Part shown: positions 1 through 64,000 of the stretch, piece by piece | How the letters are laid out: every line of letters starts with the position of its first letter | Numbering within the stretch: position 1 is the first letter of the stretch | DNA from: Haloterrigena turkmenica DSM 5511 | GTDB lineage: Archaea > Halobacteriota > Halobacteria > Halobacteriales > Natrialbaceae | Direction: 5' to 3' | NCBI RefSeq assembly: GCF_000025325.1 | Contig: NC_013744.1 | Span: 434,001 to 498,000 of the forward strand | DNA length: 64,000 bases | The notes under the pieces: generated by a model | The model's input: only the letters and a program-made list of their open reading frames with translations | Database searches by the model: none | Told to the model about the DNA's origin: nothing | Program-made: the position numbers and the translations under genes

Positions 1-123
1 ACCGTCGGTGCAGTCTCTCGAGGTGTCGTCGGTCGGCCGAATCGGATCGTTCTGGACGACGATCGCTTGAGACTCTTCGTGAGTGGGACACTGCCAGACG
101 AGCGCCTTCCGAGTAGCGGCCAC
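1..123 (-). CDS. Partial acidic protein running off the left edge
   Basis: Only the first 41 codons of a possible minus-strand gene lie inside the window. In this frame the translation is acidic and Thr/Asp-rich (it includes QCPTHEESQAIVVQNDPIRP), as expected for a haloarchaeal protein, whereas the alternative ATG frame at 138 is Arg/Ser-rich and looks like a shadow. No ATG is available after the in-frame TAG upstream, so a GTG at 123 would be the start. I do not recognise the family. The TATA-like box near 177-184 fits the plus-strand gene at 210 better than this one. Confidence 0.3.
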   Translation of the reverse strand, partial: MAATRKALVWQCPTHEESQAIVVQNDPIRPTDDTSRDCTDG

Positions 124-175
124 GTCCGCGTCGCCATCGTGACGGTGCCCACACGCGTGCTACGGCACTGTCTAG

Positions 176-186
176 CAAAATTTAAC
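176..186 (+). promoter_or_regulatory. TATA-like box of the PaaG-like gene
   Basis: AAAATTTAAC lies about 26 nt before the ATG at 210, the spacing expected for a leaderless archaeal transcript starting at or next to the start codon. Confidence 0.45.
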
Positions 187-209
187 AGCAGCGGCGGAGT
201 TGGTGGCGT

Positions 210-956
210 ATGATCGTCGAAGACGAGAACGGCGTGCGGACGGTCACGTTCGACCGGCCCGAATCGCTAAACGCGTTTACCGCCGATGCGGCCGAATCGT
301 TAGCCGACGCAATCGACAGCGTTGACGCCGACGAGTACGATGCGGTCGTCCTCACCGGCGAGGGCGACGCATTCAGCGCCGGTGGTGACCTCGAGGCGAT
401 GGCCGACCGAGACGAGACGCCGAAGGAGTCCCTCGACCGGACGACCGAGACGCTCGGTCGAGTCGTCGAAGCGGCGCTCACGTCCGAGGTCCCGATCGTC
501 GCGAAAGTCAACGGCGACGCCGTCGGCGCCGGCCTCGCGGTGACCGCCGTCAGCGACTTCGCGTACGCCGCCGACTCCGCATCGTTCAGCTGTGCGTTCG
601 CACGGGTCGGCCTTGTTCCGGATACCGGCGGGACGTTCCTGCTGCCCCGATTGCTCGGTCTCCGTACCGCCAAACGGCTGGCGATGACCGCCGAATTCAT
701 CTCTGCGGCTGAAGCCGCGGAGATCGGGCTCGTAAACGAGACCGTTCCGGACGACGACCTCGAGGCAGCGGTCGACGACCTCCTCGAAACGCTTCGGGAG
801 CGTCCGACAACGACGCTGGGACTGACGAAACGCGCGATCCACGAAAACATGGGACGGTACTGGCGGGAGGCGCTCGATCACGAACTCCTCACTCAATCGA
901 TCGCCTACGGCACGCCGGAGCACGAAGACGGCGTCGCCGAATTTCTCGAGCGGTGA
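210..956 (+). CDS. PaaG-like enoyl-CoA hydratase/isomerase
   Basis: Crotonase-fold protein of 248 aa, a normal family length. The first oxyanion-hole segment is FSAGGDLE (55-62) and the second is GDAVGAGL (102-109). The two catalytic glutamates of canonical enoyl-CoA hydratases are absent; instead there is LVPDTGG with D138, the arrangement of E. coli PaaG (ring-epoxide isomerase using a single Asp). I infer isomerisation of a ring-1,2-epoxy aryl-CoA to the oxepin, which fits the nearby epoxidase genes paaABCD. A delta3-delta2 enoyl-CoA isomerase is the main alternative. It appears monocistronic, with its own promoter. Confidence 0.75.
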   Translation: MIVEDENGVRTVTFDRPESLNAFTADAAESLADAIDSVDADEYDAVVLTGEGDAFSAGGDLEAMADRDETPKESLDRTTETLGRVVEAALTSEVPIVAKVNGDAVGAGLAVTAVSDFAYAADSASFSCAFARVGLVPDTGGTFLLPRLLGLRTAKRLAMTAEFISAAEAAEIGLVNETVPDDDLEAAVDDLLETLRERPTTTLGLTKRAIHENMGRYWREALDHELLTQSIAYGTPEHEDGVAEFLER

Positions 957-1058
957 GTCGACTACCGCGGTCGACTCGCGGATCGGACTACGGGGGTCAG
1001 CAGGCGTAGCTGTCGATCCGGACGCGGGAAACTGCGAGCCGGTTCCACCTGTCGAACG

Positions 1059-1541
1059 TTACCTACCATCACCCTGATTCTCGGTGTCACGTCGTTCGAC
1101 CAGTTCGCGATTCTTGAGCGAGAGCACTTCGGTTCCGGACTGATTCGTTACCGAGATTCGTTCGCGGACGATTCCAGTGGTCGGATCGCCCTCGGACGGT
1201 TGCGTTTCGAGGATCGTCGTCTCTACGGAAAGAGTATCCCCCGGCCGAACCGGTTCGTGCCAGCGAACGTCGTCGATTCCGAGACCGGCGATGACGGCTC
1301 GCTCGCTCCGGACTTCGTCGACAAGACGTCGAACCGATAGGGAAAGTGTGTGGTATCCGCTAGCGATGAGGCCATCGAACCGGCTTTCCGTTGCCGCCTC
1401 CGGATCGGTATGAATCTCGAGCGGATCGAACTGCCGTGCAAACTTGACGATGTCGTCTGCCGAGACCGTTACTTCACCGCAGTCGATCGTTCGTTCCCGG
1501 ATATCCTCGAGATATCGAGTTTCGCTCTCTGAATCGGTCAT
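1059..1541 (-). CDS. MaoC-like (R)-enoyl-CoA hydratase
   Basis: Hot-dog-fold protein of 160 aa. The hydratase motif is visible as FARQFDPLEIHTDP, with catalytic Asp39 and His44 (D-x4-H), followed by FDGLIASGYHTL. MaoC proteins add water to enoyl-CoA esters. In the phenylacetate pathway the C-terminal half of PaaZ is a MaoC domain that hydrolyses the oxepin ring, so this free-standing domain is a candidate for that half (inference). The start is the ATG at 1541. It is transcribed away from the UbiD operon. Confidence 0.7.
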   Translation of the reverse strand: MTDSESETRYLEDIRERTIDCGEVTVSADDIVKFARQFDPLEIHTDPEAATESRFDGLIASGYHTLSLSVRRLVDEVRSERAVIAGLGIDDVRWHEPVRPGDTLSVETTILETQPSEGDPTTGIVRERISVTNQSGTEVLSLKNRELVERRDTENQGDGR

Positions 1542-1712
1542 AGAGACGAGTCGTCCCTCCTGCCAAGTTAACGTTGGTATCTGCAGTCACCGAGACTGCA
1601 GTCCGTCTCTCCGGCGCGCGCGGGATCACATTCGTTACTTGAATCGATGAACCTGTCCGATAGGTTAGAGAGGGATTTTAGTTGTAGGCCGCTTCACTAC
1701 TTGACAACGGGT

Positions 1713-2210
1713 ATGGCAGGGAAATATATCACGTCCGAAAGCAATCTACCGGACGATCCCGAAGGGGAGGAGATCCAGTTACAGGTTAGTGACGAGGAGA
1801 CGAAAGAAATTTTCAATATCCGGGCCAAGATCGATCGAGATCCCGACAATCTCGTCGATCCGGACACGCTGACCGTGGTGAAAGGCCCACACGAGAACAC
1901 CGAAGAAGAGTGGTATCTCGATGTTCTCGAGACGGATAGCGGCGATCCGGTCGACACTGAACTGCTCGAATCGACGATGACCGCCCTCGAAGAGCAGTCG
2001 ACCGTTATCAACACCCGCTCGAAGGAGGTGAAGACTCTCCTGCAGTATCTCACGGAAAAAGGGGAGTACGATTCCGTCTCCGAGGCGAGTCGAACGATCA
2101 TGCTCGAGTATCTCTCCGATACGTATCCGGAACTCGTCAGCGAATACATCGATCTCAAAGTACAGTCGGAGCGGAACGAACTAGCTAACGAATTACACGA
2201 TTACAAATGA
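1713..2210 (+). CDS. Acidic hypothetical protein, first gene of UbiD operon
   Basis: Unrecognised protein of 165 aa from the ATG at 1713. An upstream in-frame ATG at 1647 would add 22 residues, but that extension is basic and unlike the rest, and TTTTAG at 1675 suits a start at 1713. The protein has a beta-rich first half and a predicted helical second half with many Glu, Leu and Ser. No cysteines, signal peptide or membrane segment are seen. Its last codons overlap the UbiD start by four bases (ATGA), which implies translational coupling and a shared job with the decarboxylase pair. Confidence 0.6.
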   Translation: MAGKYITSESNLPDDPEGEEIQLQVSDEETKEIFNIRAKIDRDPDNLVDPDTLTVVKGPHENTEEEWYLDVLETDSGDPVDTELLESTMTALEEQSTVINTRSKEVKTLLQYLTEKGEYDSVSEASRTIMLEYLSDTYPELVSEYIDLKVQSERNELANELHDYK

Positions 2211-3703
2211 CGACCAGTAGCCTCCGGCAGTACCTCCAAACGCTCGAGACGAACGGAGACCTCCATCGAATTAGCGAGCCGGTCTCGTGGAATCTCGAGG
2301 CAAGCGCCGTCACGATGCTGCTGAACGAAGAAGACAGCGCCGTGCCGCTATTCGAGAACGTCGATTCAGCGCGACTCGTCGGCGACCCGTATCGGGGAAC
2401 CCAACGACGACCCTGGGAACGGATCGCCCTGGGACTCGGATTGCCGTCGGATCTCTCGTACAGAGAGTTCTACGAAGCGGTGATCGAACGGCTGAAAAAC
2501 CCGATAGAACCGGTAACAGTATCCACAGACGATGCGCCCTGTAAAGAGGAGATACAGACGGGCGACGACGTTGATCTCCTGGACTTTCCCTGGCCGTACA
2601 TTCACGCGGGCGACGGCGGACGCTATTCGAATCTCCATACGCTCGTCGCACCGGACCCTGATTCCGAGTGGGTCGACTGGTCGAACCATCGAACGATGAT
2701 CCACGACGGCGAGACGAGCAGCGTCCTCCTGTTGGCGGGTGAGCAAACGCCGAATCTCTACTATTACAAGTACGAGAAACGGGACGAACCGATGCCGGTC
2801 GCGATCACCGTCGGCGCTGAACCTGCCGTTCAGTACACGTCCGTGATGTGGATTCCGACGGGACGAAACGAAGCGGAATACGCAGGGGGATTGAAACAGG
2901 AACCGGTTGAACTCGTACCCTGTGAAACCAACGACCTCTCGGTCCCAGCGACGGCCGAACTCGTCATCGAGGGCGAAATCCTCCCGAACGAGCGTCGTGA
3001 CGAAGGACCGTTCGGCGACTACTTCGGCTATATGCACGGCCCCAGACGGTCGATGCCTTTGTTCCGAGTGACCGGAATTACTCATCAAACCGATCCGATA
3101 CTCCCGTTCTGCGTCGAGGGGACCGGTGTCGGGCATTCGGAAAACACAACCAGTTCGATGGAAATCGGCTGTGTCGGGCCGGACGCAACGCTCGGACTGC
3201 GGACCGCCGGGTTCGACGTCGAATGCTGTGCCCCTTGGAAGTCGACGCCGAGGACGATCTACGCGATCTCGACCGAGAAGACCAACCCCAGCTATCTCCA
3301 CGATATGGCGAATTTCATCTTCACGACGTGGGGAATGCTCCACGTCGACTTCTTCATCTTCGTCGACGCTGACGTCAACCCGCTCAATCAGCGCGAAGTG
3401 CTCGAGGCGCTCGCCCTCCACGCGGATCCCGACGCGGATTTCCATCAGTTCGGCGTCGAGACGATGCCGAAGGTGCCGCTCAACATCTATCAGACGCCGA
3501 CCGAGAAGGGGGACATCCAGACCGGAACGTCGAAAGCGAAGACGGCGAAGGCGTACATCGACGCGACCAGCGACGGAGCTGGCCGGGAGGCGCAACCGAC
3601 CCACGACATCGAGCGCAGATATCGGGCGCAAAAGATACTGGAACGGGCCGGCGTCGAATCGAGCGAGCTGTCGTTCGTCGATCCCGGGGAGGCCACGCAA
3701 TGA
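2207..3703 (+). CDS. UbiD-family prenylated-FMN decarboxylase
   Basis: Protein of 498 aa, the usual UbiD length. Known UbiD enzymes (de)carboxylate aromatic or unsaturated acids with prenyl-FMN, using an Arg-Glu-Glu/Asp triad. Counterparts here are Arg162 (in NHRTMIHDG), Glu266 and Asp271 (in EGPFGDYFGY), so it looks catalytically competent. No UbiX prenyltransferase gene is in the window. It overlaps the preceding hypothetical gene and the following UbiD paralogue by four bases each. The aromatic neighbourhood suggests an aryl carboxylic acid substrate, but the substrate cannot be read from sequence. Confidence 0.85.
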   Translation: MTTSSLRQYLQTLETNGDLHRISEPVSWNLEASAVTMLLNEEDSAVPLFENVDSARLVGDPYRGTQRRPWERIALGLGLPSDLSYREFYEAVIERLKNPIEPVTVSTDDAPCKEEIQTGDDVDLLDFPWPYIHAGDGGRYSNLHTLVAPDPDSEWVDWSNHRTMIHDGETSSVLLLAGEQTPNLYYYKYEKRDEPMPVAITVGAEPAVQYTSVMWIPTGRNEAEYAGGLKQEPVELVPCETNDLSVPATAELVIEGEILPNERRDEGPFGDYFGYMHGPRRSMPLFRVTGITHQTDPILPFCVEGTGVGHSENTTSSMEIGCVGPDATLGLRTAGFDVECCAPWKSTPRTIYAISTEKTNPSYLHDMANFIFTTWGMLHVDFFIFVDADVNPLNQREVLEALALHADPDADFHQFGVETMPKVPLNIYQTPTEKGDIQTGTSKAKTAKAYIDATSDGAGREAQPTHDIERRYRAQKILERAGVESSELSFVDPGEATQ

Positions 3704-5121
3704 CGACGGTGCGACGGCACCTCGATCGGCTTCGGGAAACGGGCGATCTGATATCCGTGACGGAACGCGTTCACTGGGAGGGCGCAGTCGCCGAGGTCGC
3801 GAGCGAGGCGACCCGGCACAACTGCCCCGTAACGCTGTTCGAGAACACGTCCGGGACGGTCCGGCCGGTGAGCGGCGTTTACGGCGGTGCCGATCAGTTC
3901 GCCAGCGCCGACCAACGGCCGTGGCAGCGAATCTCACAGGCGCTCGATCTCGGCCCGGAGTGCTCGTATACCGAACTGATCGAACACCTGGCGCGGTGGG
4001 AGACGTCCGACATCGACGACGTCACCGACGAATCGGCTGCGACCGTCCGCGACAGTGGCGATATCTATTCCCTCGGACTCCCGACGACCAGCGACGGGAC
4101 GCCGCTCGTCTCCCTGGGTCTACTCGTCGTCGAGAGGGACGGTGTCACGACCTGGGCACCGATCAGAGGGCGGGCACAGCGAAGCCAAACGTTGCGACTC
4201 TCCGTTCCCGAGTCGGTCGTCGAGTGGTGTACGTCCTCGGCCGACGTGAGCGTCGTTCTCGGCGTCTCGGCTGCTCCCCTCATCGCGGCGCTTCAGGGAT
4301 GGACACAGGGCCAGACGACGCCGAGCGTCCCGAACCTCGCGGCGGGACTGGCCGACGTCTCCGTGACGACGGTCGGATCGCGGACCGTCCCGTCGGACGC
4401 CGAAGTTCGCATCGACGGGCGGATGAACGCCGTCGAATCGTCAGTGACCGAGGAGACCGAACCGCGAGCCGCGTGGGAACTGACCTGCGAGACGGCGACT
4501 GTCGATGTCAACGTCGAGACGGTCGCCGTTCGCGAGGACCCGCTCGTTCCGTTCACTCCGCTCGGCGAACCGTTGACCGACGATATCCACCTGATGTGTC
4601 TCGTCGAGACGGCGAAGCTCTTTCGCCGGGTGAACAACTACTGGGGCGTCTCTCCCGTCGAGTGGATTCAGCTGCCGGTCGAAGGGCGACTCGGCTTCTG
4701 TATCGTCTCGAGTGAAATCCTGTACGCGGGGTTCGAGTGGCAACTGGCGAATACGCTCTTCTCGTTCTCCGATCTGTTCGACAAGGTGCTCGTTCTCGAC
4801 GAACAGGCCGATCCGACGAATCTCGCTCGAGCGATCGACGATATGTGGGTCAAGGCCCACCCGGCCAACGACTGGATCTTCAGCGAACCGAACGCCTCGA
4901 GCGCAGCCGCCCCGTTGTATCGCTCGGACGACGAAAACGGTTCTCGACTCTACATCAACGCCACGTGGGATCCGCGGTGGGACGAGGAATACATTGCCCC
5001 TCGAGTGACCTTCGAGACGGCGTTCTCCGAGAACGTTCTGGAATCACTCATCGAGCGGTGGGAGGAACTGGGTCTCGACGACCTCCTCGACGAACGAGGG
5101 GTGAATACCGATCATGAGTGA
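3700..5121 (+). CDS. Divergent UbiD paralogue lacking the EGPFG active-site motif
   Basis: Protein of 473 aa, colinear with the upstream UbiD over its whole length (shared features include the N-terminal RRHLDRLRETGDL block, the RPWxRI segment and the C-terminal PAND..F..E region). Where the active paralogue has EGPFGDYFGY, this one has an unrelated Glu/Thr-rich stretch, so the catalytic acidic pair is missing. I infer a non-catalytic or regulatory partner subunit of the upstream decarboxylase. The start ATG at 3700 overlaps the previous stop, and the end overlaps the hydrolase gene start at 5114. A neofunctionalised enzyme is the alternative. Confidence 0.75.
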   Translation: MTTVRRHLDRLRETGDLISVTERVHWEGAVAEVASEATRHNCPVTLFENTSGTVRPVSGVYGGADQFASADQRPWQRISQALDLGPECSYTELIEHLARWETSDIDDVTDESAATVRDSGDIYSLGLPTTSDGTPLVSLGLLVVERDGVTTWAPIRGRAQRSQTLRLSVPESVVEWCTSSADVSVVLGVSAAPLIAALQGWTQGQTTPSVPNLAAGLADVSVTTVGSRTVPSDAEVRIDGRMNAVESSVTEETEPRAAWELTCETATVDVNVETVAVREDPLVPFTPLGEPLTDDIHLMCLVETAKLFRRVNNYWGVSPVEWIQLPVEGRLGFCIVSSEILYAGFEWQLANTLFSFSDLFDKVLVLDEQADPTNLARAIDDMWVKAHPANDWIFSEPNASSAAAPLYRSDDENGSRLYINATWDPRWDEEYIAPRVTFETAFSENVLESLIERWEELGLDDLLDERGVNTDHE

Positions 5122-6070
5122 CGCCGTCCGGATCCCTGTCGGCGACGGATCACCGGAGGGAACGAACAGCGCGTACATCCTTCCGGCGCGCGGCGTCGTC
5201 ATCGATCCCGGTCCACCGACCGAAACAGCGTGGACGTCCCTTCAGAACGGGATCACGGAGACCGGTCTCGCGTTCGAGGACGTCGAACACGTCTTTGTTA
5301 CCCACTGGCACATCGATCACGCCGGTCTGGCGTATCGACTCATGGATCGTGCGAATGCGACGGTACACACTCATCACGACGATGCGGCTCTGATCGGCGA
5401 CTACGCGTCCGCCCGGAGACGACGGCTTCGCCGCGACCGACGGACTCTCGAGCAGTGGGGCGTCCCGGAGTCGGTTCGAGACGACGTGCTGAGTCGGGAT
5501 ACGTCGTCCCCGCTCCCAGACTCGTTCGTAGTGGTCGGTCACGAAAGCGGTGATACCGTCGCCGGCGTCGAGTTCGTTCACACGCCGGGACATACTGCCG
5601 GTCATGCGTCACTGAAGACGGACGAGGATCTCTTCCTCGGAGATCTGTTGTTACCGACGTACACGCCAAACGTAGGGGGGAGCGATACGCGACTCGACGA
5701 TCCGCTCGGGCGATATCTCACGTCAGTGAACAGACTCGAGTCGACATCGAGAGACGGGAACCCGGGCCACGGAGCAAAACTCGAGATCGAGAGCGCGAGC
5801 GCCGACGTGAGACGCCACCACCGAGATCGGGCCAGAGCGGCCTTTCGAGCGATCGCGACGTCGGAGGTGACAGCACGAACGCCGTGGGAGGTAGCGAGAC
5901 AGTTGTTCGGGGATATGCGAGGGATCCACGCGAAGTTCGGCGCCGGCGAAGCGGCCGCTCACCTTCAGCGACTCGCTGAACTGGGGATCGTCGAGCGCGT
6001 AGACGGGGAAGCGGTTCGGTACCGCCCGATAGTCGATTCATACCCGGACGACCTCTCGCTGACGCCGTAG
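5114..6070 (+). CDS. Metallo-beta-lactamase-fold hydrolase with C-terminal winged helix
   Basis: Protein of 318 aa. The metal-binding motif is HWHIDHAG (HxHxDH), followed by HTPGHTAGH and FLGDLLLP, the signature of glyoxalase II/LACTB2-type hydrolases that cleave thioesters or phosphodiesters. The last 60 residues (HLQRLAELGIVERVDGEAVRYRP) resemble the winged-helix tail of the LACTB2 group. The ATG at 5114 overlaps the UbiD paralogue end by eight bases, making it the fourth gene of the operon. A CoA-thioesterase role on the decarboxylase substrate or product is an inference from context. Confidence 0.75.
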   Translation: MSDAVRIPVGDGSPEGTNSAYILPARGVVIDPGPPTETAWTSLQNGITETGLAFEDVEHVFVTHWHIDHAGLAYRLMDRANATVHTHHDDAALIGDYASARRRRLRRDRRTLEQWGVPESVRDDVLSRDTSSPLPDSFVVVGHESGDTVAGVEFVHTPGHTAGHASLKTDEDLFLGDLLLPTYTPNVGGSDTRLDDPLGRYLTSVNRLESTSRDGNPGHGAKLEIESASADVRRHHRDRARAAFRAIATSEVTARTPWEVARQLFGDMRGIHAKFGAGEAAAHLQRLAELGIVERVDGEAVRYRPIVDSYPDDLSLTP

Positions 6071-6266
6071 TTCGAGTCGCCGCAGATCGCCGGCTTAGGC
6101 GTTCTCACGACCGCCTCGAACACAGCAGTCTGCGAAGCTGGCTCGGATCATCAGTCGACAGCTACGTCGGAGACGCTACCAGAGCACGGATCGCTCGTTG
6201 CGGTTGAAAATATGAAAACGCCGCCGATCTGCCAGCGGCGAAACCCAGCGGTAGCGGACGTAGTCG

Positions 6267-7109
6267 TTACTCCTCGGCGCCCGGTTCTTTGTCCCCGAGC
6301 TCCACGGCCAGGAAGTCGGGCTCCCGATCATTGAGGAACGCACTGACGCCTTCTTCCGCGACGTCGGAACCGAGCAGTCGGTTCTGTAGCTCTCGCTCGT
6401 GGACCAGCGCGTCCTGCAGGGGCATCTCGAGGCCCTCGTTGACCGCCAGCTTGTTGTTGCCGACCGCGACGCTCGGCTTCTGGACGAGCTCTTCGGCGAA
6501 CTCGAAGGCGGCGTCTTCGATCTCTTCCGGGGGGAAGATCTTGTCGAAGATGCCCTTCTCGGTCGCCTCTTCCGGCGTGAACGTCTCGCCGGTGAGCATC
6601 ATCTCGAGCGCCTCGGAGCGGTCGATGTACCGAGGGAGCAGCTGGGTCCCCGCCTCGCCGGCGATGAGACCGAGGCTGATCTCGGGCATGCCGATATTGT
6701 AGCTCTCGTCGTTGCCGATGTACCGGAAGTCACAGGCGAGCGCGAGCTCGAGCCCGCCGCCCATACAGTGACCGTTGACCATCGCGATGAAGATCGTGTC
6801 GGTCGAGCGGATCTTCATCATGACTTCCTTGCTCGTCTGGCTCGCGTACCCGACCTGTCGGCCGGACTCGTCGTTCAGCTCTTGGATGTCGAAGCCGGTC
6901 GAGAAGAACGTATCGTTCGCGCTACCGAAGAGCACGGCCCGGATGTTCTCGTCGAATCGGATCGACTCAACGGCACGCTGGAGCTCCAGGAGGACGTTGA
7001 TATCGTGTGCGTTCGCCGGCGGACGGTCGAGTCGGAGGATGCCGACGTGACTGTTCACTTCCGTCGTGAAATACTCGAGTTCAAGCTCGTCGAACGATCG
7101 GAGTTGCAT
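6267..7109 (-). CDS. Enoyl-CoA hydratase (canonical crotonase)
   Basis: Crotonase of 280 aa from the ATG at 7109; a GTG at 7118 would add three residues. Both catalytic glutamates are present, in CMGGGLEL and in GMPEISLGL, so it should hydrate trans-2-enoyl-CoA. The N-terminal active-site loop reads FFSTGFDIQ. The tail is longer than usual and Glu/Asp-rich. ATATAAATAA at 7133-7142 fits a leaderless promoter. It lies downstream of, and is codirectional with, the paa operon but appears separately transcribed. The closest functional guess is PaaF-like hydration of a ring-cleaved dehydroadipyl-CoA. Confidence 0.75.
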   Translation of the reverse strand: MQLRSFDELELEYFTTEVNSHVGILRLDRPPANAHDINVLLELQRAVESIRFDENIRAVLFGSANDTFFSTGFDIQELNDESGRQVGYASQTSKEVMMKIRSTDTIFIAMVNGHCMGGGLELALACDFRYIGNDESYNIGMPEISLGLIAGEAGTQLLPRYIDRSEALEMMLTGETFTPEEATEKGIFDKIFPPEEIEDAAFEFAEELVQKPSVAVGNNKLAVNEGLEMPLQDALVHERELQNRLLGSDVAEEGVSAFLNDREPDFLAVELGDKEPGAEE

Positions 7110-7130
7110 ACAGAACACTCATCGGGTCGC

Positions 7131-7143
7131 CCATATAAATAAC
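7131..7143 (-). promoter_or_regulatory. TATA-like box of enoyl-CoA hydratase
   Basis: The minus strand reads TTATTTATAT about 27 nt upstream of the ATG at 7109, consistent with a leaderless start. Confidence 0.4.
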
Positions 7144-7233
7144 TTTCCCAAATCGATTGGATTATGGCAGTAGGAGTGCTGAAGATACCGGTCGCTATGG
7201 GGTCCGAGGGCGTACTAAACGCCAACGGATCAG

Positions 7234-7410
7234 CTATCGACCGGTGTCCGGGTTCGCGCCGTCATATTTGATACGTTCGAATACCGTGTTGCAGTCGTTG
7301 CAGTAGTACTGGGTTTTCGAGATCTCGCTGCCGAAGGCGGACTCCCGTTCCGTATCCGTCGATTCACAGAACGGACACGTTACGGTCGGTTTCGAGAGGT
7401 GGTCGTTCAT
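7234..7410 (-). CDS. Stand-alone zinc-ribbon domain of PaaD (small protein)
   Basis: A 58-aa protein that is easy to miss. It begins with the ATG at 7410, five bases after the paaC stop. Four cysteines form a zinc ribbon, C12-P-F-C15 and C37-N-D-C40, and the stretch ESAFGSEISKTQYYCNDC closely matches the C-terminal zinc ribbon normally fused to the MIP18/DUF59 domain of PaaD. The paaD gene here stops before that domain, so this gene supplies it in trans. PaaD is thought to help mature the epoxidase metal site. It is the last gene of paaA-paaD-paaB-paaC-ribbon. Confidence 0.85.
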   Translation of the reverse strand: MNDHLSKPTVTCPFCESTDTERESAFGSEISKTQYYCNDCNTVFERIKYDGANPDTGR

Positions 7411-7415
7411 TGGCG

Positions 7416-8183
7416 TCAGTTCATCGCGAACAGTTCGTTCGCTTCGCCGCGGAGCTGTTCGACGTCCGTGTCACTGATCGAGCCGGTATCCACTCGTCGC
7501 CGCGTTTCGTCCCACTCCTCGAGCGCGGGCGCGTCCCAGTCGACGCCCTCGAGCGAGACGTCCGTTCCGGCGAACAGATCACGGTAGTGCTGGGCGAACG
7601 ACTCGCGAATCTCGGCGATCGGTCGATCCGTGAATCCGGTCTGATACAGCGGATCCTCGTCCTCGTCGTACGCGGCCGGGCCGATGAGCGCGAGCGTCTG
7701 AGGAAGCGTCGTTTCCAGCGTCTGCTGGACCGTCTCGGGATCCTCTGCGGCCAGCGTCTCGAGTCGCGCATCGTGGTACTCGAGGTGGAAGTACTCGTCC
7801 TCGCCCATCTTGGTGATCAGGCCGGACAGATCGTCTCGGCCGATCGCGTCGATCAGATACCACGCGGCTCGGTCGGCCGGCGCGATCGACGCCATGTACG
7901 TCGTCCACTCGCCGTCGATGCGGTCGAGACAGGCCGCGTTGGCGAACTCGTCGGGATCGCGGTGACCGCTCAGCCAGTCGGCGTCCCGTCCCTGTTCTTC
8001 GAGTTCGCGCGCCAGTTGCCGAACATGGCCGATCTCCTCCTGGGCGGCGCTCGCTCCGCCGATATCGTCCTCGAGCGACGGTCCCGAGAGGCTCCACTGG
8101 GCGTACCGGTGTCCGAGCAGGAGCTTCGTGTCGTAGATCGCCTGTACGTAGTCGACCGCCGCTTCGGACCAGTCCTCACTCAT
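7416..8183 (-). CDS. paaC: Phenylacetyl-CoA epoxidase structural subunit PaaC
   Basis: Ferritin-like helical protein of 255 aa from the ATG at 8183 (MSEDWSEAAVDYVQAIYD), which overlaps the paaB stop by eight bases (ATGAGTGA). A longer in-frame start 30 bases upstream lies inside paaB. Family-typical segments include LLLGHRYAQWSLSGPSLEDDI, AAQEEIGHVRQL and DEYFHLEYHDAR. In characterised complexes PaaC is the structural partner of PaaA and has lost the functional diiron centre. Position and order support membership in the epoxidase complex. Confidence 0.9.
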   Translation of the reverse strand: MSEDWSEAAVDYVQAIYDTKLLLGHRYAQWSLSGPSLEDDIGGASAAQEEIGHVRQLARELEEQGRDADWLSGHRDPDEFANAACLDRIDGEWTTYMASIAPADRAAWYLIDAIGRDDLSGLITKMGEDEYFHLEYHDARLETLAAEDPETVQQTLETTLPQTLALIGPAAYDEDEDPLYQTGFTDRPIAEIRESFAQHYRDLFAGTDVSLEGVDWDAPALEEWDETRRRVDTGSISDTDVEQLRGEANELFAMN

Positions 8184-8391
8184 GAGCGGCCACCTCGAGG
8201 TCAGGCCGTCCACCGGTCACTTCCAGCAGGTGCTCCGTTCTGGCGACGGCGAGGAAGTCCCAGTCCTCTTCGTTGAACGTGTTGTGGGCGTATATCTGTG
8301 CGAGTCGATCGCTCTTTGCGGTGACGTTACCGATGTGTTTGGTATCGTCACCTTGGTTGATTCGTGCGAATACTTCGTATTTCATAGTCAT
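8176..8391 (-). CDS. paaB: Phenylacetyl-CoA epoxidase subunit PaaB
   Basis: Small 71-aa protein with the PaaB core YEVFARINQGDDTKHIGNV and NEEDWDFLAVARTEH. PaaB bridges PaaA-PaaC dimers in the epoxidase. The start can be the ATG at 8391, which overlaps the paaD stop by one base (TAATG), or the ATG at 8385. The first is favoured by the coupling. The gene overlaps paaC at its 3' end. It is shorter than the E. coli protein at the C-terminus but complete for the domain. Confidence 0.9.
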   Translation of the reverse strand: MTMKYEVFARINQGDDTKHIGNVTAKSDRLAQIYAHNTFNEEDWDFLAVARTEHLLEVTGGRPDLEVAAHE

Positions 8392-8786
8392 TAGAGGCTG
8401 ATACCTGATTCACGCATCTTTTCACGGACGGCGTCGGTGAGCATGTCCTTCGACCAGACGGGATCCCACACGACATCGATATCGACCTCGTCAACGCCGT
8501 CGACGACCGCCAGACAGCTCCGAATATCGTTATGGATCATGTCGTAGGCCGGACAGCCCATGCAGGGAAACGTCAGTTCGACGGTGACGTGGCCCTTGTC
8601 TTCGCTGACGTCGTAAATCATCGCCATCTCGACGAGACTCACGGGAATGTGCGGATCCGGAATCTCGTCGATGATGTCCCACAGCTCTCGTTCGAACGGC
8701 GTCGCGTCGGCCCGACGCTGCTCGACGAATTCGCTGGTCAGCGACGCATTCGGCGATCCGTTCGTCGTTGATCGTACACTCGACAT
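8391..8786 (-). CDS. paaD: PaaD-like MIP18/DUF59 assembly factor (lacks zinc ribbon)
   Basis: Protein of 131 aa from the ATG at 8786; a longer frame to 8909 runs inside paaA and is rejected. It has the DUF59 fold markers WDIIDEIPDPHIPVSLVEMAMIYDV, TFPCMGCPA and VWDPVWSKDM. Bacterial PaaD carries a C-terminal zinc ribbon; here translation ends right after the DUF59 domain and the ribbon is encoded by the separate small gene at 7234-7410. It lies between paaA (two-base gap) and paaB (one-base overlap). Confidence 0.88.
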   Translation of the reverse strand: MSSVRSTTNGSPNASLTSEFVEQRRADATPFERELWDIIDEIPDPHIPVSLVEMAMIYDVSEDKGHVTVELTFPCMGCPAYDMIHNDIRSCLAVVDGVDEVDIDVVWDPVWSKDMLTDAVREKMRESGISL

Positions 8787-8788
8787 GA

Positions 8789-9709
8789 TTAGACCTCGAT
8801 GTCGACGGTACCGGACTGGATCATATCGATGTACTTCTCGTTTGCCGGGCCGCGGGAGCGCCATCGATCCATCACGTCGGACCACGAGATCGGTTCGCCG
8901 AAGCGCCACTCCTTGTTGTCCGCGTCGAAGGCGACCGGCAGATCGTACTCGAGGACGTACTCGTCGCGCTCGTCGTCGTAGTGGGCCGGTACGTCGAGTT
9001 CCAGTTCGTTCATCAGCGGCAACGTCCGGGACAGCCAGTCCTGCCGGAGCTCGTCGTTAGACTTCCCCTTGATGCGGTACTCGAGCTGGTCGTCGTGTTT
9101 CTTCTTGTCGTCGGGCATCCCGAACCACTCGACGCCCATCGGGAACATCCAGTCGACTGCTTCCTGCAGCTGTTGTCGGGTCTTCTCGCTGTTGTTCGCG
9201 AGCCGGCGCATCCACGTCTCGCCGTGACGGAGGTGGAACTGTTCTTCCTTGCTCACCTTCGTGAGTGCGCGCTTCCAGGGCGCGTAGGAGGTGTTCTCGT
9301 GGATATCGCCGAGCAGGACGATCCCCGCGCGGTCGAACAGCCCGTGGGCCGTCACGAGCTCGGCGAAGTTGTCGATGTGCTGGTCGAACCCGTAGGTGTT
9401 GCGGAACTCGTGGGGTTCGCGCTCGTAGATGAGTTCCTCGCGGTCCTCGCCTAAGTCTTCGAGCAGTCGGTAGGCGATGTGGCCGTGTCCCAGCTCGTCT
9501 TGGATCACGCTGATACACGAGGCGCGTGCGTCGAGCGACGGCGCATTGAGCGATTGCTCGTAGTACGCCGGTGCGCTCATGAGTTCGGTATCGCCTGAGA
9601 CGGTCAGGATCTGTTTGAGGGCCTTCTTGTAGCCGTCGGTCATCTCTTCGGGCGATTCGATCATCCGTCCGTTCTGCAGCTCTTCTTTGAATTGCTTCTC
9701 GGTGGGCAT
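8789..9709 (-). CDS. paaA: Phenylacetyl-CoA epoxidase catalytic subunit PaaA
   Basis: Protein of 306 aa, the usual PaaA length. Diiron ligands are visible at the same numbering as in E. coli PaaA: Glu42, Glu72 and His75 (QDELGHGH), with a second ExxH in SKEEQFHLRHGETW (Glu156, His159). The enzyme inserts one oxygen atom into the aromatic ring of an aryl-CoA. It leads the operon paaA-paaD-paaB-paaC-zinc ribbon. TTATAATT near 9748-9756 upstream is a plausible promoter. The substrate could be phenylacetyl-CoA or another aryl-CoA, since no PaaK is seen nearby. Confidence 0.93.
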   Translation of the reverse strand: MPTEKQFKEELQNGRMIESPEEMTDGYKKALKQILTVSGDTELMSAPAYYEQSLNAPSLDARASCISVIQDELGHGHIAYRLLEDLGEDREELIYEREPHEFRNTYGFDQHIDNFAELVTAHGLFDRAGIVLLGDIHENTSYAPWKRALTKVSKEEQFHLRHGETWMRRLANNSEKTRQQLQEAVDWMFPMGVEWFGMPDDKKKHDDQLEYRIKGKSNDELRQDWLSRTLPLMNELELDVPAHYDDERDEYVLEYDLPVAFDADNKEWRFGEPISWSDVMDRWRSRGPANEKYIDMIQSGTVDIEV

Positions 9710-10130
9710 GGCTCTGATCTTCCAGTAGAAGCTTTCTACTCGAGGGTTATAATTGTTTCCTGTATACGCTTCCTGTATCTACCAATCCGCGTGTCACGTC
9801 GGTCTCGCGGCCCAGCCGCGATCGTATCGGCGAATAGCGCACATCGAGTACTCTCTCGAGTTCGCTCGGCTCCGTCAGTGTCGAGACGTCGCTATCGCAC
9901 GCCTCGCGCGAGGTCGATTCTCAATAAGCCGGACGACTTGAGTCCGCGTCTCGCGGACCGGAGTTCGTCCGAGTAACGTGAAGGGGACTCACTCACTCCA
10001 CTAATCGCGCTGTCACGCTAGGCCGCGTCTCTCGCTGCGACCGAACTGCCGGCCTAACCCGGCAGAGTTGTTGGATGCGCTACCATATATACCAGTGCAT
10101 TTTTTGGTAGTCCACCTCTGACGGTAATGT
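9710..10130. other. Divergent intergenic region between paaA and the GNAT gene
   Basis: About 420 bp with no supported gene. It holds a paaA-side A/T box near 9748-9756 and, for the plus-strand GNAT gene, an ATATATA box at about 10085-10091, roughly 40 nt before the ATG at 10131. The rest shows nothing recognisable. Confidence 0.4.
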
Positions 10131-10628
10131 ATGACGTACCAGATACGCCAGGCGACCCTGGAAGACGGTGAGGAACTACTGGACCTGTGGCACGGCTTCA
10201 CGGACCACCTCTCGAAACACGACGATCGGTACGCGCACAAGGAAAGCGCCGATGACCGCTGGCTCCAGTACTTCGAAAACCAGCTCGTCGATTCGAAGTA
10301 CGGCACCGTCATCGTCGCGGAACACGAGGATTCGGGCGAACTCGTCGGCGTCCTCGAGGCGCGCATCATGGGGAACCATCCGATCTTCCGGCTGCAGGAC
10401 CACGGGTACATCAACGGCCACTACGTCGCGGAAAGCCACCGGGACAACGGCGTCGGCGCCGCGTTACTGGAGGAGGTCCACGAGTGGTTCGATCAGTCGG
10501 AGAAAGACGTCGACTTCTACCGCGTCGACGTGATGCACGGCGACGAGTCCGCCGAAGCGTTCTACGAGTCGAACGACTTCGAGCCGGTCGAACACGTCTT
10601 CGAACGAGCCACCGATCGAGAGCAGTAA
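10131..10628 (+). CDS. GNAT-family N-acetyltransferase
   Basis: Acetyl-CoA-dependent N-acyltransferase of 165 aa. The CoA-binding A motif is seen as YVAESHRDNGVGAALLEEVHEWF and the C-terminal part as AEAFYESNDFEPVEHVF. It is transcribed divergently from paaA and lies four bases ahead of the ferredoxin gene, so it belongs to the epoxidase locus. Protein acetyltransferases commonly control acyl-CoA synthetases, so a regulatory role is possible; the target is unknown. Confidence 0.8.
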   Translation: MTYQIRQATLEDGEELLDLWHGFTDHLSKHDDRYAHKESADDRWLQYFENQLVDSKYGTVIVAEHEDSGELVGVLEARIMGNHPIFRLQDHGYINGHYVAESHRDNGVGAALLEEVHEWFDQSEKDVDFYRVDVMHGDESAEAFYESNDFEPVEHVFERATDREQ

Positions 10629-10632
10629 GCAA

Positions 10633-10917
10633 ATGGTCGAAAGTTACACTGTCGAGTTCGTTGACGAAGGACAGGCGATCGAAGTGCCGGCCAATAAACC
10701 GATACTCGAGGCGGCGGAGGAAGCCGGTCTCGCACCGCCCTATCAGTGTCGGATGGGCGTCTGCGGGGTCTGTTGTGGCTTAGTCGTCGAAGACGGTGAA
10801 GTCGACCAGACGGAGGGTATGTTCCTCTCCGACAGCGAGAAGGAGGAAGGCTACGCCCTGACCTGTATCGCGAAACCACGTTCGGATCTCCGTATTCGAA
10901 CCGACGAGAGCCCGTAA
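10633..10917 (+). CDS. Plant-type 2Fe-2S ferredoxin (PaaE electron-carrier domain)
   Basis: Protein of 94 aa with the plant-type ferredoxin cluster motif Cys39-x4-Cys44-x2-Cys47 and Cys78. Bacterial PaaE is a FAD/NADPH reductase with a C-terminal domain of exactly this type. Only the ferredoxin part is present here, directly after the GNAT gene, so I infer that it delivers electrons to PaaA and that a reductase is supplied from elsewhere in the genome. Confidence 0.85.
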   Translation: MVESYTVEFVDEGQAIEVPANKPILEAAEEAGLAPPYQCRMGVCGVCCGLVVEDGEVDQTEGMFLSDSEKEEGYALTCIAKPRSDLRIRTDESP

Positions 10918-11200
10918 CGACGCGACCACGCAGATTCCCGCTCATTTTCGATTCGACCGTGACAGTCCACGAGCGCTCAGTCGTCGGTGTCTCGCGCTCG
11001 AGACCCTGGTATTGAGAGACCCGTAGATCAGCGTCCCGACGGCTATCAGTGACTCAGAGCGGTGAACGACTCCGCGAACCGCCTCCCGTTCTTGAAGCCG
11101 ATCAAACGCGATCGTTTCCAGTGACCGGGTAGACCTCGACGGTTCACAAGGTGTGTATACGCGTACCGTATACGCCCTCCGCTATCCACTCTCACCTACC

Positions 11201-11221
11201 TTTACATCCATACGTCTGTAA
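11201..11221. promoter_or_regulatory. TTTACA-N10-TGTAA palindrome, copy 1
   Basis: TTTACA, ten bases containing ATAC, then TGTAA. It is one of seven intergenic copies of the same imperfect dyad in this window. It is probably an operator, but the binding protein is unknown. Confidence 0.45.
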
Positions 11222-11278
11222 TGAGTTTGGGCAAGCCAGACCGATCGGAAGTTGGAAGGGCTGATGGCGAACGAGATG

Positions 11279-11299
11279 TTTACAGTAATACCATTGTAA
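11279..11299. promoter_or_regulatory. TTTACA-N10-TGTAA palindrome, copy 2
   Basis: Same dyad as copy 1 and same orientation, 78 bp away. The spacer contains ATAC. Confidence 0.45.
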
Positions 11300-11710
11300 T
11301 GGGCCGTCAGCTCGAGATCGCCGTATCTGCCCCCTCGTCTCACACATGTAACCACATGCTTCCCAAACACCAATGTCTCATCACCGTTAGCGTATACACA
11401 AAGCGTAAACCACCTCCATATACGCGAGGCGTTAACAGTCAATCTGCTATTCAGAGAGCGGTTCACTGCGCTTGGAGTTCGCGGGCGGTTGTCTCGATCG
11501 CTACTCAGCGACTGCGTCTCAGAACCGACGCGTGTGGGTTACTCGGACGAGATCGCTCTTATGGAAGAGGGTGCGATTCGCAAATGAGTTCGTATCTCTC
11601 GGTTCGGATCGAAGAAGGCAGGAAAGATGATACGGAGGCCGCAGAGGCGATTATTGATGCTGTCGCGAGCGACGAGATCGGTACTGCTCGTTCGAAGCGA
11701 TCGAACGATT

Positions 11711-13345
11711 CTATCGGCGCTCCAACTGTCGGAGTTCCGTCCGTCGAATCTTTCCGGTATCCGTCCGCGGGAGGGCGTTCTTGAACTCGACCTCGCGCGG
11801 ATACTTATACGGTGCGAGGTTGTTCTTGACGTGATTCTGTATTTCCGTCACGAGTTCGTCTCCCTCGGAGGCGCCGTCGTTCAGGACGACGAACGCTTTC
11901 ACGACCTCGCCGCGTTGCTCGTCCGGACTGCCGACGACAGCGACCTCGGAGACCGATTCGTGTTCTTCGATGACCGCTTCGACCTCGGGCCCGGGGATGT
12001 TGTAGCCGCTCGAGATGATGAGGTCGTCGTCGCGGGATTTGTACTCCAGGCGACCGTCTTCGCGCTGTACAAAGATGTCGCCCGGGATCGACCACCCGTC
12101 CTGGTTTACCTCGAGTTGTTTCTCGGGTCGGTCCCAGTATTCGATTCCGGTCGGCCCGCGAACGGCGAGGAGTCCCGCTTCGCCGCGCTCTAAGTCTTCG
12201 CCCGTGTCCGGGTCAATGATCTTACACTCGTACCCCGGGACCGGATACCCGGTCGCGCTCGGATCGATTTCCTCGTCGTGACGGTGACTGATGAAGATAT
12301 GGAGCATCTCCGTCGTTCCAATTCCGTCGAGGAGATCGATTCCGTACTCGGATTTAAATTCCTCGAACGTCGTCGGCGTCAGCGGTTCGCCGGCGCTGAG
12401 CCCGAGACGGAGCGATGAGACGTCGTAGTCGTCAGGACCGTCGGGATACTGGGAGAGGATCTGATTGAATCCCGTCGGGATCGAACAGAGGATCGAAACC
12501 CCGTGGGCCTCGATCGCTTCCAGTAAATCGCCGGGATCCGCGTCTTCGACGAGACTCGTACTCGCGCCGAACCGGAGCGGGAACGTCACGAGGTCGCCGT
12601 ATCCGTACGCGAAGGGGAGCGGTGGATTCCCGCCGAAGACGTCGTTCTCGGTCGGCTCGAGGCAGTACCGCGCGTAGGAGTCCGCGGTGGCCAACATGTT
12701 CCGGTGGGTATGAATCGCACCCTTCGGTTGCCCGGTCGTTCCGCTCGTATACAGCATCAGCGCGAGATCGTCGCGTTCGGTGTTGTACGCCTCGAGTTCG
12801 TCACTGGCGTCCTCGAGTAGGCCGTCGTAGCTGTGATAGCTGTGATCGATCCCGTTGCGCTCGGCGACGATGACGTCGTCGACGGTTTCGAGTTCCGGCA
12901 GCGCGTTCTCCACTTCTCTGAGGAGATCATCGTAGACGACGATGGCCGACGCTTCGGCGTCGTTGACGATGTGTTCGAGCTCTTTCGCCCGGAGGAGTTT
13001 CATCGACGGGAGAGCAACGCCGCCGATCTTCTGAACCGCCAGACACGAGATAATCGCTTCCGGTCGGTTAGGGAATCGAACGACGACCCGATCACCGGCT
13101 TCGACGCCGAGGCCGCGCAGCGCATTCCCCATTCTGTTCACGGTCTCCTGCAATTCTTCGTACGTGATCTCCCGATCCTCGAAATAGATCGCGACGTTGT
13201 CACCGCGCCCTTCGCGAACGTGGCGGTCGACCAGTTCGTCGACGACGTTGATCTGGTTCGGGTAATGGAGCTCCGGAAGCGAATGGACGTACTCCGGGGC
13301 ATTCTCTTCGTCCGGCAGACGCTCCTCTGTGATAGTGGCCTGCAT
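11711..13345 (-). CDS. Benzoate-CoA ligase-type acyl-CoA synthetase
   Basis: AMP-forming ligase of about 544 aa. The phosphate loop is LYTSGTTGQPKGAIHTHRNM, the acceptor motif GIGTTEMLHIFIS is typical of the benzoate/2-aminobenzoate-CoA ligase branch, and the hinge lysine region LPRTDTGKIRR closes the C-terminal domain. It converts an aromatic acid plus ATP and CoA to an aryl-CoA. Starts at 13345 or 13351 are both plausible; an A/T box at 13365-13378 supports leaderless expression from either. It is not a PaaK-type ligase, so this enzyme may activate the aryl acid for the paa genes. Confidence 0.85.
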   Translation of the reverse strand: MQATITEERLPDEENAPEYVHSLPELHYPNQINVVDELVDRHVREGRGDNVAIYFEDREITYEELQETVNRMGNALRGLGVEAGDRVVVRFPNRPEAIISCLAVQKIGGVALPSMKLLRAKELEHIVNDAEASAIVVYDDLLREVENALPELETVDDVIVAERNGIDHSYHSYDGLLEDASDELEAYNTERDDLALMLYTSGTTGQPKGAIHTHRNMLATADSYARYCLEPTENDVFGGNPPLPFAYGYGDLVTFPLRFGASTSLVEDADPGDLLEAIEAHGVSILCSIPTGFNQILSQYPDGPDDYDVSSLRLGLSAGEPLTPTTFEEFKSEYGIDLLDGIGTTEMLHIFISHRHDEEIDPSATGYPVPGYECKIIDPDTGEDLERGEAGLLAVRGPTGIEYWDRPEKQLEVNQDGWSIPGDIFVQREDGRLEYKSRDDDLIISSGYNIPGPEVEAVIEEHESVSEVAVVGSPDEQRGEVVKAFVVLNDGASEGDELVTEIQNHVKNNLAPYKYPREVEFKNALPRTDTGKIRRTELRQLERR

Positions 13346-13363
13346 ACGCATAACCAACTATAG

Positions 13364-13378
13364 CATTTAATAATATAC
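13364..13378 (-). promoter_or_regulatory. TATA-like box of aryl-CoA ligase
   Basis: The minus strand reads TATATTATTAAAT about 20-30 nt before the two candidate ATGs. Confidence 0.4.
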
Positions 13379-13438
13379 CTATCGGTTCCTCACCCGATGT
13401 TAATTATAGAAATATTCCATTTCACGGCGGTCGGTCCG

Positions 13439-13786
13439 CTATTTCTGGGCTTCCCGTTCTGCCTCGAAAAGCTCGTCGCGGAGCCGTCGGATGGTATCGA
13501 CGGCGTCGGTTCCCTCGGCGAAGACGTACGTCTTCGCGTCCTCGAGTTCATCCGTTTCGGCGACGATTCCGGTTGTCTCGAGTTCGGCGACGTGCGTTTC
13601 GACGGTCGACTCCTCGAGGCCGGTGATACGAGCGAGTTCGGGAATCGTAAAGTGAGTCGTCAAATCCTCCGATTCGGCGAGTAGTGCGCTGACGAGCAAC
13701 GTCTTGGGATGGGTTCCGAAGACGTCAGTCAGGGGGATGTCCGTCGCAAACGATTCGGGATCCGTCGGCTCGTTTCGATCGGCCAT
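13439..13786 (-). CDS. Winged-helix transcriptional regulator
   Basis: Acidic 115-aa protein whose central part (TIPELARITGLEESTVETHVAELETTGIV) is a winged-helix DNA-binding domain, followed by a short coiled C-terminus ending ELFEAEREAQK. The family resembles small haloarchaeal ArsR/MarR-like regulators. It sits between the aryl-CoA ligase and the CoA-transferase genes, all on the minus strand, so control of those genes is likely but unproven. Confidence 0.75.
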   Translation of the reverse strand: MADRNEPTDPESFATDIPLTDVFGTHPKTLLVSALLAESEDLTTHFTIPELARITGLEESTVETHVAELETTGIVAETDELEDAKTYVFAEGTDAVDTIRRLRDELFEAEREAQK

Positions 13787-13839
13787 GGTTCGTTTGACGA
13801 CGGAATCCGTCTTAATCGATCGGGTTGCAATGTGTCGGG

Positions 13840-14613
13840 CTACGTCCAGAACCCGTCCGGATCGAACGTCCGGACCAATTCGAGTTCCTCGTCGGTCGGC
13901 TCGGACGTCGTCTTGACGGTCCCCTCACCGACGTCGTCGGCCGTCTGTACTTCCCACGGGAAGGCCGCGAGAACGCCTGCGACGTCGGCACCGGGATGAA
14001 CGGTGCGGAGATAGAGTTCACCGCGTTCGTCGAATCCGAACGTCGCTTTCGACGTGACGAGCGCGCTCGGGCCACCGCCGGGAGCGGGATGGTCATCGCG
14101 ACCGTTTCCATCGGCCGGATAGCCGGGGCTCGTCACGTAGTTCACTTCTTCAGCGAAGCGACGCGATTCGTGTGGCATGAGCAGGACAGTCCGATCAGCC
14201 ATGCACGCGATGTCGCAGGCGCCACCGCTGCCCGGGAGTCGAATCTCCCGATCGGCGGCGGCCACTCGAGTCGTGTTCAGGTTTCCGTAGCGGTCGATTT
14301 CGGCACCGCCGAGGAAGCCGACGTCGATGTCGCCGCGCTGGAGTCGGGACATGATGTCGATCATGCCCGTCGTCGCGACGGCGCGGTTCAGGTTCGGCAG
14401 GTCGCACATCGTATGAATGAAGCCGTCCGCGGGTGCATCGCGAATGACGCCGCTCTCATATACGGCCATCGCGTTCGGCGCGTGCGTGCTGACCGCGACC
14501 TGAAACGCGATCAGTGGCAGCCGCATGCTGACGAACGCGGTCTCCCCGTCCTCGATCTCGCGGGCGGCGGTGGTGACCATCAGTTCGCGGTCCGTATAGT
14601 CCTCACTGACCAT
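13840..14613 (-). CDS. CoA-transferase subunit B (glutaconate CoA-transferase family)
   Basis: Protein of 257 aa, family-typical length. The YESGVI segment carries Glu53, in the position of the catalytic Glu that forms the CoA thioester in the beta subunit of glutaconate CoA-transferase (residue 54 there). The family motif LPGSGGACDIA follows. It pairs with subunit A, overlapping it by 11 bases. It probably moves CoA between acyl groups during aryl-CoA breakdown. The hydrolytic IpdAB ring-opening enzymes share this fold and are an alternative. Confidence 0.8.
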   Translation of the reverse strand: MVSEDYTDRELMVTTAAREIEDGETAFVSMRLPLIAFQVAVSTHAPNAMAVYESGVIRDAPADGFIHTMCDLPNLNRAVATTGMIDIMSRLQRGDIDVGFLGGAEIDRYGNLNTTRVAAADREIRLPGSGGACDIACMADRTVLLMPHESRRFAEEVNYVTSPGYPADGNGRDDHPAPGGGPSALVTSKATFGFDERGELYLRTVHPGADVAGVLAAFPWEVQTADDVGEGTVKTTSEPTDEELELVRTFDPDGFWT

Positions 14614-15496
14614 ACTGCACCTCTGCGGCGACGGTCGGTTCGGTGATCTCGAGGTCAGTGTCGACGAACGTCGCGTACTCTTCGCGGCCGCTAACGCCGT
14701 ATACCCACTTGCTGGCCCAGTCCTCGAACCCGTTCGCCGTCTCCGTTTGACGGTTGTACCGGAGGTAGTAATCGTTGTCCCGGTTGTAACAGCCGGTCAC
14801 CGGCGACGGATGCGCTCCGAACGGGCATTCGACGACGCTGGTGACCTGGTCTCGCGTAATCGCGACCCTACTCGAATCGCTCTTGATGACGGCCGGTTCG
14901 ACGATTTCCTCGGCGGTTACCAGAACGTTCTCTGCCGCACCGACCGCCGGTTCGACGATACCGGTGTTCCCCCAGAGGTGGACGTCTCCGTCCGGACTTG
15001 CACGCTGTGCATGAACGATCGCCCAATCGGGCTTGAGCGCCGGGACGAGCACGAGCGGCTCTCCGCCGAACGGATCGGTCGCCTCGGTGAATCGATCGTT
15101 TCGTTCGAAAATGTCGCTTCCGAGCAGCGAGCGCGTCGGGAGGTACGGGACACCCATCGCACCGGCCTGCAACGCGAGCGCGATACTGAAGTTAGAGTGA
15201 TCTTCGACGGTAACTTCCCCGTTCTCGACGGCCTCTCGGAACCGGTAGCCGGTTCCAGCGCTGACGTTCCCGACCCACGCGGCGCGGACGTCGGATACCG
15301 CACCGCCGCCGATCAGTTGATCGAAGAGCAGGTCGCTGATCGGTCCGACCACGGTCAGTTCTCCGACGCCCTGTCGGAGGAGTTCATGCCCCACCGCGAA
15401 CGGGATCGCGTGTTCCAGTGCGAGTCCGGCGGCGATTGTACTCCCGGTGTTGATACGCGATACCGCGACGTCCAGTGGCTCCATATTTGCCGTCAT
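14603..15496 (-). CDS. CoA-transferase subunit A (glutaconate CoA-transferase family)
   Basis: Protein of 297 aa with the family N-terminus (TGSTIAAGLALEHAIPFAVGHELLRQG) and the segment NFSIALALQAGAMGVPYLPTRSLLGSDI seen in GctA/IpdA-type subunits. It forms a heteromer with subunit B, which follows with an 11-base overlap. It is transcribed divergently from the ABC importer, with TTTTATATAC at 15516-15526 as promoter. The shared intergenic region suggests co-regulation of uptake and CoA metabolism. Confidence 0.8.
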   Translation of the reverse strand: MTANMEPLDVAVSRINTGSTIAAGLALEHAIPFAVGHELLRQGVGELTVVGPISDLLFDQLIGGGAVSDVRAAWVGNVSAGTGYRFREAVENGEVTVEDHSNFSIALALQAGAMGVPYLPTRSLLGSDIFERNDRFTEATDPFGGEPLVLVPALKPDWAIVHAQRASPDGDVHLWGNTGIVEPAVGAAENVLVTAEEIVEPAVIKSDSSRVAITRDQVTSVVECPFGAHPSPVTGCYNRDNDYYLRYNRQTETANGFEDWASKWVYGVSGREEYATFVDTDLEITEPTVAAEVQYGQ

Positions 15497-15610
15497 ACAC
15501 TACCAAATGTCGATAGACGTATATAAAACCCAACTGGGATAGTACACGACTCGCGGAACTCCCTGCATATGATCGGAATTTATATATATGATACTATCAC
15601 ACGGAAGGGT
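15497..15610. promoter_or_regulatory. Divergent promoter region, CoA-transferase / ABC importer
   Basis: Two TATA-like boxes face outward: TTTTATATAC (minus, around 15516-15526) for the transferase, and ATTTATATATATG (plus, around 15579-15592) some 25 nt before the ATG at 15611. Confidence 0.5.
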
Positions 15611-16864
15611 ATGGTTCGCAGACTCATGGGTGAGAGTAGCAACCGGATAGCCACTGATCGGGCGTCTCAGTCGTCGATATCGAGACGCCAGTATCTAGCG
15701 AGCGGTGCAGCAGTAGGTGTCGGAGCCGCACTCGGTGGCTGTCTCGGTAGCGATGACGGATTGACTGTGGGATACGCGCTGCCGTTTACCGGTACCTACG
15801 CGATGCTCGGCGAGAGTATCGTCAACGGGTTCGAGCTGTACCTCGAGCAGAGCGACGGAGAGATCGACGGTCAGGAAGTCGAGACTGTCGAGCGCGACAC
15901 CGAGGCTGACACGAACCGTGGTGTCGACGTGACCCGAGAGCTCATGGTCGAAGAACAGGCCGATGCGATCGTTGGGCCGGTCTCGAGCAGCGTCGCGATC
16001 GCCATGATGCAGACGATCGAAAACGAGGCAAGCGCGATCTGGCTGAACGCGAACGCGGGCGATTACCGCGTCGTGGAGGAGGGCTGTCTGAACTACCACT
16101 TCCGCACGTCGTTTAACGATTGGCAGACGAGCGCACCACTCGCGGAATGGGTGTACGATAACGTCGCAGACAACGTCTGTCTGGCCTACGCCGACTACGC
16201 GTTCGGGCAGAACTCGAAGAACTTCTTCCAGAAGGCGTTCGAGGAGGCCGGTGGCGAGGTCGTCGACGAAGTCGGTGCTCCGTTGGGGACTGACGACTAC
16301 TCGACGTACTTGAGCGACATCGAAAGCAGCGGTGCCGACGCGGTGTTTTCATTCTTCGCGGGGAGCGACGCCGTAAACTACATTTCGGACTTCGCCGACT
16401 ACGGTCTCGACGCGGAGATGACTCAGGTCGGGAGCGGGTTCCTGCTGTCGGAGGACACGCTTCCCGCACAGGGCGAAGCGGCGTTGGGTATGTACTCACT
16501 GCTCCACTACACGCCGACCCAGGAGACCGACCGGAACCAAGAGTTCATCGGGAACTATCGCGAGGCGTACGATAGCTCGGCGAATGTCTATGCCTGTCAA
16601 GGGTACGATTCCGCGCAGGCGTTCGCCGCCGCCGTCGCAGAAGCGGGCAGTTCGGACCCCGACGAGATGGCCAACGCGCTCGGCGGAATGGAGCTCGACA
16701 GCCCGCGGGGCAGTTTCCGGTTCAACTCCGAGACGCACGAGGCGATTCAGAACATGTACGTCCGAGAGGTCGTCGAAAGCGACGGGGACCAACCCGTCGA
16801 GAATCAAGTCGTCGAGACGATCGACTCGGTCGAAAGCCCTAACTGGGGATGCAACCTTGAGTAG
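15611..16864 (+). CDS. LIV-type ABC transporter substrate-binding lipoprotein
   Basis: Protein of 417 aa from the ATG at 15611, chosen because it lies about 25 nt after a TATA box; an upstream frame extension runs through that box. The N-terminus has a twin-arginine signal (SRRQYLASGAAVGVGAALGG) ending in the lipobox Cys of GGCLG, so it is exported by Tat and lipid-anchored. The body is a periplasmic-binding-fold type I (LivK) protein (VGYALPFTGTYAMLGESIVNG). Context implies binding of an aromatic acid rather than an amino acid (inference). Confidence 0.88.
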   Translation: MVRRLMGESSNRIATDRASQSSISRRQYLASGAAVGVGAALGGCLGSDDGLTVGYALPFTGTYAMLGESIVNGFELYLEQSDGEIDGQEVETVERDTEADTNRGVDVTRELMVEEQADAIVGPVSSSVAIAMMQTIENEASAIWLNANAGDYRVVEEGCLNYHFRTSFNDWQTSAPLAEWVYDNVADNVCLAYADYAFGQNSKNFFQKAFEEAGGEVVDEVGAPLGTDDYSTYLSDIESSGADAVFSFFAGSDAVNYISDFADYGLDAEMTQVGSGFLLSEDTLPAQGEAALGMYSLLHYTPTQETDRNQEFIGNYREAYDSSANVYACQGYDSAQAFAAAVAEAGSSDPDEMANALGGMELDSPRGSFRFNSETHEAIQNMYVREVVESDGDQPVENQVVETIDSVESPNWGCNLE

Positions 16865-16950
16865 TATGATTCGTCGAACGCACGAACGGGTCGCCGGCCG
16901 AACGCGCTGCAACCACCGAACGACTGACGTCTCGAGAGGGGGTGTGTGAG

Positions 16951-17820
16951 ATGGTCGAGACGTTCCTTCGAGCCACGCTACTGGGCGTTCAGCTGGGTAT
17001 GACGCTCGCGCTGATCGCTGCCGGCCTAACGCTGATCTTCGGCATGCTGGACGTTATCAACTTCGCACACGGCGCGCTCTACATGCTTGGCGCGTATTTC
17101 GGAGCCGTAATCGCGGTCAACCTGGGGAGCTTCTGGCTCGCACTGGTGCTCGCACCGCTGCTCGTTGGTCTCATCGGGGCCGCGATCGAAGTGCTGTCGC
17201 TTCGTCCCCTCTACGGTCGCAATCCCCTGTATCACATCCTGCTCACGTTCGGGTTCGCGATCATGATACAGGGTGCGATCGTACAGATCTGGGGCGGACA
17301 GGCCCGTCGGATCGCCCAACCGGATCTGCTCACCGGAACGCTGTCGATCGGATCGCTCAACTACCCGATCTATCGCCTGTTCGTCCTCGTAGTGAGCACG
17401 GTCCTGATCGCAGCCGTATGGCTCGCGATCGATCGGAGCAACCTCGGGATCCTCATGCGAGCGAGCGCCCACGATACGGAGATGGTAGACGCACTCGGAA
17501 TCGACGTCTCGAAGGTGTTCACTAGCGTCTTCGTGTTCGGTGCGGTGCTGGCCGGTCTCGCCGGCGTCCTGCTCGGTGCGTCGCGCTCGGTCAACCCCGG
17601 AATGGGGATGGGGATCATCATCGAGGCGTTCGTGATCGTCGTGATCGGCGGACTAGGGAGTTTCCGCGGCGCTGTCTATGCCGGGCTCCTCATTGGACTG
17701 GTCACCGCCTACGGGGCGTTGATCGCGCCGACGCTGACGGATTTGTTCCTCTTCGGGCTGATGGCAGTGGTACTGATGATCAAACCCAACGGACTGTTCG
17801 GCACGACGGAGGCGGCATAA
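16951..17820 (+). CDS. LIV-type ABC permease LivH
   Basis: Membrane protein of 289 aa with about eight hydrophobic segments and family motifs LTLIFGMLDVINFAHGALYMLGAY and VIGGLGSFRGAVYAGLLIGL. The ATG at 16951 is preceded by the purine-rich GAGAGGGGG, which favours it over the GTG at 16942. It forms the import channel with LivM. The stop is immediately followed by the ATG of the next permease gene. Confidence 0.9.
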   Translation: MVETFLRATLLGVQLGMTLALIAAGLTLIFGMLDVINFAHGALYMLGAYFGAVIAVNLGSFWLALVLAPLLVGLIGAAIEVLSLRPLYGRNPLYHILLTFGFAIMIQGAIVQIWGGQARRIAQPDLLTGTLSIGSLNYPIYRLFVLVVSTVLIAAVWLAIDRSNLGILMRASAHDTEMVDALGIDVSKVFTSVFVFGAVLAGLAGVLLGASRSVNPGMGMGIIIEAFVIVVIGGLGSFRGAVYAGLLIGLVTAYGALIAPTLTDLFLFGLMAVVLMIKPNGLFGTTEAA

Positions 17821-18897
17821 ATGTCCGCACTCGATTACCTTCGACAGCGGAATACGCCGCGAACTGGAAACCAGATCCTCTCGAGATCGGGACGGCTCAC
17901 GTTGCTAGTGGGGATCGCCATCCTCGCCGCGCTGGGGCCAGTCGTCCAGTCGGTCCAGCCGTTCTGGCTGAATCTCCTGGTTCGGATGTTGACCTTCGCT
18001 CTCCTGGCGCTGAGCCTCGACTTCGTCTTCGGCTACGCGGGACTGCTGTCGTTCGGCCACGCCGCGATGTACGGTGCCGGCGGGTACGCTGCGGCGCTGT
18101 TGGTCACGGAGGTGACCGCGAGTGCACTGGTCGTCCTACCGCTCGCGGTCGTCACCGGCGTCATCGTGGCCACGATAATCGGCTGGCTCAGCGTGCGGGC
18201 TCGCGGAATCTACTTCGCTATGCTGACGCTGGCGTTCGCACAGATGCTCTACGTCGTCGCGTTCACGGACCTACCGGCAACGATCGCCGGAATGGAGACG
18301 GTGACCGGCGGCGATAACGGTCTCTACGGCATTCAGCTGTACGAGCTGTTCGGGATCGACTTTCGGGAGCGGCTCAACTACTACTACTTGACCCTCGGGA
18401 TCGTGGCGCTATCGCTGGCCGGGATAGTCCGGCTCGCCAACTCCCCGTTCGGCCGCGTCCTGCAGGGCATTCGCGAGAACGAAGAACGAACGGAATTCAT
18501 CGGCTACGACGTCCAGCGCTACAAGGTCATCGCGTTCGCGATCAGCGGCGGCTTCGCCAGTCTCGCCGGCGCGCTCTACGTGCCGTTCCAGAGCGTCGCT
18601 AACCCCCAACTGCTCCACTGGACGGTCAGCGGAGAACTCGTCGTGATGGTCCTACTCGGCGGCATGGGCACGTTCTGGGGCCCGATGCTCGGGGCCGGAC
18701 TCGTCGTCTTTCTCGAGGATCGTCTCGGCAGCGTCGCGAGCTGGGAAGTTATCCTCGGCAGCCTGTTCGTCGCGGTCGTCGTCTTCGCCCCGCGTGGACT
18801 CGCCGGGTCGATCATCACGCTCCGAAACGATCCTCGTGCCGCCATCGGAAACGCGAAGCGAGCGCTCGAAAACTACGTGCGGAAGGTGAGAGGATAA
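17821..18897 (+). CDS. LIV-type ABC permease LivM
   Basis: Protein of 358 aa with ten or so membrane segments. The segments ALSLDFVFGYAGLLSFGHAAMYGAGGYAAALL and LLGGMGTFWGPMLGAG are characteristic of LivM permeases. It starts directly after the LivH stop with no gap. The C-terminal tail is cytoplasmic and basic (RNDPRAAIGNAKRALENYVRK). Confidence 0.9.
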   Translation: MSALDYLRQRNTPRTGNQILSRSGRLTLLVGIAILAALGPVVQSVQPFWLNLLVRMLTFALLALSLDFVFGYAGLLSFGHAAMYGAGGYAAALLVTEVTASALVVLPLAVVTGVIVATIIGWLSVRARGIYFAMLTLAFAQMLYVVAFTDLPATIAGMETVTGGDNGLYGIQLYELFGIDFRERLNYYYLTLGIVALSLAGIVRLANSPFGRVLQGIRENEERTEFIGYDVQRYKVIAFAISGGFASLAGALYVPFQSVANPQLLHWTVSGELVVMVLLGGMGTFWGPMLGAGLVVFLEDRLGSVASWEVILGSLFVAVVVFAPRGLAGSIITLRNDPRAAIGNAKRALENYVRKVRG

Positions 18898-18899
18898 CG

Positions 18900-19715
18900 A
18901 TGAGTGAAAACGTCGACGAACTCGAGACAACCGCCGAAGACCAGCCCGATCCGTCGAACGACGTGATCCTTCGAACCGAGGATCTCACCAAGAAGTTCGG
19001 CCCGCTCACCGCGATCGATAGCATCTCGCTCGATATCCTCACCGACGGGATCACATCGATCATCGGTCCAAACGGGGCGGGGAAAACGACCCTGTTCAAC
19101 ACGCTCACTGGAAAGCACGCGCCGACCGAAGGCCGGATCGAGCTTCGCGGCGAGTCGATCGGGGGAAAGCCGCCCCACGAAATCGCCGGCCACGGAATCG
19201 TCCGGTCGTTCCAGATCACGAACTTCTTCTCGGAGCTCACTGCGATCGAGAACGTCCGCCTCGCGGCCCAGGCACGGTATTCCGGCTTCGGACCGTCGGA
19301 CTTCCTCAGCCACCACACGGCGCTCGAGGAGCCGATCGCCGACGCGAAGCACATTCTCGAACGCGTACACCTCGACGATGTCGTGTACGAGCCCGCCTCG
19401 AGCCTCTCGTACGGCCAGCGTCGCCACCTCGAGATCGCGATCGCGCTCGCCTCGGAGCCCGAGTTGCTGTTAATGGACGAGCCGACGGCCGGAATGAGCC
19501 CCGAGGAGACGCGGGAGGTGGTCGAACTGATCGAAGACATCGCAACGGACATGACGATCGTTATCATTGAACACGATATGGATATTGTAATGGGAATCTC
19601 CGATCGGATCGCGGTGTTGAATGAGGGATCGCTACTCACGCAGGGAACGCCGGCGGAGATCCAGCGGGACGAACGCGTTCAGCGGGCATACTTAGGAGGT
19701 GGTGGTCGTGACTGA
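18900..19715 (+). CDS. LIV-type ABC ATPase LivG
   Basis: ATPase of 271 aa. Walker A is GPNGAGKTT, the signature is LSYGQRRHLEIA and Walker B is LLLMDEPTAGMSPEE, followed by the switch His in IIEHDMDIV. An acidic 20-residue N-terminal extension is typical of halophiles. It begins two bases after LivM and overlaps LivF at its 3' end. It energises uptake by the five-protein importer. Confidence 0.92.
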   Translation: MSENVDELETTAEDQPDPSNDVILRTEDLTKKFGPLTAIDSISLDILTDGITSIIGPNGAGKTTLFNTLTGKHAPTEGRIELRGESIGGKPPHEIAGHGIVRSFQITNFFSELTAIENVRLAAQARYSGFGPSDFLSHHTALEEPIADAKHILERVHLDDVVYEPASSLSYGQRRHLEIAIALASEPELLLMDEPTAGMSPEETREVVELIEDIATDMTIVIIEHDMDIVMGISDRIAVLNEGSLLTQGTPAEIQRDERVQRAYLGGGGRD

Positions 19716-20424
19716 TCGGCTGCTTAGAATAGATTCGATCGACACCCGTTACGGGGAGAGTCACATCCTCTTCGACCTCTCGCTCGCCGTGGACCGCGGC
19801 GAGATCGTCGCCCTCGTCGGCCGAAACGGCGCGGGGAAGACGACGACGCTCCGAAGCATCATGGGACTAACCCCGCCCACGAACGGGACGATCACGAAGG
19901 ACGCCGATCGGCTCGACGGACTCGATCCGCACGAGATCCGGAAACGGGGCATCTCGTGGATTCCCGAGGAACGGCGCGTGTTCGGGAGCCTGACCGTCGC
20001 GGAGAACCTACGACTGGCGGCTCACAGCGGTGACGGCGATCAGGCTAACCGGTTCGAAGAGATTTACGCGCAGTTTCCTCGACTCGACGAGCGACGGGCC
20101 CAGAAAGCGGGGACGATGAGCGGCGGCGAACAGCAGATGCTCGCGATCGCTCGAGCGCTCCTTGGTCCCGAGACGGACCTGCTCCTGCTTGACGAACCAA
20201 GCGAGGGACTGGCACCACAGATCGTCGACGACGTCGCCGAGATCATCCGCGAATTGAACGAGCGCGGAGTCACCGTCCTTCTCGTCGAGCAAAACGCCGA
20301 GATGGCTCTCGAGTTAGCGGATCGCGCGTACGTCCTCGAGACTGGCGAAATCGTCCACGAATCGACCGCAGCAGAACTGCTCGACGACCGCGAAACGATG
20401 GAGGGATATCTCGGCGTCAAATGA
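19708..20424 (+). CDS. LIV-type ABC ATPase LivF
   Basis: ATPase of 238 aa with Walker A GRNGAGKTTT, signature MSGGEQQMLAIARAL and Walker B LLLLDEPSEGLAPQ. I choose the GTG at 19708 (MTDRLLRIDS): a Shine-Dalgarno GGAGGT at 19695-19700 sits seven bases before it, while the alternative GTG at 19699 overlaps that site. It is the last gene of the importer operon. Confidence 0.9.
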   Translation: MTDRLLRIDSIDTRYGESHILFDLSLAVDRGEIVALVGRNGAGKTTTLRSIMGLTPPTNGTITKDADRLDGLDPHEIRKRGISWIPEERRVFGSLTVAENLRLAAHSGDGDQANRFEEIYAQFPRLDERRAQKAGTMSGGEQQMLAIARALLGPETDLLLLDEPSEGLAPQIVDDVAEIIRELNERGVTVLLVEQNAEMALELADRAYVLETGEIVHESTAAELLDDRETMEGYLGVK

Positions 20425-20575
20425 GCCGTCTACGCATCGTCCGCTCGGAAACCGCGACACGGTGTGGCAGTCCAACGAGTATCTCGAGACGACCCGAACG
20501 CCTAACTGCACGGGAATACCAGTCTCGTGTACCGATGCGGTACCTGACCGACTACACTGATAGAGGTGGGACAGC

Positions 20576-21385
20576 GTGGACGTAGAGACCGACCGAATTC
20601 ACGATCTGGTTCGCGTCGAATTCCTCACCGACGAGTCCGTCGCCCGACTGGTAATGGAACAGGGGGAGAACCCGATGAACGTCTTTCGCCCGTCGAAGGT
20701 CGAGGCGATGGCCACTGCGGTCGAGTCGCTCGCGGACGATATCGATTCGCTCGTCCTGTACGGCGAACCGGTGTTCTCCGCTGGCGCGGACCTCAGTTCG
20801 GTCAAGCGGATGCCACAGGAGATGCGCCCGGCGAAGATCGACACTATCGCAGCCGCGTCGAACCGGTTCATCCGCTCGATCAGGCAGTTCCCGGCACCGG
20901 TCATTTCGGCCGTCACTGGTGTCGCAGCGGGCGGTGGGCTCGGATTCGCACTCGCATCCGACCTGATCTACGTTCACGCTGAGGCCGTATTCGACACGGC
21001 GTACGCCCGTATCGGACTCACCCCGGATAACGCGACGCCATTTTTCCTCGTTCGGACGGTCGGTCCGTACCGGGCCAGGGAATTACTGTTCGATCCCGAA
21101 CCGATCTCTGCGGCAGAGATCGTCGATCTCGGGCTCGCAAACGATCGATACGATGTCCCGGAGTCGGAGTTCATCGAGACCGTGACCCGAGACGCCATAC
21201 GGTATGCGAACGGACCGACCGAAACGTACGCGCAGACGAAGCAACTCCTCGATACCGCCTTCGAGGGACGACTCGACGACCACCTCGAGGAGGAACGGTC
21301 GACGATCAAGCGAATGAGCGACTCCGATACGTTCGACGAGGGCATTTCGGCGTTTTTCGAGAAGCGCCAACCGAACTGGGAGTAG
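20576..21385 (+). CDS. PaaG-like crotonase (isomerase type)
   Basis: Crotonase of 269 aa starting with the GTG at 20576. The oxyanion segments are FSAGADLSS and GVAAGGGLG. The two hydratase glutamates are absent and an Asp occurs in ARIGLTPDNAT, as in PaaG, so isomerase-type chemistry is more likely than hydration. It is separated from livF by 150 bp but codirectional. The target may be a ring-epoxide or a beta,gamma-enoyl-CoA intermediate. It differs enough from the gene at 210 that the two are probably not redundant. Confidence 0.7.
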   Translation: MDVETDRIHDLVRVEFLTDESVARLVMEQGENPMNVFRPSKVEAMATAVESLADDIDSLVLYGEPVFSAGADLSSVKRMPQEMRPAKIDTIAAASNRFIRSIRQFPAPVISAVTGVAAGGGLGFALASDLIYVHAEAVFDTAYARIGLTPDNATPFFLVRTVGPYRARELLFDPEPISAAEIVDLGLANDRYDVPESEFIETVTRDAIRYANGPTETYAQTKQLLDTAFEGRLDDHLEEERSTIKRMSDSDTFDEGISAFFEKRQPNWE

Positions 21386-21937
21386 TAACCGACAGCACCG
21401 CTTGCGAGGTCGCTACGGAGTTTCGAAGACGGTGGCCGGAACTGAATCGGCCACCTCGTCCCATTTGGTGATCATCGCAGCAGGGGCCGTCATGTCGCGA
21501 TGAGCGATGTGTGGCAGAGACCATCACGGCCCCTACAATCGTTCTCCGAACTGCAAGTGACCGTTCTCGAGCGAACGGTCTGCGGTTCGACGAGAGTGTG
21601 TGGGCGGCTTCGGTTTACGGCCGAAGCCGCGTTGACGTGGACGGACGATAATCGGTTTGACCGACCCGAACGAATTTCGGGTCGATCGAACCGTGGAGCA
21701 TCATCTTGCCACGGGCGGGATGATATCGAGCTGGGGGTTCGATCTCGATAGTCAATCTGGCTGAGTTATCCCGCCAAGACCACTAACGCTCGCGACAGTA
21801 ATAAACTCTATTAAACGCATGAATAATTCCGCTTCGAGGTGACCGCTCATCCCGGGAACGCGTTCCGTCGACGCTCGAGCGTCGGACGGGTCCGCCGGTG
21901 AGAAAGAACCAAGAGACTTCCCGCCGTTTCCCCATCC
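21386..21937. other. Gene-free interval dense in inverted repeats
   Basis: About 550 bp without a convincing gene; the only sizeable frame (21500-21751) is Arg/Ser-rich and not halophile-like. It contains the inverted-repeat cluster annotated separately at 21431-21714. Confidence 0.5.
21431..21714. ncRNA. Candidate structured element: six perfect inverted repeats
   Basis: Perfect stems are: 21431-21438/21448-21455 (8 bp, loop 9); 21482-21490/21526-21534 (9 bp, loop 35); 21559-21566/21573-21580 (8 bp, loop 6); 21604-21613/21621-21630 (10 bp, loop 7); 21662-21670/21676-21684 (9 bp, loop 5); 21691-21696/21709-21714 (6 bp, loop 12). The fifth extends by 7 more pairs (one G-U) beyond one mismatch, giving a 16-of-17 helix that competes with the sixth. 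The density suggests a structured RNA or the remains of an element with folded DNA; strand and function are unknown. Confidence 0.35.
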
Positions 21938-22714
21938 ATGACGTTCGAAACGCTCGAAGTCTCCGTCGACGACGGCATCGCGGCCGTTCGAATCGATAAC
22001 GATCCCGTCAACGCGATCGACCAGCAGATGCGCCACGAACTCGCCGACACGGTCGATATCCTCCGGGAGGATCGAGTTCGAGTCGGGATCATTACCGGAC
22101 GCCCAGACGTGTTCTCGGTCGGGGCCGACGTCGGCCTCTTCGAGGAGGCCCAGGAGTGGACCACCGACGAGTTCCGTTCGAACTCGCGGATTCTGGGCGG
22201 CGCGTTCGATGCGATCGAACGCATGGAAAAGCCCGTACTGGCCGCCATCGACGGCACTTGCGTCGGCGGCGGCCTCGAACTCGCGTTAGCCTGCGACGTC
22301 CGGATTGCGAGTCCCGATGCGACGCTCGGCTTCCCCGAACACAACATCGGTCTCATACCCGGCCTAGGCGGGTGTTCCCGCTTCGTCCATCTCGTCGGTC
22401 CCGGGACGGCGAAGGATCTCATCTTCAGCGGCGAACTGGTCGACGGTGAACGCGGTCGCGAGATCGGGCTCATCGAGCGCGTCGCGGACGATCCGGAGTC
22501 GGCTGCTCAAGCGTACGCGGACGACCTCCTCGAGCAACCGCCGCAGGCGCTCGGACTCGCGAAGTGCGTCGTCAACGCCGCCCGCGATACCGACACCCAG
22601 ACCGCGGGCGTCCTGGAATCGCTCGCCCAGAGCACGCTCCTCGAGACCGACGATCACCGGGAGGGAATCAAGGCGTTCCGCGAGGACCGCGATCCGGAGT
22701 TTACCGGCGAGTAA
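21938..22714 (+). CDS. Enoyl-CoA hydratase (canonical crotonase)
   Basis: Crotonase of 258 aa. Catalytic Glu residues are present in CVGGGLELALACD and in GFPEHNIGLIPG, indicating true hydratase activity. The oxyanion loop is FSVGADVGLF. It lies downstream of the hairpin-rich interval and upstream of a UspA gene, both codirectional. It is one of three canonical hydratases in the window and has no obvious partner dehydrogenase beside it. Confidence 0.78.
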   Translation: MTFETLEVSVDDGIAAVRIDNDPVNAIDQQMRHELADTVDILREDRVRVGIITGRPDVFSVGADVGLFEEAQEWTTDEFRSNSRILGGAFDAIERMEKPVLAAIDGTCVGGGLELALACDVRIASPDATLGFPEHNIGLIPGLGGCSRFVHLVGPGTAKDLIFSGELVDGERGREIGLIERVADDPESAAQAYADDLLEQPPQALGLAKCVVNAARDTDTQTAGVLESLAQSTLLETDDHREGIKAFREDRDPEFTGE

Positions 22715-22831
22715 CGTCGAACTCGGCGGAACCGATTCGTCGCCGCTACCCGGATAGAGTCCATATCGGTTCGCCGACTGTGCCGTGATCGATCATCGGC
22801 CTATTTACAGTTCGAACGATAACTGGTACCT

Positions 22832-23239
22832 ATGATCGAGATACTGATTCCCATCGACACCGACGAGAGCCGTGTCGAGCGGCAGATTCGAACGATCCTC
22901 GAATTACCGATCGAGACCGATACCGTCTCCGTAACGGTGCTGCACGTCTTCTCGGACAATCCGGCCGGTGCATCGATTTCACAACTCCAGACGGCGCGAT
23001 CCGCCGAAGAGCGACTCGAGGCCGCCGGGATCGACGTTCGTCTCGATGAACGAAGCGGCGATCCGGCGCCGGAGATTCTCGCCTACGCGGACGAAATAGA
23101 CGCAGATCTGGTCTGTCTGGCCGGCCGAAAGCGATCACCGACGGGGAAGGCCCTGTTCGGGAGCGTCACGCAGGACGTGATTTTGAGCACCGACCGGTCG
23201 GTCCTTATCGCCGGGAGCTCCGAAACGAGCCGTTCGTAA
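22832..23239 (+). CDS. UspA-type universal stress protein
   Basis: Single-domain Usp of 135 aa. It begins IEILIPIDTDESR, and the nucleotide-binding loop GRKRSPTGKALFGSVTQDV follows the family pattern G-x2-G-x9-G-S/T in relaxed form, so ATP binding is plausible though not certain. Its stop lies five bases from the convergent GNAT gene end. The role is probably stress-related regulation. Confidence 0.82.
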   Translation: MIEILIPIDTDESRVERQIRTILELPIETDTVSVTVLHVFSDNPAGASISQLQTARSAEERLEAAGIDVRLDERSGDPAPEILAYADEIDADLVCLAGRKRSPTGKALFGSVTQDVILSTDRSVLIAGSSETSRS

Positions 23240-23244
23240 CGGCG

Positions 23245-23850
23245 TCAGACGCGATCCGCAGGCGGTCGCCGGAGCCGCCGGACGAGCGAGTGCTCGAGAT
23301 CGAGTTCCATTTCGAGTTCAGAGAGCTTCCGTTTCGTGACGTCGAAGCCGACGTTCTCGTACACCGTGATGGCACGTTTGTTGCCTTTCGAGACCTCCAG
23401 CGTGAGTCCGCTGTGGTCCCTGTCGTCGGCATAGGCGATGAGTTGCTTGATCAGCTCGGTCCCGATACCGTGATTCTGGTACGCTTGATGGACGAAGATC
23501 AGGAACTCCGGCTCGCTCGAGTCCGCGGGGACGACCGCGACGTGACCGATCACCCGATCCCCGTCGAGCGCGATCAGGCTCCACCCGTTCGAGTGTAATC
23601 GCTCGAGCCAGTCTTCGATTTTCGGTACTGTCGCTGGTGGCAGCCCCATCGACCGGCTGTACTGATCGAGATCGGCGTACATCGAGACGAGCGCGTCCCG
23701 ATCGTCGGACTCGTATGGCCGAGTCAGAAACAGCGTGTCATCTTTTCCCTCGAACCGCGGACACCGCGGCGGGCAGTAGGGCGTTCCCTGGCACTCCGAG
23801 TTGTCCCAGGCGGTACAGGCGGCGCCCGTCGTACCAGTATTCGCGCTCAT
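23245..23850 (-). CDS. GNAT acetyltransferase with cysteine-rich N-terminus
   Basis: Protein of 201 aa from the ATG at 23850; upstream in-frame starts at 23895 and 23961 are less likely because the preceding residues are hydrophobic and atypical. Residues 11-31 contain four cysteines (CTAWDNSECQGTPYCPPRC), a possible metal site. The GNAT core follows, with VHQAYQNHGIGTELIKQLIAYA and a C-terminal NKRAITVYENVGF. It is transcribed in line with the hydratase-dehydrogenase pair to its right. An acetyltransferase controlling acyl-CoA enzymes is possible. Confidence 0.75.
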   Translation of the reverse strand: MSANTGTTGAACTAWDNSECQGTPYCPPRCPRFEGKDDTLFLTRPYESDDRDALVSMYADLDQYSRSMGLPPATVPKIEDWLERLHSNGWSLIALDGDRVIGHVAVVPADSSEPEFLIFVHQAYQNHGIGTELIKQLIAYADDRDHSGLTLEVSKGNKRAITVYENVGFDVTKRKLSELEMELDLEHSLVRRLRRPPADRV

Positions 23851-23971
23851 ATCGATTCGTTCTCCCGACAGCCACGTAACGTTCAGCGCGAACATGTTTC
23901 GGTTCTCCCGGTCGGAATCCGGCTCGAGAACTCCACTGGACGGCGAGAAACGGGCGTTCACCCGGGCGCGG

Positions 23972-24778
23972 CTACCGTCCGATGAACTCGGGATCGCGAC
24001 CCTCGAGGAAGGCCTCGATCCCTTCGTCTTTGTCTTCCGTGGCGAACAACTGGGCGAACAGTTCGGCCTCGTACTCGATACCCTCCTCGAGCCCCATCCG
24101 GGAACTGGCTCTGATGGCCTTCTTGGCGAATTCGAGGGCGATGGGACTCTTCGCGGCCATCGAACCGGCGAGATCGTCGACGCGCTCGTCGAGTCCGTCC
24201 TCGTCGTGGACTTCGTCGACGAGACCGATCTCCTGGGCCTCCTCGGCGTCGACGAGTTCCCCAGAGAGGATCAGCTTCATCGCCTGGCCCTCGCCGACCA
24301 GGCGGGGGAGTCGCTGGGTCCCACCGCCGCCCGGGATGATCCCCAGGTTGATCTCGGGCTGACCAATCTTCACACCGGACTGGGCGATCCGAACGTCACA
24401 CGCCGTCGCGAGTTCGCAGCCGCCGCCGAGTGCATGGCCGTTGATCCGCGCAATGACGGGGATAGAGGCGTCGTCGACGGTTTCGTAGATCCGCGGGCGC
24501 TCACTGGCCTCGCGCTGTTCGACTACACCGCGCTCCCGGAACTCGGTGACGTCCGCGCCGGCGACGAACGCGCCGGATTCCTCACTGCCCGTGACGACGA
24601 GCACGCGCACGTCGTCGTCCGCGTCGGCGGCGGTGACGGCGTCTTTGAGTTCGGAGCGGACGTGTCCGTTGAGCGCGTTGCGGGCGTCGGGACGCTCGAT
24701 AGTGACCGTCGCGACGCGGTCGGCGCGCTCGCCAATTTCGACCGAAAGAAGTTCGTACTCGTCCGAGAGTTCACTCAT
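23972..24778 (-). CDS. Enoyl-CoA hydratase, PaaF/FadB-type
   Basis: Crotonase of 268 aa from the ATG at 24778; a frame extension to 24958 is antisense-like sequence inside the upstream gene and rejected. Textbook hydratase motifs are present: FVAGADVTEF, GHALGGGCELATACD (first Glu) and IGQPEINLGIIPGGGGTQRLPRLVG (second Glu). It overlaps the 3-hydroxyacyl-CoA dehydrogenase by eight bases (ATGAGTGA), so hydration and oxidation are coupled as in FadB or PaaF-PaaH. Confidence 0.9.
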   Translation of the reverse strand: MSELSDEYELLSVEIGERADRVATVTIERPDARNALNGHVRSELKDAVTAADADDDVRVLVVTGSEESGAFVAGADVTEFRERGVVEQREASERPRIYETVDDASIPVIARINGHALGGGCELATACDVRIAQSGVKIGQPEINLGIIPGGGGTQRLPRLVGEGQAMKLILSGELVDAEEAQEIGLVDEVHDEDGLDERVDDLAGSMAAKSPIALEFAKKAIRASSRMGLEEGIEYEAELFAQLFATEDKDEGIEAFLEGRDPEFIGR

Positions 24779-25661
24779 CGCTCTCACCCCAATCGCCGCT
24801 CGTGCCGACGCGCTCGCCGTCCTCCCAGACGTAGTAGCCCTCGCCGGTCTTCTTGCCGAGCTTGCCAGCCCGGACCTTCCGGCGCAGGGACTGTGGTGGC
24901 TTGAACCGCTCGCCGAGTTCCTCACGGAGGTGTTCGGCGATGTGCAGGCGGACGTCAAGCCCGACGTGGTCGGTCAGTTCGATCGGCCCCATCGGGTGAC
25001 CGTAGCCGAGTTCCATCCCCGCGTCGATGTCGGCCGGGCTGGCGACGCCCTGCTCGACCATCCGGATCGCCTCGAGGCCGAGCGCGACGCCCAGCCGCGA
25101 GGTCGCGAAGCCGGCCGTGTCGCGGACGACGACGTCCTCCTTCTCGATGCCCTGCACGTAGTCGACGGCGAAGGCCTCGGTGCGTTCGTCGGTCTGTTCG
25201 GCGATCACGATCTCGACGAGGTCCATGATATGGGGCGGGTTGAAGAAGTGCAGTCCCACCGCGCGCTCGGGGTGCTCGAGTGCGCTGGCCATCTCCGTCA
25301 CGGAGAGCGAAGAGGTGTTCGACGCGATGACGGTCTCCTCGCCAGTCGCCGCCTCGACGTCCGCGAAAACCTCCTGTTTCAGGTCCATCTCCTCGGGCAC
25401 CGCCTCGACGACGAGGTCCGCGTCGTCGACGGCCGCCTCGAGGTCGGTCATCCCCTCGATGCGTGCTACCGTTTCATTCATCTCGTCTTCGGTGAGCTTG
25501 TTCCGATCGACGCCGCCTTGGAGGTTCTCGCGGATCCCCTCGAGGCCGTCCTCGACGAGGTCGTTTTCGATGTCCCGCAAGACCACATCGTGGCCTGCCA
25601 TCGCCGAGACCTGTGCAATTCCGTGGCCCATGCTTCCGGCTCCGAGTACTGTGACCTGCAT
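24771..25661 (-). CDS. 3-hydroxyacyl-CoA dehydrogenase (PaaH/Hbd type)
   Basis: Protein of 296 aa from the ATG at 25661. Rossmann motif VLGAGSMGHGIAQ, substrate loop SNTSSLSVTEMA, catalytic His in VGLHFFNPPHIMDLVEIV and C-terminal domain RDTAGFATSRLGVALGLEAIRM. It oxidises (S)-3-hydroxyacyl-CoA with NAD+. The hydratase partner follows with an eight-base overlap. The longer frame to 26081 is noncoding upstream sequence overlapping the HTH gene. Confidence 0.92.
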   Translation of the reverse strand: MQVTVLGAGSMGHGIAQVSAMAGHDVVLRDIENDLVEDGLEGIRENLQGGVDRNKLTEDEMNETVARIEGMTDLEAAVDDADLVVEAVPEEMDLKQEVFADVEAATGEETVIASNTSSLSVTEMASALEHPERAVGLHFFNPPHIMDLVEIVIAEQTDERTEAFAVDYVQGIEKEDVVVRDTAGFATSRLGVALGLEAIRMVEQGVASPADIDAGMELGYGHPMGPIELTDHVGLDVRLHIAEHLREELGERFKPPQSLRRKVRAGKLGKKTGEGYYVWEDGERVGTSGDWGESDE

Positions 25662-25738
25662 ATACGGACCGACTCGAGTATCGATGAAAAGTGTTTGTAT
25701 CGATCGGTCGCGTGACTCCGCTGCGAGTGGTCCCGTCC

Positions 25739-26128
25739 TCACGTCGAATCCAAGGCGCGAAGACAGCCGAGAAGCGCCTCGAGACCCTCGTGGCGTCGAT
25801 ACCGAATCTCTCGCGAACGGACGTCGTACTCGACAATTCCTTTCTCCGATAGCATCGGCAAGTGAATGTGAATGATCGCGATCTCGAGACGATCGCGATC
25901 CGACCGGTCGTCCGATTGCCGGCTTTCGCGATCGACGAGATGCGTCGTTACTCCGTCGATAGTCGCCGTCTCGTCGGACGCGTCGATGAGGTACTGCAGG
26001 ATCGCTCGTCGATAGGGATGCGTCAGTAGTTCGAGTATCGCATCCGTTGAGAGGGATCCCTCGAGGTTGGTGAAATAGCACTCTGCTTCCGTCGCGCTAC
26101 CGTCGCTGTTACAGTCGTTGTGGTCCAT
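25739..26128 (-). CDS. DUF7344-like winged-helix regulator
   Basis: Acidic 129-aa protein from the ATG at 26128; an ATG at 26158 is possible but a TTAAC box about 25 nt upstream supports 26128. The domain ILELLTHPYRRAILQYLIDASDETATIDGVTTHLVD and the later HIHLPMLSEKGIVEYDVRSREIRYR are typical of haloarchaeal DUF7344 winged-helix proteins. It lies directly upstream of, and codirectional with, the hydroxyacyl-CoA dehydrogenase operon. Confidence 0.75.
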   Translation of the reverse strand: MDHNDCNSDGSATEAECYFTNLEGSLSTDAILELLTHPYRRAILQYLIDASDETATIDGVTTHLVDRESRQSDDRSDRDRLEIAIIHIHLPMLSEKGIVEYDVRSREIRYRRHEGLEALLGCLRALDST

Positions 26129-26158
26129 TCGTAGTCGTTTCCGTCCGTTAACTTCCAT

Positions 26159-26619
26159 GTGCTCCCATCCTCGACGTTACTCCCGGGTATCGGTCCCGTC
26201 ACTTCGACGATGGGACGCTGTCACGATCAGGTTACTGTGCTATACGGCTGCCGTTCGAATCCGTCGCCGCGTCTGGCAACTGTAACGTTCGTAGTCCTAC
26301 ATAAATGTGGTGCTTCGTTACTACACACCACACTGAACGCGTGGAACAATGCTTGATACTCGCAAAAGACCGAATCTCTATTCACCCCGTTAGATAGCTA
26401 TGTGGCGGGTCATCGCCAGTTCGACGAGCGGTACCGCACTCGTTCGATTGCCGCTCGTTTCGTCTCCGAACGACGGGAGTCGTACCTCTCGTCGATGGAA
26501 CGCCGACTCGAGCGAGTGTCCGCGTCGACCGACCCAGCGCTCGAATTCGACAACGAGTTCGCTTCGGACCGGTTCCCCGTCGATCGGCAGTGATCGACGA
26601 CGCAGTTGGAACGAGAAAT
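26159..26619. other. Gene-poor interval
   Basis: About 460 bp between two HTH genes on the same strand. Frames here are basic or Ser-rich and have no family resemblance; nothing else is seen. Confidence 0.4.
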
Positions 26620-26835
26620 TCATTGACAGGAATATCCGTTCTCCGTCCGTTGAACGTAGTCGTTTGCGACGAGCGACGCGAGTAGCGGGAAGAGCGTGAG
26701 TTTGGACAGATCGAGTCGGTGCTGAAGTTCTGACGCCGTCGCTGCGTCCGTCTGCCGGAGGGCGAGATAGACGAGTTTGGCCTGTGGCGATTCGAGATCG
26801 TCCGGAACTGCGAACTGCTGTTTACTTGTGGACAT
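26620..26835 (-). CDS. Small winged-helix DNA-binding protein
   Basis: Protein of 71 aa from the ATG at 26835; an in-frame ATG at 26847 would add four residues. The whole protein is a helix-turn-helix domain (ESPQAKLVYLALRQTDAATASELQHRLDLSKLTLFPLLASLVANDYVQR), similar to the TrmB/MarR-type domains of many small haloarchaeal regulators. There is no effector domain. It stands alone, so its target is unclear. Confidence 0.7.
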   Translation of the reverse strand: MSTSKQQFAVPDDLESPQAKLVYLALRQTDAATASELQHRLDLSKLTLFPLLASLVANDYVQRTENGYSCQ

Positions 26836-27047
26836 CATCCAGTACATGTGGCAACGGAATCACATATGAATGTTCTGTGTAGCGTGAGAACACTGGACAA
26901 TGATACTGGATCGAGGAGACTGCGAGACTGGGACGATGTGAAAATTGAACATCAGTACGGTGTAGAGAAGGCTATTTCTGCCCGTTACAGATCGTCGGCG
27001 TCAGCGTCACCGAACAGCTGATTCAGCGTGTAAGCGCCACCGCCGAT

Positions 27048-27092
27048 CCGGACTGCAACGAAGCACTACTGTCGCGTGCGATCGCAGTCCGG
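27048..27092 (-). terminator. 9-bp inverted repeat 3' of the DUF35 fusion gene
   Basis: CCGGACTGC (27048-27056) and GCAGTCCGG (27084-27092) are exact reverse complements, 10-54 bp beyond the stop at 27102. It is a possible 3'-end structure; there is no U-rich tail, so termination is uncertain. Confidence 0.25.
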
Positions 27093-27101
27093 TGGTCGAC
27101 G

Positions 27102-28523
27102 TCAGTCGCTACCCTCGTCGGTCGGCCTAAACTTGACGCCGTACCGCGGGACGCCTTCCTGCGTGTATATCCGACGGATCGCGGCCTCGACGGTGTCGTC
27201 GACCGACACCGATTGCGGATCGACGTCCGTGAGCTGGGCGGGGAGCGTAACCGAGCCGTGTTCTGTCTCGAGTGCCACGATCGCGACGGCGTACGCGCCG
27301 TCGCGTTGCTGGAGGTCCGCGAATTCGGGCGGGGCACCGCCCTGTTCGATGACGGTCACCGCGCGAACCGTCCCGGTTCGGGGTGCTTCGAACTCCTCGA
27401 ACTGGACACGTGCGTGACACTCCTGACAGGCGCCGGCGGGCGGGAAGGTAACGCCACCGCAGTTCGGACACGCGCCGGCGACGAGTCGGTATCGGTGATC
27501 GAGTGACTGCTGCCAGTTCGGCAAACTCACGTTCGCACCGCCGCCGGCGACCTCGCCGTCGACGATGTATCCGCGCTCGCGGAGGTACGTCGAGTAATCG
27601 ACCGTCTCCGTCGACTCGAGGTCGTCGATTCCGCGAACCGGAAGCGATCCCTCGCAAGTGAGCGCGGCCGCGCTACCGCCGCCGAAGAAGGCGGCGACGG
27701 TCAGTTCGTCGGTGTCGGCTCCGTCCAGCGCCGAGAGCAGTCCAACCGGGACCGTCGCCGCGCCGGCGTCGCCGATCCGGTCGGCTACCGTCCCCGCGGC
27801 CACGGCCTCGGACGAGACCGAGAGATCGCTCGAGATCCGATAGGGGAAGCCACCGTCACGCTGGTGCACCGCCGCACCGGTCGCCTCGGCCGCGTCGATC
27901 TCGAGCGACGACACTGCCGTCGTTACCGCCTCGCGAACCGCGTCCCGCTCGTACGTCGTGACTCCCAGGGAGTCGACGTCGCGGTCGCCGCGCTCGCGGA
28001 ACCGAATCCCCGGCGTCTCGTCGCTGTGCCACGCGACGTCGTCGATTGGAACGATCGGATCGTCGTCGATCACGAACGCTGCCCCGGCGGCGCCGAACGG
28101 ATGGTCCGCGTCGGCCGGCTCCCCTTCGGGACAGTCGGCGGCGATGACAACGGCGGGCCCGTCGGCGTCGAGCGCACGCGAGAGCGCTTCGGCGCCGGCC
28201 GCAGTGTGGTGGGTCGTAGTCATCGTCGCTACGCCTGCAGGGAGATCGAGCGCTCGAACCAGTCGCGGAACGAAATCGCCCTCCTCGAGCGGCGGAGTGG
28301 TCGTCGCGACTGCGACGGTCTCGATCGCCGAGCGATCAACGGCGGCGTCAGCGAGCGCCCGTTGGGCCGCCACGACGGCCATCGTCAGCGAGTCCTCGTC
28401 CGCGGCCGGAACGGCCTTTCGTTCGACGCCCGCGGCGTGACTCGTCTCCCACGCGGCCTCGAGGTCGTCGGCCGAGAGTCGGAACCGAGGAACGTAGACC
28501 CCGGCGGCGACGAGTCCCCTCAT
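27102..28523 (-). CDS. HMG-CoA synthase-like domain fused to DUF35 zinc-ribbon/OB-fold
   Basis: Protein of 473 aa. Residues 1-330 resemble the thiolase-fold HMG-CoA synthase family, but where the acyl-carrying Cys is expected (ACKAGTEAL in archaeal enzymes) this protein has HTAAGAEAL with Thr107, so it should not form the usual acyl-enzyme. The C-terminus is a DUF35 module: zinc ribbon CPNCG...CQEC, then an OB-fold (TGTVRAVTVIEQ...VTLPAQLTD). DUF35 proteins deliver or channel CoA substrates to thiolases. It overlaps the thiolase stop by four bases, indicating a complex. Confidence 0.75.
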   Translation of the reverse strand: MRGLVAAGVYVPRFRLSADDLEAAWETSHAAGVERKAVPAADEDSLTMAVVAAQRALADAAVDRSAIETVAVATTTPPLEEGDFVPRLVRALDLPAGVATMTTTHHTAAGAEALSRALDADGPAVVIAADCPEGEPADADHPFGAAGAAFVIDDDPIVPIDDVAWHSDETPGIRFRERGDRDVDSLGVTTYERDAVREAVTTAVSSLEIDAAEATGAAVHQRDGGFPYRISSDLSVSSEAVAAGTVADRIGDAGAATVPVGLLSALDGADTDELTVAAFFGGGSAAALTCEGSLPVRGIDDLESTETVDYSTYLRERGYIVDGEVAGGGANVSLPNWQQSLDHRYRLVAGACPNCGGVTFPPAGACQECHARVQFEEFEAPRTGTVRAVTVIEQGGAPPEFADLQQRDGAYAVAIVALETEHGSVTLPAQLTDVDPQSVSVDDTVEAAIRRIYTQEGVPRYGVKFRPTDEGSD

Positions 28524-29692
28524 GCGAGGACCTCCTCCTTTTCGAAGATGTGAACGGTGACCCCGCCACCGCTCCCGCCGACGTTGTGTGTGAGTCCGTA
28601 CCGGGGATCGTCGACTTGGACGTAGGCCTCGCCGCGCAGCTGGTCGAAGGCCTCGACGATCTGTCCGGTGCCGGTCGCCCCGATCGGATGACCTTTCGAC
28701 TTCAGTCCACCGCTGGTGTTCGCCGGGAGTTCGCCGTCGGGATCGGTCACGCCCTCTCGGAGCAACCGTCCGGCCTCTCCTCGATCACAGAAGCCGAGGT
28801 CCTCGTAGGCCAGGAGTTCGGCGATCGCGAAACAGTCGTGGACTTCGGCGAAGTCCAGCTCCGACGGGTCGATTCCGGCGTCCTCGTATGCGTCTTCGCC
28901 CGCTCGGACTGTGGCCGGGATGGACGTTAGCGACTCCCGCTGGAACAGCCCCACTCGCCCGCTCGAGGCACCGGTGCCCGCGACCCGGATCAATTCGTCG
29001 CTGTGCTCTCGAGCGACGTCTTCGCTCGCAACGAGAACCGCGCTCGCGCCGTCGGTCGTCGGACAGCAGTGATAGAGGTTGAGCGGATCCGCGACCGGCG
29101 GCGCGGAGACCGCGTCCTCGAGCGAGCACTCGAAGCCGAGGTGCGCTTTCGGATTCTGCGCCCCGTTACCGTGATTTTTCACGGCGACGCGGCTCAGATC
29201 TTCGACGGAGGCATCGTATTCGTCCATGTAAGCGCTTGCCATCTGTGCGTAGACGCCGGAGAAGGTGGTTCCGCTCATTCGTTCCCACTCGGTCTCTCCG
29301 CTGACGCCGAGCCACCAGCGAGTGTGATCGGAGCTCGCATCGGTCATCACTTCGTATCCGCCGGCCAGCGCGACGTCGACCAGACCCGAGCGGACCGCAG
29401 TCACTGCCTGCCGAAACGCGTAGCCGCTCGCGGCACAGGCGTTTTCGACTCGGGTCGTCGGAACGCCGTGAAGTCCGACGTGTTCCGTTACTGCCGGTCC
29501 GGAAAGTCCGATCTGACGGCCGCCGACGCCGAGCGTTCCGAGGAACGCCTCGTCGATCACGTCCGGTGATAGTTCCTCATCGACGCTGTCGATCGCCGCA
29601 TCGAACGCCTCATCGAACAGGGAGAGGTACGTTCGATCCGGAAACGAACCGAACGATGACTGTCCAGCTCCCAGGACGTATGCATCTCGCAT
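28520..29692 (-). CDS. Thiolase (SCP2/acetyl-CoA acetyltransferase-like)
   Basis: Protein of 390 aa. The nucleophile is Cys86 in VENACAASGYAF. HDCFAIAE and GGLKSKGHPIGATG provide the His-containing motifs, and the C-terminal NVGGSGGG replaces the second cysteine motif, as in SCP2-type thiolases. It cleaves or forms beta-ketoacyl-CoA. Together with the DUF35 fusion gene (four-base overlap) it resembles thiolase-DUF35 pairs such as BbsAB or steroid aldolases. A TATAAG box at about 29715-29722 supports leaderless transcription. Confidence 0.85.
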   Translation of the reverse strand: MRDAYVLGAGQSSFGSFPDRTYLSLFDEAFDAAIDSVDEELSPDVIDEAFLGTLGVGGRQIGLSGPAVTEHVGLHGVPTTRVENACAASGYAFRQAVTAVRSGLVDVALAGGYEVMTDASSDHTRWWLGVSGETEWERMSGTTFSGVYAQMASAYMDEYDASVEDLSRVAVKNHGNGAQNPKAHLGFECSLEDAVSAPPVADPLNLYHCCPTTDGASAVLVASEDVAREHSDELIRVAGTGASSGRVGLFQRESLTSIPATVRAGEDAYEDAGIDPSELDFAEVHDCFAIAELLAYEDLGFCDRGEAGRLLREGVTDPDGELPANTSGGLKSKGHPIGATGTGQIVEAFDQLRGEAYVQVDDPRYGLTHNVGGSGGGVTVHIFEKEEVLA

Positions 29693-29761
29693 GAGTCAAA
29701 ATATCTGTGCGGGTAACTTATAGATGACCCACGACGGCCGCCTCCAATGTGGCCGGTATCA

Positions 29762-29772
29762 AACGCTTTTTA
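29762..29772 (+). promoter_or_regulatory. TATA-like box of aldehyde dehydrogenase
   Basis: CGCTTTTTATC lies about 28 nt before the ATG at 29800. Confidence 0.4.
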
Positions 29773-29799
29773 TCGATCCGTCGGAAAAAACGATGTTGT

Positions 29800-31251
29800 A
29801 TGAGTTACACCGGTCCGACAGACCTGTATATCGACGGCAAATGGACTGCCGCGACGAGCGGCGAAACGTTCGCAACCGAAGACCCGGCGACGGAGGACGT
29901 CTATGCGGACGTCGCAAAAGCGTCAGCAGAAGACGTCGATCGCGCAGTCGGCGCGGCGTCCGACGCAGTCGATCGGGACGGCGACTGGCGCTCGCTCGAT
30001 CCGCGAAAGCGGGGCGCGTATCTGCACGCCATGGCGGACGCGATCGAAGAACGAAAGGATGAGATCGTTCGCGTCGAGTCCCGCGACAACGGGAAGACGC
30101 CGTTCGAGGCCACTCTCGACGTGGACATGGTCATCGACACCTTCCGATATTACGCCGGCTGGACCGACAAAATCGAAGGTGATGAAGTGCCGGTTCCCGG
30201 AGACCGGTTGAACTACACCGTTCGAGAGCCGGTCGGCGTCACCGGCCACGTGATCCCCTGGAACTATCCCTTCCAGCTCGCCGGACGAAGTCTCGCGCCG
30301 GCGCTGGCCTGCGGGAATACGGCGGTTCTCAAACCGTCCAGCACGACGCCGCTATCGGCGCTGTACTTCGCCGTCGCGGCGGAAGAAGCGGGACTACCCG
30401 ACGGCGTGGTGAACGTCGTGCCCGGTCGCGGGAGCACCGCCGGCAACAGACTCGTCGAACACCCGGACGTCGATCACATCGCGTTTACGGGAAGCACGGG
30501 CGTCGGGAAGGGCGTCATGGAGAGAGCCTCGCAGAACGTGACCGGCGTGACGCTCGAGCTCGGCGGCAAAGGACCGAACATCGTCTTCCCGGACGCCGAC
30601 CTCGACGCGGCCGCCGCCGGCTGTCACTACGGAATCTTCATGAATGCCGGGCAGATGTGCTGGGCGGGCTCGCGGCTGCTCGTTCACGAATCGGTCGCCG
30701 ACGAGGTGGTCGATCAGGTCGTCGAACGCGCCGAGTCGACGCCGCTCGGGAGCGGAATCGACGACGACGGACGGATGGGACCGCTCGTCAGCGAGAGCCA
30801 CCGACAGGAAGTTCTCGATTACATCGAAACCGGGAAAACCGAAGGAGCGACGGTCGCAACCGGCGGCAGCGTCCCCGACCACAAGGAAAGCGGCTACTTC
30901 GTCGAACCGACCGTCTTCACCGACGTCACGAACGATATGACGATCGCTCGGGAGGAGATCTTCGGTCCCGTGCTCTCCGTTATTGAGTTCTCCGACCGAG
31001 ACGAAGCCATCGAAATCGCCAACGACTCTCCGTACGGCCTCATGGCCGGTATCTGGACGTCGGATCTCCAGACGGGCCACGAGGTCGCGGAGTACCTCGA
31101 TTACGGCATGGTTAGCATCAACGAGTACCCGGTCACCCAACCGCAGACGCCGTTCGGCGGCTTCAAGCAGAGCGGCCACGGACGCGAGCAGGGAACCGAA
31201 GCGATCCACGAGTACACCCAGACGAAAAACGTCAACATCAATCTCGAGTAA
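29800..31251 (+). CDS. Aldehyde dehydrogenase (NAD(P)+), betaine-aldehyde-DH-like
   Basis: Protein of 483 aa from the ATG at 29800. Catalytic Cys287 (NAGQMCWAGSR), general base Glu253 (ELGGKGPN), cofactor loop FTGSTGVGKGVM and C-terminal PQTPFGGFKQSGHGREQG. It oxidises an aldehyde to the acid. In a ring-cleavage pathway it could supply the dehydrogenase half of PaaZ, with the MaoC gene as the other half (inference). It is divergent from the thiolase. Confidence 0.85.
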   Translation: MSYTGPTDLYIDGKWTAATSGETFATEDPATEDVYADVAKASAEDVDRAVGAASDAVDRDGDWRSLDPRKRGAYLHAMADAIEERKDEIVRVESRDNGKTPFEATLDVDMVIDTFRYYAGWTDKIEGDEVPVPGDRLNYTVREPVGVTGHVIPWNYPFQLAGRSLAPALACGNTAVLKPSSTTPLSALYFAVAAEEAGLPDGVVNVVPGRGSTAGNRLVEHPDVDHIAFTGSTGVGKGVMERASQNVTGVTLELGGKGPNIVFPDADLDAAAAGCHYGIFMNAGQMCWAGSRLLVHESVADEVVDQVVERAESTPLGSGIDDDGRMGPLVSESHRQEVLDYIETGKTEGATVATGGSVPDHKESGYFVEPTVFTDVTNDMTIAREEIFGPVLSVIEFSDRDEAIEIANDSPYGLMAGIWTSDLQTGHEVAEYLDYGMVSINEYPVTQPQTPFGGFKQSGHGREQGTEAIHEYTQTKNVNINLE

Positions 31252-31391
31252 GCGTTCCGGCGGTCGATCGTGTATTCGGCGCTCGAGAGGCGAGTCGATA
31301 TCGGAATCGCTGGCCGATAGTCGAGATCCGATCGACGACCCGCGGAACGCTCGCGAACTTTTATGGGGATGCATCCCGCGCATAGCACTGT

Positions 31392-32552
31392 ATGACGCTA
31401 ATTGAGAGTGTCCTCTCGGACGAACACCGCGAGTTCCGCGAGCGGGCGGACGAATTCGCAACCGACGTCGTGGAACCGGAGGCCGAACGGATCGAAAAGA
31501 CCGACGAGTTCCCTCGAGACGTGATCGAGAAAGCGGGCGAGCGAGGATTGCTCGGGATTCTCCTTCCGGAAGAGTACGGCGGTCAAGGCTCGGACTTCCT
31601 CTCGTATTGTCTCGCGGTCGAACGGATCGCGCAAGCGAGCGGTGCCGTCGCCGAGACGATCCAGGGACACACGTTCGCAGCGCTCCCGATCGCGAACTTC
31701 GGAACCGAGGAACAGAAAGCGGAGTATCTCGAACCGATGACTCGGGGTAGAAGCATCGGTTCGATGTTACTAACGGAACCCGACGCGGGGAGTTCACCGA
31801 GCGAGCTCTCGACGATCGCGGAAGTCGACGAGACCGAGGGGGGCTATCGGATCACCGGCGAGAAGTCGTTCGGAACGAACGCCGGCGTCGCGGATGTTCA
31901 CCTCGTCGTTGCGCGAAAACGACCGGCGCCGGCGGAAGGACACGGCGTGAGCGTGTTCATCGCCCCCGGCGTCGACGATCGAGAGGGGTTTACCTTCGAC
32001 CGCGCGGAATTCATGGGGATGCGCGGACACGTTACCGGCGATTCGACCTTCGAGAGCGTCTTCGTCGACGAATCCGCCCTTCTCGGTGAGATCGGCCACG
32101 GATTCCGAATCGCAATGGGAACGATCGACATGGCACGTACCGGACTCGGTGCGATCGGGACGGGAATCGCCAGGGCGAGTTTCGACGAAGCGGTCGAGTA
32201 CGCTGGAGGCCGCGAACAGGGCGGCAGTCCGGTCGGTGAGTACCAGGCAGTTCAGGTGTTGATCGCCGACATGGACGCCCAACTGGATTCGGCGCGCCAC
32301 CTCGTTTACGACTCCGCGGCAGCGATCGCCGACGGAAACGGCGACACGCGGAAATCGAGCAAGTCGAAGTACGTCGCCAGCGAAGCGGCGGAGTTCGTCA
32401 CGCGAAATGCGATGCAGATTCACGGTGGGAACGGATATCGGACCGATCTCCCCCTCGAGCGATACTACCGCGACGCGAAAATTCTCAGCATCATCGGTGG
32501 GACGACGGAAATACAGAAGACGACGGTCGCAACAGAAGTTATGGATATTTGA
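31392..32552 (+). CDS. Acyl-CoA dehydrogenase
   Basis: Flavoprotein of 386 aa with the three-domain ACAD layout: LLGILLPEEYGGQGSDF, the FAD/substrate segment MLLTEPDAGSSPSELSTIA, the beta-domain close ITGEKSFGTNAGVADVHLV, and C-terminal MQIHGGNGYRTDLPLERYYRDAKILSIIGGTTEIQ. The usual YEGT glutamate near the end is replaced by IGGT, so the catalytic base is probably at another position, as in several acyl-CoA dehydrogenase subgroups. It introduces a 2,3 double bond. Confidence 0.85.
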   Translation: MTLIESVLSDEHREFRERADEFATDVVEPEAERIEKTDEFPRDVIEKAGERGLLGILLPEEYGGQGSDFLSYCLAVERIAQASGAVAETIQGHTFAALPIANFGTEEQKAEYLEPMTRGRSIGSMLLTEPDAGSSPSELSTIAEVDETEGGYRITGEKSFGTNAGVADVHLVVARKRPAPAEGHGVSVFIAPGVDDREGFTFDRAEFMGMRGHVTGDSTFESVFVDESALLGEIGHGFRIAMGTIDMARTGLGAIGTGIARASFDEAVEYAGGREQGGSPVGEYQAVQVLIADMDAQLDSARHLVYDSAAAIADGNGDTRKSSKSKYVASEAAEFVTRNAMQIHGGNGYRTDLPLERYYRDAKILSIIGGTTEIQKTTVATEVMDI

Positions 32553-32648
32553 CTGATTATCGCGGCAGTATCGATATCCGGCCTCTAGTTCGCCAGTACT
32601 CGAAGCGAGCCGCGAGCTTTTTTCTGCTTCGTTCGCTATCGCTACGAG

Positions 32649-33530
32649 ATGACGGTATCTGAACGAGAGATAATCGACGTTCACGTCCACATGAATCCGT
32701 TCTGGCGAATGGACGCGGACGCCAAACGAACGCTAGAGGAACACTCCGCGGATTTCGAGCGAAAAGTCGAACTCGCGCGGAATCCCGAACGATTCCTCGA
32801 ATACCTCGACGAGCAGAACGTCGCGACCGCGGCGATCATCAATTACGTGAGCCCGATTCTCGGCTATACCCACGCCACAAACGAGTGGGCCGCGGCGTTT
32901 CGCAGCGAGGCCTCCGAGTCCGAACGCGTGCTCGCGTTCGGTGGGTTCGATCCGCGAGTTGCCGACGATCCCACAGCGGAACTCGATCGAATCCTCGACG
33001 AGTTCGAGCTCGACGGAGTCAAGATCCACCCACCTCATCAGGGTATCTCTGCGAACGATTACCGGGACGATCCGGATACCCGCAACCTCGAGGAACTGAG
33101 ACAACTCTATGCACGCTGTGCCGAGGCGGACGTTCCAGTGATGTTCCACACTGGAACGAGTATTTTCTCGGGCGCTCGGTCCCGCTACGCGGATCCGATG
33201 CCGCTCGATGACGTCGCTGTCGACTTCCCGGACCTCAACATCATCATGGCCCACGGCGGTCGACCGATGTATACCGAGGAGGCGTGGTTCCTGCTTCGCC
33301 GTCACGAGAACGTCTATCTCGATATCTCGTCGTTTCCACCGTCGAACCTACTCGAGTATTTTCCGGAAATCGAACGCGTCGATGATCGTGTTCTGTTCGG
33401 CAGTGATTGGCCTGGACCGATGGTACCGGATATCGGCGACAACGCCGCGATCGTCGAAGAACTTGAACTGCCGGAGAATACGATCGATCGTATTCTTCGG
33501 ACGAACGCGGAATCTGTGTTCGATATATAA
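32649..33530 (+). CDS. Amidohydrolase-2 family metal-dependent hydrolase/decarboxylase
   Basis: TIM-barrel protein of 293 aa. Metal-site motifs are DVHVHMNP near the N-terminus, GVKIHPPHQG, VMFHTGTS, IMAHGGRP and LFGSDWPGPM, the order found in ACMSD and gamma-resorcylate decarboxylase relatives. These enzymes hydrolyse or decarboxylate aromatic and related acids. It is the last catabolic gene before the IS-rich segment and is followed by two hairpins. Confidence 0.8.
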   Translation: MTVSEREIIDVHVHMNPFWRMDADAKRTLEEHSADFERKVELARNPERFLEYLDEQNVATAAIINYVSPILGYTHATNEWAAAFRSEASESERVLAFGGFDPRVADDPTAELDRILDEFELDGVKIHPPHQGISANDYRDDPDTRNLEELRQLYARCAEADVPVMFHTGTSIFSGARSRYADPMPLDDVAVDFPDLNIIMAHGGRPMYTEEAWFLLRRHENVYLDISSFPPSNLLEYFPEIERVDDRVLFGSDWPGPMVPDIGDNAAIVEELELPENTIDRILRTNAESVFDI

Positions 33531-33550
33531 CTGATCTCCCGATACGAACT

Positions 33551-33568
33551 GCTCTTTATGCAAAGAGC
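33551..33568 (+). terminator. Perfect hairpin after amidohydrolase
   Basis: GCTCTTT (33551-33557), loop ATGC, AAAGAGC (33562-33568), 20 bases after the stop codon. This is a compact terminator-like stem. Confidence 0.45.
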
Positions 33569-33576
33569 ATGGTATA

Positions 33577-33605
33577 CGCCATTCGTATACACAATTCGAA
33601 TGGCG
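33577..33605. repeat. Second hairpin, 9-bp stem
   Basis: CGCCATTCG (33577-33585) and CGAATGGCG (33597-33605) are exact reverse complements with an 11-base loop containing GTATAC. It lies immediately after the first hairpin. Confidence 0.45.
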
Positions 33606-33665
33606 GCCACGACCTTGATAGGAGAACATGTCAATAAATGCCCTATTATGACCGGGTTCGATTAA

Positions 33666-33686
33666 TTACAAATGTACTGGTGTAAA
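33666..33686. promoter_or_regulatory. TTTACA-N10-TGTAA palindrome, copy 3 (inverted)
   Basis: TTACA, ten bases including GTAC, TGTAAA. Read on the minus strand, its left half and centre (TTTACACCAGTAC) are identical to copy 5 at 45934. Confidence 0.45.
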
Positions 33687-33779
33687 TAGTCGGAAAATGA
33701 AAACAACCGCCGTATACGATACGCCGATTTGCGCTTTGAGCGATTATGGGGGGACGGTATCGGGTCGCTGGTAGCGTAC

Positions 33780-34375
33780 CAGACTCGCTGATGTCCACGA
33801 GAGTTTGACTCTCGTACGACCTCCTGGAGTGCTTTGTACTCCAATGCTCGACGAATCGAACATTCGTCTCGACAGCAGAACGCAATGCGTTCTGAGGATG
33901 GCGAAGCCGCTACAGATTATGATTGATGAAACTCCTGTCAGGATTACTGGCAATTGGTCTTGGGCATACGATGCAATAGAACTCAACCCTAAGTTGCTCC
34001 TCGATGTCGAGTTCTTTGGACGACGAGGTACCAATATAGCTACCGCGTTGCTGTATGAAGTAACCGAGAAACACAATCTCCCTGCTGCTGAGTTCCTCGT
34101 TGGTGGTGCCAGATATTTGACCGCCCCTCTCGATTAGGATTGGTCGGTCGCCCTGGCTACGTCGATCGAAATCGCATTGAAAAGTTGTTTCATACCCGTA
34201 AATTACGGGTCGACCGCTTCCATAACTCATGGGTCAGCAGTTGGGCGAGTGCTAGTGGTTTATTTGTGTATTTTACACACTACTATAGTACACAACGACC
34301 GCACCAGTCACTCAACGAACAGACATCAAGAGGAGTGCGAAACTGGACAGTTCCTTCCCACCCCGATATAAACAT
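33780..34375 (+). pseudogene. Decayed IS6-like transposase, fragment A
   Basis: The DDE-core translation can be followed in two frames. One contains IMIDETPVRITGNWSWAYDA and EKHNLPAAEFLVGGARYL and stops at 34137. The other continues with RNRIEKLFHTRKLRVDRFHNSW and HYYSTQRPHQSLNEQT. A functional copy would need these joined, so at least one frameshift is present; the N-terminal third is barely recognisable. Related haloarchaeal elements have the same block order. Confidence 0.75.
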
Positions 34376-34497
34376 GCGGGTGATTGTGTTCTTTGAACTG
34401 ATTTTCCGGATTTGATTTTAAGATATAGTTAAATCCTCTCCCCAATCCTGTATTTTATTTAACAATAGTCGATATATGGTGGATATTTGGGGCATAT

Positions 34498-34515
34498 GTC
34501 AAATATTTATTAGTA
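34498..34515 (+). promoter_or_regulatory. TATA-like box of Bat-type gene
   Basis: AAATATTTATTAGTAAGG lies about 40 nt before the ATG at 34549, in a stretch distinctly more A/T-rich than the flanking catabolic genes. Confidence 0.35.
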
Positions 34516-34548
34516 AGGCATATATTGTCTAAAATCCGTATAGAATCT

Positions 34549-35217
34549 ATGTCTCTCATTGGGAAGATGGAAATAGGGCGTCCGGTGGGCCAAAAGGCAT
34601 TGAAAGCCGTTCCAGATATGATACTCGAGATCGAGGATATTCGTTCGTTGGCCGACGAACCGTTTAAATTCATTTTTTGGGCGTCAAATGACGATTTTCA
34701 GACATACGAATCTGCACTAACCGATGACCCTTCGGTTTCTGACTACAAATGCCTCACCGAATTACCTGAGCGACGCCTCTACCAGATACAACTCTCAGAA
34801 GAAGGCCAACAGAACACGCTTCAACCCATTGCCGTAGAGCAGGATATTGTTCCTATTAGTCTGACGATGACGGTTGAAGGCGTAGAATTCGTGGGTCGGT
34901 TCCCGTCCCGAAGTGCGATAATCACTCTTAAAGAAAAGTGTGAAGAGCTAGATAGACATTTTAGATTGATTAATCTGTACGAGGAGAAACCCGTTGAGAA
35001 GGATGGTGGCCGTACCAACAGATACGGCGTTACAAGCAGTCAACGTGGTGCCCTGATCGCGGCGTTAGAAAAAGGATACTTCAACGTGCCGCGGGAAACG
35101 CGGATGGAAGATATCGCCGATGAACTCGACATCTCGACGTCCGCTCTATCGGCTCAACTGCGACGCGGACAGAAAGCACTGCTTCGCCACACCTTAGCTA
35201 ATGGGTCATCGATATAA
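34549..35217 (+). CDS. Bat-type (HTH_10) transcriptional regulator
   Basis: Protein of 222 aa from the ATG at 34549; the frame opens at a TTG at 34525. The C-terminus (GVTSSQRGALIAALEKGYFNVPRETRMEDIADELDISTSALSAQLRRGQKALLRH) is the HTH_10 domain of bacterio-opsin activator-type regulators. The N-terminal 150 residues form an unclassified sensor-like part. It lies between two IS remnants in opposite orientation, and its lower G+C and weaker acidity suggest acquisition by transfer. Confidence 0.85.
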   Translation: MSLIGKMEIGRPVGQKALKAVPDMILEIEDIRSLADEPFKFIFWASNDDFQTYESALTDDPSVSDYKCLTELPERRLYQIQLSEEGQQNTLQPIAVEQDIVPISLTMTVEGVEFVGRFPSRSAIITLKEKCEELDRHFRLINLYEEKPVEKDGGRTNRYGVTSSQRGALIAALEKGYFNVPRETRMEDIADELDISTSALSAQLRRGQKALLRHTLANGSSI

Positions 35218-35256
35218 CGAACCGAACTCCCCAATAGTGATATTATTTATATAATT

Positions 35257-35715
35257 TTGAACTACTGTTCATCGCGGCACGGCCTAGTTCTGTATCTCCT
35301 CGGCTGGTGTTTTTTCATCGAGTGCTTGATTCGATTTCTGCTAGTCGCAGTACTGTATGAACTATTCAAGACACTTGCGGACGCTCGCCTGACTGGCTAC
35401 CCTACGAATTGTGGAAACGGTCGTCCCGAATTCGAGAGTGAGAACCGTTTTTCGATATGGTTTCGGTCAGTGTAGTTGACCCAATATTCAATCCTAACTG
35501 AGAGAGAATAGTCCGATAACCGAATTGATCGACGAGAAACTCAGCATCGGAGAGATCATTTTTCTCGCAGAGCTGACGGAGAAATATAGTTGCCGTATCA
35601 GTGCTATGCCGGCCGAACAGCGCGATATCGAAGAGCAACTCAGGATTGAAGGATATTGCAGCGTATACCCAAGACAACTCGGCGTTGATTTTGACAGCTG
35701 TTTCGGTCACTGTGT
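35257..35715 (-). pseudogene. Decayed IS6-like transposase, fragment B
   Basis: Minus-strand translation gives ETAVKINAELSWVYAA, FGRHSTDTATIFLRQL and SDAEFLVDQFGYRT, then DRFHNS. The last part, VASQASVRKCLE, FIQYCD and QKSNQALDEKTPAEEIQN, is interrupted by three in-frame stop codons. It is the same family as fragment A in the opposite orientation and is clearly inactive. Confidence 0.8.
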
Positions 35716-35727
35716 TATGTCATACAC

Positions 35728-36492
35728 CTACGAGTACAGCGAGTTGACTTCAATGACATTCGCTGTTTGAGCGATCTTTTCCTGCAGGTCGTTCGTTATT
35801 CGCTCGTCAGTCATTCGTCGAGACGGACCGGAGATACTCAGCGCACCGATAGCTTCCGTTCCCGGCACGTTCACTGCTGCCCCGATACAGCGAATGCCCG
35901 GAATATTCTCTTCGTCGTCAATCGAATACCCTCGCGACGAGGTTTTGTCGAGTTCTCGGTACAGGTCTTCGACGTCGGTGATCGTGTTTTCCGTTCGCTC
36001 GGGTAACTCGTATTCTTCTATGATTTGGTCGGCCTCATTACGAGGTAATTCGGCCAGAATCGCCTTTCCGAGAGACGTCGAATGCATCGGCATCTTTTCA
36101 CCAATTTCGGAAACGGTTCGAACCGCTGAATCGCCTCGACCTTTTTCGAGGTATACGACGTGCCCCCCTTCTTTTGCGCCGAAGTGGACGACCTCACCAG
36201 TGGTATCCGCGAGTTCTCGGACTTCCTCTCTCACCGTATTCGTGTCCGCCACCCAGTTCCTGACGGATTCGGAAATACGCACAAACTGCAGACTGAGCCG
36301 ATACGTGTGATCGTCTTTGACGACTAGCCCTTCGTTGTTCAATGTCGCGAGATGGCCGTGTACGGTGCTTTTCGAGATCCCCAACTCGTTCGCAAGTTCT
36401 GTGACCCCTATCTCACCCTTTTTTCGCAATATCTCTATTATTCTGCAGGTCTTTTTGGCCGAATCGACCTGTCGAGGAATCTCCCTAACCAT
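35728..36492 (-). CDS. IclR-family transcriptional regulator
   Basis: Protein of 254 aa from the ATG at 36492. The N-terminal winged helix is KKTCRIIEILRKKGEIGVTELANELGISKSTVHGHLATLNNEGLV and the C-terminal effector domain includes GHVVYLEKGRGD, MPMHSTSLGKAILAELP and GIRCIGAAVNVPG. Haloarchaeal IclR proteins (for example XacR of Haloferax) control sugar-acid catabolism, so this is the best candidate regulator of the uronate island to its right. A TATATAAAT box near 36548-36556 would give a leader of about 30 nt. Confidence 0.88.
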   Translation of the reverse strand: MVREIPRQVDSAKKTCRIIEILRKKGEIGVTELANELGISKSTVHGHLATLNNEGLVVKDDHTYRLSLQFVRISESVRNWVADTNTVREEVRELADTTGEVVHFGAKEGGHVVYLEKGRGDSAVRTVSEIGEKMPMHSTSLGKAILAELPRNEADQIIEEYELPERTENTITDVEDLYRELDKTSSRGYSIDDEENIPGIRCIGAAVNVPGTEAIGALSISGPSRRMTDERITNDLQEKIAQTANVIEVNSLYS

Positions 36493-36879
36493 ATGTAGAG
36501 TAACGGTGGTACAACACATATTTGTCGTAGTTCTTTGCTCGAACCATTTATATAGGGGTGCGGTATCGACTACGAAGTCCGCGTACTATAGGGACCGCAG
36601 CGTATATTCATTCGACCTCTCCCTCTAAACCACTGATAAGGGTATCGGGTCCGTATCCGTTTCGATATATGTAAACCGTTTAACTATCGCTAATGAGACG
36701 TGCTACCAGTTCGATCGGTACAGTAGATCAAAATTAGAAGTCACTGGAGCCGATAGTTCTGACGTGCTGGTTTCCGCACGGTTCCTATTGTACTATCGGT
36801 CGAAACGATCCGCCATCGATTGGACCAGGAGGGACAGCACAGCGGACAGCGGTCCGTTGATCGGGCTCGAGGTCGGATC
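36493..36879. other. Intergenic region upstream of iclR-type gene
   Basis: About 390 bp with the iclR-side TATA box and no supported gene. It also forms the 3' flank of the lactonase gene, which is transcribed toward it. Confidence 0.4.
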
Positions 36880-37926
36880 TCACAGCCACTGAATACAGAC
36901 CGGGTCCGGAATCGATACGTGTTCGCCTATCGGTACTAACGATCCAGTTTCGCCGTCAACCCTGAACCCAGTGACATCGTCGCTGTGGCGATTCGCCGCG
37001 AAAAGGTAGTCTCCGTTCGGATCGACTGTGAAGTGCCACGGCCACTCTCCGCCGCTCGAGGACGTCGCGACGCGCTCGAGGCGTCCATCATCGATAGCGA
37101 ACGTCACGATCGCGTCCTGACCGCGATTCGAAGCGAAGATGTATCGTCCGGACGGATGGACGGCGATTTCGGCTGACTTGTTCTGTCCGTAGAACTCGTT
37201 CGGGAGCGTTGAAACCGTTACTTGGGCGACGAGAGAGCCGTCCGAGCGTCTATCGAACTGAGTCACCGTCGAGTCGAGTTCGTTGATCACGTACAGCTGG
37301 TCGCCGTTCGGACCGAACGCGATATGCCGCGGACCGGATCCCGGCTCGACATTGGTCTCGGCGCATCGCTCGAGTGTTTGTTGGTCTCGATCGATCCTGT
37401 AGGTGATAATTTGATCGGTCCCGAGATCGGCAACGTAGACGAATTGATCGTCTGGTCCAGGCGTGATCGAATGTGGATGCGGTGCGTTCTGGCGTTCGTC
37501 GTGGACGCTCGAGCCGTGATGATCGATGACTGCGGTCGGACTCTCGATACTACCGTCATCATCAATGGGAAGCATCGAAATGGCACCACCGAAGTAGTGG
37601 GCCACAAACAGAAACCGTCCCGTCGAGTCAACACTGCAGTGGCACGGACTGAATGCGCCGCTTTGCGCCGCGTTGACCTCGTGCAATACGCCCGTGTCTC
37701 GATTCACAGCGAATACTTTGATGACTCCTTCCCCTTCTTCGCGAACGGCAGCGTACAAGTACTCTCCGTTCGGATGAGGAGCGACGAACGTCGGGTCGGG
37801 CCCAGCAACAGCACTATCAAGTGGTTCGATTGAACCCGTTTCTGAGTCAACTGCAACGGTGTAGACTCCGTCAGCACTTGTCGAGCTATACGTACCAATG
37901 GCTGCTAAACGCGTCTCGGGTGTCAC
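36880..37926 (-). CDS. Lactonase, beta-propeller family (YbhE/6-phosphogluconolactonase type)
   Basis: Protein of 348 aa, full length for the seven-bladed lactonase family (PF10282). Repeated blade units of the pattern HPNGEYLYAA, STGRFLFVAHY, DQFVYVADLG, NGDQLYVINEL, SGRYIFASNRG and NGDYLFAANRHS are evident. In this island it most likely opens the aldarolactone made by the uronate-type dehydrogenase. A partial, frameshifted copy with long identical stretches lies at 51191-51530, next to the dehydrogenase gene. Confidence 0.85.
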   Translation of the reverse strand: MTPETRLAAIGTYSSTSADGVYTVAVDSETGSIEPLDSAVAGPDPTFVAPHPNGEYLYAAVREEGEGVIKVFAVNRDTGVLHEVNAAQSGAFSPCHCSVDSTGRFLFVAHYFGGAISMLPIDDDGSIESPTAVIDHHGSSVHDERQNAPHPHSITPGPDDQFVYVADLGTDQIITYRIDRDQQTLERCAETNVEPGSGPRHIAFGPNGDQLYVINELDSTVTQFDRRSDGSLVAQVTVSTLPNEFYGQNKSAEIAVHPSGRYIFASNRGQDAIVTFAIDDGRLERVATSSSGGEWPWHFTVDPNGDYLFAANRHSDDVTGFRVDGETGSLVPIGEHVSIPDPVCIQWL

Positions 37927-37967
37927 ATTATTTCGATAGAACCGTCTGGCTTTTACTGTTTTGATAT

Positions 37968-38330
37968 TCAGTCAGAGGGAGAATAGCGTATGATCGTGCC
38001 GACTTCGTTTCCATCGAACTGCCTCCTCTTCTGCGTTAGCCGCTGGATCGTATCCGATCCGATCACTGACCTTGCGGACTGAAACCCATCGCCGACGTCG
38101 TAGAAGACGCCGAATTCGATGGAGATCATCCCAAAGACAATACTCGATCTGACGAGCAAGGTCCCGACGAGACTGCCACATCGCCTTCACGTCGCTATCA
38201 ACGTCGGCGAGTACACGTGTGCACGCTGGCGTACATCAACGGTTACCGCCCGCTCGCCCGGGTTTCGACTCGAACTCGCTTTCGGTCGTTACTCGACTGC
38301 CAGCTTCGAGATTCATGGTGACAGAGGGCC
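37968..38330 (-). pseudogene. Remnant of NAD-dependent uronate-type dehydrogenase
   Basis: Minus-strand frames give KAMWQSRRDLARQIEYCLWDD, then (after frame change) EFGVFYDVGDGF and DRIGYDPAANAEE. These match the C-terminal third of the intact dehydrogenase at 50339-51190 (KAMWQSRRDFAHQVKCCLLD, EFGVFYGVSD, ERIGYDPVDNAEE). Weak similarity (TTESEFE for ETEEFE) extends to about 38330. It sits directly upstream of the intact lactonase in the same order and orientation as the pair at 50339-51530. Confidence 0.85.
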
Positions 38331-39184
38331 TCCATTTCAAGATTCTACCGGTCTCAAGTATCCGCGCAAGACGGATTCTTCGAATTTCGTACGTAACACC
38401 TCGATATCCATGAGACCGTTCTCTGCTGTCGAACTGTTCGATCTATGATGTGCTTTTCTCGCTGTCACAGAAATCGACCCGTTCTCGAGGCAGTCTACGA
38501 CGAGATACTGAGACGCGTTCGTTGTTCGACCGATCGGTATGATTCGTCCGAAGGCTACCGAGCGTTTACTGGCTGTTTGAACCGGTTTCCACGGAAAGTA
38601 ACCGCACGAGAGGTGTTCTTTCCTCTCGAATTGCGCCGTACAGTCGCTCTCGGGCAGAGAATGACGAACTTCTAACCCACTCTCGAAATGGTCTACGAGT
38701 CCAGAACGGTTCGAATCCGAACTAGCATCTGTGCTGTCACGATTCCGCTGAGTTGCCGCGTATGCTCTATCGATCCGCTGTCGGTCCGATTACGAGTCAC
38801 TCGTGTAAGCAGCCCATTTACGACAGTACTTTCGTAAAGAGAACGCAATCGTCGGTCTACCGAGTGCGGGATCCTCTGTTGTCTGTATTCAACAGAGACG
38901 TTCGACATCGTCGAACATCCCGGTTTGTGGCCTGTGTCGGCTGCCAGCACTATCATACAACGACGAGAAATGAGAACGAAGCGTACGACGACACCTATTG
39001 TAGATGCACACGCCAACCGGACGAAATCGTCGAATCGACCGAAAGGATGTCCCATTCTCAGCTATCGAATAGAGCCGTGTTCGACTCTCTTGAGAATGCC
39101 ACCGACAAAGAGACTCGGAGACAACTTGTACCGTCCTCGCTCTGCAGCCGGTGTTTTTTTGTAACCGAGTGCATAGCGTATTGC
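38331..39184. other. Upstream region of uxaC
   Basis: About 850 bp with no convincing gene; frames are basic and Ser/Arg-rich. It carries palindrome copy 4 at 38817-38838. A T-rich run near 39162-39169 precedes the uxaC start. Confidence 0.45.
38817..38838. promoter_or_regulatory. TTTACG-N10-CGTAAA palindrome, copy 4
   Basis: TTTACG, ACAGTACTTT, CGTAAA: the most symmetrical member of the family, about 350 bp before the uxaC start. Confidence 0.5.
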
Positions 39185-40549
39185 ATGGGGTTCCTTGGAG
39201 ACAGATATCTGCTCGACTCGGAGACCGCTGAAGAACTGTACGCCGATATCGAATCACTGCCGATCGTCGATCCGCATACTCACGCGGATTTGACCGAAAT
39301 CATCGCTAACGACGGCTGGTCCGATATCTGGGAGGTCGAAGGGGCGACTGATCACTACGTCTGGTCGATGATGCGAAAACGGGGCATCCCTGAACGGAAG
39401 ATCACGGGTGAGGCCTCAAACAGGGAGAAGTGGCTCGCGCTCGCCTCGGAATTTCCCAATTTCGCCGGCAATCCGAGCTACGAGTGGATCCACCTCGATC
39501 TACAACGCCGTTTCGGTATCGAGAAACCGATCTCCGAGGCGACGGCCGAGGAGATCTGGACCGAGACGAAAGCGCAACTGGCGACGCCCTCGATGCGTCC
39601 GCAGCGACTGCTGGAGGAAATGAACGTCGAGGTGTTCTGTACGACAGACGACCCAACGTCGACGCTCGAGAATCACGAACGGGCCGAACGAACCATCGAA
39701 AGTGTCGACATCCGGCCGACGTGGCGGGTCGACCGCGCATTGCATGTCGGTCGGGACACTTGGTACGAGTTCGTCGACCAATTGGAGCAAACGACCGGTA
39801 CCGGTACCGGTTCCTTCTCAGGGTTTCTGGAGGCACTCGAGGAGACTCACGACTACTTTGCTGCTCACGGCTGTCGGGCGAGCGATCTCAGCCTCGAACA
39901 GATCGTGACACGACCTGTGAGTCAGCGGCGAGCGCGAAACGTCTATCGCAGGGCACTAGAGGGACGAAATCTCTCGGTGAACGAAGTCAAGGACTTTCAG
40001 GCGTTTCTCATCGAAATGGTCGGTCGGCTCAATGCCGAGAAAGGGTGGGTCACTCAGCTCCATTTCGGTGCGGTTCGTGACTATCGCGGTCAGTTGTACG
40101 ACACCGTTGGTGCCGACGCCGGGGGCGACGTCTCGACGCAGTCGATCGAACTGACTGACAATCTGGAGTACTTCCTGAATGAGTTCGACGATGAGACGGA
40201 GATCATTCTCTATACCGTCGATCCGACCCACTACCCGACGATCGCAACGATCGCTCGAGCATTTCCGAACGTGAGTGTCGGTCCGGCGTGGTGGTTCAAC
40301 GACAGTCCGTACGGGATCGAGGAACAACTGAAGTACGCGGGTTCAGTCGATCTGCTTTTCAATCACGCCGGAATGGTCAGCGACTCGCGGAAACTGATAT
40401 CGTACGGATCCCGATTCGAGATGTTTCGTCGGACGCTCGCGAACGTGGTCGGCGAGATGGTCGATCGAGAACGGGTCCCGATGGCTCATGCGGAGCATCT
40501 CGTGAGACACCTCGCGTACGACCGGCCGAAGTCGCTCTATGGGTTCTAG
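39185..40549 (+). CDS. uxaC: Glucuronate isomerase
   Basis: Protein of 454 aa from the ATG at 39185; the frame is open further upstream but that part is non-halophilic in composition. UxaC markers include LPIVDPHTHADLTEI (HxH metal site), WVTQLHFGAVRD, VGPAWWFNDSPYGIEEQL and the C-terminal GSRFEMFRRTL...VRHLAYDRPKSLYGF. It isomerises D-glucuronate to D-fructuronate, the first step of the isomerase route. An SDR and two mannonate dehydratases in the island supply the next steps. Confidence 0.9.
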   Translation: MGFLGDRYLLDSETAEELYADIESLPIVDPHTHADLTEIIANDGWSDIWEVEGATDHYVWSMMRKRGIPERKITGEASNREKWLALASEFPNFAGNPSYEWIHLDLQRRFGIEKPISEATAEEIWTETKAQLATPSMRPQRLLEEMNVEVFCTTDDPTSTLENHERAERTIESVDIRPTWRVDRALHVGRDTWYEFVDQLEQTTGTGTGSFSGFLEALEETHDYFAAHGCRASDLSLEQIVTRPVSQRRARNVYRRALEGRNLSVNEVKDFQAFLIEMVGRLNAEKGWVTQLHFGAVRDYRGQLYDTVGADAGGDVSTQSIELTDNLEYFLNEFDDETEIILYTVDPTHYPTIATIARAFPNVSVGPAWWFNDSPYGIEEQLKYAGSVDLLFNHAGMVSDSRKLISYGSRFEMFRRTLANVVGEMVDRERVPMAHAEHLVRHLAYDRPKSLYGF

Positions 40550-40779
40550 TAGTTCCGCAGTACCAGTGTGAAATCCAACGCGCTGTCGTGCCCACCACAG
40601 TGATTGGCGGCAACGAGGACCTATCTGGGTCCACACAAAGGGCGACTCTTCGTGAGAGCCGGCAACTGACGCTCGGGAATGTGCCTTCGATCCGATATTC
40701 AGTACTTACCGAACGTCGAGTTCCGGGAACACGGAAAATACATACAGCTGCGTTCTAACTGTTCTCGTACGGAGCTACG

Positions 40780-41604
40780 ATGAGTATGACTAATGACTTC
40801 GCTATCGACGGCAAGGTGTGCGTGATAACGGGCGGGTCCGGCGAACTCGGATCGGCAATGGCGAAAGCGATCGGTGAAAACGGCGGGAAGGTCGTTCTCC
40901 TCGCCCGCGGTGAAGAAAAACTACAGCAAACCAGCGCCGAACTCGCGGAACAGGACATCGAACACAGCGCGATCCCGGCGTCGGTTCTCGACCGCGCGGA
41001 ACTGGACGCGGCCGCCGAGACAGTCATCGACGAATACGGTCGCATTGATGTTCTCATCAATGCAGCAGGAGGAAACAACCCCGATGCGACGACAGGTCCA
41101 GATACGTCCTTTTTCGAACTCCCGAAAGAAGGCCTCGAAGACGTCGTGAACGTCAACTTCGTCGGGACGGTCCTCGCGTCGCAGGCCTTCGGCGAGTACA
41201 TGGTCGAACAAGGAGAGGGTAGTATTCTGAACGTCTCGTCGATGAACGCGTTTACGCCGCTGACCAAGATTCCGGGCTATTCGGGTGCCAAAGCTGCCGT
41301 CTCGAACTTTACCGAGTGGCTGGCCGTCCATATGGCTCAGAACTACACTCCCGATATTCGCGTCAACGCGATTGCACCCGGGTTCTTCCTTACGGAACAG
41401 AACCGCTATCTCTTGATCGACGAAGAGATGGACGAGTACACCGACCGCGGTCAGGCGATCATCGATCACACTCCCCAACGACGATTCGGTACTCCGAAGG
41501 ACCTTGCGACGACCGTGCTTTGGCTGATCGCACCCGGTTCCGAATTCGTCACTGGGACGGTGATTCCGGTCGACGGGGGGTTCTCGGCGTTTAGCGGCGT
41601 CTGA
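40780..41604 (+). CDS. SDR oxidoreductase, probable D-mannonate oxidoreductase
   Basis: Protein of 274 aa. NAD(P)-binding TGGSGELGSAMA, NNAG-like INAAGGNN, catalytic Ser in NVSSMNAF and Tyr/Lys in GYSGAKAAVSNF. The insertion with FFELPKEGLEDVVNVNFVGTVLASQAF resembles SDR-type fructuronate reductases of Bacillus (YjmF type). It follows uxaC on the same strand, so reduction of fructuronate to mannonate is the natural role (inference from context). Confidence 0.8.
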   Translation: MSMTNDFAIDGKVCVITGGSGELGSAMAKAIGENGGKVVLLARGEEKLQQTSAELAEQDIEHSAIPASVLDRAELDAAAETVIDEYGRIDVLINAAGGNNPDATTGPDTSFFELPKEGLEDVVNVNFVGTVLASQAFGEYMVEQGEGSILNVSSMNAFTPLTKIPGYSGAKAAVSNFTEWLAVHMAQNYTPDIRVNAIAPGFFLTEQNRYLLIDEEMDEYTDRGQAIIDHTPQRRFGTPKDLATTVLWLIAPGSEFVTGTVIPVDGGFSAFSGV

Positions 41605-41959
41605 TATGATCGATCCTGAGGTGATAGATTAGGAATCCAGGTGAGATGTGCAGGTCGTCAGTTACCCACGTGCTACGGCCAGTTGGATTGAGGGGAGACA
41701 TCGCAATCATCTCAGCCACCTCATCTAGTGTAGACGTCCGCTCGTCGATTTTGAAGCGTTAGAGATACGTTCAGTAGTAGTCGATCACTGCGATCATCGG
41801 GCGGCAGAACCAATGTAATCTCAGAGAGACAGCGAGTCAGTCGTCTGTGAGCCACAGACTTCGAACCTCTACCCACTCTAGCGTTATTTCACCCTCTATA
41901 TATACCCCGAATAGAGTTAACGCGAGGAACTTCGTGTATTGGCATCAAAGTAGTACTTG
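41605..41959. other. Intergenic region before HalOD1 gene
   Basis: About 355 bp. A TATATATA box at 41896-41905 is the only recognisable signal. Confidence 0.4.
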
Positions 41960-42235
41960 ATGTCAGCAGCAATAGAATACAAAGCAGAGAACCCTCGGTT
42001 GTCAGTGAAGGTAGTAGAAGCTATAGCTGCATACGCAGACCAGAGCCCGGTTGTGGTGTCTGAGGACGGAACTGACGGGATTGCACCGCTATACCAAACC
42101 ATCGATCCGGACGCACTGGATGCGCTGTTTCAGAATACGGCTGGCGAAGAACCGATAGGAACGGTCGAGTTCGTCCACTGTGGATATAAGGTAACCGTTG
42201 AAAGCACCGGCGAAATAACCGTTACTGAACGATAA
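41960..42235 (+). CDS. HalOD1 domain protein
   Basis: Protein of 91 aa from the ATG at 41960. It contains the haloarchaeal output domain 1 pattern: SVKVVEAIAAYADQSPVVV...LYQTIDPDALDALFQ, then VEFVHCGYKVTVESTGEITV. HalOD1 proteins occur alone or fused to sensor kinases, and their function is unknown. It lies alone between the SDR and the convergent mannonate dehydratase. Confidence 0.8.
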   Translation: MSAAIEYKAENPRLSVKVVEAIAAYADQSPVVVSEDGTDGIAPLYQTIDPDALDALFQNTAGEEPIGTVEFVHCGYKVTVESTGEITVTER

Positions 42236-42334
42236 CCGACGGTCAGGAAGCGGTAACTCGCGACGAAGATCTCGCTGGTGAATTTCGTAGGTGGAGAGTC
42301 ATCCGTGCGACTACCGATTACTCGGAGCGAACTG

Positions 42335-43291
42335 TTACAGCGAATCCGATAGACCGCGCATGTATCCGATAGCGAAGAGACGTCCCTTCATGTGGTAGCC
42401 GGGATTAGAATTGTCCTCTCCGGCCATCGTTGGGACGTGATCCGGCCGCATCGGTACGTTGTCGCTGACCGCCTCGTCGTATGCCGCCATCGCTGCGTGC
42501 ATATCAGTCGGCCCGTTGTCGTGCCACGTTTCGACGAACCGGTCGGCATCTCCTTCGACGTCTCGGAAATGAACGAAGTTAATCTTTTCACCGAAGCGAC
42601 GGATCGTTGACGGGATATCAACTCCCATCGCTGCGAAGTTTCCTTGGCAGAACGTGATTCCGTTATATTCGCTATCGACGACGTTCAGTATTCGTTCGTA
42701 ATTCTCGACACTATTCGCGATTCGAGGAACACCACGAACCGATTCACGAGGCGGATCGTCGGGATGAAGTCCTAGTCGAACGTCTGCCTCCTCGGCAACC
42801 GGAACGACTTCCTCGAGGAAGTACGCCAAGGCCTCGAAAATCTCCTCGTGGCTTTTCGCGGAAGCCGGTACGGTCGGCCCGCCCTGCATTTTCGCGTTAT
42901 CGTAGCCGGTGGCGAGCGAGTCTCCGCGAGCTTCGACATGCGCTTCGGTACGCGCCCAGCGAACGCCGGCCATCCAATCGTAACAGACGACGGGGATCCC
43001 GAGATCACCGCAGTTTCGAAGGAATTGTTTGAACTCCTCGATATCCTCGTCACGCCCGTCGAGACCGAGTCGAATACGGTCGGTCAACGGAACGCTTCCT
43101 TCGAGAACGGAGAACTCGAGCCCGGCATTCTCGAGCCAGTTTTGTAGTTGCCGGAGTTCGTCGTACGTCCATGTCGTTTTGTCGTTACCAACCTCTAACG
43201 GGTGAATCACAGCGTCTGTAACACCCATTTGCTTTGCTAGTTCCCATCGTTCGTCAGGTTGCGGTGGTAGTACTAAAGCTGGCTGTACCAT
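42335..43291 (-). CDS. uxuA: Mannonate dehydratase (UxuA family), copy 1
   Basis: TIM-barrel protein of 318 aa from the ATG at 43291, preceded by an ATATATAC box at about 43313-43320; the extension to 43426 is rejected. UxuA motifs: VRLGLHPDDPPRESVRGVPRIANSVENY, GITFCQGNFAAMG, INFVHFRDVEGDADRFVETWHDNGPTDM and PMRPDHVPTMAGEDNSNPGYHMKGRLFAIGYMRGL. It dehydrates D-mannonate to 2-keto-3-deoxygluconate. A second divergent copy lies at 49076. Confidence 0.88.
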   Translation of the reverse strand: MVQPALVLPPQPDERWELAKQMGVTDAVIHPLEVGNDKTTWTYDELRQLQNWLENAGLEFSVLEGSVPLTDRIRLGLDGRDEDIEEFKQFLRNCGDLGIPVVCYDWMAGVRWARTEAHVEARGDSLATGYDNAKMQGGPTVPASAKSHEEIFEALAYFLEEVVPVAEEADVRLGLHPDDPPRESVRGVPRIANSVENYERILNVVDSEYNGITFCQGNFAAMGVDIPSTIRRFGEKINFVHFRDVEGDADRFVETWHDNGPTDMHAAMAAYDEAVSDNVPMRPDHVPTMAGEDNSNPGYHMKGRLFAIGYMRGLSDSL

Positions 43292-43586
43292 AGTTATCGC
43301 TAGGACACATCTCATATATACGTTTGGTTCTACGGAGGAGGCAGACCGAGTGCCTCGGGATCGTTCGGAAATCAGAGGTCTCCGTGATAACGAGGTTTGT
43401 GTGAAATTCAGTTGAAAGAGCGACACCGGGAATTACCGGCTGAACACCCGTCATCACGAGCAAACTGACAAGCGGCACTCGAGAGCGCTATTGCGTTAGA
43501 ACCCTCGAACGCGCAGCTGCAAAAATAGCGGTGGGGTTTGTTCTTTGTCAGCGCATTAGCTACTTGTCGTGTCCGCTTTCACCTCG

Positions 43587-45350
43587 TTAGGACCGTTTTT
43601 CCTGATAGAACCCCCGGAGTACGTGGAACGCCTGCTTCTTGCGGCCGTGTTGATCAACGAGACCCTTGCGATTGTAGCCGCGCTGGTGGTCGTTCTGCCG
43701 CATCGGAGCCCGGAAGTCGAAGAGGATCCACGGAGCCATCCCGGCGATCTGATCGTTTCCGTCGATCGCATCCGTTTGTCCGCGATAGATCGCGGCCTGG
43801 AACTCCTCGGTCCAGCGCTCGTCCTCGTCACCGTGGTGGCCCCACTTCGCACCTCCACCGGTCTCGGAGATCAGGACCGGCGTCCCATCGGGGTTCTCCT
43901 GGAACTGCTCCATGTCGTCGGCGTCGCCGTAGTACCAGCCGTAGTACTGGTTGATCCCGACCACGTCGAGGTGCTCTTGCAGCGGATCCTTGAGAACGAT
44001 TCCATCATCGGTTTCGTCGACGAAGCACGCGGCGGTGACGAGCCGGGTGTCGTCTAGTTCGCGGACGTAGTCGGCCATCTCCGGGAGCACTTCGTTTCGG
44101 GTATCGTCCTTGTGGTCGGTTTCGTTGGCGATCGACCAGAGGGCGACCGACGCCCGGTTCCAGTCGCGCTGGATCAGCTCTCGGAGCTGCTGACGGTACA
44201 GCTCCTGGATCTCCTCGTCACCGAAGTTGATGTGCCAGTAGGCCGGGATCTCTTCCCAGAGGATGAGCCCCTCCTCGTCGGCTTTCCGCGCCATCGCTTC
44301 GGTGTGCGGGTAGTGCGCGAGCCGGGCGTAGTTACAGCCGAGCTCCGTGATCCACTCGAACCGCTCTTCGACGTCCTCGAGGTTGAGCGCACGCCCCTTT
44401 CCGGCGGACTCCTCGTGCAGCGCGATCCCCCTGAGCCAGATCTCCTCGCCGTTGAGTAGCAGATCGCCGTCGACGACGTCGACTTCGCGAAGCCCGACCT
44501 CGTCCTCGATCGTATCGTCGTCGGCTGCGACTCGAACGGTGTACAGCTGCGGATCCGAGGGGCTCCACAGGGTGACGTCATCTCGAGAGAGCGTTGCTTC
44601 CCCGGTGAAAACCCCGTCATCGTCAGCGGTTAGCTCTATCGATACGTCCAGTTTGGGGAACGAGGCCGTCACTTCGGTATCGTCGACGGCGTTTTCGACC
44701 CACGCGTCGAGCTGGAGGTCGACGCTGTCTTCGGACAGCTCCGTCTCGAGCTTGTAGTTGCGAACGTATGTCTCCGGCACCGAGACGACCTCGACCGACC
44801 GGTTGATCCCGCCGAAGTTGAACCAGTCGGTGCTGGCGTTGGGGATCCCGTCGTCGTAGCGCTTGTTGTCGACTTTGACGATTAGCAGGTTCTCTCCGTC
44901 GACCAGCTCGTCGGTGACGTCGAAACTGAACGGCGTGAACCCCCCTTCGTGTTCGCCCAGTCGTTCGCCGTTGAGCCAGACTTCCGCTCTGTAATTGACT
45001 GCACCGAATTTGAGGTGTGAGCTATCGCCGGCCGTATCGGCGTCCCAGTCGAACGTCTTCGCGAACCAGACCCAGCCCTCGTAATGGCGGAACTCGGTGA
45101 TCTCTTCTCCCCAGCTCGCCGGGACATCGACGGAATAGCCGTCGTGGACGTTGAAATCGACCGGCATCCCCTCTTGCTCGGAGGCGCCGAGTTCGTAGAT
45201 CGATTTGGGTGAAAATCCGGCAGGGTTATCGTCGTCGTCGTCATCGACGAAATCTTCGAAGTAGCCGTCGTACATCTCATACTGGTCGGGGATCGCTTGC
45301 CACGTTCCGTCGAGCGAGACGGACTCCCGTGGGTACGATAACAAATGCAT
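43587..45350 (-). CDS. GH2 beta-glucuronidase/beta-galactosidase
   Basis: Protein of 587 aa from the ATG at 45350; the longer frame to 45482 is non-halophilic and rejected, and a TTTTTTATTG box near 45377 fits this start. Layout: N-terminal sugar-binding domain (residues 1-190), Ig-like domain (about 190-290) and catalytic TIM barrel. Acid/base Glu410 is in WSIANETD and nucleophile Glu496 in LISETGGG. No signal peptide is seen, so it should act in the cytoplasm on imported glucuronides. The uronate context favours beta-glucuronidase over beta-galactosidase. Confidence 0.82.
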   Translation of the reverse strand: MHLLSYPRESVSLDGTWQAIPDQYEMYDGYFEDFVDDDDDDNPAGFSPKSIYELGASEQEGMPVDFNVHDGYSVDVPASWGEEITEFRHYEGWVWFAKTFDWDADTAGDSSHLKFGAVNYRAEVWLNGERLGEHEGGFTPFSFDVTDELVDGENLLIVKVDNKRYDDGIPNASTDWFNFGGINRSVEVVSVPETYVRNYKLETELSEDSVDLQLDAWVENAVDDTEVTASFPKLDVSIELTADDDGVFTGEATLSRDDVTLWSPSDPQLYTVRVAADDDTIEDEVGLREVDVVDGDLLLNGEEIWLRGIALHEESAGKGRALNLEDVEERFEWITELGCNYARLAHYPHTEAMARKADEEGLILWEEIPAYWHINFGDEEIQELYRQQLRELIQRDWNRASVALWSIANETDHKDDTRNEVLPEMADYVRELDDTRLVTAACFVDETDDGIVLKDPLQEHLDVVGINQYYGWYYGDADDMEQFQENPDGTPVLISETGGGAKWGHHGDEDERWTEEFQAAIYRGQTDAIDGNDQIAGMAPWILFDFRAPMRQNDHQRGYNRKGLVDQHGRKKQAFHVLRGFYQEKRS

Positions 45351-46472
45351 CAACCGATTATCCGCAACAACACAATAAAAAAGTACCGGTACAAACGATT
45401 CTATGGTTCCAGTTTTAGAGGGGCTGGCTCCGTCGGTATCACTTGTAGTCTGCCTTTTATGTTTCTCGCGAGTACTTGACATGGTATGCGATAGAACGAT
45501 GGATATTCGGAGCGCTTCCGTACCAAGCTGATCGCTCGGATCGGCCGATCAAACCGGCCGTTCAGCGGATCTTCGAAACGTAGACCGGAACACTGGGTGT
45601 GAACGTGTGGAACTGTTCCGGAAGCGCTGAGTCGGTGTTCGAACAGACCGAACCGGGCTCCGGTGAGTGATCGATCTCCGGATCAGTACTGCCAGTTCAG
45701 CACGATCGTGGCTACAAGCCGTCGCCACACGTCACACTGCTACGCTCTCGAGTTGCCATCCCTTGCGAGGGGGTTGTCCCTCGAGGGCCTTATGGAGCGT
45801 TCGAACACATCCCACGAGCGGTTTGACGCGTCAGGATCCGACCGACGAAACGACCGATTCGACAGGTCCGAACGATTTTGGTGGGCGACGCCAGAGTTGA
45901 AGTACTGCGATTGCCGAACTGACAATCAGATCATTTACACCAGTACTCTTGTAATAGTATAGATGCGCATCTGGAACGAGATCGCTATCGGGCCGGTAGA
46001 GGGACGGTAGCTATTCTAGGGACGTGTGACAGACCGACGACTAGTTGATTCTACAGCCTGGAACGGTCAAGTTGGATTCGAGGTTCGATCTGGAAGTGCG
46101 CTATCCTCCCTCTCAGAGGCCTGTACTGAAACATTCGATAGGAGAGAACGGCAGTCACGTAGTCGCCCCACCGAAGAGATTCTGAGCGAACGCCGATGAT
46201 CGTTCGGACGATCGCCTTGAATAGCCACGTTACTGGAGTACCGCTGGTCAACGGGAGCATCGAGTGAATCCCGTCACGTGCCTGCGGCCGTCCCGAAGAC
46301 GGATCGGTTCTCGAGATCGTACAAGGAACACGCACAGAACCTCCACGACTCCGATTCGATGGTGGTAAACGATGGATATCGAGCAATCGAACGAGGACTC
46401 GGCAGTCCGACTCGAGTCGAGAGAGCGAGTATCAAAACCTTTCTAACGGAGTAGGATAAGTTCCACGTGCGA
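45351..46472. other. 1.1-kb gene-free region between glucuronidase and KGSA-type dehydrogenase
   Basis: No supported gene. It contains an 8-bp dyad CCGGAACA (45585-45592)/TGTTCCGG (45614-45621) and palindrome copy 5. The two flanking genes diverge, so promoter and operator elements are expected here. Confidence 0.45.
45934..45954. promoter_or_regulatory. TTTACA-N10-TGTAA palindrome, copy 5
   Basis: TTTACA, CCAGTACTCT, TGTAA. It lies between the divergent glucuronidase and aldehyde dehydrogenase genes. Confidence 0.5.
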
Positions 46473-47924
46473 ATGGCAAGCAGCTACGAGAACTTCGTAA
46501 ACGGACAGTGGGTCGAATCTGAGACGAATGCAACCTTCGAGGTTAGAAATCCGGCACGGACCGACGAATTGGTCGGCGAATACCAGGACTCGAGTCTGGC
46601 AGACGTCGAGGCCGCCGTCGAGGCGGCCGCCGACGCACAGGACGACTGGGCCGGCACGCCGGGCCCGGAACGGGGCGACCTCCTCAAGCGAGCGGGAACG
46701 CTTCTCGAGCAGCGCAAAGACGAGACGACCGAGGCGCTCGTCCGTGAAGAGGGGAAAACGCGCGCCGAGGCAGCCGGCGAGGTTCAGCGTGCAATCGACA
46801 TTTTCGCGTACTACGGACAGAAGACACGCGATCTCGGGGGGACCGTCAAATCTGCAAGCGGCCGCAACACGGAACTCACGACCAGACAGGAGCCGCTCGG
46901 AACGGTCGCATTAGTGACCCCGTGGAACTACCCGATCGCGATTCCGGCATGGAAGCTCGCGCCGGCGCTGGCCGCCGGAAACACGGCGGTCGTCAAGCCC
47001 GCTTCGGAGGCCCCTGGCATGGCACGGGTTCTGTTCGAGTGTCTCGAGGAGGCAGGGCTCCCCGACGGCGTGGCGAATTTGGTCACGGGATCGGGGAGCG
47101 ACGTCGGCAGGCCGCTCGTCGAACACCAGGCGATCGACGGCGTCTCGTTCACGGGGAGTACGGCCGTCGGGACGCAGGTCGCACAGACGGTGACCGACGA
47201 CCTCAAACGCGTCCAGTGTGAGATGGGCGGGAAGAACCCGACGGTCGTGATGCCGAGCGCCGACGTCAACGAGGCGGTGGAGATCGTCGGCCAGGGTGCG
47301 TTCGGAACGACAGGCCAGTCCTGTACGGCCGCCTCTCGAGCGATCGTCCACGACCAGATTTACGACGAGTTCGTCGACACAATGGTCGAGTACGCCGAAT
47401 CTGTGGACATCGGTCCCGGACTCGACGACCCTGATATGGGGCCCCATGTTTCCGAGTCGGAACTCCAGTCGACGCTCGAGTACGTCGAGATCGGCCGAGA
47501 CGAGGGCGCGACACTCGAAACCGGCGGGGAACGCCTCACGGACGGGGAGTACGCGGATGGCTACTACGTGGAACCCGCCGTCTTCTCGGACGTCGACAAC
47601 GAGATGCGGATCGCACAGGAGGAGATCTTCGGACCGGTACTGGCGGTCATTCGCGCCGACGACTTCGAGGACGCGCTGTCGCTTGCGAACGACGTCGACT
47701 ACGGGCTTTCGGCGAGCATCGTGACGCAGGATACGACCGAAGCCAACGAGTTCCTCGATCGCATCGAAGCGGGCGTCGCCAAAGTCAACGAAAAGACGAC
47801 CGGGCTGGAATTACACGTCCCCTTCGGCGGCTACAAGAATTCCTCCACGAACACGTACCGAGAACAAGGCGACGCCGGATTGGACTTCTTCACGACGACG
47901 AAGACGATCTACCGTAACTACTAA
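46473..47924 (+). CDS. Aldehyde dehydrogenase, 2-ketoglutarate-semialdehyde dehydrogenase-like (XacF type)
   Basis: Protein of 483 aa from the ATG at 46473; a GTG at 46467 is possible. Catalytic Cys284 (GTTGQSCTAASR), base Glu250 (QCEMGGKNP), cofactor loop FTGSTAVGTQVA and the C-terminal ending GLELHVPFGGYKNSSTNTYREQG, which is typical of 2,5-dioxopentanoate dehydrogenases. It would oxidise 2-ketoglutarate semialdehyde to 2-oxoglutarate, directly following the KdgD-like dehydratase encoded next. Confidence 0.85.
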   Translation: MASSYENFVNGQWVESETNATFEVRNPARTDELVGEYQDSSLADVEAAVEAAADAQDDWAGTPGPERGDLLKRAGTLLEQRKDETTEALVREEGKTRAEAAGEVQRAIDIFAYYGQKTRDLGGTVKSASGRNTELTTRQEPLGTVALVTPWNYPIAIPAWKLAPALAAGNTAVVKPASEAPGMARVLFECLEEAGLPDGVANLVTGSGSDVGRPLVEHQAIDGVSFTGSTAVGTQVAQTVTDDLKRVQCEMGGKNPTVVMPSADVNEAVEIVGQGAFGTTGQSCTAASRAIVHDQIYDEFVDTMVEYAESVDIGPGLDDPDMGPHVSESELQSTLEYVEIGRDEGATLETGGERLTDGEYADGYYVEPAVFSDVDNEMRIAQEEIFGPVLAVIRADDFEDALSLANDVDYGLSASIVTQDTTEANEFLDRIEAGVAKVNEKTTGLELHVPFGGYKNSSTNTYREQGDAGLDFFTTTKTIYRNY

Positions 47925-48052
47925 GCTAGACTAACATTCGCGCTTGACACGGCTGAGTTGAACGCCTCGGACGCCTGCTGTAGCCGCTGAAGCAGGAGGC
48001 ACGGTCTCGAGAGATCTGTCCCTGCCGCTCGGAAACGAGCGGACCACAACGA

Positions 48053-48072
48053 CAATATTTTATAATAATAAG
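48053..48072 (+). promoter_or_regulatory. TATA-like box of KdgD-like gene
   Basis: AATATTTTATAATAATAAGC ends about 17 nt before the ATG at 48089; the ATTTTATAA core is about 27 nt away, consistent with a leaderless start. Confidence 0.45.
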
Positions 48073-48088
48073 CGTTACCGACTACTCG

Positions 48089-49048
48089 ATGTCATTAGCG
48101 ACTGCAGAAGTCAAGGAGCGGCTACGAGGAGTCGCCGTCGGTATCCTCACGCCGTTCGATCAGGACGGCGAAATAGAGCACTGGAAGATCGAAGAGAACG
48201 CACAGTCACTCTACGACGAGGGTATCAGAACGTTCCTCGCAGCTGCGAACATCAGCGAATACCACTCGTTGGCCGATCAAGAACGGATCGACGTCACCGA
48301 GGCGGCCGTAACCTCGCTTCCGTCGGACGCGTGTGTCCTCGCCGGCGTCGGCGGGAGCACGAACCAGGCACAGGACTTGATTCGGGCGTACGATCAAATC
48401 GGCGTCGACGCGATGATGGTGATGCCGCCCGACCACACGTATCTCCACGAGCAGGGATTACTGGAGTACTACCGGTCGCTGGCTGACGCAACGGAAACCC
48501 CGCTCGTCCCGTACGTTCGCGGCTTCGATCCGTCCGTCGAGTACCTCGCGCAACTGACGAAACTGGACGGCGTCGTCGGGATCAAATACGCGCTGACGGA
48601 TTCGGTGAAACTCGGGGCCGGAATCAGCGCCGGTGCGGACGACGTCGTCTGGGTGAACGGCCTGGCAGAACCGTACGCAGTTTCGTACTGGGCCGAAGGC
48701 GTCGAGGGCTTCTCGGCGGGCGTCAGCAACTTCCGCCCGGAGATCGGTCTCGAACTGTACGATGCGCTGGCGAACGAAAACTGGAGCCGCGCCCGCGAAC
48801 TGCGCGATGTCAGTCTCCCGTATCAGAGCTTCCGAGAGAAAACCGGACAGAACAACACGATCGCCGGTGGTGTAAGCGTCCCAGCCGTCAAGAAGGGGCT
48901 CGAACTTGCCGGCCTATACGGCGGTGATGTCCGGGAACCGATCCGCTCGCTGACGCCGCAAGAGGAGAAGCGCGCCGAAGAACTGTACGATCAACTGAAC
49001 GACAAACTCGAACAGCTACTCTCCAATGACACCGTTGAAAAAGCTTAA
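48089..49048 (+). CDS. DHDPS/NAL-family dehydratase or aldolase, KdgD-like
   Basis: Class I aldolase-fold protein of 319 aa. Schiff-base Lys166 is in GVVGIKYALTD and the conserved Tyr142 in LVPYVRGFDP. Family members in sugar-acid routes dehydrate and decarboxylate 5-keto-4-deoxyglucarate (KdgD), dehydrate 2-keto-3-deoxypentonates (XacE) or cleave KDG. The gene for a ketoglutarate-semialdehyde-type dehydrogenase lies directly upstream, which favours a KdgD/XacE-type dehydratase over an aldolase. Confidence 0.8.
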   Translation: MSLATAEVKERLRGVAVGILTPFDQDGEIEHWKIEENAQSLYDEGIRTFLAAANISEYHSLADQERIDVTEAAVTSLPSDACVLAGVGGSTNQAQDLIRAYDQIGVDAMMVMPPDHTYLHEQGLLEYYRSLADATETPLVPYVRGFDPSVEYLAQLTKLDGVVGIKYALTDSVKLGAGISAGADDVVWVNGLAEPYAVSYWAEGVEGFSAGVSNFRPEIGLELYDALANENWSRARELRDVSLPYQSFREKTGQNNTIAGGVSVPAVKKGLELAGLYGGDVREPIRSLTPQEEKRAEELYDQLNDKLEQLLSNDTVEKA

Positions 49049-49075
49049 ATACGAGAAAGTAAGAGGCTACTCCAG

Positions 49076-50158
49076 ATGAGTCAACGTAAGACGCTCGAGA
49101 CTGACGAAGAGCAACTCCCACTCCGGACCGGATTGCGAACGAGAACGCTCTCCGACGAGCGGCTCCAGTTCTGTCGACAGATCGGCGTATCCGACATCTT
49201 CTTGGATCACCGGGATCCGCGGGGAGACGTCTTTGCCGACGAGGGAAGTCACGACGACGAAACGATCACGATCGACGAAGGCGTCGTCCCCTCGGTTTCC
49301 GAACTGGTGCAAGCTCGTCGACGCGCCGAGGACGCCGGACTCCGTCTCATGGGGGTTCAGTCACTGAGCTACAACGTCTACGGGAAGATCATGCTCGGGA
49401 AAGAGGGCAAGGAGACTCAGCTCGAGACGATCAAGGAGCTGATCCGTAACATCGGGCAGGCGAACATTCCGATCCTGGGCTACCAGTGGAATCCCCGCGG
49501 CGTCGTCCCGATGCGGACCTCCCAGTCGGCCCGAGTCCGCGGTGGCGCTCGCGGCCGCGAGTTCGACATCGACGATATCGACCAGCCGTACGAACGCGCC
49601 CCCGGTGTGGAGCGAGAATACACCGAGGAGGAGCTCTGGGACAACTACGAGCAGTTCCTCGAGGAGGTGCTCCCGGTCGCCGAAGAAGCCGGCGTGCAGT
49701 TGGCTCTTCACCCGGCGGATCCGCCGACGGTCGAACAACTCGGCGGCATTCCCCGCCTGTTCCGCAACAGGGAAGCGTTCGAACGGGCGATGGAACTCGT
49801 TCCGAGCGACAACCACGGCCTCAAACTGTGTCTCGGTTGCTTTTCGGAAATGCCCGAGACGGACGTCACGGACGTGATCGAACACTTCGGTCGAAACGAC
49901 GACATCGTCTTCGTCCACTTCCGCGACGTGCTCGGCACGTGGCCGCGGTTCACCGAGACCTTCCTCGACGATGAGGAGAGCAATTACAATGCGTTAACCG
50001 CGATCAAGGCGCTTCGCGACGTCGGTTTCGACGGTGTGATGGTTCCAGACCACGTTCCCGAGATCGTCGGCGATACCGAATGGGGGCACCGATCGCGAGC
50101 ACAGGCCGTGGCGTACCTCAACGGTTTGCTCTCCTGTTCGGACGCCGACTCGACGTAG
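49076..50158 (+). CDS. Mannonate dehydratase (UxuA-like), copy 2
   Basis: TIM-barrel protein of 360 aa, divergent from copy 1 but sharing VQLALHPADPPTVEQLGGIPRLFRN, GLKLCLGCFSEMPETD, IVFVHFRDVLGTWPRFTETFLDDEESNYNALTAI and VPDHVPEIVGDTEWGHRSRAQAVAYLNGLL. It has a longer N-terminus and a Arg/Gly-rich insertion around 150. Its own TTAAATA box at 49044-49051 lies in the 27-bp gap after the KdgD-like gene. It may act on a different aldonate or aldarate. Confidence 0.82.
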   Translation: MSQRKTLETDEEQLPLRTGLRTRTLSDERLQFCRQIGVSDIFLDHRDPRGDVFADEGSHDDETITIDEGVVPSVSELVQARRRAEDAGLRLMGVQSLSYNVYGKIMLGKEGKETQLETIKELIRNIGQANIPILGYQWNPRGVVPMRTSQSARVRGGARGREFDIDDIDQPYERAPGVEREYTEEELWDNYEQFLEEVLPVAEEAGVQLALHPADPPTVEQLGGIPRLFRNREAFERAMELVPSDNHGLKLCLGCFSEMPETDVTDVIEHFGRNDDIVFVHFRDVLGTWPRFTETFLDDEESNYNALTAIKALRDVGFDGVMVPDHVPEIVGDTEWGHRSRAQAVAYLNGLLSCSDADST

Positions 50159-50338
50159 CGCGTTCCGATACTCGAACTCGTCGGTCACTCTGGTCACCGC
50201 TTCTCGCCGCTCGGCCCTCTGGTGATCGGATTCCCGACTTCGCTCCCTTGCACTAACAGCCTCTGTGGACGCTTCCGGCAAGTGACGGGTAATCATCGGA
50301 TCGGAAGTTTATTTTCGTTGTCGCAGCATCGGTCCAGT

Positions 50339-51190
50339 ATGAACGTGCTTGTTACCGGTGCGTACGGCCGGTGTGGTACCGCAATAATCGATCACTTGGA
50401 CGAGGACTACAACATCACTTACCTGAACCGGTCGGATCGTCCGGCCGATCATCCGTACGGCGACTACGACACCTACGTCGCCGACGTGAGCGACTACGAT
50501 TCGATCCGTCCCGCGTTCGATGGACAAGACGCGGTCATCCACCTCGCCGCGTATCCGTACGTTGACGGAAACTGGACCGACGTGTTCGAGCCGAATATAC
50601 TCGGCGTGTACAACGCTCTCGAGGCGGCGCGCGACGCTGGCGTTGAGACGTTCGTATTCGGTTCGACGAACCACGTGATGGGCCAGTACGAGGCAAAGCA
50701 CGCGCCTGAAATCTACCAGCCGGAGCACGGAATCACGATCTCTCCCACTGACCCGGTTCGACCCGATTCCTACTACGGTACGACCAAGGCCTTCGGTGAA
50801 ACCCTCGGCCGCCAGTACGTGGAAACTGAGGAGTTCGAGTATCCGAGCCGATTCTACGCGCTTCGTATCTGTACCGTCAATTCCAAGCAGTACGATCATC
50901 CGTACGGCGATGCGGAGTTCGGCGTTCACAACGGCGATTGGGAGCGCGGGAGCGAGGCGTACGAGCGAGCCGTCGGCCGGATGAAAGCGATGTGGCAGTC
51001 CCGTCGTGACTTCGCGCATCAAGTGAAGTGCTGTCTTCTGGATAACTCCGTCGAGTTCGGCGTCTTCTACGGTGTCAGCGATAACGACCGGCGGTGGTTT
51101 TCGATCCGTAATGCTCGCGAACGGATCGGCTACGACCCGGTGGACAACGCGGAAGAGTGGGACGAACCGCCGGAACTGAAACCAGCGTGA
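50339..51190 (+). CDS. NAD-dependent uronate/aldose dehydrogenase (extended SDR)
   Basis: Protein of 283 aa from the ATG at 50339, about 28 nt after TTTATTTT. Rossmann motif VTGAYGRCG, Ser109 in FGSTNH and catalytic Tyr146/Lys150 in DSYYGTTKAFGE. It is close in layout to bacterial uronate dehydrogenases that turn glucuronate into glucarolactone; an L-arabinose/xylose-type dehydrogenase is the alternative. A lactonase fragment follows immediately. A decayed copy of this gene precedes the intact lactonase at the other end of the island. Confidence 0.85.
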   Translation: MNVLVTGAYGRCGTAIIDHLDEDYNITYLNRSDRPADHPYGDYDTYVADVSDYDSIRPAFDGQDAVIHLAAYPYVDGNWTDVFEPNILGVYNALEAARDAGVETFVFGSTNHVMGQYEAKHAPEIYQPEHGITISPTDPVRPDSYYGTTKAFGETLGRQYVETEEFEYPSRFYALRICTVNSKQYDHPYGDAEFGVHNGDWERGSEAYERAVGRMKAMWQSRRDFAHQVKCCLLDNSVEFGVFYGVSDNDRRWFSIRNARERIGYDPVDNAEEWDEPPELKPA

Positions 51191-51530
51191 CCGCACCTGG
51201 TATCCACCTGTCCGTGATCGACGAACTCGACTCGACGGTGACTCAGTTCGATAGACGCTCGGATGGCACTCTCGTCGCCCGAGCGACGATTTCGACGCTC
51301 CTCAATGAGTTCCACGGACAGAACAAGACGGCCGAAATCACCGTTCATCCGTCGGGGCGATACGTCTTCGGTTCGAACCGCGGTCAGGACCGATCGTGAC
51401 GTTCGCCGTCGACGACGGGGGCCTCGAGCGCGTCGCGACGTCCTCGAGCGGCGGAGAGTGGCCGTGGCACTTCACAGTCGACCCGACCGGTGACTTCCTT
51501 TTCGCGGCGAACCGCCGGACGGCCGTGGTC
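51191..51530 (+). pseudogene. Truncated, frameshifted copy of the lactonase gene
   Basis: Begins right after the dehydrogenase stop and matches the intact lactonase (36880-37926) from about residue 215. Frame one gives VIDELDSTVTQFDRRSDGTL and VHPSGRYVFGSNRGQD. A one-base deletion near 51390 (GGACCG for GGACGCG) shifts to a second frame giving GLERVATSSSGGEWPWHFTV and FLFAANR. The N-terminal 60% and the extreme C-terminus are missing. A 61-base block (51421-51481) is identical to the intact gene. Confidence 0.9.
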
Positions 51531-51540
51531 TGCACGGCGC

Positions 51541-51878
51541 GGCGTCTGTGAGACTCCAGCCGTCGTCGCCTTACTCGAGAGTCCGTCGGCAGCATCGTCT
51601 TTGACCAGTCACTGCGTCTCGTGAGTCTTCCTGCCCCGTCGTCGCCGAAGGCGGTGATTCTGATCACGACCGTTCGTCATCCGCTGATACGGCCTGATCG
51701 CGATTTACCGGTGCAACCGCGACCCGTCTGCGGTCGCGCTGAAAATGACTTTCGACGGTTCGTCCGATGACGGTCGGATCGGGCAGGCCGAAACGATCGT
51801 CTCATGTTACTGTGCACGTAGCCTGCGCCCATCACGCATGGAAAAATATTTATAATGGTCGTATCATTGTTTATTCGC
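51541..51878. other. Intergenic region upstream of MFS gene
   Basis: About 340 bp of non-coding sequence, ending in a strong TATA-like box AATATTTATAAT at 51845-51856. Confidence 0.4.
51845..51856 (+). promoter_or_regulatory. TATA-like box of leader ORF/MFS transcript
   Basis: AATATTTATAAT places the expected transcription start about 25 nt on, at the ATG of the 24-codon leader ORF (51879) rather than at the MFS start. Confidence 0.45.
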
Positions 51879-51953
51879 ATGCCACAGGCTACCTTACGGA
51901 CTAGACTGACGAACGAACGTGGTCCAGAGAACGGCACAGACGCCGGTGAGTGA
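51879..51953 (+). CDS. 24-codon leader ORF upstream of MFS transporter
   Basis: ATG at 51879 to TGA at 51951-51953, in a different frame from the transporter that starts two bases later at 51956. The peptide is MPQATLRTRLTNERGPENGT then DAGE. The promoter position predicts a leaderless transcript beginning at this ATG, so ribosomes would meet it first and the transporter would depend on re-initiation or the internal GGTGAG. It could be a translational attenuator, or simply untranslated leader. Confidence 0.3.
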   Translation: MPQATLRTRLTNERGPENGTDAGE

Positions 51954-51955
51954 GT

Positions 51956-53200
51956 ATGTCGACGGACTACTCGGAGTCTATCCGCTGGCCGATGTTGATA
52001 ACGCTGGTGCTGATCGGCTTTATCCCGGCTTTCTCGGGGGCACTGATCAACCCGACCATCCCGGCGATCCAGGAGACATTCTCGCACGAGCCGTACTCGG
52101 AGACGTTGGCACAGCTCGTCAGTTCGATGTCGGCCTGGATCGTGATCGTCGTCGCACCCCTCACGGGATACGTGCTGGACAAGTACGCGCGCAAGCCGAT
52201 CCTGATCGGGGCGGTCATCGTCTACGGGGCCGGGACGAGCATCGCGTTCTTCCTCGACTCGATCTACCTGATCCTGGCGACCCGCGTGCTCGACGGCATC
52301 GCCGTCGGCGCGCTCATGGTGACGGTGCCGACGCTCATCGCGGACTACTACTCGGGCGGCCGCCGCGAGTCCATCATGGGCTACTACAGCGCCGTGACGG
52401 CCGCCGGCGGCGCCATCGCCGCGGTCATGGGCGGCTACATCGCGGGGACCCTCGGTTGGCGGTACATCTTCCTCGTCTTCGCGGGGGCGCTCCTGTTCGT
52501 CCCGCCGATCCTCCGGTTCCTGCCGGAACCCGACGTGGAGGAGTCGGCTAGGGACGACGGCGTCGGCCGCCTCGAGGCGATCAAGAAACTCCTGCGTGAG
52601 TCGCCCGTAAAGCTGGTCGCCGGCATCTACGCCATCGTGTTGGTGGGAATGCTGGTGAACAACCTCGTCATGATCGAGGTGCCGTACTATCTCCAGAGCT
52701 CCCTCACCGTGACCGATTCGCAGACCGGCCTCGTGATCTCGGGTGTGATGATCGGCAGCTTCGTCTCCGCCTCGATGTACGGTCGGATCAAACAGCGCAT
52801 GCGTCACGTCACGGTGATGGCGCTCGGTTTCGTCATCGCAGCGATGGGATTCCTCCTGTTTACCGCCGCTGATACCCTCCCGGTCGTGATCGCCGGCGTC
52901 ATCGTCAGCGGGGCGACGGGATTCGGCATCATCCAGCCCACGGCGAACGATTGGGTCGCGTCGGTCGTCCCGGGAGAGGTCCGCGGTCGCGCCCTCAGCG
53001 GCGTGACGATGATGATGTACGGTGGGTTCGCGCTCTCGCCGTTCGCCCCGATACCGCTGGTCGACGCGTTCGGTCGTAGGGGGATGCTGCAGACCGCCGG
53101 CTACGTCATGCTCATCGTCGGGGGCGCCCTCCTAACGGTCTGGTTCGTCAGTCGATCTACCGTCGACTCGACAGCGAAGGTGTCATCCTCTGACGACTGA
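51956..53200 (+). CDS. MFS transporter, probable uronate/glucuronide uptake
   Basis: Protein of 414 aa with 12 predicted membrane segments. The loop 2-3 motif is GYVLDKYARKPILIG (G-x3-D-x2-A-R-K-P) and the proline-rich segment IADYYSGGRRESIMG follows helix 4. A second start, the GTG at 51950, is possible. The last gene of the uronate island, it is codirectional with the dehydrogenase. Import of glucuronides or uronates is inferred from position only; drug-efflux relatives share the fold. Confidence 0.82.
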   Translation: MSTDYSESIRWPMLITLVLIGFIPAFSGALINPTIPAIQETFSHEPYSETLAQLVSSMSAWIVIVVAPLTGYVLDKYARKPILIGAVIVYGAGTSIAFFLDSIYLILATRVLDGIAVGALMVTVPTLIADYYSGGRRESIMGYYSAVTAAGGAIAAVMGGYIAGTLGWRYIFLVFAGALLFVPPILRFLPEPDVEESARDDGVGRLEAIKKLLRESPVKLVAGIYAIVLVGMLVNNLVMIEVPYYLQSSLTVTDSQTGLVISGVMIGSFVSASMYGRIKQRMRHVTVMALGFVIAAMGFLLFTAADTLPVVIAGVIVSGATGFGIIQPTANDWVASVVPGEVRGRALSGVTMMMYGGFALSPFAPIPLVDAFGRRGMLQTAGYVMLIVGGALLTVWFVSRSTVDSTAKVSSSDD

Positions 53201-53350
53201 TCGCGAACAGACCGCAGACACGACTGACGGTCAGTCGCAGTAGCGCGACCATCTTTCTCCAGGCGGCGTCGTATCGGGCTGATAGGTTTCACACTCCGAC
53301 GAAGTGTAGATATGTAAACATTTATGTGTCTGGTGGGCGTAGACATTCTC

Positions 53351-53848
53351 ATGCCAGTTGAGACAGTTTTGCTTCCCGTCAGCGACTCGGACGAGGACCG
53401 GATACACCACCTCGTCGATGCCGTCTTGGAAACCGCCGCTCCAGTCGATGCCACCGTCGTGGTCGGTCACGCTATCCCGAAGAACACCGGCGACATTACG
53501 CCGGCAGTCACTCCGATAACGGGCGGTGGTTATCCCCAACTCCTTTCGAAGTCCGAATACGATGACCTGCTCGAGGAGCACTCTCCCGACGAAATCGCCG
53601 CTGAACACGATACGGTCCAGTCAGTGATCGATCGTCTCGAGGCCGCCGACGTCGACTACGACATCCGTGGCGCGGTCGGCGACCCCGGCGAGGCGTTTCT
53701 CGACCTCGCGGACGCGATCGACGCCAACCGGATCGTGGTCGGCGGACGCCACAGATCCCCCGCTGACAAGGCGATCTTCGGAAGCGTCGCGCAGACGCTG
53801 ATACTGGATGCGTCCTGTCCCGTCACGTTCGTCCAGAACGACGACTGA
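53351..53848 (+). CDS. UspA-type universal stress protein
   Basis: Protein of 165 aa from the ATG at 53351; an ATG at 53324 is in frame but lies at the A/T box AACATTTATG that fits a leaderless start at 53351. It begins METVLLPVSDSDEDR-like (VETVLLPVSDSD) and ends with the nucleotide loop GGRHRSPADKAIFGSVAQTLI and CPVTFVQ. A fragment of a close relative lies on the other strand at 56110-56275. Confidence 0.82.
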   Translation: MPVETVLLPVSDSDEDRIHHLVDAVLETAAPVDATVVVGHAIPKNTGDITPAVTPITGGGYPQLLSKSEYDDLLEEHSPDEIAAEHDTVQSVIDRLEAADVDYDIRGAVGDPGEAFLDLADAIDANRIVVGGRHRSPADKAIFGSVAQTLILDASCPVTFVQNDD

Positions 53849-53987
53849 GCGACGACGAATACCGATCCCGGATCCCGACCACAGGCTCGAGGGACAAACG
53901 AGCAACCGAACGGTACGCGTGCGCGATTCGATACCCACCCCATACCGTCGACGGATATCGGTCGACGGGACGGTACAGACCTACTCT

Positions 53988-54836
53988 TCATTCGGAAGTG
54001 CGTCGTCCCCAGATGATGGCGATCAGCGCCGAGCCGACGACGCCGACGAACGAAAACGCGATGACGGTCGTGAGCACGTCCGGATCGGAAAAACTGGTCA
54101 TGGCGATGAACAATGCGATCGCCGCGTTTCGAGCGGCGGTCGTCGTCGCCAGCACCTCCCGTCCGTCTCGAGCCGGCCCGCCGAGGACGTAACCGAGCAG
54201 CAGCGACGCAGCGACGACGACGCTCGAGACGAACAGCGTCCCCGTGCCGAGTAGCGTGAGCATGTCGCCGGCGTAGACGAGCAACAGGAGCACGAGCAGG
54301 AAGACGAACGAGGCGTCCGAGAGTCGCTGGACCGGCGGATACAGCCGGTCGGCGACGGACGAATACCGGGACTCGAGGCCGAGGCCGACGACCAGCGGGA
54401 CGAGCTGGATACCGAACACCAGCCGGCCAATCGAGAGCGGATCCACGGCGACGGCCCCGGGCAACAGCAGCGCGAGGGTCGCCGGAATAGTCACGACCGA
54501 GACGACGCCGAGGACGGCCATGAGCCCGTTCGCGAACGCGAGGTTACTGTTCGATAGCTCGGCGAATTTCGGGCCGAAGGGCGCGCCGGGTGACACGGCG
54601 ATCAACAGAATACCGACGGCGTAGCCCGGCGCTACTGAAATCGCACGGACGAGTACGTACGCGACGATCGGAACGACTGCGAGATTCACGACGAGGGACT
54701 TGCTCACGAGTCGCGGCTCGTCGATCGCCGTCAGTAGCTGATCGACGGACAGGCTCAGTCCCATCGCGAGCATCGTCGACAGGACGAAGATCGCAGTCCC
54801 GACATCGACGACCGCACCGGCTGTGGCTGCTCCCAT
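53988..54836 (-). CDS. BASS-family (bile acid:sodium symporter-like) transporter
   Basis: Membrane protein of 282 aa with about nine hydrophobic segments. Conserved family features include MLAMGLSLSVDQL near the N-terminus, ISPGAPFGPKFAELSNSNLAFANGLMAVLGVVSVVTIP and the C-terminal TTTAARNAAIALFIAMTSF. Relatives move organic anions or keto acids with sodium. The substrate is not predictable; it is adjacent to a VOC protein on the same strand. Confidence 0.75.
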   Translation of the reverse strand: MGAATAGAVVDVGTAIFVLSTMLAMGLSLSVDQLLTAIDEPRLVSKSLVVNLAVVPIVAYVLVRAISVAPGYAVGILLIAVSPGAPFGPKFAELSNSNLAFANGLMAVLGVVSVVTIPATLALLLPGAVAVDPLSIGRLVFGIQLVPLVVGLGLESRYSSVADRLYPPVQRLSDASFVFLLVLLLLVYAGDMLTLLGTGTLFVSSVVVAASLLLGYVLGGPARDGREVLATTTAARNAAIALFIAMTSFSDPDVLTTVIAFSFVGVVGSALIAIIWGRRTSE

Positions 54837-54967
54837 CGTTCAGTTACACTGTTTAGGGATCACAGCTATTTGATTGCTACTGTTCGTTGGCAGTTGTGAT
54901 CCGTCGGCCGATTCACCCGCTCATACCCGGAAGACCTCGGGAGGCGTCCGTTTGGCGGTAGACGGAC

Positions 54968-55807
54968 CTAAACCGTCCGAATCCGAATCGAAATCTCGTC
55001 CGGGTCGGTGACCTCGAGGGAGTCGCCACGGTCGGTGGCCGCGATATCGGCGTCCTCGAGTCGTCGCCGAACCGTCGCGAGCGTCTCGTCGTCCGGGACG
55101 ACGAACTCGAACCATGCCAATCCGCGGCCGCCCGCCGGCTGGGACCGCCCGTTCCACGTATTCACGCCGAGGTGATGGTGGTAGTCCCCGGCCGCGAGAA
55201 ACAGCGCCGAACGCGCTTCTGTCTGCACGCGGAGCCCGAGCGTTTCGGCGTAGAACTCGCGTGCCGTTCGGATCGAGGACGCTTCTAGGTGAACGTGTCC
55301 GACCGTCGTTCCGGAGGGAACGGTCGTCTTCCCGTTCGATTGCGCGGCGATATCGGCAAGATCCAGCGAAACCGTTCCGATCTGAACCGTGCCGCCGGAC
55401 GCACGCGGCCACTCCTCTCGCGGTCGGTCTGTGTATATCTCGACTCCGTTGTCCTCTGGATCAGTGAGATACAGCGCTTCGCTGACGTAATGATCGGACG
55501 CGCCGTCTAACTCCCAGTGCTCGCGTATTCGGTCGAGCGCTGCACCTAACGCAGCGCGTGATGGGACCTCGAACGCGTTGTGGAACAGTCCCGCCTGCTC
55601 TCGATGCCGGGACGCTGCAGTCTCGTCCTCTGTCAACACGAGTAACGGCGTCTCGCTAGTTCCGAGCGTCGCCTCCGTTTTCGTTCGCCTGCGAACCGAG
55701 AGCCCAACGACGCCTCGATAGAAATCGACCATCGCGTCGAGATCGGCCACGACAAGCGAAGTCCGCCCGATTCGTGCCGTCTTCGGAATGATCGGATCGG
55801 CGGTCAT
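54968..55807 (-). CDS. Two-domain VOC protein (catechol-2,3-dioxygenase/glyoxalase fold)
   Basis: Protein of 279 aa from the ATG at 55807; the longer frame to 55873 is rejected. Two vicinal-oxygen-chelate modules: the first begins IGRTSLVVADLDAMVDFYRGVVGLS, and the second has VGHVHLEASSIRTAREFYAETLGL with DYHHHLGVNTWNG. Metal ligands are suggested by His in GHVHLE and the acidic EFVVPD/ITDPEDNGVEIY sections. Similar proteins are annotated CatE. It may be an extradiol dioxygenase or an uncharacterised VOC enzyme. Confidence 0.78.
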   Translation of the reverse strand: MTADPIIPKTARIGRTSLVVADLDAMVDFYRGVVGLSVRRRTKTEATLGTSETPLLVLTEDETAASRHREQAGLFHNAFEVPSRAALGAALDRIREHWELDGASDHYVSEALYLTDPEDNGVEIYTDRPREEWPRASGGTVQIGTVSLDLADIAAQSNGKTTVPSGTTVGHVHLEASSIRTAREFYAETLGLRVQTEARSALFLAAGDYHHHLGVNTWNGRSQPAGGRGLAWFEFVVPDDETLATVRRRLEDADIAATDRGDSLEVTDPDEISIRIRTV

Positions 55808-56109
55808 CTGCGACTCTCCTCTGCACCCGACTTCCGGTCGGTAGTGCCTACCGCCATTCTTCTCCGCTGACATTCCCTCCCAGCCGTTTCGAGGTCGACG
55901 AATCGATTCGCATTGGGCGAGTTCGTATCCCTGATCAAACGGGTCACGAGCATCGGTTGAATATTCACTTCCACCACGTTATCTAATTCGGTTCCGAATC
56001 CGTATATAGTTCTGGGAACGATCGTGTGACCAGGTTACGTCGACTCAACCGGTGGAAAACTACAAAGGGAAGACCAGGCAACTCGACGTAACTGATCGAC
56101 CCTCGAGTT
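55808..56109. other. Intergenic region
   Basis: About 300 bp upstream of the VOC gene; TATATA near 56003 is the only notable box and no gene is seen. Confidence 0.35.
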
Positions 56110-56275
56110 CGGTACCCCTCTCATCTCCTTCGAACCAGTATCCGTCGAGTAGTTCATCGTATTCGTTCTGCGAGGGAACGTGCGGATGGTGTGATCCGAT
56201 GATCGGAACCGTAGCGTTCAGGATTCCACCTTCGTCTTCGGGGATCACGTCGCAGTAAGAAGGGGCCGACGGCAT
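56110..56275 (-). pseudogene. UspA gene fragment
   Basis: Minus-strand translation VIPEDEGGILNATVPIIGSH and VPSQNEYDELLD aligns position by position with residues of the UspA at 53351 (AIPKNTGDITPAVTPITGGG, LSKSEYDDLLE). Neither the N-terminal strand nor the nucleotide loop is found around it, so it is a remnant of a paralogous Usp gene. Confidence 0.65.
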
Positions 56276-56545
56276 CGAACAAGGGGTTCGATAGCGTAGA
56301 ACAAGTTTAGATATATACTCAGGTAAGGTGATTGCAGCAGTACGGGGGATTCGAACGCGCTATAGTCGGCCAACAGAGATCGATCAGCGAAATCGGAATC
56401 GCAAAACAGTTCTCTTACTCTCGTAGTAACCGGTTCCCAAGGCTCGTAGCGCTCCATTCGACACGTGCAAACGAAATAGGGTAAGGAACGGATTCGGACT
56501 AACTGATTCGTACCGAGCACGATAGTGCTCGTCCCCTCTCGATGT

Positions 56546-56566
56546 TTTACAACAGTATTACTGTAA
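56546..56566. promoter_or_regulatory. TTTACA-N10-TGTAA palindrome, copy 6
   Basis: TTTACA, ACAGTATTAC, TGTAA. Paired with copy 7 at a centre-to-centre distance of 26 bp. Confidence 0.45.
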
Positions 56567-56571
56567 TCTAA

Positions 56572-56592
56572 TTACAAAAGTACCTCTGTAAA
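56572..56592. promoter_or_regulatory. TTTACA-N10-TGTAA palindrome, copy 7 (inverted)
   Basis: TTACA, AAAGTACCTC, TGTAAA. Adjacent to copy 6 in the opposite orientation. Confidence 0.45.
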
Positions 56593-56957
56593 CGATCGAA
56601 ATCGACGATCCGAGTACCGTCAGCCATCACCGAATCTATGAATCGACGTACAAAGAACAGATCCCGCACAGGCTCGGGGCAAGAACTCTGTAGTGCATGA
56701 TTCGACAGGGGCGAATGATTGAACGGCGCTCAAATCGAAATAGTCGGTATGAATCCGGTGCACGGAGGCTCTCTGGGCCCTTGAGCGACAAGGAATATCT
56801 ACTGCGGCCTCAGGACGATGTTGACTATCCCAATAGAAGAGAGATGAACGATATTCTTCAGAAGGTCGGTATCGAACGTCCTACAAATGGTCAGGTCGCC
56901 GAACTGGCTGTGTGTAGTTGGGCGTGAAAAGTGAGGCGGCACGATTTTGTGGTGTCC

Positions 56958-57575
56958 ATGCCAAAAATCAACCGCTTCAGCGGGTGTAGCGACTGGATAA
57001 CTTTGAGTTTTGTGGAGCGAGAGCGGACACCGTGTCAGCAGATGGCGCTCGGTATTCGATTCCATCTTGCTGAATTGTCGATTTTGAATACCGTTCTGAA
57101 ACTCGAGAAGTTCGGCGTCGAGCGATCGCACAAGGTTGTTCACGATTGGGTACAGAAAGCCGATCTACAGCCAGTAACTGATGCGAATCCGAATCACGTT
57201 ACGTTTGACGAAACTGTGATTCGGATCGACGGTCGCCAGTATTGGCTGTACGCTGAAGCCGATCCTGAAACGAACAAGATACACCATACACGGCTGTTTT
57301 CAACGACTACAACTGTATTGACTGAACGCTTCCTGCGAGAATCAATCGAAAAACATGACGTCGAAAACGCTGTGTTTCTCGTCGATGGTACACAGCATCT
57401 CCAGTCAGAACTCCGTCGACGCGGACTCCGATTTCGATACGAAAAACAGGAAAATTGGGACGCAATCGAACGTATCTTTCGAGAGATAAAACGATGTACC
57501 TCTTTGTTCTCAAACTGTTTCAGCCACGTCAAACCATCAACCGCAGAATCGTGGCTCCAATCCTTCGCCGTCTGA
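56958..57575 (+). mobile_element. IS6-like transposase, nearly complete
   Basis: Protein of 205 aa from the ATG at 56958 (MPKINRFSGCSDWI). N-terminal HTH-like part GVERSHKVVHDWVQKADLQP, then the DDE core with Asp84 (TFDETVIRIDG), Asp143 (FLVDGTQHL) and Glu171 (WDAIERIFREIKR). Translation ends at WLQSFAV, about six residues before the usual end of close relatives, so it is slightly truncated but keeps all catalytic residues. It is more intact than fragments A and B and belongs to a different subgroup. Confidence 0.85.
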
Positions 57576-57658
57576 TAGAACGCTACAAATTAAACACGAC
57601 CCTTGGGAAACACGAGCAATTTTTCAACGAGGTGATTCGGTGGCAGCGATAAGTGCGA

Positions 57659-58699
57659 CTACGGAGAAACCTCGAGTGCGGTCTCTTCCGTCCGCTCGAA
57701 CGCCTCGAGGTACGCTTCGGCGTCGAGCGCTGCCATGCTACCGGTTCCAGCGGCAGTGATCGCCTGTTGATAGTGCGGATCGGCGACATCGCCGGCGGCG
57801 AAGACGCCCTCGACCGTGGTTTCGGTCGTTGCGCGGCCGTCGGCGGTTCGAGTATGGAGGTAGCCGCTCTCGTCGCGGTCGACGGCGGTCCCCTCGAGGA
57901 ACTCGGTGTTCGGCGTGTGGCCGATCGCGTAGAACACGCCGCCGACGTCGACGGTCTCTCGGTTTACGTCGACGCCGGTCGCGACCTTCTCCGCGGGATA
58001 ACCGTCGGGATGGGAGACGAGGGTCGCGCCGGTGACGCCCTCTTCGTGCGAACCGTGGATCGCCTCGAGTTCGGTGTTCCAGCGGAACTCGATGTCCTCG
58101 TGGTCGCGGGCGCGGTCGGCCATGATCTCGGAGGCGCGCAGATTCTCGCGGCGGTGAACGACCGTGACGCTGTCGGCGAACTTCGCGAGGAAGAGCGCTT
58201 CTTCCATCGCCGAATCGCCGCCGCCGATCACGAGGACGTCGTCGCCGCGGTGGAACGCGCCGTCGCAGGTCGCACACGTCGAGAGTCCGTAGCCCATCAA
58301 CTTGTCCTCGTTGTCGGCGCCGACCCAGCGAGCGCTCGCGCCGCTCGCGACGATCAGCGCATGCGTTCGCAGCGTATCGCCGTTCGAGAGTTCGAGTTCG
58401 AACGGCCGCTCCTCGAGCGTCGCGTTCTCGACGGTTCCGTGCGTGAATTCGGCGCCGAACGCCGTTGCCTGATCCTTACCGTTCTGGATCAGCTCCATCC
58501 CACCGACGCCCTCGGAGAAGCCCAGGTAGTTCTCGACATCGGTCGTCAGCGTCAGTTGGCCGCCCGGTTCGGGTCCCTCGAGCACCAGCGGCTCGAGGTC
58601 GGCCCGCGCGGCATAGACGGCCGCCGAGAGGCCGGCGACGCCGGAGCCGACGATCACTACGTTGCGAACGTCCGCGGTCGTGTCTGTTTCCTCGTTCAT
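57659..58699 (-). CDS. trxB: Thioredoxin reductase
   Basis: Flavoprotein of 346 aa. FAD site VIVGSGVAGLSAAVYAARA, redox pair Cys142/Cys145 (STCATCDGAF), NAD(P) site VIGGGDSAMEEALFL and C-terminal GVFAAGDVADPHYQQAITAAGTGSMAAL. It reduces thioredoxin. The ATG at 58699 overlaps the thioredoxin stop by four bases (ATGA), making a trxA-trxB operon. Confidence 0.95.
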   Translation of the reverse strand: MNEETDTTADVRNVVIVGSGVAGLSAAVYAARADLEPLVLEGPEPGGQLTLTTDVENYLGFSEGVGGMELIQNGKDQATAFGAEFTHGTVENATLEERPFELELSNGDTLRTHALIVASGASARWVGADNEDKLMGYGLSTCATCDGAFHRGDDVLVIGGGDSAMEEALFLAKFADSVTVVHRRENLRASEIMADRARDHEDIEFRWNTELEAIHGSHEEGVTGATLVSHPDGYPAEKVATGVDVNRETVDVGGVFYAIGHTPNTEFLEGTAVDRDESGYLHTRTADGRATTETTVEGVFAAGDVADPHYQQAITAAGTGSMAALDAEAYLEAFERTEETALEVSP

Positions 58700-59055
58700 T
58701 CGGTGTACCCCTCGATCAGGCTACGAAGTCGGTCTTCCGGCAGCGCGCCGGACTGCTGTTCGACCTGCTCGCCGCCTGCGAAGAGGACCAGCGTCGGCAC
58801 GCCGCGAACGCCGAACGAACCCGCAAGTTGCTGGTGCTCGTCGACGTCGACCTTAGCGATCACGGCCTCGGTCGTGCCCGCTAGCCGTTCGAGGACGGGA
58901 TTGAGCATCTGACAGGGGCCACACCAGTCGGCGTAGAAGTCCACGAGGACGACGTCGTGTGTCGTCGTGACGTCCTCGAGGTGACTTCTTCCATCGATGT
59001 AGATCGGTTCGTCGAGCGATTGTGCCGAAACGTCGTCGCGTGCATCTGTTGCCAT
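58696..59055 (-). CDS. trxA: Thioredoxin
   Basis: Protein of 119 aa from the ATG at 59055; the longer frame to 59271 lacks halophilic composition. Active site WCGPC with Cys45 and Cys48 (VDFYADWCGPCQMLNPVLE), and cis-Pro loop GVRGVPTLVLFAGG. A short acidic N-terminal extension precedes the domain. A TTTAAA box about 26 nt upstream supports a leaderless start. It leads the operon with trxB. Confidence 0.95.
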   Translation of the reverse strand: MATDARDDVSAQSLDEPIYIDGRSHLEDVTTTHDVVLVDFYADWCGPCQMLNPVLERLAGTTEAVIAKVDVDEHQQLAGSFGVRGVPTLVLFAGGEQVEQQSGALPEDRLRSLIEGYTE

Positions 59056-59271
59056 CACCACTACGTATGAACCGACGGCGTTTAAAGGTTTTGTGTGAAT
59101 TGCACAATACAGTAACACGCAATTTCCGGAAAGATTCTGGAACGAGCATACTCCGAGAACGAATGTGTTCGAGGGAGGCGAATACACTGGTTTGAGAGTG
59201 TGGGTGAGCTGGAGCGGACTCTCCTCCGATCGAAATAGGCACTTAGTTTTGCACCTATACCTAACAACCAA

Positions 59272-59934
59272 TCATTCGACAGAGTCGTCCGACCGTTCTG
59301 AGACACCCGCGTCGAAGCGGGCGAAATACCCGACTCGCGTTCCGACGCGCGCGTCGAACGCCAGTCCCCGCTGTTCGATACGGTGTCGCAACCCTTCGAA
59401 TCTGACGAAATGCGGGTCGGGGAGCGACTCGCCGACGACGAGTCGACCGTCAGGTTTCAGAACCCGCTCGAGTTCGTCGAGCGCCCGCTCTTGATCGGGA
59501 ATCTCGCCGAGGACTAAGACCAGATACGCGGCGTCGAACGTGTTGTCCGGATACGGAAGCGATCGTGCGTCGCCGCGAATCGGTTCAACATTCAGGGTCC
59601 CCTCTTGTTGCATTCGCGTTCGGAGGTGTTCGACCATCTCCGATTGGACGTCTACAGCGTGCAGTGTCCCCGACGGTTCGATCGCCCGTGCGACCATCCC
59701 GGTGTAGTAGCCGGTTCCCGGTCCGACCTCGAGAATACGCTCACCGGGCTGGGGCTCGAGTACGTCGCGCAGTCGGGAGCGAGTGATGACCGGACGCAGG
59801 AGGTCGATCGCGTGGCGCTGAGCGTACGGGCACGGCGACGGGTTTGATCGCCACCGGAGGGCGTATCCGAGTCCGGCGAGCAGCGTGAGCCCGAGCAGGG
59901 CGGCGATCGCTCGTACGGTACGACGAGAAACCAT
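59272..59934 (-). CDS. Class I SAM-dependent methyltransferase, membrane-anchored
   Basis: Protein of 220 aa. Residues 8-27 (AIAALLGLTLLAGLGYALRW) form a transmembrane or signal segment. The SAM-binding motif is ILEVGPGTGYYTGMVARA, followed by LHAVDVQSEMVEHL, GDARSLPYPDNTFDAAYLVLVLGEI and LKPDGRLVVGE. The methyl acceptor is unknown. It is separated from the trx operon by about 215 bp. Confidence 0.82.
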   Translation of the reverse strand: MVSRRTVRAIAALLGLTLLAGLGYALRWRSNPSPCPYAQRHAIDLLRPVITRSRLRDVLEPQPGERILEVGPGTGYYTGMVARAIEPSGTLHAVDVQSEMVEHLRTRMQQEGTLNVEPIRGDARSLPYPDNTFDAAYLVLVLGEIPDQERALDELERVLKPDGRLVVGESLPDPHFVRFEGLRHRIEQRGLAFDARVGTRVGYFARFDAGVSERSDDSVE

Positions 59935-60044
59935 AGTGATACCTTCACCGCGGACGGACTACAGTCTTCCCCGAACTGACGCACATGCCGCGGGCTTGCC
60001 GTTGCTACCCCAACTACGACTGTTCTCGAAATCGGTCGTACAGT

Positions 60045-60428
60045 ATGTCCTATACGCTTCGTACACAAGTCGACGGCGAGTTCGACGACGTCGTCGAGAA
60101 AACAATCGACGCCCTCGAGGACGAGGGGTTCGGCGTGCTCTGCGATATCGACGTCCAGGAAACGCTGAAAAAGAAACTCGACGAGGACTTCCGACAGTAC
60201 AGAATCCTAGGTGCGTGCAATCCGCAGTTGGCCCATCAGGGACTCGAGCACGATCTCGAACTCGGGACGTTGCTTCCGTGCAACGTCGTCGTCTACGACG
60301 ATGACGACGGCGTGGTCGTCACTGCGGTCGACCCGCAGCGTCTGATTGGCGTCGCTGACGACGACGAGCTCGACCCGATCGGCGACGACGCGTACGAGCG
60401 CTTCGAACAGGTTCTCGAGTCGCTATAG
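60045..60428 (+). CDS. DUF302 family protein
   Basis: Protein of 127 aa from the ATG at 60045; the frame is open from 59985 but that part is basic. DUF302 landmarks are DDVVEKTIDALEDEGFGVLCDIDVQETLKKKL and YRILGACNPQLAHQGLEHDLELGTLLPCNVVVYDDDDG. The function of DUF302 is not established; members often sit near sulfur or heavy-metal genes, and here a rhodanese fragment and a DUF2892 gene lie nearby. Confidence 0.85.
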   Translation: MSYTLRTQVDGEFDDVVEKTIDALEDEGFGVLCDIDVQETLKKKLDEDFRQYRILGACNPQLAHQGLEHDLELGTLLPCNVVVYDDDDGVVVTAVDPQRLIGVADDDELDPIGDDAYERFEQVLESL

Positions 60429-60757
60429 CTCGGGGCACTGGTATAATAATGCGTTCCGTCGAGTCGGCGGCTACCGAACCCCAAGGACGGGAACCGGCGG
60501 ACGCCGGCGGCGACGCGATCGATTCGCCCGTTGACGCCGTAGCCCGTCTCCGATTCGTGATCGTCAGGCGCGACACACGCCCGTCCCAGGTTCGCAAGCG
60601 ACTCGCGGAACTCGTAGTCGCGACACTCGATCACGACGTTTCCATCGTCAATACGGGACCTTCGGCACAGAGCGACGAAAGCACTCCGGTCGGCTTACGT
60701 AAGCCGATGCTACCGTGGTGTACTGCACGTTCCCCGTATACCGTTGTTATCAGCGAC
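60429..60757. other. Unresolved stretch
   Basis: About 330 bp. A plus-strand frame starting at 60449 is open but has no family resemblance, and its second half is antisense to the rhodanese-like ORF. I call nothing here. Confidence 0.35.
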
Positions 60758-60916
60758 TCAGGCCGCGCAGTTGTTCGGACCCAGTTCGAGTTCCTCGTCC
60801 TCGGACTCGTCGTCTGGACCGAATGGAGGGTTCTCGGCCTCGTGGATCTGCCACCCCTCGTAACTGTCTTCGGGACGTGTATCGATGAGCGTGAACGACT
60901 CGTCTGAATCGAGCAT
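60758..60916 (-). pseudogene. Truncated rhodanese-like ORF
   Basis: A 52-aa frame from the ATG at 60916 reads MLDSDESFTLIDTRPEDSYE and then GWQIHEAENPPFGPDD, the first half of a rhodanese domain (DTRP..YE..HI.GAEN.P). It ends in an acidic tail (ESEDEELELGPNNCAA) before the active-site Cys loop. It may be a C-terminally truncated gene or a small retained domain. TTATAATA near 60957 could be its promoter. Confidence 0.45.
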
Positions 60917-61322
60917 ATCTGCGAGCCGGTTGGGATAAGTATGGCTTATTATTGGAATTATAATACAATATTGTCTGGCACGAGTCGGCCAATAGTTCTC
61001 ACCCTCGCATGAGCAGCTCAGCTATCGATATCAGTTCTGATCGGCTTCGATGAAGACGATCCCTGACGGGATCAATCGCGTTTTGTACTACTCCCCACCA
61101 CTAGCATAATTGACACACGATCGAAGAGCCGGGTACAGACCGTCGGCAGGCGTGTTCTGTATCCACCTGCCGCCATCGGACACACGAACGAATAATCTGC
61201 AGGTTATGTCCCGTTCAGATTACTGGAGGTGAGTAAACGTCGCGATCTACCCCGATACATCTCCAAATCGTGTACACATATTATATACTCAGACGCCCTA
61301 TATAGAACTGGTGAACAAAATT
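60917..61322. other. Intergenic region before DUF2892 gene
   Basis: About 400 bp. It holds a 7-bp inverted repeat CGGCAGG (61144-61150)/CCTGCCG (61166-61172) and two TATA-like boxes (TATTATATA near 61279, CTATATAG near 61299). No gene is supported. Confidence 0.4.
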
Positions 61323-61613
61323 ATGCAAAAAAACGTCGGTGGATATGACCGCGGCGCCCGGTTCGTCTTCGGACCTCTCCTCGCGATCATCGGTATCGCG
61401 GCTCTCGGCGGATTAATTTCCTTGGCGGCGGGGACGGTCGGATTCGCTCTCGCAGCTATCGCTCTCGTCGTTGGCGCGGTGCTGACTATCACTGCGGTCA
61501 CTCAGAAATGCCCCATGAACGGCCTCCTCGGTATCGACACGTATCGAGGCGGAGTCGAGTCTCGCTCTGAGGGCGGGAGAGACGAAAACCGCAGGGCTGG
61601 GCGGCTAAGCTGA
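61323..61613 (+). CDS. DUF2892 (YgaP-type) membrane protein
   Basis: Protein of 96 aa from the ATG at 61323; a GTG at 61311 is in frame. It starts MQKNVGGYDRGARFVFGPLLA and has two hydrophobic segments (FGPLLAIIGIAALGGLISLA and VGFALAAIALVVGAVLTITA) separated by a short turn, then the conserved CPMNGLLGIDT. This is the small inner-membrane module that in YgaP is fused to a rhodanese; a truncated rhodanese lies close by on the other strand. Confidence 0.85.
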   Translation: MQKNVGGYDRGARFVFGPLLAIIGIAALGGLISLAAGTVGFALAAIALVVGAVLTITAVTQKCPMNGLLGIDTYRGGVESRSEGGRDENRRAGRLS

Positions 61614-61856
61614 GATCGAACTACCCCTTTTTCGATGAAAATACATGAGTTCCATCGTTTCTCGTTCCACAGCGGTCCATGTGATCGAGAAGGGATTCTC
61701 GCTGAGAGCGCGTGTCGGGTCCAACGACTAGTGCGGGTAGCGAAGTACGATCTCAGCGTGGCACTCAGGCGCGTGTCATCAGCGTCGTTCTCATCACGGT
61801 GAAAGTACGGCCCGCTGTGACAGGGTACTTTTTATCTCTACATCGTGTGAGACGAT

Positions 61857-62306
61857 ATGCAGGGATTGCGCTGGCTTCAAATGAGCGAGGAGGAGATAAA
61901 CGAATTCCTCGGCCGAGGCGGAACGGGTGTCATTTCGTTTTCTACGGATCCGGACGAACCGCCGGTTTCGATACCCGTTTCGTACGGATACAGTGCGGAC
62001 GTGAAGCACTTTTATTATCGACTCTCCTTCCCCCAGGATAGCAGGAAAGACGATCTCGTAGACAGGCCCGTAACCTTCGTTACGCACGGCAAGACTGACA
62101 GCGGATGGCGAAGCATCGTCGCAACCGGAAAACTATCTGACACCTCCGACGCTCCGTACGAGTCAGCCGAAATACAGGGAATGTGGGCGATTCAGATCCC
62201 GCTAGTCGACATTTTCGAACGACCACCGAGGGAAACGACGTTCCGGTATTTTAGTCTCGATCCCGTGACAATGACGGGACGGAAAGAGGCGATGGGTGAC
62301 TCGTAG
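61857..62306 (+). CDS. Pyridoxamine 5'-phosphate oxidase-like FMN-binding protein
   Basis: Split-barrel protein of 149 aa. It has MSEEEINEFLGRGGTGVISFST, PPVSIPVSYGYSADVKHFYYRL, VTFVTHGKTDSGWRSIVATGKL and a C-terminal RYFSLDPVTMTGRK, the layout of haloarchaeal PPOX-class flavoproteins. Start at 61857 or an internal ATG at 61881. An ACTTTTTATC box lies about 30 nt upstream. It probably binds FMN or F420; the substrate is unknown. Confidence 0.82.
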   Translation: MQGLRWLQMSEEEINEFLGRGGTGVISFSTDPDEPPVSIPVSYGYSADVKHFYYRLSFPQDSRKDDLVDRPVTFVTHGKTDSGWRSIVATGKLSDTSDAPYESAEIQGMWAIQIPLVDIFERPPRETTFRYFSLDPVTMTGRKEAMGDS

Positions 62307-62467
62307 CGCCTGTACACAGCGCAAAGAACGTAGATAGTGGCAAAGCAGAAGACTAGAACGCTGAAACCAGCCGTCTAACGATCGACGTTACACGGAAGTA
62401 CTGGCGTAGACGGACCACCGTGACTACTGAACTAACAATCCGGATGGTGACTTCTGAACGTTTCCGG

Positions 62468-63235
62468 TCATCCGGTGTGAGTGTACCCGCCGTCGACGAC
62501 GAGTGACTCACCGTTCACGTAACTCGAGAGGTCACTCGCGAGGAACAGAGCGGCTCCCGCGATATCCTCGGGGTCTCCGATCCGCCGCGACGGAATCGCC
62601 TGCGTGAATTGTTTGAGCGCCTCGGGTCCCATGTGTGCGTCTTCCATCATCGCGGTTTCAATCCCGCCCGGGTGGATCGCGTTCACGCGAATTCCGTCTG
62701 GACCGAGGCGATGGGCTGTCGCGTACGTCAACAATCGGACTGCACCCTTGGAAACGCAGTAAGCCACGTAGCTACCGTTTCCGACTAAGCCGGCGATACT
62801 CGAGACATTGATGACACGTCCGCCCCCGTTTTCGATCATCCGCTGGGCCGCGAGCTGCGTCCCGAAGAACGCTCCTCTCACGTTCACGCTCATGAGTTGT
62901 TCGTACTGGTCGGCGGCCACCTCGAGAAATTCCTCCGCATGAAAGATACCCGCGTTATTGACGAGCACATCGACGCCGCCGAACTGCTCGGCTTCGTCGA
63001 GCGTCGCCTCGAGATCGTCTACGCTCGAGACGTCGCAATCGACGTACGTCGCCGTCGCCTCGGTTTCGTCGGTGATCAGTTCGTGAGTCGGCGTTCCGCC
63101 TTCTCGTGGCTCTTCGCGCACGTCGGCGACGACGACGTCGGCTCCGTGTTCGGCGAACGTCCGCGCTATCGATCGTCCGATTCCGCTCGATGCACCGGTC
63201 ACTATGGCCGTTTGCTCTGCGAGTAGGTCCGGCAT
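62468..63235 (-). CDS. SDR-family oxidoreductase
   Basis: Classical SDR of 255 aa from the ATG at 63235. Cofactor motif VTGASSGIGRSIA, Asp-containing VVVADVRE (suggesting NAD preference), LVNNAGIF, catalytic Ser in NVSSIAG and Tyr/Lys in AYCVSKGAV, and the ending SYVNGESLVVDGGYTHTG typical of FabG/glucose-1-dehydrogenase-like enzymes. The substrate cannot be assigned; a 3-oxoacyl or sugar alcohol dehydrogenase is possible. Confidence 0.85.
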   Translation of the reverse strand: MPDLLAEQTAIVTGASSGIGRSIARTFAEHGADVVVADVREEPREGGTPTHELITDETEATATYVDCDVSSVDDLEATLDEAEQFGGVDVLVNNAGIFHAEEFLEVAADQYEQLMSVNVRGAFFGTQLAAQRMIENGGGRVINVSSIAGLVGNGSYVAYCVSKGAVRLLTYATAHRLGPDGIRVNAIHPGGIETAMMEDAHMGPEALKQFTQAIPSRRIGDPEDIAGAALFLASDLSSYVNGESLVVDGGYTHTG

Positions 63236-63590
63236 GCCCTCGGGTACCACGTCAACCTACTTGCTTCTATCACGGGTGGCCGTTGGGCGAGTGATATCGT
63301 CTTCCCGTCATAATCGCTTTCTCGATCGGTTTCGGTCCATGAATTCTCGCTGTCTACGCGGCCAAAGACCGACGGACTGAGGACTGAAGCGGATCGACGC
63401 CACTGGCGCTGAACATCGGGGGTCGGTTGAACTATCCCCGGAACGAAGCGTTCCCCAAGCAGTAGAGAAACGTCACCCATCCGCGGAAGAGTTCAGCAAT
63501 TATTCCGAGAGAATCTCCCAACTTTACGCTGTTTCTGACAGCTTTCGGAGAGACTGATTCGGGGCTTGCAAGAAAGATTGTGCGTGTCAC
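63236..63590. other. Intergenic region
   Basis: About 355 bp between two minus-strand genes; no supported gene or clear signal. Confidence 0.35.
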
Positions 63591-64000
63591 TCACAACGAC
63601 TCAGTGAACTGACTTACTATCCGATTGAATCGCTCGGGTTCCTCGAGGGTCGGACAGTGTCCACTCTCTTCGAAGAGTTCGAAGCTACCCTCTGAGACGA
63701 TCTCTGCGACGTGTCTGGTTGACGCAACGGATCCTCGTTTTTCATCTGCACCAGCACAGACAACCGTTGGCACGTCGATCTCGTGGAGGACGTCCCGATA
63801 ATCGCGCGTGAGCGCGTCGAAGAGGATTGCGCTCTTGATCGGCGCTGGTACTCGGGAAAGTTCGTCGAACACCATATTTCTTGTTTCGGCTGAGGGTGGC
63901 TCCTTGAACACCTGCTCGGTGATCCGTTCGATGAGAGTCTCCTGATCCTGCTGGGCCAATGTGAGTGTGGTTTGAAGGCCGTCCAGATCAGTGAGTCCGT
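63591..64000 (-). CDS. Alpha/beta hydrolase, C-terminal part (runs off right edge)
   Basis: The frame is open to the window end, giving about 135 residues. Cap-domain-like helices (LIERITEQVFKEPPSAETRNMVFDELSRVP) are followed by the core strand IDVPTVVCAGADEK, which supplies the acidic residue, and the catalytic His in ESGHCPTLEEPERFNRIV. The nucleophile elbow should lie beyond the edge. It resembles 3-oxoadipate enol-lactonase-type hydrolases, but the substrate is unknown. Confidence 0.8.
   Translation of the reverse strand, partial: GLTDLDGLQTTLTLAQQDQETLIERITEQVFKEPPSAETRNMVFDELSRVPAPIKSAILFDALTRDYRDVLHEIDVPTVVCAGADEKRGSVASTRHVAEIVSEGSFELFEESGHCPTLEEPERFNRIVSQFTESL

What the first reader, a model, noticed from the sequence alone, without database searches (positions are those of the whole stretch)
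21431..21714. Cluster of six perfect inverted repeats in a gene-free interval
Seen directly: stems of 8, 9, 8, 10, 9 and 6 bp lie head to tail in 284 bp, three with loops of 5-7 nt; the fifth extends to 16 of 17 paired positions. Chance hairpins of 9-10 bp with short loops should be rare at this length. It could be a regulatory or catalytic RNA, a multi-stem 3' UTR, or folded DNA of a degenerate element.
Basis: seen in the sequence. Interest (0 to 1): 0.62.

Follow-up and report, generated by a model that had tools for sequence, protein, structure and literature searches.

The report
Lineage-specific hairpin cluster between two genes
Between two acid-breakdown genes on a plasmid of a salt-loving archaeon lies a real and unusually dense run of seven hairpins, found in only two related species; it most likely acts as a folded tail on the upstream message (ending or insulating transcription), but no function is proven.

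Summary
All six stems exist, and a seventh was missed (21714-21775, GGCGGGATGA/TTATCCCGCC). The 284-nt interval folds far better than dinucleotide shuffles on both strands (z -7.0 and -7.2, 0/200 each). It ranks among the strongest-folding windows of 1.26 Mb of this genome, beside the rRNA operon.

It lies in a 552-bp gene-free gap between two same-strand enoyl-CoA-hydratase genes on a 698-kb plasmid, in a Haloterrigena genome with the replicon sizes I recall for H. turkmenica. It is not an Rfam family, not repeated in the genome, and not found in phage records or (three stems tried) viral contigs. Of about 400 haloarchaeal genomes only one other has it (Haloterrigena sp. KLK7 plasmid, 97%). 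In other Natrialbaceae the two genes are about 45 bp apart, separated by another gene, or (two Natrinema) by a gap that is not unusually structured. Only hairpin 7 plus the ECH2 promoter is conserved there, and it looks like a DNA operator.

Best reading: a lineage-specific structured 3'UTR/intergenic RNA of the liv-ECH1 operon acting as a T-less hairpin terminator or insulator. This is inferred; transcription was not testable, and a non-functional DNA relic is a serious rival.

The parts
20576..21385 (+). ECH1: enoyl-CoA hydratase/isomerase family gene at the end of a branched-chain-amino-acid-type ABC transporter operon
   Evidence: Pfam PF00378 8e-39; annotated in KLK7 as enoyl-CoA hydratase-related
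21431..21455 (+). H1, 8-bp perfect hairpin, loop 9
21482..21534 (+). H2, 9-bp stem with partly folded 35-nt loop; loop contains GGCAGAGACC, also present at the syntenic place in Natrinema (suggestive only)
   Evidence: Natrinema sequence; local alignment not significant
21547..21589 (+). H3, 8 bp + about 9 bp around a 3-nt bulge, loop 6
21604..21630 (+). H4, 10-bp perfect hairpin, loop 7
21653..21693 (+). H5, 18-position stem (16 WC + 1 GU), loop 5; the single mismatch (A21685) is G, i.e. paired, in KLK7
21691..21714 (+). H6, 6-bp hairpin, overlaps the ends of H5 and H7 (weak on its own)
21714..21775 (+). TCCYGCC arms 51-55 nt apart, conserved in two Natrinema loci; likely a two-half-site operator of ECH2 as well as a stem
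21796..21815 (+). probable ECH2 promoter (A/T-rich TATA-like ATTAAA block), conserved in position in Natrinema
   Evidence: sequence; alignment (segment C, 0/300 shuffles)
21938..22714 (+). ECH2: enoyl-CoA hydratase/isomerase family gene
   Evidence: Pfam PF00378 2e-44

Best explanation
The cluster is a lineage-specific, highly structured intergenic RNA: the 3' untranslated tail of the liv-transporter/ECH1 transcript. As RNA polymerase leaves ECH1 the nascent + strand folds into a string of stable hairpins (H1-H5, and H6 or H7). These make an inefficient, T-less hairpin-type terminator and/or protect the 3' end, partly insulating the upstream operon from ECH2. ECH2 is driven by its own promoter just downstream, whose operator is the H7 inverted repeat. 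Shown: the stems, their statistical excess, the gene order, the absence of any T-run of 4 or more on either strand, the conservation of H7 plus promoter. Inferred: that the interval is transcribed, that the RNA folds so in the cell, and the terminating/insulating role.
For: Folding z -7.0/-7.2; top of the window and near top of 1.26 Mb. Position directly 3' of ECH1 on the same strand, not coding. + strand folds more stably than - (-173 vs -156 kcal/mol for 346 nt), and helices contain G.U pairs on the + strand. As intergenic DNA the H1-H6 stretch diverges only 1.4% between the two species, like the flanking genes (0.9-1.4%) and less than the promoter next door (6.3%). The 7 substitutions separating the species give a sequence more stable than all but 1 of 800 random mutants when read in one direction. 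In Haloferax volcanii hairpins precede 503 mapped termination sites and one hairpin without the T-stretch motif terminated 59% of transcripts in vivo (PMC7237163). In other Natrialbaceae ECH1 and ECH2 are nearly adjacent (about 45 bp), so the gap with its own promoter separates genes that may be co-transcribed there.
Against: No expression data. Only one homologue, so no real covariation. Read in the other direction (KLK7 to window) the substitutions destabilise exactly as random mutations do (416/800), as expected of neutral decay. The orthologous gaps in two Natrinema are not exceptionally structured (z -2.0 for the whole G069 gap, best 200-nt window -3.1), so the structure is not needed wherever the gap exists. 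The + strand preference is weak: shuffles of + also fold better than those of -. T-runs, the main haloarchaeal termination signal, are absent.
Confidence: 0.4

Rival explanations
1. Non-functional DNA relic: a decayed insertion or a patch in which template-switching during replication has created and perfected quasi-palindromes; the hairpins do nothing as RNA.
For: Found in only two closely related replicons of about 400 genomes. The middle part H3-H5 has no counterpart in Natrinema. Mismatch-to-match differences such as A21685G are what palindrome correction gives; KLK7-to-window change looks neutral.
Against: Intergenic divergence is no higher than in flanking genes. Single copy in the genome, no TIR/TSD recognised, nothing in the phage records, and three of its stems absent from viral contigs; no relic of an intervening gene.
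Confidence: 0.3
2. DNA operator array: the inverted repeats are binding sites of dimeric regulators controlling ECH2 (and perhaps chromatin or loop formation), not RNA.
For: H7 arms GGCRGGA/TCCYGCC and the promoter block are conserved in two Natrinema above shuffles (0/300), 51-55 nt apart, about 30 nt upstream of the TATA-like block. In G074 the two half-sites vary independently (A.C mismatch), as half-sites do and RNA helices do not.
Against: H1-H6 arms share no common half-site and are not conserved in Natrinema; the H7-type pair occurs at only one other unrelated place in 1.26 Mb. Operators rarely need 10-18 bp near-perfect arms.
Confidence: 0.2
3. An independent structured small RNA (regulatory or catalytic) with its own promoter.
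For: Density of stems; no coding potential; slow divergence.
Against: No Rfam family even at loose threshold; covariance-model search of 293 genomes finds only itself and KLK7 (one marginal hit E 0.04). No promoter upstream of H1 was identified.
Confidence: 0.07

Closest known systems
Hairpin-associated, T-poor termination sites of Haloferax volcanii (S12 type; PMC7237163)
   Same: Stable hairpin(s) in a haloarchaeal transcript, no T-stretch needed, partial termination (59% for S12).
   Different: Here there are seven hairpins in 346 nt in an intergenic gap; S12 is a single structure inside a coding region; no 3' end has been mapped here.
Replication-origin hairpins of haloarchaeal viruses/plasmids (Rep-Arvir ori, PMC13107129)
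   Same: Hairpin plus inverted repeat in a non-coding gap downstream of a gene in haloarchaea.
   Different: The neighbouring gene is an enoyl-CoA hydratase, not a Rep; no match in phage or other plasmid records; many more stems.
Dispersed three-hairpin (GAA/TTC-loop) repeat of Natrialbaceae seen here in passing
   Same: Clustered perfect hairpins in the same genome.
   Different: Different sequence, 3-nt loops, multi-copy and widespread (89 of 125 genomes); the finding's cluster is single-copy with loops mostly of 5-12 nt.

Membership tests
Canonical haloarchaeal T-stretch terminator | run of T (4-5 or more) on the coding strand after the gene | tested here: not met
   no T or A run of 4 or more anywhere in 21386-21937
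Hairpin-type terminator (H. volcanii S12-like) | stable hairpin upstream of a mapped 3' end | tested here: inconclusive
   hairpins met; 3' end mapping not available
Described RNA family (Rfam 15) | covariance-model score above the gathering threshold | tested here: not met
   (best chance match E 0.75)
MITE / insertion-sequence relic | repeated copies, terminal inverted repeats, target duplication, or similarity to mobile elements | tested here: not met
   single copy in own genome; no match in phages; three stem patterns absent from viral contigs; no terminal repeat of the whole. Target duplications could not be examined without an empty site.
Promoter operator (H7 only) | inverted half-sites conserved upstream of the same promoter in relatives | tested here: met
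   protein binding not testable
Natrialbaceae GAA/TTC-loop three-hairpin repeat | fixed linkers GTGACTGAGCG and GCGANGTC with 3-nt loops | tested here: not met
   no similarity of the window gap to these clusters and no copy in the window

The most novel reading that the evidence does not exclude
A new class of compact multi-hairpin RNA, confined to a few Haloterrigena plasmids, that controls the balance between the transporter-ECH1 operon and ECH2 (attenuator or trans-acting RNA) in acyl-CoA catabolism.
Probability: 0.07. Interest if true: 0.55.

Novelty: new member of a known kind. Interest (0 to 1): 0.3.

Why it matters
If the cluster terminates or insulates transcription without a T-stretch, it would be a strong natural test case for structure-dependent termination in haloarchaea, which rests on little evidence so far. 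If it is a relic, it shows how quickly dense palindromes arise in non-coding plasmid DNA. Either way it is one locus in two species.

Tried and rejected
Protein-coding: ORF 21500-21751 is frameshifted by two indels in the 97% homologue. Decayed VOC gene that sits between ECH1 and ECH2 in other Natrialbaceae: no tblastn trace. Repeats elsewhere in the genome: only the self match and chance-level pieces. Weak family hits of 25-54 nt: mostly in plausibly coding sequence with no shared structure, taken as chance. tRNA/tmRNA: none. Conservation of the H1/H2 segment in Natrinema: a shared 10-mer GGCAGAGACC with nearby CAGCAGGG looked promising, but local alignment of the 5' segment does not beat shuffles (250/300). 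Selection for stem stability between the two species: significant in one direction only, so not claimed. More homologues through ECH1 in GTDB genomes: only one further Natrinema record (the same genome as G069) and loci without the gap.

Full report
OBSERVATION. The six inverted repeats exist as described. The list should be extended by a seventh, H7 (21714-21775), so the cluster spans 21431-21776 in a 552-bp gap (21386-21937) between two + strand enoyl-CoA-hydratase-family genes. The 284-nt interval folds at -144.3 kcal/mol against -108.0 +/- 5.2 for dinucleotide shuffles (z -7.0); the other strand gives z -7.2; no shuffle of 200 reached either. In a GC-corrected scan the three best 300-nt windows of the 64 kb all lie here. 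In 16,630 windows over 1.26 Mb of the same genome the cluster ranks third, next to the rRNA operon and a handful of other hairpin-rich or long-inverted-repeat regions. So it is not chance at this locus. About ten comparable regions per 1.26 Mb mean that dense hairpins are not unique in this genome.

WHERE IT IS. The window is part of a 698,495-bp replicon. The replicon sizes match those I recall for Haloterrigena turkmenica; KLK7's record confirms the genus of the nearest relative. Upstream is a branched-chain-amino-acid-type ABC transporter operon ending in ECH1. Around it are a CoA ligase, CoA transferase subunits, a 3-hydroxyacyl-CoA dehydrogenase and further enoyl-CoA hydratases, i.e. an acyl-CoA/aromatic-acid catabolic island (naming by family, not tested).

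DISTRIBUTION. The gap occurs once in the genome and at 97% identity in Haloterrigena sp. KLK7 plasmid 2 with the same gene order. It is absent from the other four genomes of the genus, from 125 genomes of the family and 392 of the order at usable scores, from a covariance-model search of H3-H5 in 293 genomes and from phages. Three of its stem patterns are absent from viral contigs. In other Natrialbaceae ECH1 and ECH2 are about 45 bp apart or have a VOC gene between them. Two Natrinema have a long gap: in G069 it separates ECH1 from ECH2; in G074 a universal-stress-protein gene intervenes and the comparison is with the region upstream of ECH2. These gaps are not exceptionally structured (whole G069 gap z -2.0; best 200-nt windows -2.4 and -3.1).

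WHAT IS CONSERVED. Segment 21696-21840 (H7 plus the TATA-like promoter block of ECH2) aligns with both Natrinema above all 300 shuffles; the 5' part, the middle (H3-H5) and the leader do not. In H7 the arms are GGCRGGA and TCCYGCC, 51-55 nt apart. One species pair shows G-C to A-T, but the third sequence has A.C, so the two arms vary independently, as binding half-sites do. H7 is therefore best read as an ECH2 operator that also happens to pair.

EVOLUTION OF THE STEMS. Window and KLK7 differ in the 346 nt by 7 substitutions, a 2-nt insertion and a 1-nt deletion. The H1-H6 stretch diverges 1.4%, the genes 0.9-1.4%, the promoter block 6.3%. One substitution (A21685G) turns the single mismatch of H5 into a pair; another (T21767C) turns a G.U of H7 into G-C. 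From window to KLK7 the changes raise stability beyond all but 1 of 800 random mutants; from KLK7 to window they are like random mutations (416/800). Without an outgroup for H1-H5 the polarity is unknown, so this does not decide between selection and decay.

MECHANISM. I favour a structured 3' tail of the liv-ECH1 transcript that slows or ends transcription, or protects the 3' end, upstream of ECH2's own operator and promoter. No T-run of four or more exists in the gap on either strand, so the classical haloarchaeal terminator is absent. In H. volcanii hairpins are found upstream of 503 termination sites and one such structure terminated 59% of transcripts in vivo (PMC7237163). The + strand RNA is more stable than the - strand (-173 vs -156 kcal/mol), but + strand shuffles are too, so strand preference is weak evidence. 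Transcription, in-cell folding and termination are inferred.

VERDICT. A real, statistically outstanding but narrowly distributed hairpin cluster. It is not a known RNA family and not shown to be a new one; the most likely function is local and ordinary, and a non-functional relic remains a serious possibility. Interest is modest. A side finding may be more rewarding: a three-hairpin repeat found in 89 of 125 Natrialbaceae genomes, whose stems covary with almost no G.U pairs.

Noticed in passing
L116:10860-10970, L103:9735-9821, L096:4418-4484, L142-L161 (chromosome C1 of the same genome and other genomes; not in the window): A dispersed repeat of three short hairpins (9, 7 and 8 bp with mostly 3-nt loops, often GAA or TTC) joined by fixed linkers (GTCGTTCGA..TCGTGACTGAGCG..GCGAKGTCCGC..GCTTGATG) occurs in 89 of 125 genomes of the family. 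In 22 aligned copies 99.4% of cells pair, 10 of 24 pairs have changes on both sides (0/500 shuffles) and only one G.U occurs in 525 cells, which points to pairing kept at the DNA level (REP-like or binding palindromes). No Rfam match, and a search of papers for haloarchaeal REP elements found none that describes it.
   Followed up: partly
L100:17178-17500 and 18220-18570, L108:11750-12000: Further dense clusters of 4-6 perfect hairpins with short loops on the chromosome; L100 shares pieces with the three-hairpin repeat, L108 was not shown to.
   Followed up: partly
21852-21890: Two perfect palindromes (GGAACGCGTTCC and CGACGCTCGAGCGTCG) sit in the leader between the ECH2 promoter block and its start codon; unchanged in KLK7, not conserved in Natrinema.
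   Followed up: partly
L126, G074:C10 around 34650-35750: In one Natrinema the ECH1 stop is followed by what looks like a leftover C-terminal fragment of an ECH2 gene, then a universal stress protein gene and a second, intact ECH2: a rearranged version of this locus.
   Followed up: no
L109:16876-17195 and L117:5051-5370: tRNA-Pro and tRNA-His genes with nearby repeats of their own ends (GTTCAAATCCGGGCGATCCCAT; TGCGAGAATCGAACCC) beside strong hairpins, like attachment sites of integrated elements.
   Followed up: no
33450-33900: A second, lower-GC patch in the window with four to five perfect hairpins of 7-8 bp within 350 nt.
   Followed up: no
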